From the NCBI GenBank assembly GCA_017398045.1, contig JAFQHI010000017.1:1-64000 (forward strand): a stretch of 64,000 nt of DNA. Reading direction: 5' to 3'. The notes under the pieces are model-generated. The model had not been told where the DNA came from, did not search any database, and was given only the letters and a program-made list of their open reading frames with translations. Of the stretch, positions 1-64,000 are shown in pieces; positions within the stretch are counted from its first letter, which is position 1, and the number at the start of each line of letters is the position of its first letter. The position numbers and the translations under genes are program-made. Source of the stretch: Alistipes sp. (GTDB taxonomy: Bacteria; Bacteroidota; Bacteroidia; Bacteroidales; Rikenellaceae).

Positions 1-26
1 CACCTTTGATGCCGTATTTTTGCCAT

Positions 27-72
27 AAAAAGAGAGATTAGTAGAAACGCGTTTCTACTAATCTCTCTTTTT
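27..72. terminator. 46-bp perfect palindrome, probable bidirectional terminator
   Basis: Positions 27-72 form a perfect inverted repeat centred between 49 and 50, with A-rich left and T-rich right ends. Either strand would give a long stem followed by a U tract. It lies past the hairpin that follows rmlB, so it probably backs up termination of the polysaccharide operon and stops any transcript entering from the left. Confidence 0.7.
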
Positions 73-147
73 CACTCGTAATTAACAAATATTCAGCCTG
101 TTATTTGTTAACCCAGCAGCCCTTTTTGGCAACATTACCATAAAACA

Positions 148-182
148 CGTGCGGGTCGGACTACTTTCGTCCGACCCGCACG
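148..182 (-). terminator. Hairpin downstream of rmlB
   Basis: Arms 148-161 and 169-182 are a perfect 14-bp G+C-rich inverted repeat with a 7-nt loop. On the minus strand the stem is followed by TGTTTTATGG. It lies 19 bp past the rmlB stop and is the likely end of the polysaccharide operon transcript. Confidence 0.75.
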
Positions 183-200
183 CTTCACTTGGGCATCTTA

Positions 201-1274
201 TCACCGCCCCGCGTACATCTCCTCGTAGTATTTTTCGTACTCGCCCGAGGTGATGCGTGCCAGCCAGGATGCGTTGTCGAGGTACCAACGCACGGTCTTT
301 TCGAGGCCCTCCTCGAATTGCAACGAGGGTTCCCAGCCAAGCTCCTCTTTGAGTTTCGTGGCATCGATGGCATATCGTAAGTCGTGGCCTGCGCGGTCTG
401 TTACGTAGGTTATCAACACCTCCGAACTCCCTTCCGGACGGCCCAACAGACGGTCCACGGTTTTGATTAACAGACGAACGAGGTCGATATTTCGCCACTC
501 GTTGAAGCCCCCGATGTTGTAGCTTTCGCCCACGCGACCACGGTGGAAAATCAAATCGATGGCGCGGGCATGGTCCTCCACGTAGAGCCAATCGCGTACA
601 TTCTCGCCCTTTCCGTACACGGGCAGCGGCTTACCGTTTCGTATATTGTTGATAAAGAGCGGAATCAGCTTTTCGGGGAATTGGTAAGGGCCGTAGTTGT
701 TCGAGCAGTTGGTTACGACCGTCGGCAGGTTGTACGTATCGTGGTAGGCACGCACAAAATGGTCCGAAGAGGCTTTGCTCGCGCTATACGGGCTATGGGG
801 GTCATACTTCGTGCGCTCGCTAAAGCGGCTCTCATCAAAGGGCAATGCCCCATAGACCTCGTCGGTCGAGATGTGGTAGAAACGCTTACCTTCAAACCCT
901 TCGGGGAGCGTTTCCCAATAACATTTCGCCGCCTGCAACAGCGCGAGCGTCCCCAGCACATTGGTGCGGGCAAAGGTAAAGGGGTCCTTAATCGACCTAT
1001 CGACATGACTTTCGGCCGCGAGGTGAATCACGCCATCAATCCGATACGCCTGCATCAGGGCATAGACCGCCTCAAAGTCGCAAATATCGCCCTTCACGAA
1101 GCAGTAGTTCGGCTCGTCTTCGACATCGCGCAGATTTGCCAAATTCCCCGCATAGGTCAGCTTATCGAGGTTCACGATGCGATAATCGGGGTACTTACGC
1201 ACCATCAACCGCACCACATGAGAGCCGATAAATCCGGCTCCGCCCGTTATCAACAGATTACGCTTAAAGTTCAT
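201..1274 (-). CDS. rmlB: dTDP-glucose 4,6-dehydratase
   Basis: This enzyme converts dTDP-glucose to dTDP-4-keto-6-deoxyglucose, the second step of dTDP-L-rhamnose synthesis in the cytoplasm. The 357-residue protein is of normal family length. It is an extended SDR: the NAD-binding glycine motif GGAGFIGS is at 11-18, the STDE active-site segment at 136-139, and the catalytic YxxxK is Y163/K167. It is the last gene of the polysaccharide operon. Its start overlaps the end of rmlD by 11 bp, which suggests translational coupling. All four rml genes are present in the order A-C-D-B, so the rhamnose pathway is complete. Function is confident from motifs and context. Confidence 0.97.
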   Translation of the reverse strand: MNFKRNLLITGGAGFIGSHVVRLMVRKYPDYRIVNLDKLTYAGNLANLRDVEDEPNYCFVKGDICDFEAVYALMQAYRIDGVIHLAAESHVDRSIKDPFTFARTNVLGTLALLQAAKCYWETLPEGFEGKRFYHISTDEVYGALPFDESRFSERTKYDPHSPYSASKASSDHFVRAYHDTYNLPTVVTNCSNNYGPYQFPEKLIPLFINNIRNGKPLPVYGKGENVRDWLYVEDHARAIDLIFHRGRVGESYNIGGFNEWRNIDLVRLLIKTVDRLLGRPEGSSEVLITYVTDRAGHDLRYAIDATKLKEELGWEPSLQFEEGLEKTVRWYLDNASWLARITSGEYEKYYEEMYAGR

Positions 1275-2106
1275 CCAAACACCGTTTTAAGGACTCTTTC
1301 CAATGGGGTATCGCAAGGCCGAGCCGTTGCTGTATTTTGCGTTTGTCCAGGACCGCATTTTTCGGTCGATTGACACGCGAGGGGTAGTCGGCCGAGGTGC
1401 AGGGGCGCACCTTTATATCACGCCCCGCAAGGCGGCAAATCTCACACGCGAACTCCCACCAGGAACATTCGCCAAGGTTGGTATAGTGGTAGATACCCTC
1501 CTGAAAACGCCTCTCGCAGACCACCACGGAGAGGGCTTCGGCCAAATCGCGGGCATAGGTCGGTGAGCCGATTTGGTCGTCCACCACCTGCAACTCCTCG
1601 CGCTCGGCACTCAATCGCAAGATGGTCTTGACGAAATTCTTACCATACGGCGAATAGAGCCATGCCGTGCGCCAAATCATGTAGTTGCAACCCGACTGCC
1701 GTATCAACTCCTCGCCGGCCAACTTCGTGCGACCGTAGGCATTGATGGGGTTGGGTTGCGACTGTTCGGTCAGCATCGAGCAGCAGCCTCCCATAAAGAC
1801 ATAATCGGTCGAGATATGTATCAACAGGGCCCGATGTGCCTTGGCCGCTTCGGCCAAATAGCCGACTGCCGTGGCATTGATGGCATAGGCCCGCTCCTCC
1901 TCCGCTTCGGCACGCTCGACATCGGTATAGGCCGCGCAGTTGATAATCACCTCCACCGGATGCTCCGCAAGGAAGGCCTCCACCGCTCCACGGTCGGTCA
2001 AATCGACCTCCTTGTCGGTAAAAAGGCACTCTTCACGCGCAGCCATTGCCGTCTCTCGCAACGAACGCCCCAACTGCCCCTCGGCTCCCGTAATCCAGAC
2101 AACCAT
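1264..2106 (-). CDS. rmlD: dTDP-4-dehydrorhamnose reductase
   Basis: RmlD reduces dTDP-4-keto-L-rhamnose to dTDP-L-rhamnose, the last step of the pathway. The 280-residue SDR-fold protein has the nucleotide-binding motif GAEGQLG at 7-13, STDYVF at 99-104 and the catalytic YxxxK at Y124/K128. It lies between rmlC (5-bp gap) and rmlB (11-bp overlap). Length and motifs are typical and nothing unusual was seen. Confidence 0.96.
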   Translation of the reverse strand: MVVWITGAEGQLGRSLRETAMAAREECLFTDKEVDLTDRGAVEAFLAEHPVEVIINCAAYTDVERAEAEEERAYAINATAVGYLAEAAKAHRALLIHISTDYVFMGGCCSMLTEQSQPNPINAYGRTKLAGEELIRQSGCNYMIWRTAWLYSPYGKNFVKTILRLSAEREELQVVDDQIGSPTYARDLAEALSVVVCERRFQEGIYHYTNLGECSWWEFACEICRLAGRDIKVRPCTSADYPSRVNRPKNAVLDKRKIQQRLGLAIPHWKESLKRCLDEL

Positions 2107-2111
2107 ACGCG

Positions 2112-2663
2112 CTATTCGAAAAGGTGCGCCTCATGAAAGGCCGGTTGGCGACTATCCTTCACCGAAAGAATTGCCTCCTCGGCCGTATAGGGCCAGCGAA
2201 TCGCTAACGCGGCATCGTTCCAAGCGATGCCAGCCTCCGATTCGGGGTGATAATAATCGCTGCACTTATATTGAAAAACCGCCTCCTCGCTCAACACGGC
2301 ATAACCGTGTGCAAATCCCTCGGGGATAAAGAGTTGCAATCCGTTTTCAGCCGAAAGCTCCACGGCTAGATATTGGCCAAACGTCGGGGAACTTCGACGA
2401 ATATCGACCGCTACGTCCAACACCCGCCCTGCCACGACACGCACCAACTTGGCCTGTGCATGGGGCGGCAATTGAAAATGCAGACCACGCACCACACCCC
2501 GCACAGACTTCGACTCGTTGTCCTGCACAAAGTGGGTTTCAAGCCCCGTCACGGCCCGAAACGCTGCCTCGTTGAAGCTCTCGAAAAAATAACCGCGGGC
2601 GTCTTCGAAACGCTGCGGGCGGAGCAAGAACAGCCCCTCAATGGCGGTTTGAATCTTCTCCAT
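2112..2663 (-). CDS. rmlC: dTDP-4-dehydrorhamnose 3,5-epimerase
   Basis: RmlC epimerises C3 and C5 of dTDP-4-keto-6-deoxyglucose. The 183-residue cupin shows the RGLHFQ motif with the catalytic-base histidine at about 62, and the PEGFAHGY strand at 114-121, both characteristic of the family. It starts 2 bp after the rmlA stop and ends 5 bp before rmlD, so the rml genes are tightly packed. Family length is normal. Confidence 0.96.
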   Translation of the reverse strand: MEKIQTAIEGLFLLRPQRFEDARGYFFESFNEAAFRAVTGLETHFVQDNESKSVRGVVRGLHFQLPPHAQAKLVRVVAGRVLDVAVDIRRSSPTFGQYLAVELSAENGLQLFIPEGFAHGYAVLSEEAVFQYKCSDYYHPESEAGIAWNDAALAIRWPYTAEEAILSVKDSRQPAFHEAHLFE

Positions 2664-2665
2664 CG

Positions 2666-3544
2666 CTATTTTTGTGTTGCCAGACGCAACATATATTGTC
2701 CATACTCGTTGTTGCGCATCGGCTCGGCCAGACGACGCAAATCATCGGCCGTAATCCACCCCTTGCGCCACGCAATCTCCTCCAGACAAGCAATCTTGAG
2801 GCATTGACGGCTCTCGATGGCCTTGACGAATGAGGAGGCCTCGTAGAGCGACTCGTGCGTGCCGGTATCGAGCCAAGCAAAGCCACGTCCCAACTGCTGC
2901 ATCGAGAGTCGGTCGCGCTCCAAGAACCAACGATTGACATCGGTAATCTCCTTCTCGCCACGCGCCGAGGGCTGTACCGCCAAGGCTGCCTCAACCACCT
3001 CGTTGGGATAGAAATAGAGACCCGTCACGGCAATGTCCGACTTCGGAGTGGTCGGTTTCTCCTCAATCGAAAGGACACGCCCCGCAGCATCCACCTCGGC
3101 AACACCGTAACGCGCAGGGTCGGGAACCCGATAGCCGAACAGCGTGGCACATCGCTCCTGCCGCGTGCGTCGCACCGCTTCGAGCAGCATCCCCGTAAAG
3201 CCCTGACCGTAGAAGATATTATCCCCCAACACGAGACAGACATCCTCCCCACCGATAAACTCACGGCCGATGAGGAAGGCCTCGGCCAACCCGTTGGGAA
3301 CCGCCTGCTCGGCATAGGCAAAGCTTACACCGTACTCCGACCCATCGCCCAACAACCGTTTGAAGGCGGGCAGGTCCTGCGGTGTAGAGATAATCAGAAT
3401 CTCCCGAATACCGGCCAACATCAACACCGAAATCGGATAATAGACCATCGGCTTGTCATAAATCGGGAGGAGCTGCTTGCTCACCCCCTTGGTAATCGGA
3501 TACAACCGCGTACCACTACCTCCGGCCAAGACAATTCCTTTCAT
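2666..3544 (-). CDS. rmlA: Glucose-1-phosphate thymidylyltransferase
   Basis: RmlA makes dTDP-glucose from glucose-1-phosphate and dTTP, the entry step for dTDP-rhamnose. The 292-residue protein begins with the classical nucleotidyltransferase signature [13 protein letters not shown] at about 6-18 and continues with [23 protein letters not shown] near residue 110 supplies the metal-binding aspartate. It is the first of the four adjacent rml genes, 5 bp after the preceding nucleotidyltransferase-fold gene. Assignment is firm. Confidence 0.97.
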
Positions 3545-3549
3545 AGTTC

Positions 3550-4650
3550 TTAACTTAATTTTGGAGTTCGCTCAAACAGGAACGAATAACACAATACGAA
3601 CATATCAAAAAGCATCGAGCGACGATAAATCAATCGGTATTTCCAATGACTCTTCACCCGATTCACAATCAGCATGATACGCTGCTTCCATACCGATTTT
3701 ACACGGTTATAGATAGCAGCATCACCCCATAAAATATCCTCCAATATCCGCTCCGCATGACGCTCATCAGTACGCAACTGATTCGTCTGCAACGAAAGTC
3801 CCAATTGCTGCACGGCCAACGCCGTCATCGTCTCAGCAAAATGCGTATAGGAGAGGCTGTCGGTCTGTTTGTAAAAGAGAGACCAATTTATCTGCGCTTC
3901 GTGCTGTTTAAGCAACAGCATCCAATCGCACAAATGGCGCAGTTTAAGGCCTTCGCTCAAGAAGTGGCTCATGCCGTGGGCCGTTACAAAGAGTGCATTA
4001 AAATCGGGAGAGGGAATTTCCAACGACGTATCCTCTACGTAACGATTCGTTGATGAGGCTACAAGTCGTTGCAGCTCCTGCTCGAACAATTTACGCTCTT
4101 TCAATCCACGGATGGCGGTACAAAATTGGTGATTCTCGACCATCAGCTGACCATAACGAATGTGGGAGTGTTTATAAAAATCACGTTCTACTGCTGCGCC
4201 CATCTCCTCGGCCACGCGATTCCCTCGCTCATAATCACCACAAAGGAAACAATCCAAATCGCCACACTCTCGATGCTTCGGCACAGGATAGCAGGCTGCG
4301 AGAGCAAAACCTTTCAGCACCACGGTTCGAATATTCGCTTCGGCAAAGGCAGCACTCAAGCGGGCAGCCTGTTGCAACTGCATGGCCGCTTTTTTTTCGA
4401 TTTTCTCCACCTGCATAGCCCATTGCAACTTCAACGCGCGAGGCACATCCCATGCCATGGGGATTTGCCCTTCGGCACGAAGGCGCGATATACCATCCCA
4501 CACCAACGCCGAGACACCCTGACCGGTAGCCACCTGATACAAGGTCTGCCAATCGGGTTGTTCTCGCCACTCGACCGTCTCCTTACGCTCGGGATGCAGC
4601 GCAACACGAAGCAACGAAAAGAGAACCTCTATGGTAGCAGCAGGGGCCAT
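3550..4650 (-). CDS. Uncharacterised nucleotidyltransferase-fold protein
   Basis: The 366-residue protein resembles the uncharacterised nucleotidyltransferase family often found in polysaccharide clusters (NTP_transf_5 type). The part that shows this is [12 protein letters not shown] at about 115-126, followed by [11 protein letters not shown], which matches the conserved K-G and G-D-x-D metal-binding pattern of the polymerase-beta fold. No signal peptide or membrane segment is seen. It lies 5 bp upstream of rmlA and 4 bp after the fused kinase/cytidylyltransferase, so it belongs to the operon. Substrate is unknown; transfer of a nucleotidyl or phospho group during glycan assembly is only a guess. 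Confidence 0.65.
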
Positions 4651-4654
4651 CCGC

Positions 4655-5809
4655 TTACATCTCCTTACGACGAATCTTAATACGAATAGCCTCTACGGGC
4701 GGTACCTCGCACACCAAAGCCAGGTAGCCACCGGCACCGGCACCCGAGAGTTTCCAAGCCAATGCCTTCTCCTTGTAGCGGTCAATCCACTCCTCAACAC
4801 CATTTGCCAGCATTGCAGGGAACATGGCCGTCTGTGCCTCAAACGAGGCACGGAAAGCGGCTGCAAAGGCCTGCAAATCGCGCTTTAAGATTGCCTCCCA
4901 GCACTTTTCGGCCGCCTCGGCAAGGGCCTTTACGCCCTCGGCGTCAATCTTGCAACCCTCAATAACCGAAGTACCTTCCGGACGCGGGAAGGTCGGAATC
5001 ATGCAGAGGTGATTTTCGAGCCACGACAAAATCGCCTCGTCGTGTATCGTCTCAATCTTCTCGGGCCAATAATGGTTGTCGTAATAGTGGCGACTGAGGC
5101 CCGGGATGCAGATACCGATGGCATCCTGCGCACCCGAGATATGGCCACCCTTCTCCGGCTCGTTCTCGAAGCAGAAGACCAACTTCGCAAGCTTCTCGGG
5201 GTCGTAATTAGGGAGGTTATAGGGCCAAATCTTCTTCATCGCATTGCGTGTCGAGGTGGACATACCGCCACGCTCCATGAACTCGATGGTCGGCTCCAAC
5301 GAAATGGTGATGGCCCACCCCGCCCCATACTTCGAGACGTAGGGCTGGTCAATCCACGTACCGGCCAAATCGAGGCGATAGGGAAGCTGCGGCTTCACAT
5401 TCGTGCGCAGCGACGTCGTGGAACGTGCCTCCAAACCGGCATCCGGCTCGCGTTGCAAGACCACATACTCGATGCCGCGCTCCTCGCAGAACTGACGCTT
5501 GGTCTCCGAACCACCGTCTTCATTCACAACAAAGACATCGGGTTTCACACGCTCGACGGTCTCCACAAAGTCCATCATACCTGAACCCGGATTGATGAAG
5601 GCATCCTTTACGTAGCGAATCGCCTTGACCATATACAGACGCTCGGCCTCGGCACAAATCGTGCGACGCGCCTTGAGCTGAAAAATCGTAGCATCGGAGC
5701 CGATGCCCACATAGAGGTCACCATACTTCGAAGCCTCCTTAAAGAAGGCCACATGGCCGCTATGCAACATATCATAGCAACCCGAAACAAACACTTTTTT
5801 CGTTGCCAT
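4655..5809 (-). CDS. Cytidylyltransferase-like / GHMP kinase fusion
   Basis: Two domains are fused in about 384 residues. The N-terminal part has the HxGH nucleotidyltransferase motif (CYDMLHSGH, H16-H19) of glycerol-3-phosphate cytidylyltransferase-like enzymes. From about residue 143 a GHMP-kinase-type domain begins with PYRLDLAGTWID, and it ends with LSGAGAGGYLAL near 354-365. The central GHMP phosphate loop is poorly matched (GGHISGAQDAIG rather than the usual GLSSS-type loop). I chose the ATG at 5809 because an in-frame ATG at 5842 would overlap the previous gene and adds residues before the conserved MATKKVFVSG. The likely role is kinase plus nucleotidyl activation of a sugar or polyol for the polymer. 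The exact substrate is unknown. Confidence 0.7.
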   Translation of the reverse strand: MATKKVFVSGCYDMLHSGHVAFFKEASKYGDLYVGIGSDATIFQLKARRTICAEAERLYMVKAIRYVKDAFINPGSGMMDFVETVERVKPDVFVVNEDGGSETKRQFCEERGIEYVVLQREPDAGLEARSTTSLRTNVKPQLPYRLDLAGTWIDQPYVSKYGAGWAITISLEPTIEFMERGGMSTSTRNAMKKIWPYNLPNYDPEKLAKLVFCFENEPEKGGHISGAQDAIGICIPGLSRHYYDNHYWPEKIETIHDEAILSWLENHLCMIPTFPRPEGTSVIEGCKIDAEGVKALAEAAEKCWEAILKRDLQAFAAAFRASFEAQTAMFPAMLANGVEEWIDRYKEKALAWKLSGAGAGGYLALVCEVPPVEAIRIKIRRKEM

Positions 5810-5820
5810 ATCTCTATCTA

Positions 5821-6438
5821 TTATTTTGCAACAATTTCCCAAAAGGTCATAAAAATCAGCTTGATATCATACCAAAACGAATGTTTGGCGACATACTCCA
5901 AATTGATTTTCAACTTATCCTGCATAATCACCTCGACGTAATAGCGGTCAGGGTCGTCGGCCTGCTCCAACAATTCGTTTTCGTTGCGATAGCGAATCGA
6001 GGCCAAATCGGTAATACCGGGACGTACATCCAGCACGTGCATCTGCGCAGGCGTGTACATCTCCACATATTTCCGCACCTCGGGACGCGGGCCCACCAAA
6101 CTCATATCCCCTAAAAAGACATTGATGAGTTGGGGCAGTTCATCCAACTTATATTTACGGATAAAATAGCCGGAACGTGTTACTCGCGGGTCGCGACCGC
6201 CCACCGTAATCAGACCCTGCTTATCGGAACCGGGACGCATTGAGCGGAATTTATACAGCCAAAAGTCCTTATTGCCACGTCCCACACGCTGCTGCTTATA
6301 GAAAACGGGGCCTTTCGAATCGCACTTAATCCAGATGGCTACCACCAAAAACAGTGGGGAAAGGACCAACAATCCGATTCCGCTTGCAAAGATATCAAAC
6401 AGCCGTTTCACACCCCTATTCGTTAATGATTTCCACAA
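5821..6438 (-). CDS. Initiating phosphoglycosyl transferase (bacterial sugar transferase)
   Basis: This enzyme probably starts repeat-unit synthesis by moving a phospho-sugar from a UDP-sugar to undecaprenyl phosphate. At 205 residues it matches the small monotopic PglC/WbaP catalytic-domain class. It has one hydrophobic membrane segment at about 13-35, then the conserved FYKQQRVGRGNKDFWLYKFRSM, the KLDELPQL motif with the catalytic Asp-Glu pair and the GPRPE motif. It overlaps the upstream aminotransferase gene by 23 bp. Pairing with a DegT-type aminotransferase and a 4,6-dehydratase suggests a deoxyamino sugar-phosphate donor, which is inference. Confidence 0.9.
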   Translation of the reverse strand: MWKSLTNRGVKRLFDIFASGIGLLVLSPLFLVVAIWIKCDSKGPVFYKQQRVGRGNKDFWLYKFRSMRPGSDKQGLITVGGRDPRVTRSGYFIRKYKLDELPQLINVFLGDMSLVGPRPEVRKYVEMYTPAQMHVLDVRPGITDLASIRYRNENELLEQADDPDRYYVEVIMQDKLKINLEYVAKHSFWYDIKLIFMTFWEIVAK

Positions 6439-7627
6439 AATTACGAATCACATACGCCACATCCTCGTCCGTGAGGCGGGTATGCAGTGGCAGACTCACC
6501 TCGTTGCGGTATTGGTTGTAAGCATTCGGATAGTCGGCAATATCGAAACCGAGGTTCTTGTATGCCGTCATCATCGGCAGCGGCTTATAATGCACGTTGC
6601 AGGCGATACCACGCTCGGCCATGCGGTTAATCACTTCGTTGCGCGCTTCGACATCCTTATCCAACAGACGCACCAAATAGAGATGGCCGCTCGAGGCATG
6701 ATGTGCATCGTAGTGGTTCAGCACCTGTACCCGACAACCCTTCAGTCCCTCGTTATAGCTCTCGATAATCGCACGACGACGGGCTAACAGGCCTTCGTAT
6801 CGCTGCATCTGCGCCAAGCCGATACCGGCCATGATATCGGTCATGTTGCACTTATAATTCGGAGCCACAATATCATACTCCCAGGCCCCCAACTTCGTCT
6901 TGGCCAACGCATCCTTGTTCTGTCCGTGCAGCGAGAGGAGCTGAAACTGCTTGTAGAGCCACTCGTTATCCACACCCGGAATCGGTCGCCAGGTCAAAGC
7001 TCCGCCTTCAGCCGTGGTGAGATTCTTCACGGCATGGAACGAGAACGAGGTGAAGTCCGCAATCTCGCCACACATCTTGCCATTTTGCGAAGCGCCGAAG
7101 GCGTGCGCCGCATCGGCCAAGACCACAACGCGGCCAAAGGCCTGCTGCAATTCATTAGCCGGGCAGAAAAGGTGTCGCTTGCGCTCCACGGCCTCATAGA
7201 CTTTATCGTAGTCGCAAATCACACCGCCCAAATCGACAGGAAGGATGGCTTTCGTGCGCTCGGTAATGGCATCGGCCAACTTGTCATAATCCATCTCGAA
7301 TGAATCGGGTGCGGTATCGACCATCACGACCTTCGCTCCAACATGACAGGTGACACTGGCCGTTGCCGTATAGGTATAGGCCGAGGTTATCACCTCGTCA
7401 CCGGGGCCAACACCCAACACGCGCAGAATCATCTCCATGCACGCTGTTGCCGAATTCAGGCACACGGCTCGCTCCGTATGACAATAGGCGGCAATTTGTC
7501 GCTCAAACTCTTTCGTGCGCGGGCCGGTGGTAATCCACCCCGAGCGCAAGGCGTCTGCTACCTCCTGAATCTCTACCTCCGACATATCGGGAGGCGAGAA
7601 GGGGATGTTTCTCAGTTTGGTATTCAT
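6416..7627 (-). CDS. DegT/DnrJ/EryC1/StrS-family sugar aminotransferase
   Basis: This is a PLP-dependent aminotransferase that aminates keto-sugar nucleotides. It has 403 residues, slightly above the usual 370-390. Visible landmarks are the N-terminal PFSPPDMSEVEIQEVADALRSG, the substrate/PLP segment LNSATACMEMIL, the PLP-binding ADAAHAFGA at about 171-179 and the Schiff-base lysine K201 in FHAVKNLTTAEGG. Its likely substrate is the 4-keto sugar from the CapD-like dehydratase of the same operon (23448-25385), giving an amino sugar for the initiating transferase just downstream. The link is inference. Confidence 0.9.
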   Translation of the reverse strand: MNTKLRNIPFSPPDMSEVEIQEVADALRSGWITTGPRTKEFERQIAAYCHTERAVCLNSATACMEMILRVLGVGPGDEVITSAYTYTATASVTCHVGAKVVMVDTAPDSFEMDYDKLADAITERTKAILPVDLGGVICDYDKVYEAVERKRHLFCPANELQQAFGRVVVLADAAHAFGASQNGKMCGEIADFTSFSFHAVKNLTTAEGGALTWRPIPGVDNEWLYKQFQLLSLHGQNKDALAKTKLGAWEYDIVAPNYKCNMTDIMAGIGLAQMQRYEGLLARRRAIIESYNEGLKGCRVQVLNHYDAHHASSGHLYLVRLLDKDVEARNEVINRMAERGIACNVHYKPLPMMTAYKNLGFDIADYPNAYNQYRNEVSLPLHTRLTDEDVAYVIRNFVEIINE

Positions 7628-7631
7628 AGAT

Positions 7632-8408
7632 TTATATTTCGTATTTTTTCACGTAAAACAACTTTTTGTACAGGTTTCCGGCCATATTCATCATCATCCA
7701 ACACGTAGCTGACACGGGATTCATCCGCTCGGCATCGCGGAAGAGACGATAATGCCAAAGGATTCTGTCTTTCAAACCCGGAGGTGTAATGGAGCCTTTG
7801 CGACGGCGGTATTTGGCCAGATTCTCTTTGAGCAGGTAACAATCGGCTTTTTTAATGACCTTCAGCCACATGGCCGTATCATTATTCTTCCGCACATCGT
7901 TAATCTGAATCAACCCCACCTTATCGGCATCATACATCACCGACAAACAACCGGGCCAACAGCAGGTATACATACCAAAGACCCCGACCTTCGGTTTTCC
8001 ACTCACATAGACACCCAACGCAACACCCTCTTCGGAGATTTCGGTGTATTCGTGATAGGTAAAACCGTAACCGTGCTGCTCCATAAAGGCGATTTGTCGT
8101 TCCAACTTCTCGGGCAACCACACATCATCACTATCCAAGAAGGCTATCCAACGTCCTTTAGCCACCTTCAGGGCATTGTTGCGCGTAATGGCAGCTCCGC
8201 TATTCTGGGTATTACAGATGTATTTGATACGTGCATCGTTTTCCAAAAAGGGCGCAATTACCTCTCGCGTGTTGTCCGTCGAACAATCATCGGAGATAAT
8301 CATCTCCCAATTTTGATACGTTTGCGCCTGTACGCTTTGAATCGTCTCGACGATAAAACGCGCGCAATTATAGGTCGGTGTAATAATGGAAACCAATTGT
8401 TCTTTCAT
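7632..8408 (-). CDS. Family 2 glycosyltransferase
   Basis: This 258-residue GT-A fold transferase begins SIITPTYNCARFIVETIQSV and carries the nucleotide-binding DDCSTDNT segment at about 40-47 and the metal-binding FLDSDDVW at about 93-100. No C-terminal membrane anchor is evident. It lies 4 bp before the aminotransferase gene and 7 bp after the TupA-like gene. It should add one sugar of the repeat unit on the cytoplasmic face of the membrane. Donor and acceptor cannot be read from the sequence. Confidence 0.88.
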   Translation of the reverse strand: MKEQLVSIITPTYNCARFIVETIQSVQAQTYQNWEMIISDDCSTDNTREVIAPFLENDARIKYICNTQNSGAAITRNNALKVAKGRWIAFLDSDDVWLPEKLERQIAFMEQHGYGFTYHEYTEISEEGVALGVYVSGKPKVGVFGMYTCCWPGCLSVMYDADKVGLIQINDVRKNNDTAMWLKVIKKADCYLLKENLAKYRRRKGSITPPGLKDRILWHYRLFRDAERMNPVSATCWMMMNMAGNLYKKLFYVKKYEI

Positions 8409-8415
8409 AGTCTTG

Positions 8416-9339
8416 CTACCCTTTATAGTTTAGGTCGATTAAATCACCCGCCAATTGCTGGAACTCCTCGGTGTAATAATCCATAAGGCCTCCCAAAGAG
8501 GTGAATGTCATCTCTCCAAAATAGATTTTTCCACCGACATTATAGACATCAACACGTACAACAGGGAATGGTTTTGCCAATTTTTCGGCAATGGCTATCA
8601 TCTCCTCATAATTTTCGGGCATGGGGAGTGTTGCACCACACCAATAACAATCGTTGAAAATCGAATATTCAGGATGCGCTCTCCAAGCCCTGTCATAGGT
8701 CAGCATATCGAAATGCTTCGCTTCACGATTGGCGCAGGTCATGATATAGTGCGCCCGGCCATTGAAACACCAAATTTTATAATCAATCAGCGAGGAGGAG
8801 TAGCGTTGCGATACGGCATCATTGGTCAACATACCCTCGGCAATAATGGCCGGTTCGATACGCATATAGTGTTTTCCGCCCTCAAGCTCGCCATAGTTGG
8901 TCGTTACGGCTCGTTGCATTTTACGACGTACCACATTCTTGTCTATCCGGATTTTATCTTTCACCAAAATAATATCACCGGAGCCTTGTACCGTTTTCAG
9001 GACGAAGGATTGTGGCAACGCCTCAAAGTCAATCTCATCGGCCGAATGCCAATAACCATACAAAGGGACCAAAATCTCATCGAGTCCACACTCCTTGATA
9101 TATTCGCGCACGCGATATTTATCGGCCAGGCGAGTCCACTCGGTGGTATCCGTCCGCAAGGAGAGATAGAGGATTTTCTCGTTCAGCGTCTGTGGATGGT
9201 TCAAATTCAACCGCTTCTTAAAGCGCACAAAGTATCTTATTTTCACCAAGGTTTCCGGCCAATGACGCCCCACAAAGGCCGCCGTCCAAATGACCGGTCG
9301 CAATAGCACACTCAGTATCGGATTCGATTTAATGCCCAT
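8416..9339 (-). CDS. TupA-like ATP-grasp protein
   Basis: The 307-residue protein matches the TupA-like ATP-grasp group, first named from teichuronopeptide synthesis. Features include LNEKILYLSLRTDTTEWTRLADKYRVREYIKE near the N-terminus, the strand LPQSFVLKTVQGSGDIILVKDK with the ATP-contacting lysine, and the C-terminal VVRVDVYNVGGKIYFGEMTFTSLGGL, which holds the metal-binding acidic residues. Its homologue at 13687-14592 in the same operon shows the same blocks. ATP-grasp enzymes typically join a carboxylate to an amine, so amide ligation of an amino acid to a glycan uronate is plausible. Databases sometimes label such proteins glycosyltransferases. Confidence 0.75.
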   Translation of the reverse strand: MGIKSNPILSVLLRPVIWTAAFVGRHWPETLVKIRYFVRFKKRLNLNHPQTLNEKILYLSLRTDTTEWTRLADKYRVREYIKECGLDEILVPLYGYWHSADEIDFEALPQSFVLKTVQGSGDIILVKDKIRIDKNVVRRKMQRAVTTNYGELEGGKHYMRIEPAIIAEGMLTNDAVSQRYSSSLIDYKIWCFNGRAHYIMTCANREAKHFDMLTYDRAWRAHPEYSIFNDCYWCGATLPMPENYEEMIAIAEKLAKPFPVVRVDVYNVGGKIYFGEMTFTSLGGLMDYYTEEFQQLAGDLIDLNYKG

Positions 9340-9362
9340 ACAATTTATTTTTCGCTATCGGA

Positions 9363-10397
9363 TTAGATGCCTATCTCTTGCAACAGACTTGGCGTAAGCA
9401 CATTCTCCATTTTATAATTCTCAGCTGCACGCACACAATTGGCTCGCAATCGCTCATTTTCATCGCGATGCTCAATCACATACTGCATCTGATTTGCCAA
9501 CGCCTCCACATCACCGACAGAAATCACATAGCCGCTTTGTGGTTGAGCGACCAATTCATCCGCATAATTCCAGGCCGATGCAATAACTGGTACACCGGCA
9601 ATAGCAGCATCTGCAATCACTCCCGGGAAGCCCTCCGTAGGATGCATGGTCGGAAACAGCATCGCATCATATTGGGATAATATGGTGTAATTTTTCTCTT
9701 CTCGAAGATTGAGGAAGCCGTTATATCGCACCTCGTCGTAGTGTGCCACCTCGGAGAGAAACCGGTCGTGAATTTCCGGCATAATCGCACCATAAAAATC
9801 GACTTCGTATTGTCCTTGAAAACCGCGTTCATTCAAAATATCGACCGCCTTCAGAATTAAAAAGACACCCTTAAGTTCCGTCAAACGCGATAAAAACACA
9901 AACTTAACCGTACCGGTGTGCGCCACGCCAACGTCCGGCAAATAGGTATATGGCTTAAAATTGTAAACACGCATGGCATTGTGAATTCCCAATGCCTCAT
10001 ACATATCCACCACCTTATCGGCCTCCACCAAAATCTTGTCAAGCTTCCGGAAAGGCTCCGCCTGATAGATGCCCTGTTTAATCTTGACCGGAGTATAACC
10101 ACCAATCATCGAATAGACAACTCGCTTTCGGTGCGGAATCGTAGTAAACAAACGGGTCAGACGATAAGCCGACTCGTTCGAGACCGAATAGACAATGTTT
10201 TTATATGCTCCAAAGCACAATGCCCACAACACACGAAGCAACACCCATGGCCGTCTGCGCCATTGAAATGTATCAATGTAATCAACCGTACGATATTGAC
10301 GGAAGAACTCCATCAAGAACTGGTTTTTCACCGAATCACCGGCCTTCGGGATATTGGGGTATTCCAACGACCCGATAAAAAGAATATCTCGCTTCAT
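9363..10397 (-). CDS. Family 4 (GT-B) glycosyltransferase
   Basis: This 344-residue GT-B protein has the C-terminal donor-binding Rossmann half typical of GT4: VKFVFLSRLTELKGVFLILKAV at about 168-190, and further on MLFPTMHPTEGFPGVIADAAIAGVPVIAS with the E-x7-E-like motif. It shares one base with the upstream GT4 gene (stop/start TAATG), indicating coupled translation. It probably extends the repeat unit; the sugar is unknown. Confidence 0.88.
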   Translation of the reverse strand: MKRDILFIGSLEYPNIPKAGDSVKNQFLMEFFRQYRTVDYIDTFQWRRRPWVLLRVLWALCFGAYKNIVYSVSNESAYRLTRLFTTIPHRKRVVYSMIGGYTPVKIKQGIYQAEPFRKLDKILVEADKVVDMYEALGIHNAMRVYNFKPYTYLPDVGVAHTGTVKFVFLSRLTELKGVFLILKAVDILNERGFQGQYEVDFYGAIMPEIHDRFLSEVAHYDEVRYNGFLNLREEKNYTILSQYDAMLFPTMHPTEGFPGVIADAAIAGVPVIASAWNYADELVAQPQSGYVISVGDVEALANQMQYVIEHRDENERLRANCVRAAENYKMENVLTPSLLQEIGI

Positions 10398-11470
10398 TAA
10401 AACAAAGATTTATAAGCCTCCACAAAAGCCGTCGATGAGAAACGCTCCTCGGCAATTGCCCTATTTCGTTTTGCAAACGTCTGCCGCTCTTGTTCAGGTA
10501 GCAAGAGCATCTTCTTAAATGCGTTTGCCATATCATTGACATCCTGCGGATTGAACAAATAGCCGTTATAACCATCTTGCACCAATCGCGGATTGTCGCA
10601 CACATTTCCACACAAAATCGGGAGTCCGCAACTCATCGCCTCGCAGACTACATTAGGGAATCCCTCATAAAGCGAGGGCAGACAAAACAAATCAGCCGCT
10701 TGATAGGCTTTGAGAATATCGGTTGTAGCCGGAAAGAATGTACACATCGAATCCAACCCTAATTGGGTTAAAAGCATCCGACATCGGTCGGCATACGCCT
10801 CATCTGCCGTATCACCATACCACTTCACGTCAAACGAGATGCCCGCCTGCCGAACCAAATGCAGCGTTTCGAGGAAACGCATGACATTTTTTTGTGGCAT
10901 CACTCGCGCAACAACCAACATTTGCAACTTATTATGCGCCTCACGCTTGGTTGTCGCGGGCAAGAAATAGCCGGTATCGACATAATTTGTAATCACTCGA
11001 ATCTTAGGGGCCAACATCGCCGCCTCACGCGCAATAAATGCAGCTTGGGTATATGAATTGGGAACCACCGCATCGGCTCGGCGATAGGCCCAAAAACGAA
11101 CCTTATCTCTCCAATTCAAACTTTGATTCGTATTACGTTCCGAAACAATGAGTTTAAAACCTCGGGAAAATCTGCTCACAAGGCTCATCACCAAAGAGGG
11201 GGTAGCCATATAGGCTATCACCACATCGGGTCGCGCCTTCCTCACTTGACACCACAGGCGGAAAATACGGAACCAACGATTCTCGGCTGTCGCAAGATGT
11301 TGAAAGCGGATGTTGTGTTGGTCCAACAAATACCGATAGAAATCACCCTTGGCATAGGTCCACACCTCAACCTGATAGCCCTGCTGTTTTAATAGAACGG
11401 CTAAATTACACAATTGACGTTCCGCCCCACCTGCTCCGAGACTTTCCGTAAAACAGATGACTTTTTTCAT
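10397..11470 (-). CDS. Family 4 (GT-B) glycosyltransferase
   Basis: The protein of 357 residues opens with VICFTESLGAGGAERQLCNLAVLL, the glycine-rich acceptor loop usual for GT4. It contains LVVARVMPQKNVMRFLETL at the start of the donor domain and SLYEGFPNVVCEAMSCGLPIL with the E-x7-E nucleotide-binding motif. It overlaps the Wzy-like gene by 4 bp and the next GT4 by 1 bp. It is a clear member of the Wzy-dependent assembly set. Specificity is unknown. Confidence 0.9.
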   Translation of the reverse strand: MKKVICFTESLGAGGAERQLCNLAVLLKQQGYQVEVWTYAKGDFYRYLLDQHNIRFQHLATAENRWFRIFRLWCQVRKARPDVVIAYMATPSLVMSLVSRFSRGFKLIVSERNTNQSLNWRDKVRFWAYRRADAVVPNSYTQAAFIAREAAMLAPKIRVITNYVDTGYFLPATTKREAHNKLQMLVVARVMPQKNVMRFLETLHLVRQAGISFDVKWYGDTADEAYADRCRMLLTQLGLDSMCTFFPATTDILKAYQAADLFCLPSLYEGFPNVVCEAMSCGLPILCGNVCDNPRLVQDGYNGYLFNPQDVNDMANAFKKMLLLPEQERQTFAKRNRAIAEERFSSTAFVEAYKSLF

Positions 11471-12675
11471 AGCTTCACCGCTTGTATATTCCCTTTATCC
11501 CCTTGATGAGCCAAGCAGTAGCCCAAACATATCGTCACCGAAAGCGACAAAGAGTTGTAGGACATTGAAAAGACGGATGACACGAACATGATGAGCAACA
11601 ACATGCCCAATATGTTATAGCATACCGAATCCTTTCTGCGGAAGGAGAGGAACTGCATAAAAAGCGTCATAAAATACAACGCATAGATGCCTGCGCCCAA
11701 CAATCCTTGGCAAATAAGCAGCTCCAACCAGTCGTTGTGAGCGTAATTACCCACCAACCTAACCGTAGACATCGCGCCATTGCCAAAGAAGAATTGTCCA
11801 AGGGTTGTTTCCTGCCGATAATAGTTCCACAATCGGGCATAAAGTGTATCACGACCACTACTATTGCCCATTATCGTATCCTCCACGCGACGTTGGAAAT
11901 ACTCACTCGTTTCATAAAAATCCAAGAGGTATTTACCGCCCACGCACAAGACAATCACCGTGAGTAATACCACAAGCCATCTGCGTCTGCCAGTCTGTGT
12001 CGATTGCAGCATACGATACATAAACCAAAGCAGGCAGACTGCACCAATGACAATAGCTCCTCGCTTTAGTCCCAAAATGATAAAGACAAAGATGTAGGCC
12101 ATCAACACATACTGCACGATGGGTCTTCGTTGGAAGAAAAAGAGCAGCGGGAAGAGGGACAAGAACTGATAGCCGGTATTATTGGTAAACTCCTCCTGCC
12201 GCGAGCCTCGCTCGATGGCCCTACGAAGCAACTCTTCCTGTTCTCTGAAATAGGTGAGTGTAACCGATATCAACAACACGCACGTAATCACCCGAATGGT
12301 AGAGGCGGAGAGTTCGCCCCGTTTCGTACAATAATACATCACATAAACGGGCAACAAGGATATATATATCGCCTTGAGGAATCCGGACTTGGAGAGCGGC
12401 TCGGAGAGGATAAAATCGGCATAGACCGGAGTGGGGTCCAACATCAAGACAAAACCATACACGGTCATCACGACAATAAACAGATTCAACACCCGCATAA
12501 AGGGCGGCACCTTCCACTTACGATTCACATAGACGAAATAGAAGGCCGAAATACACATAATTATCAGCAGTATCATCTGCGAAATGGCAGAACCCTCCGC
12601 ATAGACGATTCCTTGCAGATAATACAAACACCACAAAAGGATGTAAATATTACACAAATTAAGGTATTTCTTCAT
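11467..12675 (-). CDS. O-antigen polymerase/ligase-like membrane protein (Wzy candidate)
   Basis: The 402-residue protein is hydrophobic along almost its whole length with about ten predicted membrane spans, for example IYILLWCLYYLQGIVY, MILLIIMCISAFYFVYV and VVLLTVIVLCVGGKYLL. A large polar loop lies at about 265-310 (SEYFQRRVEDTIMGNSSGRDTLYARLW), and the following segment GNGAMSTVRLVGNYAHNDWLELLICQGLLG resembles the H-N-x-x-L/Y region of Wzy_C/O-antigen ligase proteins. It is the only polymerase-like gene in the operon and lies beside two GT4 genes, so polymerisation in the periplasm is the best call. A ligase role is the alternative. Confidence 0.75.
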   Translation of the reverse strand: MKKYLNLCNIYILLWCLYYLQGIVYAEGSAISQMILLIIMCISAFYFVYVNRKWKVPPFMRVLNLFIVVMTVYGFVLMLDPTPVYADFILSEPLSKSGFLKAIYISLLPVYVMYYCTKRGELSASTIRVITCVLLISVTLTYFREQEELLRRAIERGSRQEEFTNNTGYQFLSLFPLLFFFQRRPIVQYVLMAYIFVFIILGLKRGAIVIGAVCLLWFMYRMLQSTQTGRRRWLVVLLTVIVLCVGGKYLLDFYETSEYFQRRVEDTIMGNSSGRDTLYARLWNYYRQETTLGQFFFGNGAMSTVRLVGNYAHNDWLELLICQGLLGAGIYALYFMTLFMQFLSFRRKDSVCYNILGMLLLIMFVSSVFSMSYNSLSLSVTICLGYCLAHQGDKGNIQAVKL

Positions 12676-12730
12676 TGCTTATATCTTTTTCCAAACCCGT
12701 TGATACGTTCATGTAGAATGATACCATCCC

Positions 12731-13690
12731 CTATTTTCGATGCTGATAACGATTTATACGTTCATCCAGAATGACGCCATCCTCTACAATCTTGGCAGCC
12801 AATAAGGTCGGGGAATCAATCGAGCAAATCAAAGCATCGCAATATGCAGCAACCATCTCACTAATCGCCTCACTTGTAGTCTTATAAAACAATGAGGGGG
12901 TGTGGTCACACACATAGTGGGCAATCCCATCAACCTGATACATTGGTGATTCAATGGTGGTCGGAATACTAGTTTCAATAGCACCAGCTCGGTCACAACT
13001 GATATCAATAATCATCGCGCCCTTTTTCATGCGAGACAAATCTGCTCTATAAATGATATGGTCAGTTCGAGACGAATCCCACAAAATTGCATTTACAATC
13101 ACATCGTATTCGCCCAACTCTTCACGGAACAATGTTTCTGTTTTTCTATCGTATACCGTAATATCGGCCCCCATATAGTTCAATGTCTTGACAGCTCCGC
13201 GCGCACTGTTGCCTCGTCCCAATACCGCGACTTTCGTATTATAGGGGAAAATACCATGATGCAAATAGGCATGCATGATTGCTGCCTCACCTGCGATTTC
13301 GTTATTACGCCAAAACACATGTCTGTTTTGATAATACATATCTTCCCAGGCATATGCAGTCAACTTTTGTTCAATAAGCATATCTGCAATATGACGATTC
13401 TGTACAGCATGCACCCAACCAAAAATAGTCTGCTCATGCAACTGATTCAGATAGGTTGCATCGCCAATTTTCGGGTCACAGATAATATCTTTCGACAAAA
13501 CCTCCTCTCGTGACACGACATGAACACCACTTTGGCGATAATCCTCGTCCGAATACCCTAACGGTGCTCCATAGCCTGTCTCAAGATAGATTTGTCCTGT
13601 ATTGACTATCTTTGAAAGATGTTGCGGCAAGATAGCACGGCGGAACTCATTCTCTTTTGTACTAATCGGAAATCCTATCGTTTTCATCAT
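12731..13690 (-). CDS. Alanine dehydrogenase/PNT-type oxidoreductase, N5-(carboxyethyl)ornithine synthase-like
   Basis: The 319-residue protein starts with TIGFPISTKENEFRRAILP, the substrate-binding opening of the alanine dehydrogenase/transhydrogenase fold. Its NAD(P)-binding Rossmann motif is VAVLGRGNSARGAVKTLNYMGADITVYDR at about 152-180. Length and opening fit the carboxyethyl-ornithine synthase branch, which reductively condenses pyruvate with the side-chain amine of ornithine or lysine, better than true alanine dehydrogenases (about 370 residues). It lies between the polymerase gene and a TupA-like ATP-grasp gene and overlaps the latter by 4 bp. This suggests it supplies a carboxyethyl amino acid for attachment to the polymer. 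That role is inference. Confidence 0.62.
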   Translation of the reverse strand: MMKTIGFPISTKENEFRRAILPQHLSKIVNTGQIYLETGYGAPLGYSDEDYRQSGVHVVSREEVLSKDIICDPKIGDATYLNQLHEQTIFGWVHAVQNRHIADMLIEQKLTAYAWEDMYYQNRHVFWRNNEIAGEAAIMHAYLHHGIFPYNTKVAVLGRGNSARGAVKTLNYMGADITVYDRKTETLFREELGEYDVIVNAILWDSSRTDHIIYRADLSRMKKGAMIIDISCDRAGAIETSIPTTIESPMYQVDGIAHYVCDHTPSLFYKTTSEAISEMVAAYCDALICSIDSPTLLAAKIVEDGVILDERINRYQHRK

Positions 13691-14592
13691 ACATTCAAAT
13701 TTATACGACTACCAAAAAGCAAGTCTGTTTCAGGAAGCAGATTTACATCCAATCCACTTGCTGGATAAAAGGTGATTTCACCAAAATAGATTCGGCCATC
13801 GATATTATATAAGTCAACACGGGCATAAGGCAGCTCTTTAGACAAGATTGCCGCTAGTTCAAACATGCTATCCAAATGACTCGGTGCCGGCAATGCAAAA
13901 TCTGCCGGAGCCTCAAGACCTCGTTTATTATAGCGTAACAATCGCCAAGACGAATCAAAAAAATAGAATTTCGTATCTCCCTTGGTTCGGTCTAAGCAAG
14001 CCATCACATCTGTCACCTCGCCTCGATAACAAGAGAACTTATAATCATTACACTCACCGCGAGAATCCTCAATATATTGTTCGGCTATAATGCGGCGAGG
14101 AACATTTTTATAAGGCCACTCCCTGAAATTGCGATAGATATCGCTATCGAGCGATTGCTGCAATCGTTTTCGCGCCTCTTCGCGGTTAAAAGTCGCTTTG
14201 TCCTTGCATATCACCACACCGCCGCCACCGCCACCGTGTGTGGTTTTCAGCACAAATTGATTGGGAAGGTTCTCAAAATCAATCTCCTCAACTCGATTCC
14301 AAACGCCCAAGGTCGGAATGATGTACTCTTCGCCTATGAGCTTGGCCACATACTCCTTTACGGCATACTTATCGACCATCTGCGTATATTCCGGCTTACG
14401 ATTGTATAGTTTCAGCCACTGCAACTTTTCGTTGAAAGTACGCGGAGCTTGTAAATTTAAGGGATAGCCCATCTTAAGTCGGAATAAGATTTTCAGATAC
14501 AATTCATCCGAAAAGCAGCCCGAAAATTTTCGCAACAAGAACAACGCTACACGTTTCGGCTTGCGAATTGCCTCTACTATTTTCTGTATCAT
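13687..14592 (-). CDS. TupA-like ATP-grasp protein
   Basis: This is the second ATP-grasp protein of the operon (301 residues) and a paralogue of the one at 8416-9339. It shares FNEKLQWLKLYNRKPEYTQMVDKYAVKEYV, then NQFVLKTTHGGGGGGVVICKDK, a glycine-rich ATP loop with five consecutive glycines, and ARVDLYNIDGRIYFGEITFYPASGL with the metal-binding residues near the end. The neighbouring dehydrogenase (4-bp overlap) may supply its amino-acid substrate and the CapA-like gene is 11 bp upstream. Amide or peptide bond formation on a surface glycan is the likely chemistry. The acceptor is unknown. Confidence 0.75.
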   Translation of the reverse strand: MIQKIVEAIRKPKRVALFLLRKFSGCFSDELYLKILFRLKMGYPLNLQAPRTFNEKLQWLKLYNRKPEYTQMVDKYAVKEYVAKLIGEEYIIPTLGVWNRVEEIDFENLPNQFVLKTTHGGGGGGVVICKDKATFNREEARKRLQQSLDSDIYRNFREWPYKNVPRRIIAEQYIEDSRGECNDYKFSCYRGEVTDVMACLDRTKGDTKFYFFDSSWRLLRYNKRGLEAPADFALPAPSHLDSMFELAAILSKELPYARVDLYNIDGRIYFGEITFYPASGLDVNLLPETDLLFGSRINLNV

Positions 14593-14603
14593 GACCCTCT
14601 CTT

Positions 14604-15725
14604 TTATTTTTTCAATGCAGCCAGCGTCACATCCCTGTGGGATTCACATTCGATATGATTGATGATAGCCCCTAACTCGCGTTTAGTTATCAGGCGCGGA
14701 ATCCACCCACGGCAGGCCGCCGCATTCAAATAGCGGTTGTGATAGGAGGCAAAAAGGTTCAACTTTGCCTCTTGCTGTTTCGTCACCCATCCATCAAAGG
14801 CCTCTTGCAGCGATGCGTCATCACCAATAAGCCGATTCAACTGTTCGAGATGAGCGAAGAACGTTGTTGCTTGCTCAGCCTGCAACCACTCCACCGTCGG
14901 CGTTTCATCACATTGCAGATAGGGAAGTATCGTAACGTGCGTGCTACCCTCGTCGAATTGTAACTCTACACAATACCCCTCATTCCACATAGAGGCACGC
15001 AGACCCGCCCAATCAAAGTTAAAATTGCCAAGACCATAGACAATCGGACAACCCTGATACACCTCATAGCCGCTGTAACAATGTTGGTGGTGATTCACCA
15101 CGGCATCCGCGCCACATTCCACAAAAAAGCGGTAGAGCTTTTTCATGCGCGGGCTGGGCAGTTGGTAATGCTCATGACCGCCATGGACAATGACCAACAC
15201 ATAATCGGCATTTCCACGAGCCTCACGAATTTGGCGGATATTGTCAATCAAATCGAGCGGCGCAGCCCCTGCCTGTGTTGCGGTGGCTATCGAGAATTCG
15301 TTTTCACAAAAATTCACAATAGCCAATCGTTTATCTCGGATGGTTTTATAGAGAATTTGCTGTGCTTTAGAAAGATTCATACCGCCACCGACCGTGTCAA
15401 GACCGGCACTTTTCAACACATCGAGTGTTGTCCGGCATCCGGCATCACCATAATCACGGAAATGGTTATTGGCCAAGGTCACGGCATCAAAACCACCCGC
15501 GGTGATAGCCTCCACGGCTCTGGCGGTCGTTTTCAAAGCCGGACCGCATTTTTCAATCGCCTGCGCCTCGCCCTCGACCACCGGACACTCGAAATTCACG
15601 ACCGCATAATCGGCCTCACCAATACGCGACTTAACACCCTCAAAAAAGGAGCAATCTCCTTTAGAGAGCAATTCGGCAACACGATGGTGCGGACAAAAAT
15701 CACCGGCAACTAAAACTTTTATCAT
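14604..15725 (-). CDS. CapA-family poly-gamma-glutamate-type metallophosphatase-fold protein
   Basis: The 373-residue protein has the full set of CapA (PGA_cap) motifs: VAGDFCP at the N-terminus, NFECPV at about 45-50, LANNHFRDYGD at about 83-93, VIVHGGHEHYQLPSP and GADAVVNHHQHCYSGYEVYQGCPIVYGLGNFNFDW. CapA proteins act in poly-gamma-glutamate capsule synthesis, and homologues sit in glycan clusters that add amino acids. No signal peptide is visible, so a cytoplasmic or membrane-associated role is likely. Its position beside an ATP-grasp gene and an opine-dehydrogenase-like gene supports amino-acid decoration of the polymer. Confidence 0.8.
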   Translation of the reverse strand: MIKVLVAGDFCPHHRVAELLSKGDCSFFEGVKSRIGEADYAVVNFECPVVEGEAQAIEKCGPALKTTARAVEAITAGGFDAVTLANNHFRDYGDAGCRTTLDVLKSAGLDTVGGGMNLSKAQQILYKTIRDKRLAIVNFCENEFSIATATQAGAAPLDLIDNIRQIREARGNADYVLVIVHGGHEHYQLPSPRMKKLYRFFVECGADAVVNHHQHCYSGYEVYQGCPIVYGLGNFNFDWAGLRASMWNEGYCVELQFDEGSTHVTILPYLQCDETPTVEWLQAEQATTFFAHLEQLNRLIGDDASLQEAFDGWVTKQQEAKLNLFASYHNRYLNAAACRGWIPRLITKRELGAIINHIECESHRDVTLAALKK

Positions 15726-15738
15726 CTGCTTCGTACGT

Positions 15739-16716
15739 TTATGCTTTTCGAATGGCGCGCACCATCCGTCTAAGGGGTGTCATGATATAGAGCGGCATGA
15801 AAACCTCTCTAAAATAGGCCACCACATCTTTCACGCCCCATGCAGGCAAACGCAACATCGCGTCCAATTGGTACACCTTTAATTGTTCACGATACCACGG
15901 CCATAAATTCTTATCCAAGATGCACATCACCTCAACCACCACGCTTCGGGTTTTCGCAAAAGCATAGGGTTGAACTTGCGGCTTTTCGGCCAACATAGCA
16001 TAGAGCAATGAGCGCATCTGCAACACTTTGGCAACGGCATCCTGCGACCAAATCATATGAGAGCTAGACCCCGCCGTATCACGGTAATAGTAGGTGGTTT
16101 GCTCCACACAACACGCTTTACGAATCTTTCCGACTATCTGATAAAAAAGCAACGCATCTTCGCCTCGACGCATATGGGGATAGGAGACGTAATCGGGCTG
16201 CTGTAAGAGGGCTGTGCGGAATAAATCGCCACACAGATTATGGGTGATTTCATTTTTCAGCAACGACTGATACACCGCCACGGCATCCGAGCCATATAAC
16301 AGTCGATTCTTGTTCCAAATGCTGGTTTCGCCATCCGTTTTGACCCGCAAAATCTGTCCCACAACCATATCGGCCTGATGCGTTTTCGCAGCCGCATATA
16401 ACGTCTCCAACGCCGTATCGGGCAACCAATCATCGGCATCACAAAAGAAGAGGAATTCACCCTTTGCGGCCTCAATACCTATCTTTCGCGCCCACATGGG
16501 ACCCATGTTCTGCTCCTGACGAATGAATCGTATGCGCACATCCTGCTTGGCATACTGCTCCACAATCTCCGTAGAGGCATCCCCACCGCAGTCATCGACA
16601 GCGATGATTTCCCACGCCGAAAGTGTCTGCTTTTGAATGGATTCAATACATGCACCAACGTACTGCTCAACCCGATAAACCGGAATAATGATGCTGATTT
16701 TTAGCTCTTCGTTCAT
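15739..16716 (-). CDS. Family 2 glycosyltransferase
   Basis: The GT-A domain occupies the first 220 of 325 residues: ISIIIPVYRVEQYVGACIESIQKQTL, IAVDDCGGDAS at about 35-45 and LFFCDADDWLPD with the DxD metal site at about 90-100. The C-terminal 100 residues carry a helical extension common in capsular GT2 enzymes. It overlaps the pyruvyl-transferase gene by 4 bp and is followed 13 bp later by the CapA-like gene. Sugar specificity is unknown. Confidence 0.88.
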   Translation of the reverse strand: MNEELKISIIIPVYRVEQYVGACIESIQKQTLSAWEIIAVDDCGGDASTEIVEQYAKQDVRIRFIRQEQNMGPMWARKIGIEAAKGEFLFFCDADDWLPDTALETLYAAAKTHQADMVVGQILRVKTDGETSIWNKNRLLYGSDAVAVYQSLLKNEITHNLCGDLFRTALLQQPDYVSYPHMRRGEDALLFYQIVGKIRKACCVEQTTYYYRDTAGSSSHMIWSQDAVAKVLQMRSLLYAMLAEKPQVQPYAFAKTRSVVVEVMCILDKNLWPWYREQLKVYQLDAMLRLPAWGVKDVVAYFREVFMPLYIMTPLRRMVRAIRKA

Positions 16717-17822
16717 GCCAACAGCTTATCTATATGGTGAAATTGGGTTTGTGCCGAAGCTACCAACTGTGCTATCTTTTCTCGCCCCAAGACAACCGGT
16801 TCCACGGCAGATAGGTCGCTCGCATCATCCAACAAACGAATATCGGCGACCTCTCCCGGATAACCAATATCTGCCAGGGCATATTTCATCTTATCGCTAT
16901 AGAGAATCGGGACCACGGGGATACGCATCAACAATCCTAATATAGCGGCATGATAGCGAGTCGCATACAGCACTCCCACCTCCGAAAGGGCTGCCAACAT
17001 CGCATCTATATCACCCTCATACGCTACCACCTCGATTCTCTGTTGCTCCTGTGCATCGAAGTGACTTCGAATATGCTCAATGGCTATCAAATCCTGCTCT
17101 GACCGACAAAACGAGAATAACCGCACACGGCGACCTTGACGAAGCATATGCGTAATCAATCTACGCAAACAGGTCTCATAACGTATCTGGAAATGTTTTA
17201 ATGCAGGTCTGTTTCCCAAATCAATCAACGATATACCGACCAACTCTTCTTGCCGCGGCATTGCAGTGTAACGCAACTTAAAGACAATATCGGCAGCATA
17301 CGTAACGCACGGATTATCGTTAAAAAGTTGATAGGAGTACGAATCGCGCAGACAGACTGCATCGACGACGCGAAACAGTTCAGCCACGCGTTGCTGAAAA
17401 GTGGTTGTCCTGGCCGGTCCGAAATTACTTCCAACGATATGAATGGGCGTATGCGGAAAGTGCTTTTTATATTGCAGCAAATGCTCAACAGTACCACAAG
17501 ACCCACTCGCTCCAACTTCGATAAAGATGGAGCCTCCAATACAAACGATAGCATCCCATCGTTTCGATACAATCGATAACGGGGTGTATCGATTTTTCCA
17601 GAGACGCTGGCCCACTCTATCCACAAACGACCACTTTATCCAATGCAGATTTGGCCGCCGGATAATCGCTGCGTAATTATGGGTCGAGCAGATATAAAAA
17701 TCCACATCAGGATAACGCTCGGCAATGATACGGAAGAATAAATCATCGCCCAGATTTACACTCGTATATCCATGCAGCAAAACGCGCTTATTGCGCTTGC
17801 TTTTGGCTCCGTTGTTTTTCAT
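16713..17822 (-). CDS. Polysaccharide pyruvyl transferase
   Basis: The 369-residue protein has the family hallmarks: VLLHGYTSVNLGDDLFFRIIAERYPD at the N-terminus, CIGGSIFIEVG at about 95-105, CLRDSYSYQLF at about 155-165 and the C-terminal VLYATRYHAAILGLLMRIPVVPI with the R-x-H-x3 signature. The family moves pyruvate from PEP to sugar hydroxyls as a ketal. It overlaps the upstream acetyltransferase gene by 35 bp, one of the larger overlaps in the operon, because its first residues (KNNGAKSKRNK) are encoded over the acetyltransferase end. The start could lie a few codons downstream. Confidence 0.88.
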   Translation of the reverse strand: MKNNGAKSKRNKRVLLHGYTSVNLGDDLFFRIIAERYPDVDFYICSTHNYAAIIRRPNLHWIKWSFVDRVGQRLWKNRYTPLSIVSKRWDAIVCIGGSIFIEVGASGSCGTVEHLLQYKKHFPHTPIHIVGSNFGPARTTTFQQRVAELFRVVDAVCLRDSYSYQLFNDNPCVTYAADIVFKLRYTAMPRQEELVGISLIDLGNRPALKHFQIRYETCLRRLITHMLRQGRRVRLFSFCRSEQDLIAIEHIRSHFDAQEQQRIEVVAYEGDIDAMLAALSEVGVLYATRYHAAILGLLMRIPVVPILYSDKMKYALADIGYPGEVADIRLLDDASDLSAVEPVVLGREKIAQLVASAQTQFHHIDKLLA

Positions 17823-18342
17823 CCAAAAGAGTTACTCCTTGCTGTTTCAATTTCAGATAGATACTATCAGATGCTTTGAGGGTGTCATAGCGTTCCCGGT
17901 CTCGATACTTCAGCACACGAGCCGGATTCCCGCCTACTACAGCACACGCCGGAACATCCTTCGTCACACATGCGCATGCGGCAACCACAGCACCTTCGCC
18001 GATGGTCACACCGGGCATAATCGAGACATCGGCACCAATCCATACGTTTTCACCAATATGTACATCCTTCACCTCGTAGATAGCATCATAGGGCAACATG
18101 GTTCCTTCGTAGCGATGATTCGATGTGTGAATCTTGCAACGAGGACCCAATATTGTTCCACGGCCTATCGTGCAACGACCTCGGAGAATAAACCAGGCTC
18201 CGGGGCCAATATAGATATGCTCACCCAATTCCAAATTTCCCATATTGAGAATCGTAAATGGCTGGTGTAATTCAACCGTAGGATGCTGTCGCTGCCATTT
18301 CCGATGGCGGAAACGGAATTTAATATTTTCCAACAATCTCAT
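17788..18342 (-). CDS. Hexapeptide-repeat acyltransferase (WcaF/maltose acetyltransferase-like)
   Basis: The 184-residue left-handed beta-helix protein has repeated hexapeptides (LELGEHIYIGPGAWFILRGRCTIGRGTILGPRC, then VHIGENVWIGADVSIMPGVTIGEGAVVAACACVTKDVPACAVVGGNPARVL). The histidine in the TSNHRY segment is the probable catalytic base of this class. The enzyme should transfer an acetyl or similar acyl group from an acyl-CoA donor to a sugar of the repeat unit. It is 6 bp after the flippase gene and overlaps the pyruvyl-transferase gene. Confidence 0.87.
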   Translation of the reverse strand: MRLLENIKFRFRHRKWQRQHPTVELHQPFTILNMGNLELGEHIYIGPGAWFILRGRCTIGRGTILGPRCKIHTSNHRYEGTMLPYDAIYEVKDVHIGENVWIGADVSIMPGVTIGEGAVVAACACVTKDVPACAVVGGNPARVLKYRDRERYDTLKASDSIYLKLKQQGVTLLDEKQRSQKQAQ

Positions 18343-18348
18343 TTGATG

Positions 18349-19857
18349 TTATTTACGGAAAACTTTACGTACTATTGAACCAAATAACTCTCTTTCGTAG
18401 GCATTCATACTCATCCAATAGATGGCAACGACATACACCACGCCATACGCCATAATACCTGCAAAAAGAGAAATAATCGTATCCAACGTGCAACGATGAA
18501 TCAGATAAAGACCCACAATAGTCAATAACGTCGGGACAATCAACATTTTAAGTATCTCTTTCCAAAAGCGAGGGATATCCAATCGTTGCTGCTTGTAATA
18601 GTAAATATTGAGTATGAGACCCTGCCCGAGCAGAAACACTAACAGAATAGCCAATGCACACCCGACACCCCCATAAGCCTTAGCCAACACAACTTGTAAA
18701 AGCACGCACAACAATGCAAAGCCAGCATACAACAAGGAACGAAATTTCATCTCATTGCGAGCCTGCAACACAATCGGTCCTAATGTTTGCACCAAAGGTA
18801 TGGCCAAAGCCGCGAAGCACAGCAGACATATCCAATAGGCATTTTCATACCCCTCGCCGGCCCAAAGCGTGATAAATTGCCGTCCGAAAACAATAAATCC
18901 GGAGCATATCATACCGACAATCAGGCATTGCAGACGCCCCGTCTTAATAAACAGATTCGATATCTCTTGGTCGGGGGCGTGTTGCGCAACCATACCGGAG
19001 ATTTTCGGCAGAAAGACGCCCGACATGGCCATCGAAAAATTCATATACATATGCACCAACTGAATGGCAACGGCAAATACCGCCACAGCAACTGTACCGG
19101 AAACTGCACCCAATACGAACTGCCCGGTGTTCCAATACACTTTTTCGATGATGATGCAGAGAAATATCCAAAACGAATAGATGGACACCTCTTTGAGAAA
19201 GCCCCATTGGAAACGGCCAAAACGAATCTTTACTTGCAGTTTATATTTGCAATAGAGGTACTGCGCCAAGAGGGTCGCCACGTTGAAGACCGTATGAACG
19301 ACCACCATTGCAATCGCCTTATACCCCACCGCCAGCAGTGCAACCATAACGACCGTATTCAACAAGGTACGGATAATACCCAGGCTCTTCATGAAGACGA
19401 ATCGCTCATGGGCCGTAACAATCGAGCCAAAGAGGCTGAAAGGGAAGGTGATAGCAAGGTTGAAAATCATGATTATCATCATGATGCGGGCCTTATGCAA
19501 CTCGCTGTCGGTCATCGTATCGCCAAACAGGGCATCGATATTGACATACAACAACGCTCCGGCAACTGCGGCCAATAGGCCGATTGCCGAGTAAAGTATC
19601 AAGAACATACCGAACATACGGCTCTGCTCCTCCACCTTGTTCTCGGCACGGAATTTGGCTGTATAGCGGACAATGGCATTGCCAAAGCCGAAATCCATAA
19701 TCGTAAGGTAGGCAATCACGGAGGCAACCAGCGAATAGAGTCCATATTCGCTTTGTCCCATCATGCGCAACATATAGGGCGTGTATAACAAGCCCAAGAG
19801 CATGGTCAGACAGATGGTCGCATAGTTGAGCAGGATGCCCGCCTTAATCTGATTCAT
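18349..19857 (-). CDS. Wzx-type oligosaccharide flippase
   Basis: This 502-residue MATE/MOP-superfamily protein has about 12-14 hydrophobic spans along its whole length. It starts ILLNYATICLTMLLGLLYTPYMLRMMGQSEYGLYSLVASVIAYLTIMDFGFGNAIVRYTA, the usual opening of Wzx proteins. It should flip the lipid-linked repeat unit to the periplasm for the Wzy-like polymerase at 11467-12675. The gene sits 17 bp after the epimerase gene. Family length and topology are normal. Confidence 0.92.
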   Translation of the reverse strand: MNQIKAGILLNYATICLTMLLGLLYTPYMLRMMGQSEYGLYSLVASVIAYLTIMDFGFGNAIVRYTAKFRAENKVEEQSRMFGMFLILYSAIGLLAAVAGALLYVNIDALFGDTMTDSELHKARIMMIIMIFNLAITFPFSLFGSIVTAHERFVFMKSLGIIRTLLNTVVMVALLAVGYKAIAMVVVHTVFNVATLLAQYLYCKYKLQVKIRFGRFQWGFLKEVSIYSFWIFLCIIIEKVYWNTGQFVLGAVSGTVAVAVFAVAIQLVHMYMNFSMAMSGVFLPKISGMVAQHAPDQEISNLFIKTGRLQCLIVGMICSGFIVFGRQFITLWAGEGYENAYWICLLCFAALAIPLVQTLGPIVLQARNEMKFRSLLYAGFALLCVLLQVVLAKAYGGVGCALAILLVFLLGQGLILNIYYYKQQRLDIPRFWKEILKMLIVPTLLTIVGLYLIHRCTLDTIISLFAGIMAYGVVYVVAIYWMSMNAYERELFGSIVRKVFRK

Positions 19858-19874
19858 CGACGACGAAAGGGAGA

Positions 19875-20936
19875 TTAGATGTTGTAAAACGTCTTATACC
19901 ACTCGGCAAATTTGCGAAGGCCTTCGCGGAGCGAGGTGTGGGGCTTGAAACCGAAGTCGCGCTCCAGTGCCGACGTGTCGGCAAAGGTGGTCGGCACATC
20001 GCCGGGTTGCATCGGGACCAACTCTTTGTGGGCCTCGAAATCATAATCCGCGGGCAGTACTCCGGCACGAATCAACTCTTGTTGTAGGATATCGACAAAG
20101 TCGAGCAGATTTTCGGGGCTGCTGTTGCCGATGTTATAGACGGCATAGGGAGGTTCGGGCAGGCCGTCTGCACCCACCTTGCGGGCAGGGGCTTTGTGGA
20201 TAATGCGCTGAACACCCTCCACAATATCGTCCACATAGGTAAAGTCGCGCTTACAATTGCCGTAGTTGAAGATGCGAATCTTCTCCCCTCGACGCAACTT
20301 GTCCGTGAAGCCGAAATAGGCCATATCGGGCCGTCCGGCCGGACCATAGACCGTAAAGAAACGCAGACCGGTCGAGGGAATGTTATAGAGTTTGCTATAG
20401 GCGTGCGCCATCAACTCGTTCGATTTCTTCGTGGCAGCATAGAGCGACACGGGATTATCCACCTTATCCTCCGTGCTGTAAGGCACCTTCTTGTTGCTGC
20501 CATAGACCGACGAAGAGGAGGCATAGACCAGATGACGGACACCCTCCCGGCCTCCGTCGTAGCTGTGACGGCAAGCCTCGAGGATGTTGTAAAAGCCGAT
20601 GAGGTTGCTCTCGATATAGACATCAGGGTTGGTGATGCTGTAACGCACACCGGCCTGTGCGGCAAGGTTGACCACCACGTCAAACTGCTCCGCCTGGAAC
20701 AATCCGTCAATCAACGCCTTGTCGGCCAAATTACCCTTCACGAATCGCCAAGAGCTTTCGGGGTGAGCCTGCGCCACCTTCTCCAGACGGTCCAGACGAT
20801 ACTCCTTAATCGAGACGTCGTAATAGTCATTCACGCTATCCAGGCCAACAAGCTCGATGGGCGACTCGGTAACGAGCAATCGCTCCACCAAATTAGCACC
20901 GATAAAACCGGCTGCACCGGTAATTAAAATCTTCAT
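19875..20936 (-). CDS. UDP-glucuronate 4-epimerase-type NAD-dependent epimerase
   Basis: This extended SDR of 353 residues has GAAGFIGANLVERLL at about 7-21, LAAQAGVRYSITNPDVYIESNL, SSSSVYGSNKKVPYS at about 135-150 and the catalytic YAATKKSNE at about 161-169. The AGVRYS block and the FTVYGPAGRPDMAYFGFTDKLRRGEKI segment are typical of UDP-glucuronate 4-epimerases that make UDP-galacturonate. The gene is followed by Wzx and preceded by an acetyltransferase. It suggests that the polymer contains a uronic acid, most likely galacturonate. UDP-glucose or UDP-GlcNAc 4-epimerase activity is less likely. Confidence 0.85.
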   Translation of the reverse strand: MKILITGAAGFIGANLVERLLVTESPIELVGLDSVNDYYDVSIKEYRLDRLEKVAQAHPESSWRFVKGNLADKALIDGLFQAEQFDVVVNLAAQAGVRYSITNPDVYIESNLIGFYNILEACRHSYDGGREGVRHLVYASSSSVYGSNKKVPYSTEDKVDNPVSLYAATKKSNELMAHAYSKLYNIPSTGLRFFTVYGPAGRPDMAYFGFTDKLRRGEKIRIFNYGNCKRDFTYVDDIVEGVQRIIHKAPARKVGADGLPEPPYAVYNIGNSSPENLLDFVDILQQELIRAGVLPADYDFEAHKELVPMQPGDVPTTFADTSALERDFGFKPHTSLREGLRKFAEWYKTFYNI

Positions 20937-20944
20937 ATTGCGAA

Positions 20945-21517
20945 TTATTTTACAACTCTGTTCACATAGCCGGCCGAGCCATTATAGCTCAAAACTTTGG
21001 CCGGAATTCCACCCACTACGGCGTTGTTCGGGACATCCTTGGTCACCACAGCATTGGCTCCAATGGCTGCATGGTCACCCACAATGACATGTCCGACAAT
21101 TTTTGCTCCCGGGCCGATGTACACACAATCCCCGATTTCGGCACATCCCTGACGGGAGCCGCGATTCGCCTGACCGATAGTCACACCTTGCGAGAGGTTG
21201 ACATTCTTGCCGATTTTAGCCTTGGCATTCACGATAATACCCCCAAAGTGGCCGATGTATAATCCCGGACCGATGGTGGCTTGATGAGAAATATCGAAGC
21301 CGAATTTGAAAGAGTAATGGCGTAATCTTAATCGTGCAAAAAGATAAACAAGAAACCAGGCTCGACGGCCGGCCAATGCGGTACAAAGGCGCAACCAAAA
21401 GCTGTAACGTACGCCCGGTATGGTGTAGTAGCATTTGAGGAAGGTTCCAAAACCCGTAGAACCTTTGTAGCGATATAAATCGGAGAGGAACAACTCCTTA
21501 AATCGTCTCATCTGCAA
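20945..21517 (-). CDS. Serine acetyltransferase-like hexapeptide acyltransferase
   Basis: The 190-residue protein has a helical N-terminal half with hydrophobic stretches and a C-terminal left-handed beta-helix: IGPGLYIGHFGGIIVNAKAKIGKNVNLSQGVTIGQANRGSRQGCAEIGDCVYIGPGAKIVGHVIVGDHAAIGANAVVTKDVPNNAVVGGIPAKVLSYNG. The fold and length match CysE-like acetyltransferases recruited to polysaccharide clusters. It probably acetylates a sugar rather than serine, judging by its place between a nucleotidyltransferase gene (20-bp overlap) and an epimerase gene. Confidence 0.84.
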   Translation of the reverse strand: MQMRRFKELFLSDLYRYKGSTGFGTFLKCYYTIPGVRYSFWLRLCTALAGRRAWFLVYLFARLRLRHYSFKFGFDISHQATIGPGLYIGHFGGIIVNAKAKIGKNVNLSQGVTIGQANRGSRQGCAEIGDCVYIGPGAKIVGHVIVGDHAAIGANAVVTKDVPNNAVVGGIPAKVLSYNGSAGYVNRVVK

Positions 21518-22247
21518 ACTTCGCTTTGACCTGTTCGTAGGATTTCACATCACCGATGTCGTAGCGATGGCCGGGCATCTCGTAGGCGTGCAGAATCGTA
21601 CGCGTCGTGAGGTAATGGGCCAAATTACCCGGAGCATCGTATTTGCAACCCTGCTCAATAGCAGTATGGATAAGCGGCAAATCCTCCTTGCGGTAGAGGT
21701 AGAAGGGCGGTACAGCCCACTCGCTCTTCGGCTCTGCCGGTTTCTCTTCCATGAGCAACACCCGATTCTCCGCATCCAGGCTCACCACACCGGTCTTCTG
21801 CAAAGCCATTTTCGAAGGCTCACGATGGCACATCAAAAGGCTCGTACCCTTCTCTTTGAAATAGGCCACAAAACCCGAAAACGAAAAATCCAGCACATTG
21901 TCGGCAGCAGCCACCAGGATATCATCCTCCACGTGACACGTTTCAAGGGCCAAAATCAAATCTTTCACCGCACCGATACGATGGTCGTTATCCGTCGAGC
22001 CGTCATCGATGAGCGTAATAGGTTTCGTATAACGCTGCTGCGCCTCAACAAGCCACGCCTCAAAAATCGAGATAAACTTATGGTTCGAGACGATGATGTG
22101 GGCATCTACCTCTTCGAGCGTATCGACATCTTGCAGCATTCGGTCCAAGATGGTCGTTTGACCAATCTCGAGCAATGGTTTCGGGAAATTTTCGGTAATC
22201 GGATAGAGGCGCGTAGCATAACCGGCCGCCAATACGATATTTTTCAT
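21498..22247 (-). CDS. Sugar-phosphate nucleotidyltransferase
   Basis: The 249-residue protein has the nucleotidyltransferase signature LAAGYATRLYPITENFPKPLLEIG at about 6-29 and the acidic VAAADNVLDFSF at about 114-125. It is shorter than RmlA and closer to the compact family of Glc-1-P or mannose-1-P type transferases. The GHMP kinase gene is 9 bp upstream, so the pair may phosphorylate and then activate a salvaged sugar or uronic acid. The nucleotide and sugar used cannot be decided from sequence alone. Confidence 0.85.
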   Translation of the reverse strand: MKNIVLAAGYATRLYPITENFPKPLLEIGQTTILDRMLQDVDTLEEVDAHIIVSNHKFISIFEAWLVEAQQRYTKPITLIDDGSTDNDHRIGAVKDLILALETCHVEDDILVAAADNVLDFSFSGFVAYFKEKGTSLLMCHREPSKMALQKTGVVSLDAENRVLLMEEKPAEPKSEWAVPPFYLYRKEDLPLIHTAIEQGCKYDAPGNLAHYLTTRTILHAYEMPGHRYDIGDVKSYEQVKAKFADETI

Positions 22248-22256
22248 CTCTCTTCG

Positions 22257-23444
22257 TTATTCGCAATCAACAAATCTTGCACCATCATCCACCTGGCAGA
22301 ACGATATGGAGAAGGTCCCCTCATATTCGGGGAACTGCTCCAGATAGCCACGGGTGATTTTTTCGCGGATGGCCTCGCGCTTCGAGGGGTCAATAAGTGC
22401 GATGCAGGCACCTTTGAAGCCGGCACCCGAAAAACGGCCGCCATAGACACCCTCCGTCTGACGCATCAACTCATAGATGGCGATAAGTTCGGGCGAACCG
22501 CACTCGTAGTTATGAATCGAGGACTCGCAACTCTCAAAGCTCAATTTGCCGAATAATGCCAAATTGCCCGACTCCCAAGCCGTCACACCCTTTCTTACAC
22601 GACGATACTCGGTATAGAAGTGTTCGGCACGACGGGCAAAACGGGCCGGCATACGTTCGCGCGTGCGCTCGTAAATCTCCTTCGGCACATCCCTCAAAAA
22701 GGTCTTTTCGAGTTTTTTAAGGGGCTGATCCTCATAGGCCAGCATATTCCAGGCGGCCGCCTTACACTCGTTCACACGCAGGTTGTAATCGCTCGACACG
22801 AGGCTGCGCGTAAGACCCGAGAAGATGATAGCCAGCTCGAAGGGAGGCATTTTGGGATTCCGACGGATGATGCGATACTGCTCGCTGTCGGTATCCAGGA
22901 ACAGGATTCCCTCCTTGTCGCTCAACACGATACACGACTGGTCGAGAATACCGTTATTCAGACCGATGTATTCCCGCTCGGCCTCGGAGGCGATTTTGAT
23001 AACCTCCATCTTAGTCAGCGAGATGTTGTTTGCCTTGGCCATCGCCATCACATAGGCCACCAGCACCGCGGCACTCGACGACAAACCACCCACGGGGAGC
23101 GACCCCTGCAACACGCCGCGAATACCATATTTGAGTTCGAAGCGTTTGCGCAGGGCGAATTTCGCACCACGCGCATAGTCGCCCCAATTGTAGTTGCGGA
23201 CCTGCACCGGAGCCTGGATATTGAAACGAATATCCCCCTCAAACGAGCGACTTACAAGCTCCACTTCGCCATCCTCGGTGGGCGAGAAACAGAGGTCCAC
23301 CCCCTTATCGAAGGCAAAACCCATCACCAAGCCGTGCTGATGGTCCACGTGCGCACCCAACGGGCAGACACGGTAGGGCGAGAAGATATGGTACTTCGGC
23401 TCCTCGCCAAAACGTTCCAAAAAATAGTTTTTCAAGCTATCCAT
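22257..23444 (-). CDS. Galactokinase-family GHMP kinase, possibly a uronate kinase
   Basis: The 395-residue protein has all three GHMP motifs: SPYRVCPLGAHVDH at about 22-35, LPVGGLSSSAAVLVAYV at about 115-131 and FSGAGFKGACIALI near 361-374. Motif 1 differs from the galactokinase form (GRVNLIGEHTDY). From memory it resembles plant galacturonokinases, which carry PYR-x-CPLGAH-x-DHQ, so phosphorylation of galacturonate or a related sugar at C1 is a real possibility. The adjacent nucleotidyltransferase could complete activation. Automatic annotation would call it galactokinase. Confidence 0.8.
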   Translation of the reverse strand: MDSLKNYFLERFGEEPKYHIFSPYRVCPLGAHVDHQHGLVMGFAFDKGVDLCFSPTEDGEVELVSRSFEGDIRFNIQAPVQVRNYNWGDYARGAKFALRKRFELKYGIRGVLQGSLPVGGLSSSAAVLVAYVMAMAKANNISLTKMEVIKIASEAEREYIGLNNGILDQSCIVLSDKEGILFLDTDSEQYRIIRRNPKMPPFELAIIFSGLTRSLVSSDYNLRVNECKAAAWNMLAYEDQPLKKLEKTFLRDVPKEIYERTRERMPARFARRAEHFYTEYRRVRKGVTAWESGNLALFGKLSFESCESSIHNYECGSPELIAIYELMRQTEGVYGGRFSGAGFKGACIALIDPSKREAIREKITRGYLEQFPEYEGTFSISFCQVDDGARFVDCE

Positions 23445-23447
23445 ACG

Positions 23448-25385
23448 TTATGATGCCTGTGTGGTAAGTTCGGCGTCGAGTTTTTCGTACACCGAGTTTT
23501 TAGATTTAAATTCGGGAACCGTACGCTTCATCAAGCGCACCATGTCAAGAATATTAACAGCCACAGCCAACTGCTCCAACTCCTCGGCCACGTGGAGGGC
23601 ATCGCCATACAGATATTCACGCACCTGGGCAATGCGGATACGGTCATGCGAGGTGGGAAGGGTGTTTTCTGCATTCGAAAGCACCTCCTCATAGAGTTTC
23701 TCACCCGGACGCAGGCCCGTATACTCAATCTCAATATCCTTACCCACTTCCAAGCCGGCAAGCGCAATCATTCTGCGTGCCAAAGTATCAATCTTGACCG
23801 ATTCGCCCATATCGAAGACAAAAATTTCATTGCCTTTAGACATCGTAGCAGCCTCCATCACCAAACGGCAGGCCTCGGGAATGGTCATGAAGAAGCGCGT
23901 AATATCGGGATGGGTCACCGTCAACGGACCACCTTTGGCTATCTGCTCGCGGAAACGGGGAATCACCGAACCATTCGAGCCAAGCACATTTCCAAAGCGT
24001 GTAGTCACGAAACGTGTCTGCCCCTTCATTTTACCTTGTTCGATGGCCAGGCCGAGCGACTGCACATAAATCTCGGCCAGACGTTTCGTACAACCCATGA
24101 TATTGGTCGGATTCACCGCCTTATCGGTCGATATCATCACCATCTTCTCCACACCGTACTCGAGGCACTTATCGGCCACGTTTCGTGAACCGGCCACATT
24201 GACATAGACCGCTTCACAAGGATTTTCCTCCATCAGTGGAACATGTTTGTAGGCAGCGGCATGGAAAACCACCTCGGGGTGGTAGGTACGGAAGGCGAAA
24301 TCCAATCTATTCTTCAGGCGCACATCGCCAATGACGGGGACAAAATGCAACGTCGGGAATCGCTCCTCCAATTCAAGACGCAAATTGTGGGTCGGGGTCT
24401 CCGCATTGTCGAAGAGAATGAGTTGTCGCACTCCGAAGGAGGCCAACTGGCGGCACAACTCCGAACCTATCGAACCGGCGGCACCTGTCACCAGAACTGT
24501 CTTATCGCGGAAATTCTCGATAATCCGCTCCATGGAGAGTTTGATTTCGGGACGACCCAGCAAATCCTCAATTTTCACCTCTCGGATATTCTGCTTCATC
24601 ACCTTACCGTCAATCACCTCATCAATCGAGGGGGCAAGCAACACCTTAAGGCCCATCGAAGTGGCCATCTTCACCAAACGACCCTGCTCCTCCTGGGCCT
24701 CCAATTCGGTAGCAAACAACACACCATCCACAAAGAGACGATGACGCAGGTACGTAAGCGACTCTTCCCTATTGACATAGAAAACCGGCAGGTCGGCAAT
24801 CTTGTAGTTTTGCAACCGTACACCGCACGTCATAAATCCAACCACCTGATAGTGAGGTGAATCCTGCAAACGAGTCAGCACCGAAACCGACTTATCGCCC
24901 GTGCCATAGAGCAAAACGCGCATACGACGACGGCGGCGACCGCGATATCCGCGCAACATATCATACACGACAATCATGCCCACACGCATAATCACTAACG
25001 CCGTAAGCGTAAAGACCATATCGAAGAGCAAGATACTGAACGTCACCTTTTTACCCAGCTCAAAGCGAGTCAGAACCAACAACAGAAGAGCCAACATCGC
25101 GCCTTTAAAGCAAACGGCCACAAAGATTTTCCCCACTTCACGCAAGGTCGAATGGCGAATAATCGTGCGATGCACCCCAAGTAAAAGGAAAATCACCAGC
25201 GAGAGGAGCGGTGAGCCAATTAACCACCACCGCACCATCTCTTGGTTGGTAATGGGCGAAAGGAAGGTATCGACCAAAAAAATGGTCACAAGCGAAGCCG
25301 TAAACGAAACCAGCACATCCAATGCAAGAATCAGATTCGAATTCACATAACGGTCCAAATGCAATTTATCAACGAGTCGCGTCAT
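23448..25385 (-). CDS. Membrane-bound nucleotide-sugar 4,6-dehydratase (CapD/WbpM/FlaA1 type)
   Basis: This is the first gene of the polysaccharide operon, 645 residues, full length for the class. Four membrane spans occupy about 17-135. A first Rossmann-like domain follows (VLLYGTGDKSVSVLTRLQ at about 158-175), and the catalytic SDR domain starts at VLVTGAAGSIGSELCRQLASFG near 300. The active site has STDKAVNPTNIMGCTKR, with Met where most SDRs have Tyr, as is normal for the long dehydratases. It probably makes a UDP-4-keto-6-deoxy-hexosamine for the aminotransferase at 6416-7627. The promoter lies at 25529-25559. Confidence 0.93.
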   Translation of the reverse strand: MTRLVDKLHLDRYVNSNLILALDVLVSFTASLVTIFLVDTFLSPITNQEMVRWWLIGSPLLSLVIFLLLGVHRTIIRHSTLREVGKIFVAVCFKGAMLALLLLVLTRFELGKKVTFSILLFDMVFTLTALVIMRVGMIVVYDMLRGYRGRRRRRMRVLLYGTGDKSVSVLTRLQDSPHYQVVGFMTCGVRLQNYKIADLPVFYVNREESLTYLRHRLFVDGVLFATELEAQEEQGRLVKMATSMGLKVLLAPSIDEVIDGKVMKQNIREVKIEDLLGRPEIKLSMERIIENFRDKTVLVTGAAGSIGSELCRQLASFGVRQLILFDNAETPTHNLRLELEERFPTLHFVPVIGDVRLKNRLDFAFRTYHPEVVFHAAAYKHVPLMEENPCEAVYVNVAGSRNVADKCLEYGVEKMVMISTDKAVNPTNIMGCTKRLAEIYVQSLGLAIEQGKMKGQTRFVTTRFGNVLGSNGSVIPRFREQIAKGGPLTVTHPDITRFFMTIPEACRLVMEAATMSKGNEIFVFDMGESVKIDTLARRMIALAGLEVGKDIEIEYTGLRPGEKLYEEVLSNAENTLPTSHDRIRIAQVREYLYGDALHVAEELEQLAVAVNILDMVRLMKRTVPEFKSKNSVYEKLDAELTTQAS

Positions 25386-25528
25386 AAGCTATTATCTTCG
25401 ACAACGGGTATAAAATTGGGGCTTTGGCATTCAGATTATACACTGAAAACCAATTAGTTATAAAGTTTTTCGACTGAAAATTCGCACACTCGACAAACGC
25501 TCCCCGCAAGGACAATTCATCGAATATA

Positions 25529-25559
25529 CAAAGGTAGATATAAAAAGATAAAAAAACAA
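25529..25559 (-). promoter_or_regulatory. Promoter of the polysaccharide operon
   Basis: On the minus strand TTG (25557-25559), a 20-bp spacer and TACCTTTG (25529-25536) match the Bacteroidota consensus TTG/TAnnTTTG. The start codon of the first gene is 144 bp downstream, so the operon has a leader of about 135 nt. No NusG-like UpxY gene and no invertible-promoter repeats are seen beside it. Confidence 0.7.
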
Positions 25560-25659
25560 GAAAAACAGGAGAAATCGCAATCGGGGCAAATAGGCCGCAA
25601 ACTACTGTAAGCCAATACATTGCACGGATAGAAACCTCCCTAACGAACAAAATTGGCTA

Positions 25660-26030
25660 TAAACGAGCCTAAACAAAAGAGGCAAAAACAAAGAGGAAAG
25701 AGCAAAGAGCAAAGAGATAACTTTGCGATTAAGGCGAGCGCACACGCTTGCGTGATGCCGAGCCGGAGCAACCGACGCTGCGGAGCGAGCGCAAAACCAA
25801 ACTCGTTTGGGTTTTGCCAAGCCGCGAGGAGGAAACGTAAAGCGTAAAGTCAAGCCACCGAAGGTGGGTTAAAGAGGAAAGAGCAAAGAGCAAAGAGCAA
25901 AGAGCAAAGAGCGAAGAGGAAAGAGAAGAGGAAAGAGAAGAGTAAAGAGCGAAAAGAGAAGAGGAAAGGTTTCTTAAGAAGGCATAACACTCCTTAAGGG
26001 CCTCCTTCAGCACCGTTCAGCACCCTCCCC
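25660..26030. repeat. Purine-rich low-complexity tract and hairpins in a 775-bp gene-free stretch
   Basis: Between the polysaccharide promoter and prfC there is no credible gene. On the + strand 25672-25710 and 25871-25967 are nearly pure purine, built of 7-mers such as GAGCAAA and GAAAGAG. Between them 25735-25860 is G+C-rich and hairpin-prone; the clearest hairpin is at about 25791-25819, where GCAAAACC pairs with GGTTTTGC. Further on TTAAG occurs at 25974 and CCTTAAGGG at 25992. Confidence 0.6.
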
Positions 26031-26031
26031 C

Positions 26032-26122
26032 ACCAAAATAAAAAAGTTTGCGACTCCCTTTTCGGGTGATTTTCCGCGGGTTATCCCACGACAGCAAACC
26101 ACCAAAAAAAAGAGTCGCAAAC
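26032..26122 (-). terminator. Possible prfC terminator
   Basis: An 11-bp perfect inverted repeat (26046-26056 with 26112-26122) encloses a 55-nt loop and is followed on the minus strand by TTTTTATTTT. It starts about 39 bp after the prfC stop. The long loop makes it weaker than a standard terminator. Confidence 0.4.
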
Positions 26123-26160
26123 AGCACAGCAGCACGAACGAGGCAACGCCCCCTTCGCCC

Positions 26161-27744
26161 CTAAATCTCTGAAGTAAAGTAGAATCTGATATCCTTAAAA
26201 TTCTCTTGCGCGAGGGCCAGCGCATAGCTCGTATCGGCCAGGAAGACATCGCGGCCATGCTTATCGACGGCCATATTGGTATGTTTGCGACGCTTGAAAT
26301 CACGCAACTGCTCCTCGTTATCGCTCTCAATCCAACAAGCCTTATGAATCGAAATCGGCTCCCAACGGCACGAGGCTCCATACTCATGCTCGAGGCGATA
26401 CTGAATCACCTCAAACTGCAAGGCTCCCACCGTACCGATAATCTTGCGACCATTGAGTGACGAGGTGAAGAGCTGGGCCACACCCTCGTCCATCAGCTGG
26501 TCCACACCCTTTGCCAACTGCTTGAACTTCAACGGGTCGGCATTTTCGATATAGCGGAACTGCTCGGGCGCGAACGACGGAATACCCGTAAATTTCAGTT
26601 TCTCGCCCTCGGTGAACGTGTCGCCAATCTTGAAGTTACCCGTATCGTGCAGACCCACAATATCGCCCGGGAAGGCCTCATCGATGACCGACTTCTTCTC
26701 GGCCATAAAGGCCGTGGGCGAGGAGAATTTGAGCTGCTTGCCGCTACGCACATGGAGGTAGTTCTTGTTGCGCTCGAACTTACCCGAACATATCTTCATA
26801 AAGGCAATGCGGTCGCGGTGGTTGGGGTCCATGTTGGCATGAATCTTAAAGACAAAGCCCGTCATCTTCCCCTCCTCGGGGCTGACCGTGCGCTCCACCG
26901 TGGGGGCGGGACGGGGCGAGGGTGCAATGCGGATAAAGCACTCGAGCAACTCTCTCACACCGAAGTTATTAACAGCCGAACCGAAGAAGACGGGAGCCAA
27001 CTCACCACGCAGGTAGGCATCGTGGTCGAACTCGTCATAGACGCCCTCCACCAGCTCGACATCCTGACGCAGCTGGTCAGCATATTTTTGGCCGATGTAG
27101 CCATCCAACTCGGGCGATGCGAGGTCCGAAAAATCGACCGTCGAGGCATCTGCCGTGAGCTTCTCGTCCGAGGTAAAGAGCGACAAATGCTTCTCGTAGA
27201 GGTTATAGACGCCTTTGAACGTCGGGCCGTTCGAGATGGGGAACGCCAAGGGGCGCACCTTGATTTTCAGCTCGGCCTCCACCTCATCCAGCAACTCGAA
27301 AGGCTCCTTCGAGGGGCGGTCCAACTTATTGATAAAGACAATTACGGGCGTATTGCGCATACGGCAGACATCCATCAGTTTGCGGGTCTGCGCCTCGACA
27401 CCTTTCGCACCGTCGATGACAATGATAACCGAATCGACCGCCGTCAGCGTGCGGTAGGTATCCTCGGCAAAGTCCTCGTGGCCCGGGGTATCGAGGATAT
27501 TGATTTTCGCCCCCTGATACTCGAAGCCCATCACCGAGGTGGCCACCGAGATACCGCGTTGGCGTTCAATCTCCATAAAGTCGGAGGTGGCTCCCTTCTT
27601 GATTTTGTTGCTCTTCACGGCACCCGCCACATGGATGGCACCACCAAAGAGCAGAAGTTTCTCCGTAAGGGTCGTTTTACCCGCATCGGGGTGGGCAATG
27701 ACGGCAAAGGTTCTGCGTCGTGTAATCTCTTCCTGTAAAGTCAT
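26161..27744 (-). CDS. prfC: Peptide chain release factor 3
   Basis: RF3 is a translational GTPase that releases RF1/RF2 from the ribosome after termination. The 527 residues match the family (about 529). G-domain motifs are visible: [15 protein letters not shown] at 17-31 (G1), the switch segment [26 protein letters not shown] near 84-100 (G3) and NKLDR near 139-143 (G4). The C-terminal half contains domains II and III ([22 protein letters not shown] onward). nadB lies upstream on the same strand, separated by the 80-bp phased repeat at 27788-27867. Confidence 0.97.
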
Positions 27745-27787
27745 TTATAATCGTTTATTAGCATTCAGCGGTCAGCAGTCAGCAGTC

Positions 27788-27867
27788 ACTTTTAAGGGTA
27801 CTTAAGGGTACTTAAGGGAGCTTAAGGATTTACTTTAAGGCACTTTAAGAAACCTTAAGGGACCTTA
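27788..27867. repeat. 80-bp element of eight phased TTAAG/CTTAA half-sites, copy 1
   Basis: TTAA occurs at 27792, 27802, 27812 and 27822 in TTAAGG context, then in the opposite orientation (CTTTAA/CCTTAA) at 27835, 27845, 27855 and, as TTA, 27865. Spacing is exactly 10 bp within each half. The last CCTTA contains the nadB stop codon. A second copy with the same layout is at 30724-30804. It could form a long imperfect hairpin in RNA or a bent or protein-bound DNA site. Confidence 0.8.
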
Positions 27868-29418
27868 TCTCTTATAATCGGTGTTGTAGTGACAGCCGAC
27901 CGACTCCTGCAATTCGCGTCCCTGCTTGATAACCAGATAGGCTACGGCAATCATATTGCGCAGTTCGCACAACTCGCGGACAGGCTTGGTCTTGTTGTAC
28001 AGCTCCTCGGTCTCCTCGAAGAGAATCGAGAGGCGGTGCATGGCACGCTTCAGCGAGAGGTTCGAGCGGACGATGCCCACGTAGTTCGACATGATGGACT
28101 GCACCTCGCGTTTCGACTGAATCAGCATCAGCATCTCCTCCGTATGTTGCGTACCCTCGAAGTCCCAATCGGGAATACCCTCCTGGAAACCAACCTTCTC
28201 GAAGCGTTCCATCGTGTGCTTGGCCGCCTGGTCGCCATAGACCACGGCCTCGATAAGCGAGTTCGACGCCAAACGATTCGCGCCATGCAGGCCCGTGCAG
28301 GAGGCCTCGCCCAGCACATAGAGTCGCTTGATAGAGCTTTGGCCGTTCAAATCGACCTTCACACCACCACACGAATAGTGGGCAGCAGGCGTAACGGGAA
28401 TCCAATCTTTCGTAATATCGATACCAATCGAAAGGCACTTTTCGTAGATGTTCGGGAAGTGGTCACGAATGGCCTCGGCCGGTTTGTGGGTCACGTCGAG
28501 ATAGACATAATCTTCACCTCGACGGGTCATCTCACGGTAGATGGCTCTTGCCGTAATATCGCGCGGAGCGAGCGACTTCATCGGGTGGTATTTATCCATG
28601 AACTCCTCACCGTTTTGCAGGCGGAGGATGGCTCCGAACCCGCGCATTGCCTCCGTGATGAGGAAGTTGGGCGTCTCACCCGGGTTGTAAAGCGTCGTCG
28701 GATGGAACTGGATAAACTCCATATTCTCGGTAATCGCCTTCGCACGGTGGCACATCGCAATACCGTCACCCGTCGCTACATGAGGATTCGAGGTCGAGGA
28801 GTAAATCTGACCGCAACCACCCGTTGCCACAATCGTAAAGCGCGAGAGCATGGTCTGAATCTCGCCCGTCTTTTCGTTGAGTACGTAGGCACCGAAGCAG
28901 GTGATGTTGCGCGTATGGCGCGTGACGAACTCACCCAGGTGGTGTTGCGTCAGAAGGTCCACAGCAAAATGATGCTCCAAGACCGTGATGTTGGGATGTT
29001 GCTTCACCGACTGAATCAGCGCGCGCTCAATCTCGGCACCCGTCAGGTCCTCGTAGTGGAGGATGCGATGCTCCGTGTGGCCACCCTCGCGGTTCAGCTC
29101 GAAGCGTCCGTCGGGGGTTTTATTGAAACGTGTACCCCAGGCGATGAGGTCCTGAATCAGCTCCGGAGCGCGTCTTACGACCAGCTCCACAGCCTTCACA
29201 TCGCATTTTCCGGCTCCGCACACCAACGTGTCGGTAATGTGTTTCTCGAACGTGTCGGGTTCGTAGGTGACCGAACAGATACCCCCCTGGGCATAGTTCG
29301 TATTACACTCGACCATCTCACCCTTCGTGACGATGGTAACGTGGCCCTTTTCGGCGGCTTTGAGCGCGAACGAAAGTCCCGCAGCTCCCGAGCCGATGAC
29401 CAAAAAATCGGTTTTCAT
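27865..29418 (-). CDS. nadB: L-aspartate oxidase
   Basis: NadB is the flavoprotein that oxidises L-aspartate to iminoaspartate, the first step of de novo NAD synthesis. The protein is 517 residues. FAD-binding GSGAAGLSFALKAAEKG is at 8-24, the conserved NTNYAQGGICSV at about 39-50, and HFPNIYEKCLSIGIDITKDWIPVTPAAHYSCGGVKVDLNG near 340-380 carries the family's active-site block. The C-terminal helical domain is present. nadA and nadC are not adjacent. Its promoter appears to overlap that of the divergent queA. Confidence 0.96.
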   Translation of the reverse strand: MKTDFLVIGSGAAGLSFALKAAEKGHVTIVTKGEMVECNTNYAQGGICSVTYEPDTFEKHITDTLVCGAGKCDVKAVELVVRRAPELIQDLIAWGTRFNKTPDGRFELNREGGHTEHRILHYEDLTGAEIERALIQSVKQHPNITVLEHHFAVDLLTQHHLGEFVTRHTRNITCFGAYVLNEKTGEIQTMLSRFTIVATGGCGQIYSSTSNPHVATGDGIAMCHRAKAITENMEFIQFHPTTLYNPGETPNFLITEAMRGFGAILRLQNGEEFMDKYHPMKSLAPRDITARAIYREMTRRGEDYVYLDVTHKPAEAIRDHFPNIYEKCLSIGIDITKDWIPVTPAAHYSCGGVKVDLNGQSSIKRLYVLGEASCTGLHGANRLASNSLIEAVVYGDQAAKHTMERFEKVGFQEGIPDWDFEGTQHTEEMLMLIQSKREVQSIMSNYVGIVRSNLSLKRAMHRLSILFEETEELYNKTKPVRELCELRNMIAVAYLVIKQGRELQESVGCHYNTDYKR

Positions 29419-29452
29419 GGCTTTTTAATTTAGCATGCGCTTTTTTGCGCCA

Positions 29453-29480
29453 CAAAGTTAGGAAATTCTTTGTAATTTTG
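29453..29480. promoter_or_regulatory. Closely spaced divergent -7 elements for nadB and queA
   Basis: On the minus strand 29453-29460 reads TAACTTTG, 35 bp before the nadB ATG. On the plus strand 29473-29480 reads TAATTTTG, 20 bp before the queA ATG. Both fit the Bacteroidota -7 consensus TAnnTTTG. The nearest TTG elements lie about 24-25 bp away, a little further than usual. The two elements face apart with only 12 bp between them, so the two promoters should compete for polymerase. Confidence 0.5.
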
Positions 29481-29499
29481 TCGCCAAAACCGCTAAATA

Positions 29500-30708
29500 A
29501 TGGAGAGATACATCGACATCAACGACTATAACTACCCGCTCCCCGATGAGCGCATTGCCAAATTTCCCCTCGAAGAGCGCAGTTCATCGAAACTGCTCGT
29601 CTATCGTGGCGGCGAAATCGGGGAGAGTCGCTTTCGCTCGGTGGGCGATTTTCTGCCCGAAGGCGAGCTGCTCGTCTTCAACAACACGAAGGTCATCCGC
29701 GCCCGCATCATCATGCATAAACCTTCGGGGGCGCGTATCGAGGTCTTCTGCCTCGAACCGCACGCTCCGGCCGACTACGAGCGCGCACTTTCGGCCACCG
29801 AGAGTTGCACCTGGTCCTGCATTGTGGGCGGTTCGAAGAAGTGGAAAGAGGGCTACGTAGCGATAAATTTCGACCACAACGGCCGTGAAGAGTGGCTCCG
29901 TGCCTGGCGCGTTGGAGCGGGTGGCCGTGAGCAGCTTATCCGCTTCGAATGGTCGGCCGCGATGTCGTTTGGCGAACTGCTGGAGCTGTTGGGGCGAATT
30001 CCGATTCCGCCCTATCTGAACCGCGAGAGCCAAGAGATTGACAACACGCGCTACCAGACCGTCTATTCGAAATTCGAGGGTTCGGTGGCAGCACCGACTG
30101 CCGGTCTGCACTTCACGCCCCAACTTATCGACCAAATGCAGGAGCGTGGTTTCGGATTCGAAGAGGTGACCCTCCACGTGGGTGCCGGCACCTTCCTGCC
30201 TGTCAAAGAGCAGGACGCCACGAAGCATCCGATGCACACGGAGCATTTCGAAGTAACGCTCTCCACGCTCCGAAAACTCCTTGAAAAGCAAGGGCATATC
30301 ACCGCCGTAGGCACCACCTCGGTACGCACGCTGGAGTCCCTTTCGGCCCTCGGATGGCGCATTTACAACACCGGCACCCCCGACGCGGGGCGCGTGATTG
30401 GTCAATGGGAGTTATACGACCTGCCCTCCGACTTTACGGGTACTAAAGCGTTGGAAGTGCTGATTCAATACCTCGAAAACGAAGGGCTGGAGCGCATCAA
30501 ATGCGCCACGCAAATCATGATTACCCCGCTCGGGTATCAATTCCGCATCGTGAGCCGTATCATCACCAATTTTCACCAGCCCTCCTCGACGTTGCTGCTC
30601 CTCGTTGCCGCCTATGTGGGCGAAGATTGGCGCACGATTTATCGCTATGCCCTCGACAACGATTTTCGTTTCTTAAGCTACGGCGACTCGTCGCTATTGA
30701 TGCGGTAG
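29500..30708 (+). CDS. queA: S-adenosylmethionine:tRNA ribosyltransferase-isomerase
   Basis: QueA transfers the ribosyl moiety of SAM to preQ1 in tRNA to make epoxyqueuosine. The 402 residues exceed the E. coli protein (356), as is common in Bacteroidota. Motifs: DYNYPLPDERIAKFPLEERSSSKLLVY near the N-terminus, LLVFNNTKVIRARI near 52-65, PIPPYLNRESQEIDNTRYQTVYSKFEGSVAAPTAGLHFTP near 167-206 and LHVGAGTFLPVK near 223-234. The C-terminus has TNFHQPSSTLLLLVAAYVG. The gene is monocistronic and divergent from nadB. Confidence 0.97.
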   Translation: MERYIDINDYNYPLPDERIAKFPLEERSSSKLLVYRGGEIGESRFRSVGDFLPEGELLVFNNTKVIRARIIMHKPSGARIEVFCLEPHAPADYERALSATESCTWSCIVGGSKKWKEGYVAINFDHNGREEWLRAWRVGAGGREQLIRFEWSAAMSFGELLELLGRIPIPPYLNRESQEIDNTRYQTVYSKFEGSVAAPTAGLHFTPQLIDQMQERGFGFEEVTLHVGAGTFLPVKEQDATKHPMHTEHFEVTLSTLRKLLEKQGHITAVGTTSVRTLESLSALGWRIYNTGTPDAGRVIGQWELYDLPSDFTGTKALEVLIQYLENEGLERIKCATQIMITPLGYQFRIVSRIITNFHQPSSTLLLLVAAYVGEDWRTIYRYALDNDFRFLSYGDSSLLMR

Positions 30709-30723
30709 ATTATTTAGTTGCCG

Positions 30724-30804
30724 ACTTTTAAGGAGGCTTAAGGGTGCTTAAAGGGACTTAAAGATTTTACCTTCAGTGACTTTAAGTCACCTTAAGAGAC
30801 CTTA
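30724..30804. repeat. 80-bp element of phased TTAAG/CTTAA half-sites, copy 2
   Basis: TTAA occurs at 30728, 30738, 30748 and 30758, and in mirrored orientation at 30782 and 30792, with degenerate members at 30772 (TTCA) and 30802 (TTA). The layout is four plus four half-sites at 10-bp steps, matching copy 1 at 27788-27867. It starts 16 bp after the queA stop. Confidence 0.8.
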
Positions 30805-31045
30805 CCTATGCCTTCAACCGAACCAAAACCGGAATTGCACGGCAAATCCAATCCAGGCATAAAAGGAGCAAGCTCTTCGCTTGCGGGATGACTGGATTGG
30901 CTGCTGCGCAGGCAAAGCCTGCTCCGCGACGCCTTTCCAGGTGGCTCCCTTGGGGAGATTACAAAGTTAAGCAGACCGCCCGTCATTGACGGGCGTGTTC
31001 ATTTTATTGTGTACCCAAGCTCATGCAAGCATGGCTTGGGCTCAC

Positions 31046-31076
31046 AATAAAAAAACCGCAGGAGAAATCCTGCGGT
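31046..31076 (-). terminator. Intrinsic terminator-like hairpin, minus strand
   Basis: ACCGCAGGA (31055-31063) pairs with TCCTGCGGT (31068-31076) around a 4-nt loop. On the minus strand the stem is followed by about seven T residues (31048-31054). It lies inside palindrome A, downstream of the tRNA-Pro 3'-end copy. Confidence 0.6.
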
Positions 31077-31230
31077 CTGCTCAACTTTGTCGGGATGACT
31101 GGATTCGAAGCGTAGAGGCTTTAGCCTCAAGCTCGCCGGATTACCATTGAAAATAAGGGCGTAGCCCGCAATACACCTAATCCGGCAACCACCTAATAAA
31201 GAATCCCAGTCATCCCGACCGAGCAGGTAG

Positions 31231-31253
31231 CACGCTTTGCGTGCTTTTTTTTG
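31231..31253 (+). terminator. Intrinsic terminator, plus strand
   Basis: CACGC and GCGTG pair around a TTT loop (stem at 31231-31243) and are followed by a run of eight T from about 31245. It faces transcripts coming from queA and sits inside palindrome C. Confidence 0.55.
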
Positions 31254-31293
31254 TTGCCTTCATGGTGGGCTTGCACACGACATGAAGGGGCAA

Positions 31294-31326
31294 CAAAAAA
31301 AGTAGCAGAACTAAAAGTTCTGCTAC
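31294..31326 (-). terminator. tRNA-Pro terminator
   Basis: A perfect 10-bp stem (31302-31311 with 31317-31326) with a 5-nt loop is followed on the minus strand by seven T (31295-31301). It begins 12 bp past the tRNA-Pro 3' end. Confidence 0.85.
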
Positions 31327-31337
31327 CTGCTCAAGAG

Positions 31338-31412
31338 TCGGGATGACTGGATTCGAACCAGCGACAACACGCCCCCCAGACGTGTACTCTAACCGGGCTG
31401 AGCTACATCCCG
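31338..31412 (-). tRNA. tRNA-Pro(GGG)
   Basis: On the minus strand a cloverleaf can be drawn with acceptor CGGGATG/CATCCCG, D-arm GCTC/GAGT, anticodon stem CACGT/GCGTG with loop CTGGGGG (anticodon GGG), T-arm GCTGGTTCGAATCCAGT and discriminator A. CCA is not encoded. A Bacteroidota promoter lies upstream (31452-31482) and a strong terminator downstream. Confidence 0.93.
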
Positions 31413-31451
31413 AGTTCCACACTCCGCAAGTTTACCTCGCGTTTGGGACTG

Positions 31452-31482
31452 CAAATATAAACCACTTTTTTGGCAAAACCAA
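31452..31482 (-). promoter_or_regulatory. tRNA-Pro promoter
   Basis: On the minus strand TTG (31480-31482), 20 bp and TATATTTG (31452-31459) fit the Bacteroidota consensus. The tRNA 5' end is 40 bp downstream. Confidence 0.65.
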
Positions 31483-31595
31483 ACTTTCGTCCTTTTTTTT
31501 CACTTTTTTTATCGCCACACCTCCGTTCCATGCACGCACCGATTGGCTTTCTACGCTCATTTTGCGCACTTTCTGCGTTTTTTTCTTCGGATTTT

Positions 31596-31625
31596 TTGTC
31601 AAACTCCTTTTTTTGTTTACCTTTG
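31596..31625 (+). promoter_or_regulatory. tRNA-Glu / rpsT promoter
   Basis: TTG at 31596-31598, a 19-bp spacer and TACCTTTG at 31618-31625 match the TTG/TAnnTTTG consensus. tRNA-Glu starts 41 bp downstream and rpsT may be read from the same transcript. Confidence 0.7.
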
Positions 31626-31665
31626 CACCGCTAAAGTAGCGCATTACAGCGCAAAATAGCGGTAA

Positions 31666-31737
31666 GGCCCATTCGTCTATCGGTTAGGACGCAAGATTTT
31701 CATTCTTGAAAGAGGAGTTCGACTCTCCTATGGGCTA
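31666..31737 (+). tRNA. tRNA-Glu(TTC)
   Basis: The cloverleaf has acceptor GGCCCAT/ATGGGCT (one G-T pair), anticodon stem CAAGA/TCTTG with loop TTTTCAT (anticodon TTC), T-arm GAGGAGTTCGACTCTCC and discriminator A. CCA is not encoded. The 241 bp between it and rpsT hold no recognisable gene, only a short direct repeat of CGAAGGGA at the start. Confidence 0.95.
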
Positions 31738-31978
31738 CAACGAAGGGACCAACGAAGGGAGTGGGTCAGGCAAGTGAAGCGGAGTTATCTGCAACACAAA
31801 AGGCCAAATTCCGAGGGAGGTTCCTACGGGTGAAAAAATCCTACGGAGCGGGCAACGGCCTATCCACCACCGACCACGGTCGGCTAAAGCAACCGGAAGA
31901 GCGTGAAAGCGTTGCGCAAGAGGTCTCTTCAAACAAAAGCAAACTATAAAAATTAAAAATAAAAACATTTTACAGATT

Positions 31979-32230
31979 ATGGCAAACCATAAGTCTTCGA
32001 AGAAGCGCATTCGCCAGACCGCTACGAAGCGCGCACACAACCGTCTGTTCCACAAGACGACCCGCAACGCCGTGAAGGCTCTGCGCAACACGACCGATAA
32101 GAGCGCAGCCGAGGCTCTGCTCCCGAAGGTAACCGCCCTGCTGGATAAGATTGCCAAGCTCAACATCATCCACAAGAACAAGGCCGGCAACCTGAAGAGC
32201 GCAGCTCAGCTCCACGTAAACTCGCTCTAA
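31979..32230 (+). CDS. rpsT: 30S ribosomal protein S20
   Basis: S20 is a primary 16S rRNA-binding protein of the small subunit. The 83-residue, strongly basic protein starts MANHKSSKKRIRQTATKRAHNRLFHKTTRNAVK, the family signature, and ends NIIHKNKAGNLKSAAQLHVNSL. Its A-rich upstream sequence (TAAAAATTAAAAATAAAAAC) instead of a Shine-Dalgarno is typical of highly expressed Bacteroidota genes. It lies downstream of tRNA-Glu and ends in a clear terminator. Confidence 0.97.
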   Translation: MANHKSSKKRIRQTATKRAHNRLFHKTTRNAVKALRNTTDKSAAEALLPKVTALLDKIAKLNIIHKNKAGNLKSAAQLHVNSL

Positions 32231-32252
32231 TCGAGTCTTCGAGCAAAAAATG

Positions 32253-32281
32253 AAAGCATCCCCAAAGGGATGCTTTTTTTG
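32253..32281 (+). terminator. rpsT terminator
   Basis: AAAGCATCCC (32253-32262) and GGGATGCTTT (32267-32276) form a perfect 10-bp stem with a CAAA loop, followed by a T run to 32281. Confidence 0.9.
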
Positions 32282-32302
32282 CCGGCATAGGGGTCCATCT
32301 CA

Positions 32303-32512
32303 CCTCCCGCGAAGCCGTATAACGAGGGGCGTGCAACCCCCACCCTCCCGGGAGGCATATTTCAGACAACTCTCCACAACCATCCGCGAAGCCGTATGAC
32401 GAAGCGAGTGCAAGGCCTGCCTATCCCCCTCACGGGAAGCACTCTGGACGAGCTATTTTTAGGCACTCTCCACAACCTCCCGCGAAGCCGTCTGACGAGG
32501 CGAGTGCAAGGC
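32303..32512. repeat. Three direct copies of a roughly 45-bp unit
   Basis: CCGCGAAGCCGT followed by (A/C)T(G/A)ACGA and a GAGTGCAAG-like end occurs at about 32303-32336, 32372-32416 and 32466-32512. Copies 2 and 3 also share CTCCACAACC in front and are 95 bp apart. Copy 3 is the left arm of the long palindrome at 32483-32604. The stretch lies between the convergent rpsT and TonB-receptor genes. Confidence 0.7.
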
Positions 32513-32604
32513 TTGCAAAGAGGCGAAGCGCGCAGCATACATTAACGTATGTGAGCAGCTTCGCCTCTTTGCGTAACGCGGCAATCGCCCGTCAGACGGC
32601 TTCG
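32483..32604. repeat. Long palindrome, family member 1
   Basis: Outer arms 32483-32497 and 32590-32604 are a perfect 15-bp inverted repeat, the middle arms 32515-32528 and 32559-32572 a perfect 14-bp one. The tip is AGCATAC, a 6-nt loop (ATTAAC), then GTATGTGAGCA. The same tip with different but self-complementary stems is seen at 47970-48056. It lies just after the TonB-receptor stop on the minus strand and could serve as its terminator or RNA end. Confidence 0.75.
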
Positions 32605-32610
32605 CCTTCC

Positions 32611-34914
32611 TTAAAAGCGGATTTTGGTACCCACGAACCAACTCCTCGGCATCAAAGGACCATAGACATACCCCGAATCGCGCTCGGCTCCGGTGTCGAA
32701 GTCATCCTGATAGGCGTTGAAGAGGTTCTTCATACCGCCATAAATCTCCATCTCCACATCGCGGAAGAGTTTCAAGCTATATTGCAGACGCAGATTGGCA
32801 TCGAAGAATGAAGGGGTCTTCACCGCTATATCGACATCGGTACCCGAGCCAGCATAGTGCTGCACAAGCATCGAGCCGGTATAATTTCCCGAAAGGTCGA
32901 TATCAAACCGCTTCCAGGGCTGGATGGTCAGGGTAAAGTAGCCATAGGTGTCGGGGGTGCGGAACATCCGCTTCGAGGGGGCAACAGCCTCATCCTCACT
33001 CCAATACTCGGCCTCTTTATAGCGGCTCTCCTGCCACGTAAAGCCCGCTTGCAGTTCCACATGGTCGCCAAAGGTGGCGCGTCCCTCCAAATTCACACCT
33101 CCCACGGTGGCACCCGAGCCGTTGTAACGCTCCTGAATGGTCGCGCCATCGCTATCCGCGCCCACCTCGCGCAGGGCAAAGACATCGTCGAGTGTCGTAT
33201 AGAAGCCCTCGACAATGAGGTTCGTGGCTACACGCCCGAAGCTGTGGTGCCACTCGGCCGAGGCACTCCACGACCCGGAACGCTCCTCCTTCAGCCCCTC
33301 GGCCAGGCGGATGCGGGTACGCTCACCGCCCACGATGGCGATGTGCAGGTCCTCGTCATAGGCTTGCGGAGCGCGATAGCCGCCGGCATAGCTTAAACGC
33401 AGGCTCAAATCCTCACTCGGGTTATAGCGCAGATTGACACGGGGCGAGAAAATCACATCATCCACCAGGTTGTGCTTATCGATTCGGCCACCCAACAGAA
33501 TCGACCAACGCTTGTTCTTCCACTCGTTCTGGAAGTAACCACCATAGAGGTGTACATCCTGCTTGGTATCAATCTGATAGCCCACCGACTCGTCGTGCAG
33601 GTCGTTGTGGCTGTACTCCGTGCCGATGGTCAGCTCCGAGGGAAGGAAGAGCAGTTTTTTGAACTCATGGACATATTGCAGACCGGCAGCAGCCGTCAAA
33701 TCGTGCGTGCGGCCGTAGGCATCGGGGTCCTGGAAGGCACCGTAATAGCTCGAGCGGGCCGTGTTTTGGAACGATGCATAGGCATTGAGTCGGTTGGCGC
33801 GGTCATCCGACGACCAATCAAACGAGAGGCTACCGCCGTCAATCGTATGGTCAGCCTGCTCGCAGGTCATCGCCTCATGGGGAGGAAGGTCGAGCCTGTC
33901 ACCGCCACGACGATAATCCTTGATGCGGTGGTACTGGGCCGTAAGGCGCGAGTAGGCACCCGTGCGGAAGTATCCACGCATACCGAGGGCTTCGGAGTTC
34001 TGCTCCAGCATCTCGGTAAAGCCATCGCCATTATCGTCATAGCCATCAGCCGTGCGACTCTGGGCAAAGACCGCAATAGCCGCCTTGCCACTATCCGAGA
34101 CGAGCGATGCGTTGAGCGTGGTCGTATTATCAAACGAGCTGCTGCAACCGAGCGAGGTAATCGTGTGGGCAATTTCGGCCATGCTGCGCGTAGGCTCCTT
34201 CGTAATGACGTTAATCGTACCGCCAATGGCCGAAGAGCCGTAGAGTGCCGAACCACCACCGCGTAACACCTCGACTCGTTCAATCATATTGGCAGGAATC
34301 TGCTCCAGACCATAGACCCCCGTCAGGGCCGAAAAGAGGGGGTGCGAATCGACCAGAATCTGCGAATAGCGACCATCGAGGCCGTTGATACGCACCTGCG
34401 GAAAACCGCAATTCTGGCAGGTATTCTCCACACGCACACCGGGTTGGAACGACAGACCACCCCCCAACGAGGCGGTCGATACACGGTCGAAAATCTCCGA
34501 ATCCAGCACACTCACCAGCGAGGGGGCCTCGCGTTTCAGTCGCTCGGTACGGCTGGCCGAAACGACCACCTGGTCCACGGCTACCACCTCCTCTTCCACC
34601 TCGAAGCGCAACTCCACCGTGCCGCTCCCGTGCAGACAGACCTCCTGACGAGCTGCGGCATATCCCACCGCACGCACCTCGACCGTATAGTCGGCCAAGG
34701 GGAGATTTTTCAACAAAAAGTGACCCGTTGCATCGGTCGTCGTACCGATGGTCGTATGGAGCAGCACCACCGTAGCATAGGGGATATGCTCTCCGGTCTT
34801 GGCATCTACGACATCACCAAAGATATGGGCATCGGTAGGTTTAGCGTGCCGTTGTGCCACAGCCAAGCCAACAGCCAGAAAAAGCATTAACAAGGAAAGT
34901 AAAAGTCTCTTCAT
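32611..34914 (-). CDS. TonB-dependent outer-membrane receptor
   Basis: The 767-residue protein has a signal peptide (MKRLLLSLLMLFLAVGLAVAQ), then a carboxypeptidase-regulatory-like domain (about 31-110, IFGDVVDAKTGEHIPYATVVLLHT). The plug follows (about 115-235, VVVSASRTERLKREAPSLVSVLDSE), then a 22-strand-type barrel ending in aromatic RSWFVGTKIRF. A CQNCGFPQVRINGLDGRYSQILVDSHP segment in the plug, with a CxxC pair, is shared by Bacteroidota receptors thought to take up haem, metals or cofactors. No SusD partner is adjacent, so it is not a SusC. The substrate is unknown. Confidence 0.9.
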   Translation of the reverse strand: MKRLLLSLLMLFLAVGLAVAQRHAKPTDAHIFGDVVDAKTGEHIPYATVVLLHTTIGTTTDATGHFLLKNLPLADYTVEVRAVGYAAARQEVCLHGSGTVELRFEVEEEVVAVDQVVVSASRTERLKREAPSLVSVLDSEIFDRVSTASLGGGLSFQPGVRVENTCQNCGFPQVRINGLDGRYSQILVDSHPLFSALTGVYGLEQIPANMIERVEVLRGGGSALYGSSAIGGTINVITKEPTRSMAEIAHTITSLGCSSSFDNTTTLNASLVSDSGKAAIAVFAQSRTADGYDDNGDGFTEMLEQNSEALGMRGYFRTGAYSRLTAQYHRIKDYRRGGDRLDLPPHEAMTCEQADHTIDGGSLSFDWSSDDRANRLNAYASFQNTARSSYYGAFQDPDAYGRTHDLTAAAGLQYVHEFKKLLFLPSELTIGTEYSHNDLHDESVGYQIDTKQDVHLYGGYFQNEWKNKRWSILLGGRIDKHNLVDDVIFSPRVNLRYNPSEDLSLRLSYAGGYRAPQAYDEDLHIAIVGGERTRIRLAEGLKEERSGSWSASAEWHHSFGRVATNLIVEGFYTTLDDVFALREVGADSDGATIQERYNGSGATVGGVNLEGRATFGDHVELQAGFTWQESRYKEAEYWSEDEAVAPSKRMFRTPDTYGYFTLTIQPWKRFDIDLSGNYTGSMLVQHYAGSGTDVDIAVKTPSFFDANLRLQYSLKLFRDVEMEIYGGMKNLFNAYQDDFDTGAERDSGYVYGPLMPRSWFVGTKIRF

Positions 34915-34961
34915 CTTACCTATATTTAATTAGCATCGTTAGTTTCTTGCGTTTGCGACTG

Positions 34962-34992
34962 CAAAAGTACAGCGACCGAAGGTGAAAGGCAA
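34962..34992 (-). promoter_or_regulatory. TonB-receptor promoter
   Basis: On the minus strand TTG (34990-34992), 20 bp and TACTTTTG (34962-34969) fit the Bacteroidota consensus. The start codon is 48 bp downstream. Confidence 0.7.
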
Positions 34993-35027
34993 TACCTAAA
35001 TCGTGGTAAAGAACAGCGATATAGAGA

Positions 35028-35057
35028 CAAAAAAAGGGATGTCTTACGACATCCCTT
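35028..35057 (-). terminator. Terminator of the envelope operon
   Basis: AAGGGATGTC (35034-35043) pairs with GACATCCCTT (35048-35057) around TTAC. On the minus strand the stem runs into seven T (35029-35035). It lies 21 bp after the PpiD-like gene stop. Confidence 0.85.
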
Positions 35058-35077
35058 AACCATTATCAGGTAGTGGA

Positions 35078-37102
35078 TTAGAAGTAAAGACCACGCAGGT
35101 CCTTAATCTCGGCCATCTCCTGTACGGCCTGCAATGCGCTCTGCGTCGTCATGCTCTCCTGCACGGCCTGGGCGCGTACACGCTCGGCCTCCTCGGTCTG
35201 CGTAGCGGCATCCTGAATATCCTCAACCGTGAAGACATAGACACCGTTCAGACCCTTCACGGGAGCCGAAACAACGCCCTTCTCCGTGGTCGAAGCGATG
35301 GCACCGATGAGCGTCGGCTCCAGACCCGGGCCAGCCAGGTAGTAGGCACCGAAAGCAGCATCCTGATACTCGTTCACCTCCGACTCAACAGCCTTGGCAA
35401 CCTCCTCAATCGTGGCACCGGCCATCTGACCCTTCACAGCCTCAAACTTCTTATCGCGCATGAGCTGCATACGAATCTGCGGAACAACCTCCTCGATGGG
35501 GGTGTACTCCTCCTTGTCGATAGCGGTCAGCGTGGCAATCACATAGTCGTCACCCACGGTGAAAATCTCCGACAAATCGCCCACCTTGGCACCATAAGCC
35601 CAGCGAGCCACCTCGCGCGAATCCTCCAGACCGCGAATCGTGCGGTCACCCTGTACGAGGGTAGCTACGCGCGGCGTAACGGCAGCGGCCGATGCGGCCT
35701 CGGCGAAATCCTCCTTGGCAGCCAGCGTAAAGCTACCGGCAGCCGAGTGAGCCGTGCGGCGCGTCTCGCTCGAAGCGACAACGGGATAGGTAATCGAAGC
35801 TACGCGGATGTGCTTCGAAGGCTTGTCGGCACGGTAAATCTGCATAATCTGAATAGCATCGCCCGAAGCAATCTTCACGATGTCGCCCTTCTTGGCCGAA
35901 GCCAAGGTCTCGGCAAACTCACCCGTGAAGGCAGCGAACGGCATCACGCCAACCTCGCCACCGAGCTGGGCCGTCTGGGCAAATACCGAATACTGGGCAG
36001 CAGCCTCGGCAAAATCGGCACCACCCTTCAAGGCGGTCATCAGGCTGTCGGCCAACTCCGTCTCGGTGTAGGGCAGCACGATGTGGCGCACGCCAATCGA
36101 GTCGGGAGCCATCTTCGTATCCAGCACGCGGGCCATCGTCCACTCGTTGTTCTTCAGCACCGGACCATACATCTTACCGGCCATCAGTGCCTCGGCCTCC
36201 TCGGTCGTAAGCTGCGTATCGTTTACATAAGCCTCGGCAATCGAACCGTTGCGGTTCTCACGAGCAAAGGCCTTCACATCCTCGGCGGCAGCGAACTCCT
36301 CGCCTACCATCTTCACCTCCTGCTCCAAAGCGGCCATATCGCCCTCGGTCGGCGTCACCTCGAACACCACGTACGAAAGCTGACGGTTGGGAAGCTGCTT
36401 GTAGCTGTTCTTGTGAGCGGCATAGTAGGCCTTCACCTCGCTCGACGAAACCGAGTAGAGCGAATCGGGCATATCGGCATAACGCTTTACAACCCACTTA
36501 CCCGAGCGCGTCTCGTTCTGGGCCTTCTGGCCCTGAGCAACCTCCAAAGCATTGACATAGACACCGCCCTTTACCAGACCGTAGTACTTCTGCATGGCAC
36601 TCTCCAGACGGAGCTGCTCAACGAGCTGCGCCCATGCGGCAGCAACCTGGGGGTTCGACTCCGACTCGGCGAGGAACTGGCTTACGGCAGCCACGTTGTA
36701 CTCACCCGTCGTGGGGTCGGCAAAGGCATTGTAGAGCGTCTGCGAGAACTGCTCACCGCTCAAGAGAGCCAAACGCTCGCTATCGGTGAACTGGATACCC
36801 ATCTCCTCGAGGCTCGGCTCGAAAAGACGCTTGGCGATAAGCGACTGCCATACGGCATTGGCCAACATGGCCGACTGCTGCTCGTCGGTCTCCTGAATGC
36901 CCGACTGGGCCTTAATCTGCTCATACTCGTTGTAATACTCCGAGTAGTTGATGTTCTCGCCGGCAATCTCACCGACTTTGGGGTCCTGACCCGTGAAGCC
37001 CATTTCGGTCTTCAGCGAGAGGATGAACGCCAAGAGGGCTACGCCGATGACAATCGACAGAATCACGCCGAACTTGGTGCGAAGTGTGTTTAAGCTCATC
37101 AT
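35078..37102 (-). CDS. PpiD-like periplasmic peptidyl-prolyl isomerase / foldase
   Basis: The 674-residue protein begins with a short cytoplasmic tail and one membrane anchor (FGVILSIVIGVALLAFILSL, about 11-30). A SurA_N-like chaperone region follows, then a parvulin (PPIC) domain around 335-430 (IGVRHIVLPYTETELADSLMTALKGGADFAEAAAQYSVF). A second, degenerate parvulin-like region lies further on. The topology matches PpiD, which helps outer-membrane proteins fold after leaving Sec. It is the last gene of a minus-strand operon, with its own promoter-like TACCTTTG at 37150-37157. Confidence 0.9.
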   Translation of the reverse strand: MMSLNTLRTKFGVILSIVIGVALLAFILSLKTEMGFTGQDPKVGEIAGENINYSEYYNEYEQIKAQSGIQETDEQQSAMLANAVWQSLIAKRLFEPSLEEMGIQFTDSERLALLSGEQFSQTLYNAFADPTTGEYNVAAVSQFLAESESNPQVAAAWAQLVEQLRLESAMQKYYGLVKGGVYVNALEVAQGQKAQNETRSGKWVVKRYADMPDSLYSVSSSEVKAYYAAHKNSYKQLPNRQLSYVVFEVTPTEGDMAALEQEVKMVGEEFAAAEDVKAFARENRNGSIAEAYVNDTQLTTEEAEALMAGKMYGPVLKNNEWTMARVLDTKMAPDSIGVRHIVLPYTETELADSLMTALKGGADFAEAAAQYSVFAQTAQLGGEVGVMPFAAFTGEFAETLASAKKGDIVKIASGDAIQIMQIYRADKPSKHIRVASITYPVVASSETRRTAHSAAGSFTLAAKEDFAEAASAAAVTPRVATLVQGDRTIRGLEDSREVARWAYGAKVGDLSEIFTVGDDYVIATLTAIDKEEYTPIEEVVPQIRMQLMRDKKFEAVKGQMAGATIEEVAKAVESEVNEYQDAAFGAYYLAGPGLEPTLIGAIASTTEKGVVSAPVKGLNGVYVFTVEDIQDAATQTEEAERVRAQAVQESMTTQSALQAVQEMAEIKDLRGLYF

Positions 37103-37149
37103 ATCGAATATTGTTTAATTTTTTGTTGCTTGTTTTGCTTTTAAGCCTC

Positions 37150-37157
37150 CAAAGGTA
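37150..37157 (-). promoter_or_regulatory. Possible internal promoter (-7) for the PpiD-like gene
   Basis: TACCTTTG on the minus strand fits TAnnTTTG, 47 bp before the start codon. The nearest TTG is at only 16 bp spacing, so the match is partial. Confidence 0.4.
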
Positions 37158-37183
37158 GTAAATTTATCCGAATCAACGAAATA

Positions 37184-38464
37184 CTACCCTATTTTTTTCA
37201 CACGCGCCAACTCAAGACGCGAGCGTGTGGTCCTCAAAATGCGGATTTGGAGCTTGCCGATAACGAGTATTTGTCCGGCCGTCGGGATTCCTTCGTAATG
37301 GTAAATAATCAGTCCGGCCAACGTGTCATACTCCTTACTCTCCTCAATTTCAAGGTTATACTTCTCGTTCAGGTACTCCACCTCCAAGCGGCACGAGAGG
37401 ACAAACTCCTCCTCGCCCACCTGTTTTTCAATCTCCTCGGCCTCGTCGTGTTCATCCTCGATTTCGCCAAAAATTTCCTCCAGCACATCCTCCAACGAGA
37501 TGATACCGGCCGTACCACCGAACTCGTCAATCACCACGGCGATGTTCGAATGGTTCTTAATAAAGGTCTGCAAGAGGGCCTGCAAAGGCATCGTCTCGGG
37601 GACAAAATGGACCTTCATCATCGCCTCCTCGACCGACTTGGGGTGGGTAAAGAGGCTCTTCAGGTTCACATAACCGATGATATTATCCAGGTTGTTGCGA
37701 TAGACAAACAGACGCGAAAACTTGGACTCGACGAAACGCTCGGTCAGCTCCTCGATGGTCGTATCCTCGACATCCACCGCCTCGACATCGATACGCGGCA
37801 CCATGCAGTCACGCACACGCAGGTCGGCAAAATCGAGGGCATTTTGGAAGAGCTTCAACTCGTTGTCGGGGTCCTCCTGCGGCTCGGTATTGGCATTGAG
37901 CAGGGCGGCCAGGTCGTCGTGGTTGAAGTGGGCTATCGGAGCGTCGGGCTTGGTCTTGTGTCCCAGCATCCAGAGAATCCCCTGCGAAAGGAGCGTCGTA
38001 AGGCGTGCAATAGGATACAACACCAAATAAATCAGATAGATAATCGGCGAGAAGATGCGATAAAAGAAGTTCGGGTTGTTCTTAAAAATCGATTTGGGAA
38101 TAAACTCACCGAGGAAGATAATCACCAAGGTCGATACGGCCGTTTCGATAGCTACGGAGCCATGCTCGGCCATCGCCTCCCAGCCGGCCAAATAAAACAG
38201 CCCGCGCAAAAGAAGCGACATATAGAGCGAATAGATAACCAGCGCAATGTTGTTACCCACCAAAATCGTCGTGATGTACTGCCCGGGATGACGCTCAAAG
38301 AGGGCGGCAATGCGGTCAAACAGACGACTTTGCTTACGGTCCAACTCCAATTTGAGTCGGTTTTTGCTCGTGAAGGCAATCTCCATACCCGAAAAAAAGG
38401 CGGAGAAGAGCAACGTCAAAAAAATCAATAGCAGGGAGTGCAACATAGCTCGGTTACTTTTCAA
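37184..38464 (-). CDS. CNNM/CBS-domain membrane protein (HlyC/CorC, TlyC family)
   Basis: The 426-residue protein has a CNNM membrane domain (about 8-190) with FSAFFSGMEIAFTSKNRLKLE and TTILVGNNIALVIYSLYMSLLL. A CBS pair follows (about 210-335; RDCMVPRIDVEAVDVEDTTIEEL and IAVVIDEFGGTAGIISLEDVLEEIFGEIEDE), then a C-terminal CorC_HlyC domain. Relatives act in magnesium/cobalt efflux, and the GldE branch of Bacteroidota in gliding and secretion. Without a phylogeny the branch cannot be decided. It overlaps the LptC-like gene by 11 bp. Confidence 0.87.
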   Translation of the reverse strand: MKSNRAMLHSLLLIFLTLLFSAFFSGMEIAFTSKNRLKLELDRKQSRLFDRIAALFERHPGQYITTILVGNNIALVIYSLYMSLLLRGLFYLAGWEAMAEHGSVAIETAVSTLVIIFLGEFIPKSIFKNNPNFFYRIFSPIIYLIYLVLYPIARLTTLLSQGILWMLGHKTKPDAPIAHFNHDDLAALLNANTEPQEDPDNELKLFQNALDFADLRVRDCMVPRIDVEAVDVEDTTIEELTERFVESKFSRLFVYRNNLDNIIGYVNLKSLFTHPKSVEEAMMKVHFVPETMPLQALLQTFIKNHSNIAVVIDEFGGTAGIISLEDVLEEIFGEIEDEHDEAEEIEKQVGEEEFVLSCRLEVEYLNEKYNLEIEESKEYDTLAGLIIYHYEGIPTAGQILVIGKLQIRILRTTRSRLELARVKKIG

Positions 38465-39311
38465 GTGGTCGGGCCTCCAAAGGGGCCGCTACGGGTTCCA
38501 ACTGACGGGGTTCGAGTTTGGCACCTTCCGTCTGTAACGGTTTCATCTTACCCGCCTCAACAGGGCGATGACGACGCTGCAACGAAGACTGGCCTTGCGG
38601 ACGGGGCAATCGTCGGGGCGACTTTTGCACCAACGGCTCGGCAGGTGCTTTAAGCTGTTTCGAACGGCTTTGCGTAGAGCTATCGACCGAGGAGGCTCTT
38701 CTCGTCGGTCGGGGTTGCACGGCTGTCGAATCGCCTCCCTCGCCCTCGGCAAACTCCACCTCGACACGGCTCTTCTGGTAGCGGAAACGCCAATCGGACA
38801 AATCCTCCGTAGCCTCGAAGCTCTCGCCTACCGAGACATTGTTACCCTGCACGAGTTTCGTATCGACATTCGAATAGACCTTACCGGTGCGGGCATCCCA
38901 AAAGAGCTGCTGCGTATAGAGCTGCTTGCCGTCGAACTTACGTCCCACCACATCGCCCTTGGCCTCCCACAACTCACGCTTTTCGTAGTAGATGGCGTAG
39001 TTGGCCGTAAGCACCATATCCACCTGCGAGAGCGAATCGTCCTGGTAGGTGGTAATCTTGATGCCCTTGCGGAACTCGCGGTATGGCTCTGCACCGAGCG
39101 TATAGCCCTCCAGCAAAGGTGTTTCAAAGAAGTAGGAGCGACGACCGTTTTGCGACATGACAATCGAGAGATTTTCGCTGTATTCGGTCATCAGACCCGT
39201 CTCGTTTTTAGCTGCCACAGCCTCTTGTCGCTTCTCACACGAGAATAGCAAGATAGCACTCCCCAATATGAGGAGTGCTACCTGCACTTTTCGCGTGAAA
39301 GCATATCTCAT
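38454..39311 (-). CDS. lptC: LptC-like lipoprotein with basic C-terminal extension
   Basis: The start at 39311 gives a lipoprotein signal (MRYAFTRKVQVALLILGSAILLFSCEKR, lipidated Cys about 25). An in-frame ATG at 39386 would run into the previous gene and hide the signal. Residues to about 190 match the LptC/OstA-like beta jellyroll of the LPS export bridge (YSENLSIVMSQNGRRSYFFETPLLEGY; WEAKGDVVGRKFDGKQLYTQQLFWDARTGKVYSN). The last 85 or so residues are a low-complexity tail rich in Pro, Arg, Gln and Ser, not part of normal LptC (about 190 aa). Domain call is moderate to strong. Confidence 0.8.
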   Translation of the reverse strand: MRYAFTRKVQVALLILGSAILLFSCEKRQEAVAAKNETGLMTEYSENLSIVMSQNGRRSYFFETPLLEGYTLGAEPYREFRKGIKITTYQDDSLSQVDMVLTANYAIYYEKRELWEAKGDVVGRKFDGKQLYTQQLFWDARTGKVYSNVDTKLVQGNNVSVGESFEATEDLSDWRFRYQKSRVEVEFAEGEGGDSTAVQPRPTRRASSVDSSTQSRSKQLKAPAEPLVQKSPRRLPRPQGQSSLQRRHRPVEAGKMKPLQTEGAKLEPRQLEPVAAPLEARPLEK

Positions 39312-39340
39312 CTCGCCGCAGATGCTTGATTGAAGCGTAA

Positions 39341-40678
39341 TTAGCGAGGACGAACCGTCGTTACCGTACCGGCTGCCAGACCGCAATCGATGCGGTACGA
39401 GCTACCAGCCTGCAGGTCGCGCATGAAGCACTCCTCCTGGCTCGGGAAACGGTTGCGGAAGGCCGACTGTGCCGTGCGGGCAGCGTCGAGGTACTCCGAA
39501 TCCTCACCCAGCAACTGGATAGCCTCACCCATCTTGTCGTAAGCAGCCCAGCAGGCAGCCTGACGCGAGAACTGCTCACCGCAGTTCGAAGCCGAAATAC
39601 CGTAGCACTGTGCCAACACGAATACGGGAACACCGTCCGTCTCGTCGAGCGAAATGGCCTCACGAGCAGCCTTGGCGGCAGCCGAAATGTTGTTGGCAAC
39701 CAGCTCAACCACAGCAATCTGGGTCAGCAGCTTCTGACGCTCGGCGGGAACCTCCTCCGTAGCGAGCGAAGCGTTCAGATACTTCGAAGCCTTATCGTAG
39801 TCACCCTTGTTCTTGAAGGCCTGGGCCAGGTAGATAGCCATGTCGGCCGAAGGCGAAACGGCATACGAACGCTCGGCAACCTCGAAATAGTAGTCGCTCG
39901 TACACTGTGCGCGCGTCATGAGCGATACGGCCTGCTTCAGGATATCGGCATCGTCGGGGTTCGAAGCAAGCTTCTCACGGAAGAGCTTCTCGAGATTCTC
40001 GCAGCTGGCGGCACCACTCTGACCGAAGGCGTTATCGAAGGTCTTCTTGAACTCGGCGTTAGCCTCCGACTCAAGATAGGGCGACAGGCGGTCGTACTCG
40101 GCAATAACCTCCTCGGGCATCACCTCGTCCGTGTTCTGGTAGTCATCGCACAGGTTGGCGAAATACACCACAATCGTCTCGGGGTCGGTAGCGGCACCAC
40201 CGGCCTCAATGGCTGCACGGAAGGCCTCGCGGATGGCACCACGGTCGTTGCGCTTGAAGTTCAGCACGTCACGAGCCTTCACATCGAGGATATAAGCCTT
40301 ACCCTCCTTGGCAGCATCGCCAAAATGCTCTACGCGCAGGTCATAGACCATAAGCAACGAGTCAACCATAGCGTTCTTCTCGGCCATCGACTGAGCGCGG
40401 GCAATCTTGTTACGGTAGATAATGGCACCGTACTTGTAGATGTTAACCGTAGCGGTCGGACGGTCATTAACCAGCTGCTGGAAATAGTAAGCAGCATGGT
40501 TGTAGTTCTTGCTCTGAATCTGCTCCTTCAGGAAGTTGCTGTACTCAATGTTACGCTGACGCTGCTCGGGCGTATCACCCCAGCGAGCAAAACGCGGATC
40601 GCTGAAATCCTGCTGTGCCATCGAAGCTACTGCAAGCATCGTAAAGGCAGCCGAAAGAAGAATCTTGAAACTTTTCAT
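39341..40678 (-). CDS. Exported TPR-type repeat protein
   Basis: The 445-residue protein has a signal peptide (MKSFKILLSAAFTMLAVASMAQ) and an all-helical body with TPR-like units. One example is SYAVSPSADMAIYLAQAFKNKGDYDKASKYLNASL near 280-312 and its flanks. It lies between genes for an outer-membrane barrel protein and LptC, so periplasmic action in envelope assembly is likely. Similar genes occur in this place in other Bacteroidales, from memory. No enzyme motif is seen. Confidence 0.75.
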   Translation of the reverse strand: MKSFKILLSAAFTMLAVASMAQQDFSDPRFARWGDTPEQRQRNIEYSNFLKEQIQSKNYNHAAYYFQQLVNDRPTATVNIYKYGAIIYRNKIARAQSMAEKNAMVDSLLMVYDLRVEHFGDAAKEGKAYILDVKARDVLNFKRNDRGAIREAFRAAIEAGGAATDPETIVVYFANLCDDYQNTDEVMPEEVIAEYDRLSPYLESEANAEFKKTFDNAFGQSGAASCENLEKLFREKLASNPDDADILKQAVSLMTRAQCTSDYYFEVAERSYAVSPSADMAIYLAQAFKNKGDYDKASKYLNASLATEEVPAERQKLLTQIAVVELVANNISAAAKAAREAISLDETDGVPVFVLAQCYGISASNCGEQFSRQAACWAAYDKMGEAIQLLGEDSEYLDAARTAQSAFRNRFPSQEECFMRDLQAGSSYRIDCGLAAGTVTTVRPR

Positions 40679-40733
40679 GGTGATTAATTTTGATTGTTAT
40701 TAGTTTCTACAATTTAGTTTCTTCGTAGTTTGT

Positions 40734-42116
40734 TTAGTCGTACTTCGGACGCATGAACCAATATTCGTTGTTCTCCGTACCCGAGGCAAAGAGGCGGAAG
40801 CTGACCGCGAACTTGAAATAGTCCTGGCGCACCAACCCGACATTTTTATTCACGTTAAAGCCACGCATACCGTACTCCACGCCCAAATCCACGGCCGACA
40901 TACCGAGGAATTTGAAGGGGATACCGATACCGGCCGTCACGGCAGCCTCGGCGAGTTCATGCCCGTCGTAGCTCTGGTGGAACGAGCCGTAACGCGCACC
41001 AAGGCGGTAGGACCAACGTCGCCAGAAGCGACGCACGTCGTAGCGTGCCGGCGTAAACTCCACACCCGCCTTCACCGTATGGGTATCGCAATAGGCCACA
41101 CGGAAGGCCGTGCCGGTCGGGGCGTGAATACCCGTCATCTCGCTCGTCTGGTTACCACTGGTCCAATTCTGGTAGTCATAATCCAACCCCACAGCCCAGC
41201 GAGCCGTCTGGTAGTAGGCTCCCACAACCAACTTACGCGGCAGGGCCAAGGCCATATGGTAGGTATCATCCTTCACGGCGGTCGAGTAGATATCGTCACC
41301 CGAAATCGTCTCGGTCACCTTCGGGCTTAAGTCACCACCGAAATCGTAGGTGGCACCGAAGGTCAGGATGCGCTGGTCGGTCAGGATGGCATTCCACTGC
41401 ACACCCACCTGTGCCTTAAAGCGCGACACGGCATATTCGCTCTGGCCGGTAATCGAGTTGAAGGTGCCACCGCCCGTAATCGAGACGGGAACCATCACAA
41501 AACCGCGGTCGATATCGCCCCAATAGTATTGGGCCGCAACACCAATCGAGAGGTTCTTCATCACCTGATAGCCCACACCGAACTTCACCTCCGTAATGTC
41601 GCCCTCGCCCTGATACTGGTAATTGACGCGACCTACATTACCCCACACGGGGTCGTTCACGTCGAAGGCGTGGTCGTAGAGCATCTGGTAACCCACCGAG
41701 CTGTAGGGGGTGACGCTCACCGAAAAGCCGAGTCCCTTGTGCAGGGGAATCAGGATGGCGATGTCGCGGATATTGAAGCTGTTGTGAGCCGACTTCTTAT
41801 TCACGCCATCGAGGGTCTGGTAGTTATAGTAATTCTGACCCTCACCGCCAAAGTTGAGCAGGAAACTCTTGCGCGAAACCATACTCAAACCGGCCGGATT
41901 CAGCAGGTTAATCGTACCTGCCTGGCGCGAAGCGACTCCGACACCACCCATCGAACGCTGAATCAGCGTTCCGGGCGTATTCACCTCACCGACACCGTAC
42001 ATCGTATAGGGCGAGAAGGCATTGATACTGCCGCTCTGCGCCATGGCGAAGGACCCAAATCCCAATGCAAAAAAGAGCAAAAGGCCTGTAATCCAACTAT
42101 TTCTTTGTTGTTGCAT
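40734..42116 (-). CDS. Outer-membrane beta-barrel protein (OmpP1/FadL-like)
   Basis: The 460-residue protein has a signal peptide (ITGLLLFFALGFGSFAMAQ). It continues with INAFSPYTMYGVGEVNTPGTLIQRSMGGVGVASRQAGTINLLNPAGLS, an N-terminal hatch pattern of FadL-type barrels (NPAGL). Alternating hydrophobic strands follow, such as KFGVGYQVMKNLSIGVAAQYYWG and FAVSFRLF. It overlaps coaX by 20 bp. The substrate is unknown. A role as an envelope or secretion-related barrel is also possible. Confidence 0.78.
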   Translation of the reverse strand: MQQQRNSWITGLLLFFALGFGSFAMAQSGSINAFSPYTMYGVGEVNTPGTLIQRSMGGVGVASRQAGTINLLNPAGLSMVSRKSFLLNFGGEGQNYYNYQTLDGVNKKSAHNSFNIRDIAILIPLHKGLGFSVSVTPYSSVGYQMLYDHAFDVNDPVWGNVGRVNYQYQGEGDITEVKFGVGYQVMKNLSIGVAAQYYWGDIDRGFVMVPVSITGGGTFNSITGQSEYAVSRFKAQVGVQWNAILTDQRILTFGATYDFGGDLSPKVTETISGDDIYSTAVKDDTYHMALALPRKLVVGAYYQTARWAVGLDYDYQNWTSGNQTSEMTGIHAPTGTAFRVAYCDTHTVKAGVEFTPARYDVRRFWRRWSYRLGARYGSFHQSYDGHELAEAAVTAGIGIPFKFLGMSAVDLGVEYGMRGFNVNKNVGLVRQDYFKFAVSFRLFASGTENNEYWFMRPKYD

Positions 42117-42858
42117 GCTGTGCTAAATTGTACTCTAAAATACGGTTCAAACCGCAAAACACCAAATTAGGTTCTGCAAATATCGCATTTTTAATTTGTT
42201 TCTCAAAATATTTCGCCTCTCCACCGGTAACAATTACGCATAAATCGGCAAAATCGGCCTCCAAACGGCATCTGTAGCCCTCGATTTCGAAGCATACGGA
42301 GTGAAAAACACCCCGTTCGATGGCTTCACACGTAGTGTGTCCCTGCAACGGGAACGGCTCCTCGCCGGCCGTCAGCGGCTCACATAGCGGCAACGTGGCC
42401 GTGTACTCGTTCAGTGCGCGCAGACGGTTCGAATAACCGAGCGAGATGGCACCCCCGCGAAAGACCCCGTCCGAGGTGACCAAATCGAGCGTCAGGGCTG
42501 TTCCCAAATCCACCACCAGGCAGTTGCGTCCGGGATAACGCACCGCGGCTCCGACTGCTGCCGCCACCCTGTCACGCCCCAACGTCTCGGGCGTGCGGTA
42601 GTCAATCCCGATGGGGAGCGGCGTCGTATGGTCGAGCCGCAACGTCTCGATACCCATTTCGCGCAACAAGGCGACCTCCTCGGAGCAATCGCCGCGCGTC
42701 GAAGAGAGAATAGCAGCCTCCACAGGTGCCATTCGCAGCACCTCTTCCACCAACGCACGATGCAGCTTTTCAGCCACGCCCACCTCGGTAATCACCCCCG
42801 CAGCATCCGCTACGGCCACCTTGGCCCGCGTATTTCCAATATCAACTAATAGCTTCAC
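42097..42858 (-). CDS. coaX: Type III pantothenate kinase
   Basis: CoaX phosphorylates pantothenate, the first step of coenzyme A synthesis. The 253-residue ASKHA-fold protein has LLVDIGNTRAKVAV at 3-16 (phosphate-binding DxGNT), GRDRVAAAVGA near 92-102 (GxDR), NCLVVDLGTALTLDLV at about 113-128 and GGAISLGYSNRLRAL. It starts 1 bp inside the mfd end (ATGA-type overlap) and overlaps the OMP gene. Confidence 0.95.
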   Translation of the reverse strand: MKLLVDIGNTRAKVAVADAAGVITEVGVAEKLHRALVEEVLRMAPVEAAILSSTRGDCSEEVALLREMGIETLRLDHTTPLPIGIDYRTPETLGRDRVAAAVGAAVRYPGRNCLVVDLGTALTLDLVTSDGVFRGGAISLGYSNRLRALNEYTATLPLCEPLTAGEEPFPLQGHTTCEAIERGVFHSVCFEIEGYRCRLEADFADLCVIVTGGEAKYFEKQIKNAIFAEPNLVFCGLNRILEYNLAQHATTKK

Positions 42859-45800
42859 AACTGTTGCAGGATTTTGTAGGCTTCTTCTACATCTTTTACA
42901 TTTCTAACGGTCATTCCCAGCCGATTATTGTGCTGTTTGAGTACAAAGCGGTCGGGCTTCTGCATGATTTTCTGCAACAGAGTACGGAAAATCTCGCTCT
43001 GATAGTAGGGCGAAGACTCCTCGCCCACAAAGTGGACAATCATCAGACCGTTCTTCACCTTCACGCGCTCCATGCCGAGGCGAATGGCCTCCCGACGCAG
43101 GCGCACGACATTGAGCAGCTCCTCCGTTGCACGGGGCAGACGGCCGAAACGGTCCTCCAAACGGGCGGCAAAGGCCTGCAACGCCTCCTCATCCTTGATG
43201 GCGTCCAACTCACGGTAGAGTTTCAAACGCTCGGCCTGCTGCTGCACATAGCTGTCGGGCAGCGAGGCCTCGACCTGAATATCGATATGGGCATCGTCGA
43301 TAAAGTGCAACGACTCGACCACCTCGCGCTCCTTGGCTCCCAAACCCGAAACATCGACCCCTTCGTTGCGAAGTTCGGCAATCGCCTCATTGAGAATCTT
43401 TTGGTAGGTCTCGAAGCCGATATCGGCAATAAAGCCGCTCTGTTCGGCACCCAACAGATTGCCCGCACCGCGAATATCGAGGTCCTGCATCGCAATATTG
43501 AATCCCGAACCCAACTCCGAGAACTCCTCGATGGCTCGCAGGCGACGTCGGGCATCGCTCGAGAGCAGCTCGTCGGGGGGCGAAAGCAGGTAACAATAAC
43601 CGCGCTTGTCGCTACGCCCCACGCGCCCGCGCAACTGATGCAGGTCGCTCAAACCAAAGTTTTGGGCGTTGTTGATGATGATGGTATTGGCATTGGCGAT
43701 ATCGATGCCGTTCTCGACAATGGTGGTCGAAAGCAACACATCAAACTCGCCATAGATAAAGTCCATGATGAGCTTTTCGAGCTTCTCGGCCGGCATCTTG
43801 CCATGGCCAACCCCCACACGCGCCTTCGGGCAGAGGCGTGTAATCATCCCCTGCATGGTCAGGAGGTCCTCCACGCGGTTATGGACAAAATAGACCTGAC
43901 CGTCACGCGACAGCTCCTGCTCGATGGCATCGCGGATAATCTCCTCCGAAAAGGTGTGCGACTCGGTCTGAATCGGACGACGGTTGGGGGGCGGTGTGGA
44001 GATAACCGACAAATCGCGCGACCCCATGAGCGAAAATTGCAGGGTGCGCGGAATGGGGGTTGCCGTCAATGTCAGCGTATCGACCGAAACGGAGAGTTCG
44101 GTCAGCTTCTCCTTGGCAGCCACGCCAAACTTCTGTTCCTCGTCGATGATGAGCAGTCCCAAATCGCGGAACTCGATTTGTTTGCCCAGCATCTTATGCG
44201 TACCAATCAATATATCGATTTTGCCCGAGAGCAACTCTTCGCGGATTTGGCGCACCTCCTTGGCCGTCTTCGTGCGATTCAGGTACTCGACGGTGACCGG
44301 AAGTCCGCGCAGACGCTCCGAGAAGGAGCGGTAGTGTTGCAGGGCAAGAATCGTTGTCGGCACCAGCACGGCCGTCTGCTTGCCATCCACGGCAGCCTTG
44401 AAGGCGGCTCGAATCGCCACCTCGGTCTTACCAAAGCCCACATCGCCACACACCAAACGGTCCATCGGCTCCTGCGACTCCATATCCCGCTTCACGGCCT
44501 CGACGGCGGCATGCTGGTCGGGCGTATCCTCGAATTGGAACGAGGCCTCCAGCTCATGTTGCAAGTAGCTGTCGGGCGAGAAGGCAAAACCTTTCGAGGC
44601 CTTGCGACGCGCATAGAGGGCGATGAGTTGGCGCGAAATATCCTTGACCGCCTTTTTCGTGGCCGACTTGAGCTTCTGCCAAGCCCCCGAACCGAGTTTA
44701 TGAATCTTCGGCGGTTCGCTGTCACCCGCCTTGTAGCGGGCAATACGGTGCAACGAATGGACATTGACAAACAGCACATCGCCATCCTTATAGACCAGCT
44801 TAATCGCCTCATGCATCTTGCCGTTCTCGGAAATCTTCACCAATCCGTCAAAACGTCCCACGCCATGGTCGATATGGACCACATAGTCGCCCGGGCGCAA
44901 CTGATTCAGCTCGGCCACGGTCATCTGCTCGTCGCGCTTAATCTCACCGTTGATGCGGTAGCGACGATAGCGGTCAAAAATCTGATGGTCGGTATAAAGA
45001 CAGAGTTTCAGTTCGTTATCCACGAAGCCCTCGTGCAGCGTGGTCGAGATGGCCTTCACCTCCGCCTCACCGCGTCCCACCTGATGGAAGATATTCTCCA
45101 GACGCTCCACCTGCACCTTGTTCTCCGAGAGGATATAGGTGCGATAGCCACGCTGGCGATTACGTATCATATCATCGGCCAGCAGCTCGAAATTCTTGTT
45201 AAAGGCCGGCTGCGGGAGGGTCGAGAAGTTCACCACATCACTCACCGGACGCTCCGGCAGGTTATCGCGCAGGAAGACCATCCGCGCCCCCTCCATATCC
45301 GAGGTCAGCCCCACGCGCGAGGTCAGAAGGCGGTCAATCTGCTCGGGGTTCTCCATATCCGAGAGCGTGCGACGACGAATATCGTTCACCTTACGCAGCA
45401 CCTGGTCGGCATCGTAGAACCACCAGGTGGCCGCCTGCCCCACAAATCGGGCCAGCGACACACGCGAGCCAACCCCTTCGCGCTTTTTCAAATCGGGGAC
45501 AATCGCCACCTCCTCCAGGCGGTCGGTCGAGAGCTGGCTCGAAATCTCGAACCTGCGTATCGAATCCACCTCATCGCCAAAGAAATCGATACGATAGGGT
45601 CTGTTTTCGGCAAACGAGAAGAGGTCAATCAATCCGCCACGCACGGCATATTGCCCCGGCTCATAGACAAAATCGACCCGCGTAAAGCCCGCCTCGACAA
45701 GGGCATCCTCCAGCACCTCCATCGAAATCACATCCCCCACCTTGACCTTCAGCGTACACTCCTCCAGTGCGCCATGGTCGGTCACCCGCTCGGCCAACGC

Positions 45801-46187
45801 TTCGGGATAGGTGCAGAGGATGCGGTAGCCCTTTCCGTTGAAATTCGTGAGTGCCTTCAGGGCTGCCGTGCGCTGCACCACCCCCTGGGCATCCTCCGCG
45901 CCATAGGCGGCCGAACGCTTGTAGGAGGAGGGGAAGAAGTAGATATGCTCCTCATCGAGCAGGTTGTAGAGGTCGTTCATCAGGTAGGCGGCCGCATCGC
46001 GGTCGTCGGCCACAAAGAGATGCACACCCCCCACTCGCGCCACAGCCCCTGCCGCATAGAACGAAAGGGCCCCGCCGACCAACTCGTTGAGATGGACGGT
46101 AGAACCCTCTTTTTTCAACCCTTGGCACAACTTTTTCAGCGACTTCGATTCGCCGAGGAGTTGCGCCATCTGTTCGCGTGCAGTCAC
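42855..46187 (-). CDS. mfd: Transcription-repair coupling factor
   Basis: Mfd displaces stalled RNA polymerase and recruits UvrA to damage on the transcribed strand. The 1110-residue protein has the UvrB-like N-terminus ([19 protein letters not shown]-like region near 90-110) and the RNA-polymerase interacting domain ([20 protein letters not shown] near 430-450). The RecG-like helicase follows, with Walker A [11 protein letters not shown] near 580, DEEQ near 681 and motif VI [13 protein letters not shown]. A C-terminal TRCF domain ends it. It lies 42 bp after rng and overlaps coaX. Confidence 0.97.
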   Translation of the reverse strand: [1110 protein letters not shown]

Positions 46188-46229
46188 GGTTTTCAGCAGT
46201 TGTTTAACTTTTCGTGCGGTGCCTCGCGG

Positions 46230-47786
46230 CTATTTCTTAATCAATTCGTTGTCGCGCTTATCGTGGTAATGCACATCAATCAGTCCCATCGATTGGTCCT
46301 CGACAATATCAATCTTCACCTTGTATCGCCACTCCCAACGGCGACGCAACGAGAGGAATCCGCGCTTGAGGAAGGCCGCCACATAGGGGCTTACCACCAA
46401 GCGTATATACTTGTGGCCACGGTCGAGCGTGAGGAGCGAAATCTGGTTCTCAATTTTCTTGTCGAGCAACACGGTCGGCTCCACCTTACCCGAACCCTGA
46501 CACGTGGGGCAGACATCCGAGACATCCTCAATGGCCAGCGGGCGCACACGTTGGCGCGTAATCTGCATCAGGCCGAACTTCGTGAGCGGAAGAATCGTAT
46601 GCTTGGCCTTGTCGGTGGCCATCAGTTTGCACATCTCATCATAGAGGGCCGTCTTGTTGGCCGTCTTGTGCAAATCGATGAAGTCGATAATCACAATGCC
46701 GCCCATATCGCGCAGGCGCAACTGGCGGGCAATCTCCTTCGCGGCAGCCAGATTAACCTCCATGGCCGTCTGCTCCTGGTTATCTTCGGCCTTTGTGCGG
46801 TTACCCGAATTGACATCAATCACATTCATCGCCTCGGTGCGCTCGATGATGAGGTAAGCACCGCGCTTGAGCGACACATACTTGGCAAAGAGCGACTTGA
46901 TTTGCTTCGAGATATCGAAGTTATCGAAGATGGGGACCTGTCCTTTGTAGAGCTTGACGATTTGCTCCATCGAGGGGTCAATCTCATGCACATAGCCCTT
47001 AATCTCCTTGAACATCTCCTCGTCATTGACCACAATCTGCGAGAAGGAGCCGTTGAGCGAGTCGCGGATGATGGTGTTGGCACGGCTCATCTCGCTGAGC
47101 AACTGTCCGGGAGCCGTAGGTGCCATCTTGCGAATCGTCCCGCAGGTCTTCCACCAACGGTCGAGTTGCTGTTTGAGGTCGCGCTCAATCTCCTCGTCGG
47201 TGGCCTCGACGGCCGCCGTGCGCATGATGACTCCGAAATTTTTCGGCAACACGCTCTGCGCCACCCGCTTCAGGCGACGCTTCTCCTCCGAGGAGCGAAT
47301 CTTCTGCGAAAGGAAAATCTTCTGCGAGAAGGGGACCAGCACCACGTTACGGCCGGGCAACGAAACCTCGGCCGTGAGGCGGGGACCCTTGGTCGAGATG
47401 GCCTCCTTGGCCACCTGCACCATCACCAGCTGACCGACCTGAAGATAGGAGGCGAGCTTGCCGCCCTTCTCGATAGGCTCTTCGAGTTTCATCGTATCGA
47501 CGCGCAAGCCACGCTTACCGGGCTGAAACGACGAGACGAGTTTTTGCAACGAAGGGAAGTTGGTTCCGAGGTCGGAATAGTGGATAAAGGCATCTTTTTC
47601 ATGCCCTATATTGACAAATGCCGCGTTCAGACCCGGCATAATTTTGCGCACCTTGCCCAAATAGATGTCTCCCACGGCGAAACCGGTCTGGCACTGCTCC
47701 TTGTTCAGCTCAACCAGCACCTTGTCTTCGCAGAGGGCAATCTGCATTTCGGCAGGCGTTACGTTTACAATCAGTTCTCGATTCAT
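46230..47786 (-). CDS. rng: Ribonuclease G/E
   Basis: This endoribonuclease processes rRNA and mRNA in the cytoplasm. The 518 residues contain an S1 domain near 37-120 (AVGDIYLGKVRKIMPGLNAAFVNIGHEKDAFIHY), the FGVIMRTAAVEA 5'-sensor segment and the catalytic VIDVNSGNRT and GGIVIIDFIDL aspartates near 325 and 368. The CPTCQGSGKV zinc-link follows near 425. It lacks the long C-terminal scaffold of E. coli RNase E and so is RNase G-like. It is the probable first gene of the operon ending at the PpiD-like gene. Confidence 0.95.
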   Translation of the reverse strand: MNRELIVNVTPAEMQIALCEDKVLVELNKEQCQTGFAVGDIYLGKVRKIMPGLNAAFVNIGHEKDAFIHYSDLGTNFPSLQKLVSSFQPGKRGLRVDTMKLEEPIEKGGKLASYLQVGQLVMVQVAKEAISTKGPRLTAEVSLPGRNVVLVPFSQKIFLSQKIRSSEEKRRLKRVAQSVLPKNFGVIMRTAAVEATDEEIERDLKQQLDRWWKTCGTIRKMAPTAPGQLLSEMSRANTIIRDSLNGSFSQIVVNDEEMFKEIKGYVHEIDPSMEQIVKLYKGQVPIFDNFDISKQIKSLFAKYVSLKRGAYLIIERTEAMNVIDVNSGNRTKAEDNQEQTAMEVNLAAAKEIARQLRLRDMGGIVIIDFIDLHKTANKTALYDEMCKLMATDKAKHTILPLTKFGLMQITRQRVRPLAIEDVSDVCPTCQGSGKVEPTVLLDKKIENQISLLTLDRGHKYIRLVVSPYVAAFLKRGFLSLRRRWEWRYKVKIDIVEDQSMGLIDVHYHDKRDNELIKK

Positions 47787-47969
47787 ACTCTTGACGGGCC
47801 ACCTGCGACCCTGTATATATTGTGTTCGAACCCCGGTGGGACTCGTATGGTAAAATATAGTGACCGTTTTTTATAGGTCGAAAGTATCGGTCAAACTTTC
47901 AAGGTATTTTTGTGCTGTCCGGAATCGCTCCAAAAAAAATTGCTATCCGGATAAAATGCATAGTGTGAG

Positions 47970-48056
47970 GCGATTTTCAGGCTTGCGCCGTGGTGCAATG
48001 CGGAGCATACTCGGCGTATGTGAGCAATTGCACCGCAAGCATAACGAAAAAATCGC
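47970..48056. repeat. Long palindrome, family member 2
   Basis: Arms 47970-47977/48049-48056, 47981-47986/48035-48040 and 47992-47999/48027-48034 are nested inverted repeats. The tip is AGCATAC (48004-48010), TCGGC, GTATGTGAGCA (48016-48026), shared with the palindrome at 32483-32604 although the stems differ. It lies between rng and the small basic protein gene, in a 347-bp space otherwise holding only the rng leader and the hairpin at 48081-48109. Confidence 0.75.
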
Positions 48057-48080
48057 CCGCAATATGGATTTTAAATAGGT

Positions 48081-48109
48081 AAAGGTAAAGGGGTAAACCC
48101 TTTACCTTT
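48081..48109 (-). terminator. Hairpin after the small basic protein gene
   Basis: A 12-bp perfect stem (48081-48092 with 48098-48109) has a 5-nt loop. The following minus-strand sequence ACCTATTTAA is only moderately T-rich. It starts 24 bp after the stop of the 30-residue gene. Confidence 0.55.
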
Positions 48110-48133
48110 ATCCTTGCAAGGCGTACTACCCTA

Positions 48134-48226
48134 CTACTTGTTCTTCTTGTGACGATTCTTGCGAAGACGCTTCTTACGCTTGTGGGTAGCCATCTTATGA
48201 CGCTTATGCTTCTTTCCGTTGGGCAT
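48134..48226 (-). CDS. 30-residue highly basic protein
   Basis: An ATG at 48226 opens a 30-codon frame rich in Lys, Arg and His (starting MPNGKKHKRHKMATHKRKKR and ending LRKNRHKKNK), closed by TAG at 48134-48136. About 20 of 30 residues are Lys, Arg or His. Such short basic proteins recur in Bacteroidota next to HU or ribonuclease genes. One of this kind may be the small large-subunit ribosomal protein described from the Flavobacterium johnsoniae ribosome, but I cannot confirm the identity. It lies 27 bp after HU and is followed by a hairpin. RNA binding is likely. Confidence 0.75.
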   Translation of the reverse strand: MPNGKKHKRHKMATHKRKKRLRKNRHKKNK

Positions 48227-48253
48227 AGTCTTGATGTTTTAATGGTTAGACAA

Positions 48254-48526
48254 TTATTTTACCTTGGCTGCGAAGCTCTTAGCGGGCTTGAAAGCCGGAA
48301 TGTTGTGCTCGGGAATCGTGATGGTCGTATTCTTCGAGATGTTACGAGCCACCTTCGTTGCACGTTTCTTAACGATGAAGCTACCGAAACCACGAAGATA
48401 TACGTTGTTGCCGCTCTCGAGCGAACCCTTCACGCTATCCATGAAGGCCTCCACGATGGCCATAACCTGCACCTTCTCAACGCCGGTGTTCTTAGCGATT
48501 TCGCTTACGATGTCTGCCTTAGTCAT
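48254..48526 (-). CDS. HU-family DNA-binding protein
   Basis: The 90-residue nucleoid protein begins MTKADIVSEIAKNTGVEKVQVMAIVEAFMDSVKGSLESGNNVYLRGFGSFIVKKRATKVARNISKNTTITIPEHNIPAFKPAKSFAAKVK-type HU sequence, with the conserved GFGSF turn at about 46-50 and the DNA-intercalating-arm proline region near 70. It is full length. A good promoter lies upstream (48571-48601). The 30-residue basic protein gene follows on the same transcript. Confidence 0.95.
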   Translation of the reverse strand: MTKADIVSEIAKNTGVEKVQVMAIVEAFMDSVKGSLESGNNVYLRGFGSFIVKKRATKVARNISKNTTITIPEHNIPAFKPAKSFAAKVK

Positions 48527-48570
48527 ATCTATTCTGTATTAAATTAAGTATTTAGCTCTTTTTGAGTTTG

Positions 48571-48601
48571 CAAATATACACTTAATTTGCATTTCCGCCA
48601 A
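48571..48601 (-). promoter_or_regulatory. HU promoter
   Basis: On the minus strand TTG (48599-48601), 20 bp and TATATTTG (48571-48578) match the Bacteroidota consensus. The HU start codon is 45 bp downstream. Confidence 0.7.
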
Positions 48602-48690
48602 CTTTCAAACAATTTTTTTTCGTGCTAATAGTCACCCACTTACCCCGAAACAGCAAAATCGGGGCCGGCGGAGCCGCACGAAAGACCCGC

Positions 48691-49086
48691 TTAACGCATC
48701 GCCCCTGCAATGCCGTCGGCTATCTGGTCGAGGGCCTGCTGGAGTTTCGAGCCAATCATCATCTTCATCATCATATTCAGCTCGGCATGCAGCACCAGAC
48801 GAAGGCGCGTATCGTTCGTCGCGACCTTGTGGAGCTGTACCCAAAAGGCAAAATCCATCGGCACTCCGTCACCGATAATCTTCACGTGCTTCGGCTCGAC
48901 GCGCTCATCCATCAAAAGGTGAATCGTAAAGCCCTTGGCCTTGAACGAGCAGGTCAGCTCGGTGGCCTCCCAATCATCGACACGGCCCTGTAGGGCGGGC
49001 GTAAGGTTATCAAAACGGCTGATTACCTGGTAAATCTGCTCGGCAGGACGCAAAATCTGTACCTGCTTGGAAATATACTCCTGCAT
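48691..49086 (-). CDS. SRPBCC (START-like) domain protein
   Basis: The 131-residue protein has the helix-grip fold pattern of SRPBCC proteins: an initial strand QVQILRPAEQIYQVISRFDNL, central strands (ELTCSFKAKGFTIHLLMDERVEPKHVKIIG) and a long amphipathic C-terminal helix (MMMKMMIGSKLQQALDQIADGIAGAM). Such proteins bind lipids or small hydrophobic ligands. It is the third gene after porX and tsaE, with a 37-bp gap. Ligand and role are unknown. Confidence 0.75.
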   Translation of the reverse strand: MQEYISKQVQILRPAEQIYQVISRFDNLTPALQGRVDDWEATELTCSFKAKGFTIHLLMDERVEPKHVKIIGDGVPMDFAFWVQLHKVATNDTRLRLVLHAELNMMMKMMIGSKLQQALDQIADGIAGAMR

Positions 49087-49123
49087 TTTTCTTCTATTTA
49101 TTAAATATAGGTATCGGTTTCAT

Positions 49124-49540
49124 TTACTCTATCTCGAAGGTGCGCTCCGTAGGGCCATCGACCGTGATGCGGACCGTCACCGGATGCTCGGGCAGCAGCT
49201 GCTCAATCTTCTCGGGCCACTCCACAAAGCAGAGGTCACCCGAATAGAAATACTCTTCGTAGCCCAAATCGAAGGCCTCGCGCACATCGTCGATGCGGTA
49301 GAAGTCGAAATGGAAAATACGCTCATCGTTTGCCCCGCAGTATTGGTTCACCAGGGCAAAGGTGGGGCTGGTCACCTGGTCGTCGGCCCCCAAGGCCTCG
49401 GCCACGGCGCGAATCAGGGTCGTCTTACCGGCCCCCATCTCACCTCGCAAGGCCACCACCGTGCGTCCCTCGAGCGACGAGAGCAACGCCTCGGCCACCT
49501 GCGGAAGCTGCTGTTCGGAATCGATATGAATGGTTTTCAT
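49124..49540 (-). CDS. tsaE: tRNA threonylcarbamoyladenosine biosynthesis ATPase
   Basis: TsaE is the ATPase that works with TsaB and TsaD in making t6A37 in ANN-decoding tRNAs. The 138-residue protein has Walker A GEMGAGKTTLIRAVAEALG at 34-52, VTSPTFALVNQY near 57-68 and HFDFYRID near 77-84. FVEWPEKIEQLLPEHPVTVRI follows. It lies 11 bp after porX and 37 bp before the SRPBCC gene. Normal length. Confidence 0.95.
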   Translation of the reverse strand: MKTIHIDSEQQLPQVAEALLSSLEGRTVVALRGEMGAGKTTLIRAVAEALGADDQVTSPTFALVNQYCGANDERIFHFDFYRIDDVREAFDLGYEEYFYSGDLCFVEWPEKIEQLLPEHPVTVRITVDGPTERTFEIE

Positions 49541-49551
49541 GTTGTATCGGC

Positions 49552-51102
49552 TTATTGTTTGGGTTTAAGTACGATGTAGGGAACAATCATCTCCTCCATC
49601 GAGATGCCGCCGTGCTGGAACGTGTTGCGGTAGTAGCGCACGAAGCGGTTGGCATCGTTGTTATAGACCAAAAAGTCGCTGTTGTAGGCGAAGATATAGC
49701 TCGACGAGAGGTTTCCGGCCGGCAGCTGGATATCCTCCGGACGCTGCACCTCATAGACCTCGCGGGCGTTGTATTGCAGGTTGCGACCCGTCTTGTAGCG
49801 CAGGTTCGACGAAGTCTCCCTATCGCCCGTCACGCGCACCGGATTATCGACACGAATCGTACCGTGGTCCGAGGTGATGATGACCGTGTGGCCCTTCTCG
49901 GAGAGGAGTTTGAGTATCGTGTAGAGGTCCGAATGTTCGAACCAGGAGCGGGTCAGCGAGCGGAAAGCAGCCTCATTTTCAGTTAGTTCGCGCACCACGT
50001 CGGTCTCGGTACGGGCGTGCGAAAGAATATCGAGGAAGTTATAGACGATGACCGAAAAATCGGCCTCATAGACGCGACGGATGTTCTCCACCAGCTTGCG
50101 CCCCTGCTCGGGACGGACGAGCTTGTCGAAGGTCATCTTCCACGACTTGCCACTCTGGCTCATCAAGCGTCGCAGGAACTCCTCCTCGTATTGGTTTTTA
50201 CCCCCCTCCTCGTTGTCGTTGAGCCACTTCTGGGGCATCAGGCGGTCGATGGCCAAGGGCATCAGACCGGCAAAGAGGGCATTGCGGGCATACTGCGTAG
50301 CGGTGGGCAGGATGGCGCAATAGAAGTCATCGACCGCCACATCGTAGTAACCGCGCAACATCGAGGAGATGGCTCGCCACTGGTCGTAACGGAAGTTGTC
50401 GATGAGGAGCAATGTCGTCTTCGTATGCTCGTCCACCACCGGAAAAATCATCGAACGCATGAGCGTATGCGACATGGTGGGGGTATCCTCCCCGCGATGG
50501 TTAATCCAATGGTAGTAGTTGCGCCTTACGAATTTCGAGAAGGCCTGGTTGGCCTCATTCTTTTGGTAGGCAAGTATCTCTTTGACACTCTGGTCGGTAG
50601 AATCCTCCAATTCAATTTCCCAGCCCGTCAGTCGGCGATAGAGCGAACACCAATCCTGGAACGTATCGGCCATCTGCAACGAGGTCGAAAGACGACCAAA
50701 TTCGGAGCGGTAGTCGGCCGTGGTCTGCTCGGTGACGAGCTGCTGCTGGTGGACATTCTTCTTAATCGAGAGCAGCACCTGGTTCGGATTGACGGGTTTG
50801 ATGAGATAGTCGGCAATCTTCGAACCGATGGCCTTGTTCATGATGTTCTCCTCCTCGCTCTTGGTCACCATGATAACGGGCGTGGTGGGACGCACCTCCT
50901 TGATTTTGGGCAGCGTCTCAAGCCCCGTCATACCGGGCATCATCTCGTCGAGGATAATCAGGTCATAGGCCTCCTCCGACGCCATATCAATCGCGTCGTA
51001 ACCGTTGTTGCAGGTATCCACCTCGTAACCCTTCTGATTTAGAAACAGCAGGTGCGGCTTCAACAGCTCAACCTCATCGTCCACCCAAAGAATTTTAACC
51101 AT
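49552..51102 (-). CDS. porX: PorX-type response regulator with PglZ/alkaline-phosphatase-like effector
   Basis: PorX is the response regulator of the type IX secretion system. The 516-residue protein has an N-terminal receiver (1-120; KILWVDDEVELL, phospho-acceptor Asp in DLIILDEMMPG near 52, KPVNPNQVL near 107). A helical linker follows. The C-terminal PglZ-like alkaline-phosphatase-superfamily domain has DNFRYDQWRAI near 215, SVIVYNFLDIL near 355 and TVIITSDHGTIRVDNP near 412-427. These metal-binding Asp/His residues fit the known fold. Its sensor partner PorY is not in the window. Confidence 0.92.
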   Translation of the reverse strand: MVKILWVDDEVELLKPHLLFLNQKGYEVDTCNNGYDAIDMASEEAYDLIILDEMMPGMTGLETLPKIKEVRPTTPVIMVTKSEEENIMNKAIGSKIADYLIKPVNPNQVLLSIKKNVHQQQLVTEQTTADYRSEFGRLSTSLQMADTFQDWCSLYRRLTGWEIELEDSTDQSVKEILAYQKNEANQAFSKFVRRNYYHWINHRGEDTPTMSHTLMRSMIFPVVDEHTKTTLLLIDNFRYDQWRAISSMLRGYYDVAVDDFYCAILPTATQYARNALFAGLMPLAIDRLMPQKWLNDNEEGGKNQYEEEFLRRLMSQSGKSWKMTFDKLVRPEQGRKLVENIRRVYEADFSVIVYNFLDILSHARTETDVVRELTENEAAFRSLTRSWFEHSDLYTILKLLSEKGHTVIITSDHGTIRVDNPVRVTGDRETSSNLRYKTGRNLQYNAREVYEVQRPEDIQLPAGNLSSSYIFAYNSDFLVYNNDANRFVRYYRNTFQHGGISMEEMIVPYIVLKPKQ

Positions 51103-51124
51103 ACGTGTTGCTCTTATTCGATTA

Positions 51125-51154
51125 CAAAAGTAGTTATTTTTCCATCAAACGCAA
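51125..51154 (-). promoter_or_regulatory. porX promoter
   Basis: On the minus strand TTG (51152-51154), 19 bp and TACTTTTG (51125-51132) fit the Bacteroidota consensus, 23 bp before the porX ATG. The recombinase gene ends about 125 bp upstream of it. Confidence 0.6.
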
Positions 51155-51280
51155 AATGAGGGCCTTTTATTGAGAGGACGCGACAAAACGAAGCAAAAAA
51201 AACGAGGGCCGATGGGTAGCACCTCGCTGTGTGGGAAAAAGTTATTATTTGTGGGATTTTGTCACATTTTCAGGGCTTTA

Positions 51281-52504
51281 TCAGGCGTGCCATCTTCCTT
51301 CGAAGGGTTTGAGTTGCTCGGAGAGGCGCGTCAATTCGCGGTCCAGATGCGCACGGGTGATGTTGGCATAAATCTGTGTCGTGCGTATCGAAGCATGGCC
51401 CAAAAGGCGCGAAATAGCCTCAATCGACATCCCGTGCGAAAGGGTCAGGGTCGTGGCAAAGGTGTGACGCGCCACATGAAAGGTAACGCGCTTGTCGATA
51501 TGGGCGAGTTGCATGAGCTGCCTTAAACAACGGTTGCACCAGCTGTTGCTCGGCAAGGGGAAAATCGGCCGTTCACGCTCTTCGGTCCGGTATTTTTCGA
51601 GAATCGCACGCGCCACATCGAGCAGGCGAACCTGCACCTCCGAGCCGGTCTTATGGCGGGTCGTTTCAATCCACCAATCACCGTTAAAGGCGACCACTTC
51701 GTTCGGCGTCAGGGTCTTCAGGTCGATGAACGAAAGCCCCGTGAAACAGCTGAAGAGGAAGGCATCGCGCACCAGCTGCATCGACGGGGAGAGTCCTTCG
51801 AGCGACATGAGGCGCAACAGCTCCTCCTCGGTGAGGAATTGGCGACGGACAAACTCGTTCTGCACGCGGTAATCCTCAAACGGGTCATCGAAGACGGCTC
51901 CCTGCTTGCGTCCCCACCGCAGGATATGCTTCAGGGCCGACAGATAGACCCAGACGGTGTTTTTACGATGGCCCGCACCGCGCACCAGATAGCCATGGAA
52001 GGCGGAGAGGAAGGCTTGGTCGAGCCGCTCCAACGGGATATCCGCCTCATCGACATAGCAGGGCAGGAAGTACGTCAGGTGGCGTTCGATGCTCACGTAC
52101 TTATAGAAGGTCGAGCGGCTGCGGCTGACCCCGACCTGGCGTTCAAACTCCGCATTGTGGCGACGAACAAGGTGCAGCACCCCCTCCGAGGGACCCGCCG
52201 AACCGAAAAATCGCTCTCGCACCTCACGGGGCGTTACGGCAAAGCGATGCTGCCGCATTTCGGCATAGCAATCCTCCAACCCCAACCGCATCTCATCCAA
52301 GGCGCGGTTGAGCCGAATTATCTGCGCCGAGCGGCCGATGGCGCGATTTTGACCGACATCCCACGCCACTGGAGGTACAGCCAGCCGCGTGGAGAATTGT
52401 GCGCGTTGCCCATTGATGGTGATGCGCCCCATGATGGGGACCAATCCGCTACGCAACGGTGCGCTGCGCTTGATGTAGAACAACACATTACAGGTGTCTC
52501 TCAT
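51281..52504 (-). CDS. Bacteroidota-type tyrosine recombinase (candidate shufflon invertase)
   Basis: The 407-residue protein has an N-terminal arm-binding domain (about 1-95), a SAM-like core-binding domain (about 100-210; GVSRSRSTFYKYVSIERHLTYFL) and a catalytic domain. The catalytic K is in HKTGSEVQV near 293, the HxxR box is HVARHTFAT near 350 and the nucleophile Tyr is in LGHASIRTTQIYA near 382. The first catalytic Arg position reads CFTGLSFIDL, with Ser, a substitution also usual in related Bacteroidota integrases. It sits 157 bp before the susD gene of the silent cassettes and has no phage or conjugation genes around it. Inversion of the cassettes is a strong guess. Confidence 0.85.
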   Translation of the reverse strand: MRDTCNVLFYIKRSAPLRSGLVPIMGRITINGQRAQFSTRLAVPPVAWDVGQNRAIGRSAQIIRLNRALDEMRLGLEDCYAEMRQHRFAVTPREVRERFFGSAGPSEGVLHLVRRHNAEFERQVGVSRSRSTFYKYVSIERHLTYFLPCYVDEADIPLERLDQAFLSAFHGYLVRGAGHRKNTVWVYLSALKHILRWGRKQGAVFDDPFEDYRVQNEFVRRQFLTEEELLRLMSLEGLSPSMQLVRDAFLFSCFTGLSFIDLKTLTPNEVVAFNGDWWIETTRHKTGSEVQVRLLDVARAILEKYRTEERERPIFPLPSNSWCNRCLRQLMQLAHIDKRVTFHVARHTFATTLTLSHGMSIEAISRLLGHASIRTTQIYANITRAHLDRELTRLSEQLKPFEGRWHA

Positions 52505-52600
52505 AATAAAAATCGTTTAATGGTGTGCGACATTGCACAACCATCACGAAATTACGAAAAAAGACAAAGAAAGCGCACGCCACCTCTAAACAGCTACATC

Positions 52601-52640
52601 CAAAAATAAGAGGTCGCCACCTCTTCAGGCAGCGACCTCT
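52601..52640 (-). terminator. Terminator of the minus-strand SusC/SusD cassette
   Basis: AGAGGTCGC (52609-52617) pairs with GCGACCTCT (52632-52640) around a 14-nt loop. The minus strand continues TATTTTTGG. It lies 21 bp after the SusD stop. Confidence 0.75.
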
Positions 52641-52660
52641 GTGAACCATAGGAGCAAGAT

Positions 52661-54286
52661 TTACTCGATAAGGTCGTTATACTGGGTCTCATTCAACGGA
52701 ATGGTCCATACCCAGTCATTCGTACCCTCATCGTTCGGGCCAACCGTTACGGCGAAGTTGATACCAAACGTACCACCCTGACCATTGCGGTAGCTCTTAC
52801 GCGAAATCGAAGCACCCGTACGCTTCAGGTCGAACCAGTCGTGGCCCTCACCCCAAAGCTCGGCACGACGATAGAACATAATCTCGTCAATCAGGGCCTG
52901 ACCCGTCTTGGTCGATTTCTCATACGACGAATCCAAACGCGAGTTTACGGTATAGAGCAAATTCTGAGCCGTTGCATAGTCGGGATTTGCCTGCTTGCAA
53001 AGAGCCTCAGCCTGAAGCAGATAGAACTCCGACGCGCGCATCCAGCACATCTGCGAGATACCCGGCATACCGGTAGCACCAAACTTCAGCTGACCGTAAA
53101 TAGCCGGACGTACCGGATAGGCCTGCGTAAGCACGATATTTGCATACACACCCGGAACACTGAAGGCATAACTCAAAAGTGCATTCGAAAGAGCCTTACC
53201 CTCGGCCGTGCTGGGGTTAGCCCAAGCATACGAAGTAATACCACCGTTAGCAACTACCTCATCATAGTCATAGCCGACAAGGCTAGCGCACATAAAGAGC
53301 TGCTTACGAGCATCCGTATCGTTCAGGGCATCAACCAACTCACGGTTACCGAGGACGTTGTAACCACCTGCTGCACTGTAATAGCCATTGTAGGCGTGGT
53401 AGCAACCAAAGGTGTAATACCACATATTCTCCACCTCATCGGCATAACCACCGAAAATCCACTCGGGATTAGCGGTGTGGAAACCGGCCTGGAACTCCGA
53501 AGCCGACATCAGCGATACACCCTCATAGGCCTTAGCCGAATAGGTAGCAGCAGTCGTCCAATCCTCGCGTACAGCAGCGGCACGAGCCTTAACACCATAA
53601 GCCATATTCAGGCTGGGGTGATAGAACGCCGAAGCCGACTTGCCGGACTCACCATAAAGGGCAATGGCATCATCGCAATCCTGATAGACTTGAGCCAATA
53701 CATCGGCCGTCGTCGAAAGCGGCATATTGTCCAGCGAGTTGGTAAGACGCAGTACGCAGCAATTCGATGCGCCCTGGTCATCCATCCAACGCTTACCAAA
53801 GATTTGTGCCAAATAGGTGTAGCAGTAAGCACGATAGGTAAGAGCCTGCGCCTTATAGAATGCGCGCAAGTCCTCATCACCCTCCGCTACATCAATACCG
53901 GCCAAAATGCGGTTAGCCTGACCAATAATCTGATAAAGGAACCACCAAGCATAACCTGCATAAGCAGCATTGTTAGCCGTCATCAGTTTCATGTTAGCCG
54001 AGTTAAAACCGCCATAGGTCTCACCCGACCAATCGTTACCGCAGCTATTGCCGATATCGGTCAAAACATCGCACATACCGCAGTAGCCTTGACCGTAGTT
54101 ACCTTGCTGATAAACCATCAACAAGCTCAAGCCATTGATATAGTTTCCGTAGTACGAAACATCGGTCGAAAGCACATCATCCGAAAGCGAGTTCGACGAC
54201 GAGGTCTCCAGATAATCCTCCGAGCAAGCGGTCAGCATCAATGCACCAGCCAAGAGGACACCTACATATTTCATCATTCTTTTCAT
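52661..54286 (-). CDS. SusD/RagB-family lipoprotein (cassette A)
   Basis: This is the surface glycan-binding lipoprotein that caps its SusC transporter. The 541-residue protein starts MKRMMKYVGVLLAGALMLTACSEDYLETSS, with a lipobox LTAC and the family YLE motif. TPR-rich helical segments follow (NRILAGIDVAEGDEDLRAFYKAQALTYRAYCYTYLAQIFG), with C-terminal QALIDEIMFYRRAELWGEGHDWFDLKRTG. It is full length and intact, but it lies downstream of a SusC gene without a start, so it may be silent in this orientation. It ends in a terminator at 52601-52640. Confidence 0.92.
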   Translation of the reverse strand: MKRMMKYVGVLLAGALMLTACSEDYLETSSSNSLSDDVLSTDVSYYGNYINGLSLLMVYQQGNYGQGYCGMCDVLTDIGNSCGNDWSGETYGGFNSANMKLMTANNAAYAGYAWWFLYQIIGQANRILAGIDVAEGDEDLRAFYKAQALTYRAYCYTYLAQIFGKRWMDDQGASNCCVLRLTNSLDNMPLSTTADVLAQVYQDCDDAIALYGESGKSASAFYHPSLNMAYGVKARAAAVREDWTTAATYSAKAYEGVSLMSASEFQAGFHTANPEWIFGGYADEVENMWYYTFGCYHAYNGYYSAAGGYNVLGNRELVDALNDTDARKQLFMCASLVGYDYDEVVANGGITSYAWANPSTAEGKALSNALLSYAFSVPGVYANIVLTQAYPVRPAIYGQLKFGATGMPGISQMCWMRASEFYLLQAEALCKQANPDYATAQNLLYTVNSRLDSSYEKSTKTGQALIDEIMFYRRAELWGEGHDWFDLKRTGASISRKSYRNGQGGTFGINFAVTVGPNDEGTNDWVWTIPLNETQYNDLIE

Positions 54287-54326
54287 AGTGTTTTCGCTAT
54301 TTTAAATTACTATTAGGCATCCTTTA

Positions 54327-57300
54327 TTAGAGCTTCAGGCTCAAACCGAAGGTGTAAATACGAGCAGCAACGTAGGTCTGGTCCTGACCACCGTAGAACG
54401 AATACTGCGGGTTCAAACCATCACGCTTCGTGAAAGTGAAAGGATTCTCAACATTGAACGAAACGGTGCAATCACCCACACCCAGTTTCGACATCCACTT
54501 CGTAGGCAGCGTGTACGAAAGACCAATATTCTTCACGATGAAATACGAAGCATCAACCAACCAACGATTCGATGCGGCATACGTCTGGTTTGCATTGGCC
54601 GTGTCGTTCATCGGGAGAATGCTGTTCGATACGCGGTTGGGCGAATCGGCGGTCATACCCTCGGGAACAGCCGTCCACGAATTCAAAATATCCTTATGCA
54701 AAGCCTGAGGACCCTTCAGATAGGGATACATCAGCGTGCGATAGGTCGAATCGTAAACCTTGCCACCAATCGAATACGAGCAGAGTACGTTCAGCGACAG
54801 GTTCTTCCACGATACGTTGGTCTGCAAACCACCATATACATCGGGCAGAGCCTCACCCGACCAATCTCTCTTTGCGTAGGTCGTCGTCAGTGCATAGGGC
54901 GTATCGTTGATGACTACAACATCCGTAGCAGCCATCTCCTCGAGGTTGTAATCAACATCGTTGAATGCGTAAAGTGCGCGACCCGTCATCTGGTCAACAC
55001 CCTTATACTGGTAGAGGTAGAACTCATACATCGAGTGACCCTCCTCGAAGCGGTAATTGCCGGACAGGTAACCATTACCCTCCTCACCGGCAACGACGGG
55101 AAGCTCCTTCACCTCATTCTTCACGAACGAAGCATTAAAGCCCATATCCCACTTCCAATTCTTCGTCTTGACAATGTCAACATTCACAGCCAACTCAAGA
55201 CCCGAGTTTACAACAGAACCAATATTCTGCTGAACGGTAGGATAAGCCGAACCCGGCGACAGAGTACCTACCGAAGGAGCCATATTCACATCAAAGAGCA
55301 GGTCCTTCGAGGTCTTACGGAAATAGTCAAGCGTTACATCTACGCGATTCCACAAACGTGCATCCACACCAATATCGAACGACTGCGTGGTCTCCCACTG
55401 CAAAGCAGGGTTACCAAGCTGCGAAGCGAAAATCGTAGCAGAACCACCATTAATACCATAAGCACCCGTATAGGTCGAGCTGTATGCATAGTATCCGGCC
55501 GAAGCATCGTTACCTACTTCACCATACGATGCACGAACCTTCAAGAAATCAACCCAATCGACATCCTTCATGAAGGCCTCGTTCGAAGCCACCCACGAAG
55601 CACCGGCCGACCAGAAGTTACCCCAACGCGAGTCCTTGTGGAAACGCGACGAACCATCACGACGATACGAAGCCTCTACGAAGTAGCGGTTGTCGTAGTT
55701 GTAACGCGCACGGCCCAGATACGACTCCGTACGCGTCTTGTGTACATAACCGTCGATATACTTCATCGTAGCGAAGTTATCCATCACGTGCGTAGGCAAC
55801 GATTGGCCAATCTTCATCGAGAAATCATAGTTGTAATTCCACTGGTAGTTCTCGTGACCTACCATGGCATCTACATGATGCTTACCAAAGTCCTTGTTGT
55901 ACGTAAGCTGCTGCTGGAAGTTAATCGTATTATACTTATAATGCGTCTTCTCCATGCGACCTCCGTTCGAAGCACCGTCACCAATCTCGGGGTTGTTATA
56001 GGTCTGCGTATCCGAATTGCGACGATCAACCGACGCACGAACCGTAAACTCAAAATCCTTCAGGAAGGTAACCGTTGCATATGCGGCAGCGTTAAGCGTC
56101 GTACGATGCGTACGGTCATAGTCCTTCTCCAACTCGTAGGCAATGCTACGGTTCGAGAGGTAAGGAGATTCGGTATCATATACCGGCGCACCGTTCTCGT
56201 AAACAATCGCGCCATCTGCATCGTGTACATAAACCGGATATACGGGAGCCATCATACGAGCCGAATAGAACGGGTTGGCATAATACGACGAATAAGCCAT
56301 ACCGTGGAAATTGTTCTTCTGCAACGAACCCGAAAGATTAACACCCGTCTTAAACCACTTCTTCGGGCGGAAATTGGCCGACAGACGACCCGTCGTACGC
56401 TCGAAGTTGGTATTCTTTACATAGCCATCCTCGTTCAGATAACCAATCGATGCGAACACGTCGAACTTATCCGTTGCTGCATCAGCCTGAATGTTGTACT
56501 CGCCACGATAACCGGTCTCCTCGATGGCATCCATCCAGTCCAAGTCGGTATAACCGGCCAGACGCGAAGCAACAACCTTACCCTGAGCATCAAAAATGGC
56601 ATCATCGGCAGCGTCATAGATATTACGCTGAATGTAACCGGTGATGAGGTCCTCGTTAACAGCCGCACGAATATCGGCATCGGGCATACCGGCCATCGAT
56701 GCGCTGTAATCGTTGTAAAGCGTGTTGTACATCACCTCCATCCAAGGATCGGCCGACAGATTCTCATAATCTTTCAAACCGCGGGTGTAAACGCCCTGCT
56801 TGGTGCTGACATTCACATTCAACTTACCATCCGACTTACCTTTCTTGGTCGTAATAAGTACGACACCCGAAGCGGCACGCGAACCATAAAGAGCAGCCGA
56901 CGATGCATCCTTAAGCACCGAAATCGACTCAATGTCATTGGGGTTCAGGTCGCTCATCGAACCGGCAAAAATGTTACCGTCAACCACATAGAGCGGCGTG
57001 TTGTTACCGTTAATCGAGCCGAAACCACGAATCAGGATTTCAGCCGTAGCACCCGGCTCACCATACGAGCTGGACACCTGAACACCGGCCGAAGTACCCT
57101 CCAGGGTGCTGGTTACATCCGAAGTCGTGCGCTTCTCGATTACATCGGCTTTTACCATAGAAACCGAACCCGTGACGGCCTCCTTCGACGAAGTACCGTA
57201 GGCCACGACGATTACATCGTCGATAGCGTGCGTGTCCTCCTCGAGGGTAACCTCGATGTGCGACTTACCGGCAACATCGACCGTCTGCGGCACGTAGCCG

Positions 57301-57359
57301 ATTTCGGTAAGTGGCAAGACCAATGTGGTTGTTGCTCTTAAGGAGGACACGCACGCCAT
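54327..57359 (-). CDS. 5'-truncated SusC/RagA-family transporter (cassette A)
   Basis: This is a TonB-dependent glycan or peptide importer lacking its beginning. Family homology starts at IGYVPQTVDV (57302). The residues before it in the open frame (MACVSSLRATTTL...) are antisense of cassette B and have no signal peptide. From there on it is intact: end of the regulatory domain, the DDVIVVAYGTSSKEAVTG TonB-box/plug start, LYVVDGNIFAGSMSDLNPNDIESISVLKDASSAALYGSRAASGVVLITTKKGK in the plug, and a full barrel ending with an aromatic-hydrophobic C-terminus. No promoter lies in front. It looks like a silent cassette of an inversion system and not decay, since there are no internal stops. Confidence 0.9.
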   Translation of the reverse strand: MACVSSLRATTTLVLPLTEIGYVPQTVDVAGKSHIEVTLEEDTHAIDDVIVVAYGTSSKEAVTGSVSMVKADVIEKRTTSDVTSTLEGTSAGVQVSSSYGEPGATAEILIRGFGSINGNNTPLYVVDGNIFAGSMSDLNPNDIESISVLKDASSAALYGSRAASGVVLITTKKGKSDGKLNVNVSTKQGVYTRGLKDYENLSADPWMEVMYNTLYNDYSASMAGMPDADIRAAVNEDLITGYIQRNIYDAADDAIFDAQGKVVASRLAGYTDLDWMDAIEETGYRGEYNIQADAATDKFDVFASIGYLNEDGYVKNTNFERTTGRLSANFRPKKWFKTGVNLSGSLQKNNFHGMAYSSYYANPFYSARMMAPVYPVYVHDADGAIVYENGAPVYDTESPYLSNRSIAYELEKDYDRTHRTTLNAAAYATVTFLKDFEFTVRASVDRRNSDTQTYNNPEIGDGASNGGRMEKTHYKYNTINFQQQLTYNKDFGKHHVDAMVGHENYQWNYNYDFSMKIGQSLPTHVMDNFATMKYIDGYVHKTRTESYLGRARYNYDNRYFVEASYRRDGSSRFHKDSRWGNFWSAGASWVASNEAFMKDVDWVDFLKVRASYGEVGNDASAGYYAYSSTYTGAYGINGGSATIFASQLGNPALQWETTQSFDIGVDARLWNRVDVTLDYFRKTSKDLLFDVNMAPSVGTLSPGSAYPTVQQNIGSVVNSGLELAVNVDIVKTKNWKWDMGFNASFVKNEVKELPVVAGEEGNGYLSGNYRFEEGHSMYEFYLYQYKGVDQMTGRALYAFNDVDYNLEEMAATDVVVINDTPYALTTTYAKRDWSGEALPDVYGGLQTNVSWKNLSLNVLCSYSIGGKVYDSTYRTLMYPYLKGPQALHKDILNSWTAVPEGMTADSPNRVSNSILPMNDTANANQTYAASNRWLVDASYFIVKNIGLSYTLPTKWMSKLGVGDCTVSFNVENPFTFTKRDGLNPQYSFYGGQDQTYVAARIYTFGLSLKL
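57227..57356. other. Head-to-head junction of two SusC cassettes with a 15-bp inverted repeat
   Basis: The sequence GGAGGACACGCACGC occurs at 57342-57356, and its exact reverse complement at 57227-57241. Both copies encode the EDTHA part of their SusC genes. Between them lie 100 bp: the N-terminal IGYVPQTVDV end of cassette A (start 57302, reading left) abuts ISVSGKTNVV of cassette B (start about 57301, reading right). There is no promoter, RBS or signal sequence between the two genes. This is the likely recombination region. Confidence 0.7.
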
Positions 57360-60162
57360 TGATGACGTCGTTGTGGTAGCTTATGGTACCGCAAAGAAGT
57401 CGTCGCTCACGGGTGCAGTCTCGACTGTATCGGGTGAGGATGTGGCCAAGCTCCAGGTTTCGAACGTATCGAAGGCACTCGAGGGTGCTGTTCCGGGTGT
57501 TCAGGTGGCTATGTCCAGCGGTCAGCCCGGTTCGTCGGCTACGATTCGTGTCCGTGGTATCGGTTCGATTAACTCGAGCTCGGCTCCCCTCTACGTTGTA
57601 GATGGTATGCCTTATGATGGTAGCATCGCTGCTATCAATCCGTCGGATATCGAGTCGATGACCGTTCTGAAGGATGCCGCTTCGACCGCTCTTTACGGTT
57701 CGCGTGCAGCCAATGGTGTGATTATCATCACCACCAAGAAGGGTAATCGCGAGAAGACGAAGGTGACCTTCGAGGGTCGTGTCGGTGTGAACTCGCGCGG
57801 TATCTCGGAGTATGACATCATGAAGGATCCGGGTGAGTACATGGTAACCTACTGGCAGAAGCTTAAGAATGAGCTGGGTTCGGGTGCTGCTGCATCGGAG
57901 AGCCTTTACGCAGAGCTGGGTTACAACCCCTATGACTGCAACAACACGATGATTGTGGATGCCAACGGTAACCTGACGACCGCTCCCCTGAAGTGGACCG
58001 ATGATTGGGAGGATGAGGCCTTCCGCACGGGTATGCGTCAGGAGTACAACGTATCGTTGCAGGGTGGCAACGACCGTTCGTCGCACTTCCTCTCGCTCGG
58101 TTACCTGGAGGATGAGGGTATCATCAAGAAGTCGGATTACGAGCGTCTTTCGATTCGTGCCAATGGTGACTACCAGGTAAACGACTTCATCAAGGTAAAC
58201 GGTAGCGTTGCTTACGCACGTGGTGAGATGAACCAGCAGGCTATCTCGTCGCTCGCGAACTACGTGAATACCTTTATGTTCACGCAGTCGATTGCCCCGA
58301 TTTACCCCGTTTATGGTTATGATGAGGATGGCAACCGCGTTTATGACGAGAACGGCAAGCCGGTATATGACTTCGGTAACGGTGAGTTCGGTACGCGTGC
58401 TTACGCTTCGAACCAGAACGTAGTGGCTTCGGATGACGCCAACCGTTATCGCACGCTGACCGACAACCTCTCGACCCGTTTTGGTGTGAACATCAAGTTC
58501 CTCAAGGACTTCACCTTCGCGGTAAATGGTGGTTATGACCTGACGAACCAGGCTATCGACCGCTTCCAGACCCCGTCGTTCGGTGATGCCGAGCAGTCGG
58601 GTGGTCGCGCTTACAAGTATCGTACGCGCTACGAGACCTACACCATCAACGAGCTTTTGACCTATGCCAAGAAGTTTGGCAAGCACGATGTGGATGTGAT
58701 GGTTGGTCACGAGAACTACAACTACACCTACAACTATCTCTACAACGAGAAGACCAACTTCTTCGATCCTTATGTGGACGAGTTCTCGAACTCGCTCATC
58801 ATGGGTGGTATGAACTCCTACACGCAGGAGTACAAGGTTGAGTCGTACATGGCTCGCGCCAACTATAACTACGACGAGCGTTACTACGTTTCGGCTTCGT
58901 ACCGTCGTGATGGTTCGTCGCGTTTCGCAAAGGACAACCGCTGGGGTAACTTCTGGTCGGTAGGTGCTTCGTGGCGTATCTCGAACGAGCAGTTCATGAA
59001 GGATGTAGAGTGGGTTGACAACTTGAGCCTCCGCGCTTCGTATGGTAGCGTAGGTAACGATGATATCTACTACCCCGGTTCGTCGTCGAGCAACTACTAC
59101 GCTTACAAGACGCAGTATTCGGTTTCGAACTCGGACGGTGCCGCTTCGCTTACGAAGTACTATGAGGGTAACCCCGACCTGACGTGGGAGACCTCGTACA
59201 ACCTGAACGTAGGTCTTAGCGCAACGATGTTCAAGAACATCTTGAACGTGGACTTCGAGTACTTCCACAAGCGCACGGAGGATATGCTCTACAACATGCC
59301 GCAGCCGATGTCGTCGGGTATCTCGTCGCTCTCGATGAACGCTCTGACGATGCAGAACAAGGGTATCGAGTTCACGCTGGGTGTAAACATTCCGATGCCG
59401 AAGGATTTCTACTGGAACTGGACCTTCACGGGTACGCACTACACGAACGAGGTGCTTGATATTCCGGAGGATAAGCGAGAGGCAGGTATTACCCACCAGG
59501 CTTACTACAACATCCGCGAGGGTCGCAGCGTTTACGACTTCTACTACTACAAATATGCCGGCGTAAATGAGAACGGTAAGGCAACCTGGTATGTGGACTC
59601 GGAGGACGAGGATGGTAATCCGATTTTGGATACGACGACCGATTACTCGTCGGCTACGAAGTACTACATCGGTACGGCTCTGCCCGACTTCCAGGGTGGT
59701 GTTCAGATGGAGTTCGGCTGGAAGGGCATCGACTTCTCGATTGGTTTGAACTACCAGATTGGTGGTGATGTTTACGACTCGATGTATGCCGGTTTCATGC
59801 ACGCCGGTTCGGGTGCAGGTGACAACTGGCACCGCGACATCCTGAACGCTTGGACGCCGGAGAACAAGGATTCGAACATCCCCGTGCTGGATGGTGACCA
59901 GAATGCCAACGTATTCTCGGATCGCTTCCTCATCGATGGTTCGTACCTCAACCTGCGTAACATCACGCTCGGTTATACGTTCCCGAAGGCTTGGATGCGT
60001 AAGCTTCAGATTGAGAAGGCTCGTGTTTATGTCGTTGCCGACAACGTAGCTATCTGGTCGAAGCGTAAGGGTATGGACCCGCGTCAGTACATTGAGGGTC
60101 AGTCGGCCGCCAACTACTCGACGATTCGCACCATTTCGGCAGGTCTTTCGTTAACTTTCTAA
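57325..60162 (+). CDS. 5'-truncated SusC/RagA-family transporter (cassette B)
   Basis: The open frame reads in phase from about 57298 (ISVSGKTNVVVALKEDTHAIDDVVVVAYGT), closed in front by TAG at 57295-57297. The GTG at 57325 is only a nominal start. Signal peptide and most of the carboxypeptidase-regulatory domain are missing. The rest is complete: plug (GVQVAMSSGQPGSSATIRVRGIGSINSSSAPLYVVDGMPYDGSIAAINPSDIESMTVLKDAASTALYGSRAANGVIIITTKKGN) and barrel to the final IRTISAGLSLTF. It encodes 945 residues against about 1050 for a full SusC. The SusD partner follows 4 bp later. Silent unless recombined to a 5' exon. Confidence 0.9.
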   Translation: MVVALKEDTHAIDDVVVVAYGTAKKSSLTGAVSTVSGEDVAKLQVSNVSKALEGAVPGVQVAMSSGQPGSSATIRVRGIGSINSSSAPLYVVDGMPYDGSIAAINPSDIESMTVLKDAASTALYGSRAANGVIIITTKKGNREKTKVTFEGRVGVNSRGISEYDIMKDPGEYMVTYWQKLKNELGSGAAASESLYAELGYNPYDCNNTMIVDANGNLTTAPLKWTDDWEDEAFRTGMRQEYNVSLQGGNDRSSHFLSLGYLEDEGIIKKSDYERLSIRANGDYQVNDFIKVNGSVAYARGEMNQQAISSLANYVNTFMFTQSIAPIYPVYGYDEDGNRVYDENGKPVYDFGNGEFGTRAYASNQNVVASDDANRYRTLTDNLSTRFGVNIKFLKDFTFAVNGGYDLTNQAIDRFQTPSFGDAEQSGGRAYKYRTRYETYTINELLTYAKKFGKHDVDVMVGHENYNYTYNYLYNEKTNFFDPYVDEFSNSLIMGGMNSYTQEYKVESYMARANYNYDERYYVSASYRRDGSSRFAKDNRWGNFWSVGASWRISNEQFMKDVEWVDNLSLRASYGSVGNDDIYYPGSSSSNYYAYKTQYSVSNSDGAASLTKYYEGNPDLTWETSYNLNVGLSATMFKNILNVDFEYFHKRTEDMLYNMPQPMSSGISSLSMNALTMQNKGIEFTLGVNIPMPKDFYWNWTFTGTHYTNEVLDIPEDKREAGITHQAYYNIREGRSVYDFYYYKYAGVNENGKATWYVDSEDEDGNPILDTTTDYSSATKYYIGTALPDFQGGVQMEFGWKGIDFSIGLNYQIGGDVYDSMYAGFMHAGSGAGDNWHRDILNAWTPENKDSNIPVLDGDQNANVFSDRFLIDGSYLNLRNITLGYTFPKAWMRKLQIEKARVYVVADNVAIWSKRKGMDPRQYIEGQSAANYSTIRTISAGLSLTF

Positions 60163-60166
60163 AAAC

Positions 60167-61711
60167 ATGACGACTATGAAAATCAATATGAAAAGCATTT
60201 TCGGCGTGTTGCTGCTGGGTGCAGCCATGCTGACCGCTTGCTCGGAGGATTATCTGGAGACGAAGCCTACGCACGTTCTCGACCAGGAGTCGGTGAATGA
60301 TGTAATGCAGGCTGACCCCGCACAGGTGCAGGCCTACGTAACGGGTGCTTTGCTCAATACCTATTGCGGTGGTGATTATTGGACCTCGCACGATGACTTC
60401 GGTATTCCCGCTTTGAAGCTTGTTACCGACCTCATGTGTGACGATATTGCCTACACGAACGACAACCACTTCTTCTGCTACGACTATCAGATGGACAACC
60501 GTCTGGGTAACTATCGTCGTACGTCGGCTGCCTGGAACCAGTTCTACAACATCATTGATGGCTGCAACACGATTGTCACGATGCTCAAGCCCGCCGAGGG
60601 TGAGACGGTTGAGGATGACCAGATTGCCACGATGTTGGGTTCGGCCTACACGATGCGTGCATGGGCGTACTATTGGCTCGTAAACCTCTGGCAGCACGCC
60701 TACAGTGTGAACCCCGATGCTCCGGGTGTTCCCTTGAAGAACGAGGTGGAGTATCGCGCCGAGCGCGTTCCCGTGAAGGATATTTACGCACAGATGACGA
60801 GCGACCTTAAGCTGGCCTATGGCTACCTGGAGGGCAAGGGCTACTACGGTGGCTCGAAGGGTGATGTAACCGAGTACTCGGCTGCCTTCATCTATGCCAA
60901 CGTCCTGATGATGATGAGTGAGCACGAGGAGGCTGCCAAGTATGCCGAGAAGGCTATCGCCGGTGGTTCGCTGAATGGCGCACAGCTCATGAGCGGTTTC
61001 AACTCGCTCGATATGGACGAGGTAATTTGGGGTTATGTTGTAAACGACGAGACGACGGGTTACTACGCTTCGCTCTTCTCGCACATTGACTCGTACTTCA
61101 TCGGTTACGGTGGTCAGGTAGGTTACCGCAAGATGATTTCGTCGGAGCTGTACGACCAGATTAAGGATACCGATATCCGTAAGGGTTGGTTCGGCTACAA
61201 CGAGAACTACAACCTGCTTGGTATCGTGTATGAGTATGAGGAGTACTATGGTCTTACGCAGTATATCTCGAACAAGTTCCGCGATGTTTACATGACCACG
61301 ATGGGTAGTGCAAGCCCCTTCACGTCGGCTATTATCCACCAGCGTATTGCCGAGATGTATTTCGTGGCTGCCGAGGCTTACTATCTGGCCGGCAACACCT
61401 CGAAGGCTCAGCAGATGCTGAACGCAATTATGGTTACGCGTGATACGACTTACAACTGCACCCTTTCGGGTCAGGCTCTCTACGATGAGATTTGCCTCCA
61501 GAAGCGTATTGAGATGTGGGAGGAGGGTTGCCGCTACTTCGACGTAAAGCGTCGTGGCGAGACCATCGACCGCAAGAAGTCGACCAACCACTCGGCATCG
61601 CTGACCAACTTCAACGCTTGGACCTACGAGTCGACCGACTACCGCATGATTTATCGCATCCCGAAGAACGAGTTGGATAACAACCCGTCGATTACGGAGG
61701 ATAACAAGTAA
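60167..61711 (+). CDS. SusD/RagB-family lipoprotein (cassette B)
   Basis: The 514-residue surface lipoprotein has the signal MKSIFGVLLLGAAMLTACSEDYLETKP with lipobox LTAC. Three ATGs (60167, 60176, 60188) could start it; 60188 gives the most compact signal. Helical SusD segments follow (QIATMLGSAYTMRAWAYYWLVNLWQHAYSV) with the C-terminal QALYDEICLQKRIEMWEEGCRYFDVKRRGETI. It pairs with the cassette B SusC 4 bp upstream. It shares the TACSEDYLET start with the cassette A SusD but differs after it, so the two pairs probably bind different ligands. Confidence 0.93.
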   Translation: MTTMKINMKSIFGVLLLGAAMLTACSEDYLETKPTHVLDQESVNDVMQADPAQVQAYVTGALLNTYCGGDYWTSHDDFGIPALKLVTDLMCDDIAYTNDNHFFCYDYQMDNRLGNYRRTSAAWNQFYNIIDGCNTIVTMLKPAEGETVEDDQIATMLGSAYTMRAWAYYWLVNLWQHAYSVNPDAPGVPLKNEVEYRAERVPVKDIYAQMTSDLKLAYGYLEGKGYYGGSKGDVTEYSAAFIYANVLMMMSEHEEAAKYAEKAIAGGSLNGAQLMSGFNSLDMDEVIWGYVVNDETTGYYASLFSHIDSYFIGYGGQVGYRKMISSELYDQIKDTDIRKGWFGYNENYNLLGIVYEYEEYYGLTQYISNKFRDVYMTTMGSASPFTSAIIHQRIAEMYFVAAEAYYLAGNTSKAQQMLNAIMVTRDTTYNCTLSGQALYDEICLQKRIEMWEEGCRYFDVKRRGETIDRKKSTNHSASLTNFNAWTYESTDYRMIYRIPKNELDNNPSITEDNK

Positions 61712-61735
61712 TCGCTGATTACATCCTTGTTTATC

Positions 61736-61768
61736 GACCGCTTCCCGCAAGGGAGGCGGTCTTTTTTT
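61736..61768 (+). terminator. Terminator of the plus-strand SusC/SusD cassette
   Basis: GACCGCTTCCC (61736-61746) and GGGAGGCGGTC (61751-61761) form an 11-bp stem with one wobble pair and a GCAA loop, followed by seven T. Confidence 0.85.
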
Positions 61769-61840
61769 GTATGGAGTGGCATAGCCAGGTATGGCATGAG
61801 AAGCATAAATGCGGCTTTTTTCGATTTTTTTGCGGGAAAT

Positions 61841-61871
61841 TTTGCAGATATAAAAATTATGTCTATCTTTG
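61841..61871 (+). promoter_or_regulatory. tRNA-Phe promoter
   Basis: TTTG at 61841-61844, a 19-bp spacer and TATCTTTG at 61864-61871 match the Bacteroidota consensus. The tRNA begins 17 bp later. Confidence 0.7.
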
Positions 61872-61887
61872 CATCACCAAAAACGAT

Positions 61888-61960
<73 letters not shown>

Positions 61961-61962
61961 CA

Positions 61963-61993
61963 AGCGACCTGCTTTCGTAGGTCGCTTTTTTTT
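61963..61993 (+). terminator. tRNA-Phe terminator
   Basis: AGCGACCT (61963-61970) pairs with AGGTCGCT (61979-61986) and is followed by eight T. It starts 3 bp after the tRNA. Confidence 0.85.
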
Positions 61994-62101
61994 GTGTTTG
62001 TACGAGTTGATAACCGCCTATTTGCAGGGGGGGGATAATAATCTAATTGCTCGCGCAAGGCGCGAACTTCGGTTCACGGTGCTACCGCATTATTGAGCCG
62101 C

Positions 62102-63409
62102 TTATTCAACAATCACGGCAAATGTTACTCTGCCCTCGTCGTTATGTTTCAAGCGCAAGGAGCCACCGTGGAGGCGGATGATTTGGCGAGAGACGGCGAG
62201 GCCGATGCCCGAGCCGTCGGTTTTGGTCGTGAAGAATGGCGTAAAGATATTTTCAGCGACCTCGGCAGGGATTGCCGAGCCATTGTTAGTTATCTCGATT
62301 TGGATGCGCTCCTCCGAATCAATCGTTGAGCGGATGGATATCTTGCGGTCACAATCTTGCGCCAAGAGTGCCTCGGCGGCATTTTTTAGGAGATTAACCA
62401 TCACCTGCGACATCAGCGCACGGTCGGCATAGAGCATCGTATCCGTAGGCTCGATACTCACCTCGACCGCGATACCCTCGTGCGGAATGAGCGACAGCGA
62501 CTCCGCCACCAACTCCGAGAGGTAGAACGGTGCTTTCTGCGGTGCGGGGATGCGTGTAACGGCACGGAACGAATCGACAAAGCGGAGCAGACGATCCGAG
62601 GTTGCGTGTATCGTCTCCAAGCCTTGGCGCATCGTCTTGGCATCGCCCGATGACGAGAGCAGCGTATGGCTGATAGAGGTTACAGGTGCAAGCGAGTTCA
62701 TAATCTCATGCGTAAGGATGCGCGTGAGTTTCTCCCACGACTCCACCTCCTTGCGGTCCAGCTCCTCGTGGATATTGCCGATAGAGATTACCTTCAAACG
62801 CTTGCCCCCGAACTCCATGGCCGAGCAGCTCAGCACCAGGTTCTGGTCGCCAATCTCGGTCGTGAAGCGGGCGGTAAGCTGTGCGCCCGGCTCGATGCGG
62901 TGCATCGCCTCGCAAAGTTCCTCGCTTAAGATGCGCAGTTGGTCGATATGGTTCAGTCGAGCCATCCCAACAATGCGGAGTGCCTTCGAGTTGGTCTGCG
63001 CCACCGTGCCGTTCTCCATCACGGTAACAATACCGATATTGGCGCACTCCATAATCAGCTCAAAGTATTTTTCACGCTCACGAATCTGCATCTTGGCGTT
63101 GTCCATCACCTCCTTGATGCGGTTGAGCGATTGATTGACCAGTGCGTGGCGTGTGATATTTGGGTTCTCGGTAAAGCGGAATGAGTAGTCGTCGTTCTGC
63201 ACGGCGTTAAAGACAAACATCAGTCGCTCGACCAGTTCGTTGTAGATATGAAAGAGGCGAAAGAGGCAGAAGATGATAATCGGAATGGTGGCAATCAGGT
63301 GTGCGTGGCGGTTAGTAGCCCAGACATAGCCAGACAAGGCAGCCATCAGGATAATGACCGCCGCATAAGCACCGATTTTGCCATAAGGTATGTTCTGCTG
63401 TCGTTTCAC
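62102..63409 (-). CDS. Sensor histidine kinase (NtrB-like)
   Basis: The 435-residue kinase has two membrane spans (about 11-32 and 36-55, IGAYAAVIILMAALSGYVW and LIATIPIIIFCLFRLFHIY), a helical linker and a PAS-like region (ECANIGIVTVMENGTVAQTNSKALRIVG near 122-150). The H-box LTRILTHEIMNSLAPVTSIS (His about 232), N-box MSQVMVNLLKNAAEALL and G-boxes FFTTKTDGSGIGLAVSRQIIRLHGGSL follow. It overlaps the upstream sigma-54 regulator gene by 4 bp. The signal is unknown; the periplasmic loop between the two spans is very short, so sensing is probably membrane-internal or cytoplasmic. Confidence 0.92.
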   Translation of the reverse strand: MKRQQNIPYGKIGAYAAVIILMAALSGYVWATNRHAHLIATIPIIIFCLFRLFHIYNELVERLMFVFNAVQNDDYSFRFTENPNITRHALVNQSLNRIKEVMDNAKMQIREREKYFELIMECANIGIVTVMENGTVAQTNSKALRIVGMARLNHIDQLRILSEELCEAMHRIEPGAQLTARFTTEIGDQNLVLSCSAMEFGGKRLKVISIGNIHEELDRKEVESWEKLTRILTHEIMNSLAPVTSISHTLLSSSGDAKTMRQGLETIHATSDRLLRFVDSFRAVTRIPAPQKAPFYLSELVAESLSLIPHEGIAVEVSIEPTDTMLYADRALMSQVMVNLLKNAAEALLAQDCDRKISIRSTIDSEERIQIEITNNGSAIPAEVAENIFTPFFTTKTDGSGIGLAVSRQIIRLHGGSLRLKHNDEGRVTFAVIVE

Positions 63410-64000
63410 AGGCCGTAGCGTTTAATCTTGTTGTAGAGGGTCTGGCGTGTAATGCCGAGCTGTTGCGCCACCTGCGAGAGGTTGCCACCACACTGCGCTA
63501 TGGCATTGGCGATGGTCTGTCGCTCCATCTCTTCGAGTGTATGGCTCTCGTTCAGTGGGCGTTGCGAGGTGTGGAGTTCGAGGTGGTCGGGCGAGATAAC
63601 GTCGCCATCGCACATAATCACAGCCTTCTCAATCGTATTCTGCAACTCGCGGATATTACCCTCCCACGAGTGATTTTTGAGTTTCTCCGCAGCATCACCC
63701 GAAAGCATCAAACCTGCCTTGCCATACTTCTGCCCGTAGCGGTCGATAAATCGCTCGGCCAGGGGTACGATATCCTCCTTGCGATTACGCAGGGGCGGGA
63801 TGTGGATATGGATGGTGTTGATGCGGAAGAGCAAATCTTGGCGGAACTCCCCCTTGGCTACCGCCTCGTGCAGGTCACGGTTCGTGGCCGAGATCAGGCG
63901 AATATCGACGGGCGTAGCCTCGTTGGCTCCGAGGCGCGTTACGGCACGATTTTGCAGCACGGCAAGCATCTTGGCTTGCAGGTGTAATGGCAGGTTGCCA
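63406..64000 (-). CDS. Sigma-54-dependent NtrC-family response regulator (partial)
   Basis: The gene runs off the right window edge; only the last 198 or so codons are here. The visible part is the end of the AAA+ domain (IGNLPLHLQAKMLAVLQNRAVTRLGANEATPVDIRLISATNRDL, then DLLFRINTIHIHIPPLRNRKEDI with the R-finger area) and a Fis-type helix-turn-helix at the C-terminus (ANAIAQCGGNLSQVAQQLGITRQTLYNKIKRYGL). The apparent ATG at 63969 is internal to the AAA+ domain and not the start. It should activate sigma-54 promoters in response to the partner kinase. The receiver domain lies outside the window. Confidence 0.9.
   Translation of the reverse strand, partial: GNLPLHLQAKMLAVLQNRAVTRLGANEATPVDIRLISATNRDLHEAVAKGEFRQDLLFRINTIHIHIPPLRNRKEDIVPLAERFIDRYGQKYGKAGLMLSGDAAEKLKNHSWEGNIRELQNTIEKAVIMCDGDVISPDHLELHTSQRPLNESHTLEEMERQTIANAIAQCGGNLSQVAQQLGITRQTLYNKIKRYGL

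Follow-up and report, generated by a model that had tools for sequence, protein, structure and literature searches.

Shufflon-type inversions of SusC/SusD genes by the tyrosine recombinase Tsr0667 were reportedly described in Bacteroides fragilis by Nakayama-Imaohji et al. in 2009. In the accessible parts of the literature, Tsr0667 is linked to such inversions at three SusC/SusD clusters of B. fragilis (PMC4747536), invertible regions are located in or near SusC/SusD genes of Bacteroidales (PMC12632263, PMC10939037), and the capsule and EPS loci of Bacteroidales carry invertible promoters, with Mpi and Tsr19/BF2766 (PMC4747536, PMC12632263). No report of a SusC/SusD promoter switch in Alistipes was found in the literature, which was covered in part, and the accessible part of PMC8327913 does not concern one. 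Systems of this kind are already known, and the Alistipes locus is best classed as one more of them.

The locus lies in the window, a stretch of 64,000 nucleotides that is part of contig C4 of an Alistipes metagenome-assembled genome (MAG) with 2,358,920 bases in 56 contigs and a completeness of 91.5%. On balance, we regard it as an Alistipes SusC/SusD phase-variation locus with a missing centre, in which the 5´ ends, the sites and the promoter were most likely lost in assembly. Two divergent SusC-SusD cassettes occupy one locus, with a tyrosine recombinase of the switch family beside them (Table 1). An earlier interpretation of the DNA (the sequence-only reading) mentioned neither this recombinase nor PorX to the left and the tRNA-Phe to the right. 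Both SusC genes lack a complete 5´ end of their own, and the stretch that would carry the inverted sites upstream of each SusC is missing from the window. Because this site-bearing stretch is absent from the assembled DNA, we do not count the window in its present form as a full member of the switch family.

Table 1. Features of the SusC/SusD locus in the window.
Feature	Position	Strand	Basis
PorX (T9SS response regulator), left chromosomal flank	49552..51102	-	NCBIfam NF052313, 789.6 bits
Tyrosine recombinase, 407 aa, candidate invertase of the switch	51281..52504	-	Pfam Phage_integrase, Arm-DNA-bind_5, Phage_int_SAM_5
SusD_A, complete, 541 aa	52661..54286	-	ORF; Pfam SusD_RagB/SusD-like_3
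SusC_A body, without ~74 N-terminal codons, start, RBS and promoter	54327..57302	-	ORF, Pfam TonB plug, TIGR04056
Arm of the exact inverted 14-mer within SusC_A (EDTHA codons), ordinary coding sequence	57226..57239	-	
Joint; ~1 kb missing compared with L126/L150 (two 5´ ends, two inverted sites, promoter)	57298..57313		
SusC_B body, without ~81 N-terminal codons, start, RBS and promoter	57301..60162	+	ORF, Pfam TonB plug, TIGR04056
Second arm of the exact inverted 14-mer, within SusC_B (EDTHA codons), ordinary coding sequence	57343..57356	+	
SusD_B, complete, 514 aa	60167..61711	+	ORF; Pfam SusD_RagB/SusD-like_3
tRNA-Phe(GAA), right flank of the locus	61888..61961	+	

The open reading frames, Pfam and NCBIfam TIGR04056 bear out what had been noticed from the sequence, namely that two complete SusD genes and two SusC genes diverge from one point and that the SusC genes have no signal peptide, promoter or RBS. 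The two SusC bodies meet head to head at the joint, where a 5-bp CCGAT/ATCGG microhomology is possible. The SusC/RagA profile TIGR04056 is matched from position 41 in SusC_A and position 68 in SusC_B, compared with position 1 in a complete relative. The homology of SusC_A to its relatives begins at I-G-Y (57302 downward), which corresponds to codon 75 of the orthologue in locus L077, while that of SusC_B begins at approximately I-S-V-S-G-K-T (57301 upward), which corresponds to approximately codon 82; a TAG just upstream closes the SusC_B frame. Both starting codons are near the end (codon 81) of the tract that is identical between A and B in L077. In the window, SusC_A and SusC_B differ in sequence at the joint and share no in-frame site there. 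The ATG and GTG starts that are mechanically listed for the two SusC frames are not credible, as they are located in the antisense of the other gene or inside the body.

Neither SusC body contains an internal stop (A to 54327, B to 60162). SusC_A has a dN of 0.098 and a dS of 0.78 against genome G088, which indicates purifying selection and supports the earlier statement that these intact frames are not decayed genes; in comparisons with L077 the synonymous sites are near saturation. Complete orthologues of SusC_A are present in L107 of G088 (85% identity) and in L077 (76%), and L077 also contains a complete orthologue of SusC_B (74%). SusD_A shares 82% and 70% identity with its counterparts in L107 and L077, respectively, and SusD_B shares 66% with that in L077. 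Both SusD proteins of the window carry an N-terminal ...LTACSEDYLET stretch.

A scan of genome contigs for relatives of the window returned two loci, L077 and L078. L077, from a rabbit MAG (uncultured Alistipes sp. isolate Lapin-030), contains the A and B orthologues together with their SusD genes, and each SusC is complete; L078 is 35% identical and has its own start. The L077 record also turns up as G179 in the same-genus set, which puts the genome of the window in that genus. Joint-like DNA is present in 23 of the 121 same-genus genomes drawn, the window's own included. Twenty regions were taken from 16 of the other 22 (G007, G009, G023, G047, G059 and G120 were left out), and 10 more were added after the site census, for a total of 32 related loci. 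In these loci, 43 of 46 SusC 5´ ends possess an own in-frame start, 72–185 codons ahead of the position taken here as the start of the body, and the remaining three (L110, L116 and L122) run off the contig end; the 46 count the three SusC genes of one record twice, as L077 and L150. A 5´-less internal SusC body is not found among the 46 relative 5´ ends examined. A search of viral contigs with a 29-base SusC_A pattern gave no match.

The synteny of the locus is also conserved. The layout PorX-recombinase-SusD-SusC, followed by divergent SusC-SusD and tRNA-Phe, is complete in G038, and L126 matches the window in gene order but retains both 5´ ends, with the ATGs 549 bp apart. The sequence-only reading considered the head-to-head arrangement different from the usual one with a promoter in the middle; compared with L126, L144, L147, L149 and L151, the window has that arrangement with the middle missing. 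The size of the loss (~1 kb) is estimated from the ATG-to-ATG distances in L126 and L150 (549 and 538 bp) plus both 5´ ends. PorX adjoins the recombinase in L108, L109, L112, L115, L126 and L150, homologues of the window recombinase (60–64% identity) are located near SusD-SusC in L109, L112, L115, L126 and L150, and the tRNA-Phe is matched in 12 of the 30 relative loci searched, two of these partially. The contigs of G027 (L112) and G024 (L115) end 281 and 244 bp after the tRNA-Phe, respectively, with one SusC/SusD cassette visible. Distant recombinases (31–33% identity) are located upstream of related SusC 5´ ends at L142:10439-11635 and L114:10218-10967, which suggests that the recombinase may have been replaced there.

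In the rabbit MAG, the A and C SusC genes are identical from -37 to +296 around the ATG, and the B SusC is identical with A or C from -8 to +242; all three copies of this 5´ exon in that genome lie within one cluster. The left cassette of this locus (L150) is C, the right one is B, and A (L150:15037-19901) is found beyond the tRNA-Phe. In the window, A is beside the recombinase. In G088, the cassettes are on two contigs, whose ends lie 37 and 157 bp upstream of the ATG; A adjoins the tRNA-Phe there, and another cassette adjoins the recombinase. Judging from these three arrangements, the cassettes seem to change position between species. The 5´ ends of the cassettes share 95–100% identity over 290 bp from the site in L150, and 98%, then 71%, in L126, while loci with the recombinase inside show just 34–82% over the first 150 bp.

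Most SusC starts of the relatives are preceded by ACTTTTTATTTNNAAAA at approximately 37 bp from the ATG; on one side of L121-type loci, the distance is approximately 110 bp. In intact relatives, an inverted copy of this site precedes each SusC, outside the coding sequence and upstream of the ATG. The exact site-plus-start pattern occurs in at least 14 of 180 same-genus genomes, a lower bound since no mismatches were allowed. Two or more sites beside SusC starts are present in 10 of the 29 loci scanned, a scan that excludes L116 and the sites L107 -14523 and L142 +18387, which are not beside a SusC start. These 10 loci represent about five lineages by DNA comparison and gene content. With up to two mismatches, no site is found in L109, L110, L112, L113, L114, L117, L119, L120, L122, L123 or L124; L107, L119, L123 and L124 begin inside the site.

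The promoter motif is asymmetric. NAnnTTTG is located close upstream of exactly one site in all 10 multi-site loci, and the stricter [TG]AnnTTTG is found in nine of them, 14–15 bp from the site, with CATCTTTG in L147. We take TAnnTTTG to be the -7 promoter element of Bacteroidota. The segment between the sites is inverted among relatives: L121 and L125 are collinear outside (96% and 94% identity), and between them a 1766-bp segment, bounded by GTGGACTTTTTATTTTAAAAA and carrying the recombinase and the promoter motif, aligns in the opposite orientation at 88% identity. L149 runs collinear with L125, and against L121 it shows the inversion. L147 and L151 are likewise collinear (93% and 90%) around an inverted segment with 1277 aligned bp at 73%, and L144 and L145 share the same orientation. 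This evidence of inversion is between related species in two groups, not within a population. The recombinase gene is located inside the site-bounded segment in L121, L125, L143, L144, L145, L147, L149 and L151, and reads in the same direction as the promoter motif in 8/8 of these loci.

Because sites precede each SusC, the promoter motif is one-sided, and a segment with recombinase and promoter is inverted between collinear flanks, the locus resembles a SusC/SusD phase-variation system that works by promoter inversion, similar to that of B. fragilis. In intact relatives, two divergent SusC-SusD cassettes, each with its own 5´ end encoding the signal peptide and N-terminal domain, are preceded by an inverted site (approximately ACTTTTTATTTNNAAAA), and the segment between the sites carries one outward-facing promoter motif (TAnnTTTG, 14–15 bp from the site); a tyrosine recombinase is encoded within this segment or next to the locus. 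By flipping, the segment would point the promoter at either cassette, and a cell would express a single transporter pair at any one time. The recombinase presumably performs the inversion, and the window recombinase is a candidate to act on the site, which is itself absent from the assembly of the window species. The switch is probably active in this species, whose own two 5´ ends are expected to be near-identical; the assembly would have dropped these inverted ends and joined the two bodies.

The earlier proposal that the expressed 5´ exon lies elsewhere in the genome was not borne out by the assembly. The junction 14-mer with three further bases occurs at only the two window places in the whole assembly at up to two mismatches. 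The 5´ exon of the relatives gives 25 matches, to other SusC genes (52% amino acid identity at best) and to the window's own bodies. The recombination site GTGRACTTTTTATTTNNAAA, at up to two mismatches, has no match in the whole 91.5%-complete assembly. The remote exon was sought by DNA, protein and site pattern, and other SusC genes were found, none of them with a matching 5´ end. On the sequence-only reading, the window would hold two silent cassettes, to be expressed once recombination places them behind a SusC 5´ exon that is active elsewhere in the genome; we consider this very unlikely. Such cassettes would account for two SusC genes that begin at nearly the same codon without a start or promoter and next to a recombinase gene, and the available description of three SusC/SusD clusters in B. 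fragilis offers a precedent of shufflon-type inversion (PMC4747536). However, no donor exon, junction or site was found elsewhere in the 91.5%-complete assembly, A and B have no common in-frame site at the joint, the relatives' site is upstream of the ATG, and 0/46 of their 5´ ends belong to 5´-less internal bodies. Of the earlier interpretation as a SusC/SusD switching system, the family with its recombinase and switched transporters is thus supported by the comparison, while the silent-cassette mechanism is not, given that 43 of 46 SusC genes have their own starts.

The exact inverted 14-mer GAGGACACGCACGC, which encodes EDTHA in both SusC genes, was rejected as the recombination site. It is coding in both genes and has no further copy in the assembly, and its use would invert just 103 bp with no promoter inside. 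Its arms are at unequal distances from the joint, and in a shuffle control at up to two mismatches, 10 of 100 shuffles gave two or more matches.

For the missing ~1 kb, assembly loss is the likeliest explanation and a real deletion comes second. Five of the 16 measured exon copies are on contigs that end 34–37 bp upstream of the ATG; the count leaves out L120, the 10 loci added after the site census and, where a locus has two exons, the second copy. These five contigs (L107, L111, L119, L123 and L124), each from a different genome, start with the opening bases of the site. Such ends would be expected where reads conflict past this point, and could mean that both orientations are present in the sampled populations. 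Three further contigs end inside the exon. In the MAG of the window, all 4420 bases of contig C45 (L152, G000:C45:1-4420) are 99.98% identical to part of C1 (L153), and C45 begins inside SusC near codon 80; the assembly therefore includes redundant sequence, on a contig broken close to the 5´ end of a SusC. It counts against assembly loss that the contigs of 11 of the 16 measured copies extend more than 37 bp beyond the ATG on the upstream side, and that an assembler more usually breaks at such a spot rather than joins; collapse by identity is also not general, because the 5´ ends are just 34–82% alike in loci with the recombinase inside.

A real deletion in this strain, for instance by slippage at short microhomology, would have removed the inverted 5´ ends and the promoter and left two dead, promoterless pairs. 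The possible CCGAT microhomology, the position of the joint close to the outer limits of the inverted repeat expected here, the preserved flanking order, and the absence of exon and site from the assembly are consistent with it. However, the stop-free bodies of ~950–1000 codons and the low dN/dS of A would then require a recent event, no such joint is found among the 46 relative SusC 5´ ends, and in relatives contigs end at this very sequence, a sign of difficult assembly; we consider a deletion rather unlikely. The window might also contain ordinary divergent SusC/SusD operons that do not switch, with the shared intergenic region lost and the recombinase an unrelated integrase. The inversion is observed between related species and not in the window's species, and the recombinase has an arm-binding domain, which is common in integrases of integrative elements. 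Since homologous recombinases are repeatedly found next to this exon family and its site, where related species also differ by inversions, we give this little credence. We retain the reading of a switch locus whose loss at the joint is presumably an assembly effect.

Like the Tsr0667 system of B. fragilis, the putative Alistipes switch would choose among SusC/SusD pairs through DNA inversion by a tyrosine recombinase. Compared with that system as described in the available part of PMC4747536, the site in the Alistipes relatives is upstream of the ATG with the promoter between the sites, the recombinase gene is inside the segment in eight Alistipes loci, and the window copy has neither site nor promoter. 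The likeness to the invertible promoters of Bacteroidales capsule and EPS loci, as far as the consulted parts of their descriptions extend, is a promoter between inverted repeats that is ON or OFF by orientation; in contrast, the Alistipes motif is between two divergent transporter cassettes, so that inversion would swap expression. Within Alistipes, the window shares a recombinase, divergent SusC genes and related 5´ ends with L126, L150/L077, L121/L125/L149/L143, L147/L151 and L144/L145, and with L126 and L150 also the PorX and tRNA-Phe flanks; unlike the window, these loci are complete with sites and promoter motif.

Tentatively, the stretch from PorX to tRNA-Phe in Alistipes may be a hotspot of either/or SusC/SusD switching, in which cassettes are exchanged between positions and species, and recombination keeps window-type 5´ ends alike while new bodies are fitted behind a common secretion and regulatory start; we regard this as possible although doubtful. 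Taken at face value, the window sequence would lead annotators astray, to two dead or silent transporters. The relatives point to an either/or switch of nutrient receptors in Alistipes. The site and promoter signature is usable to find switch states in metagenome reads, and since MAG contigs end at the switch, switches of this kind may be under-counted.
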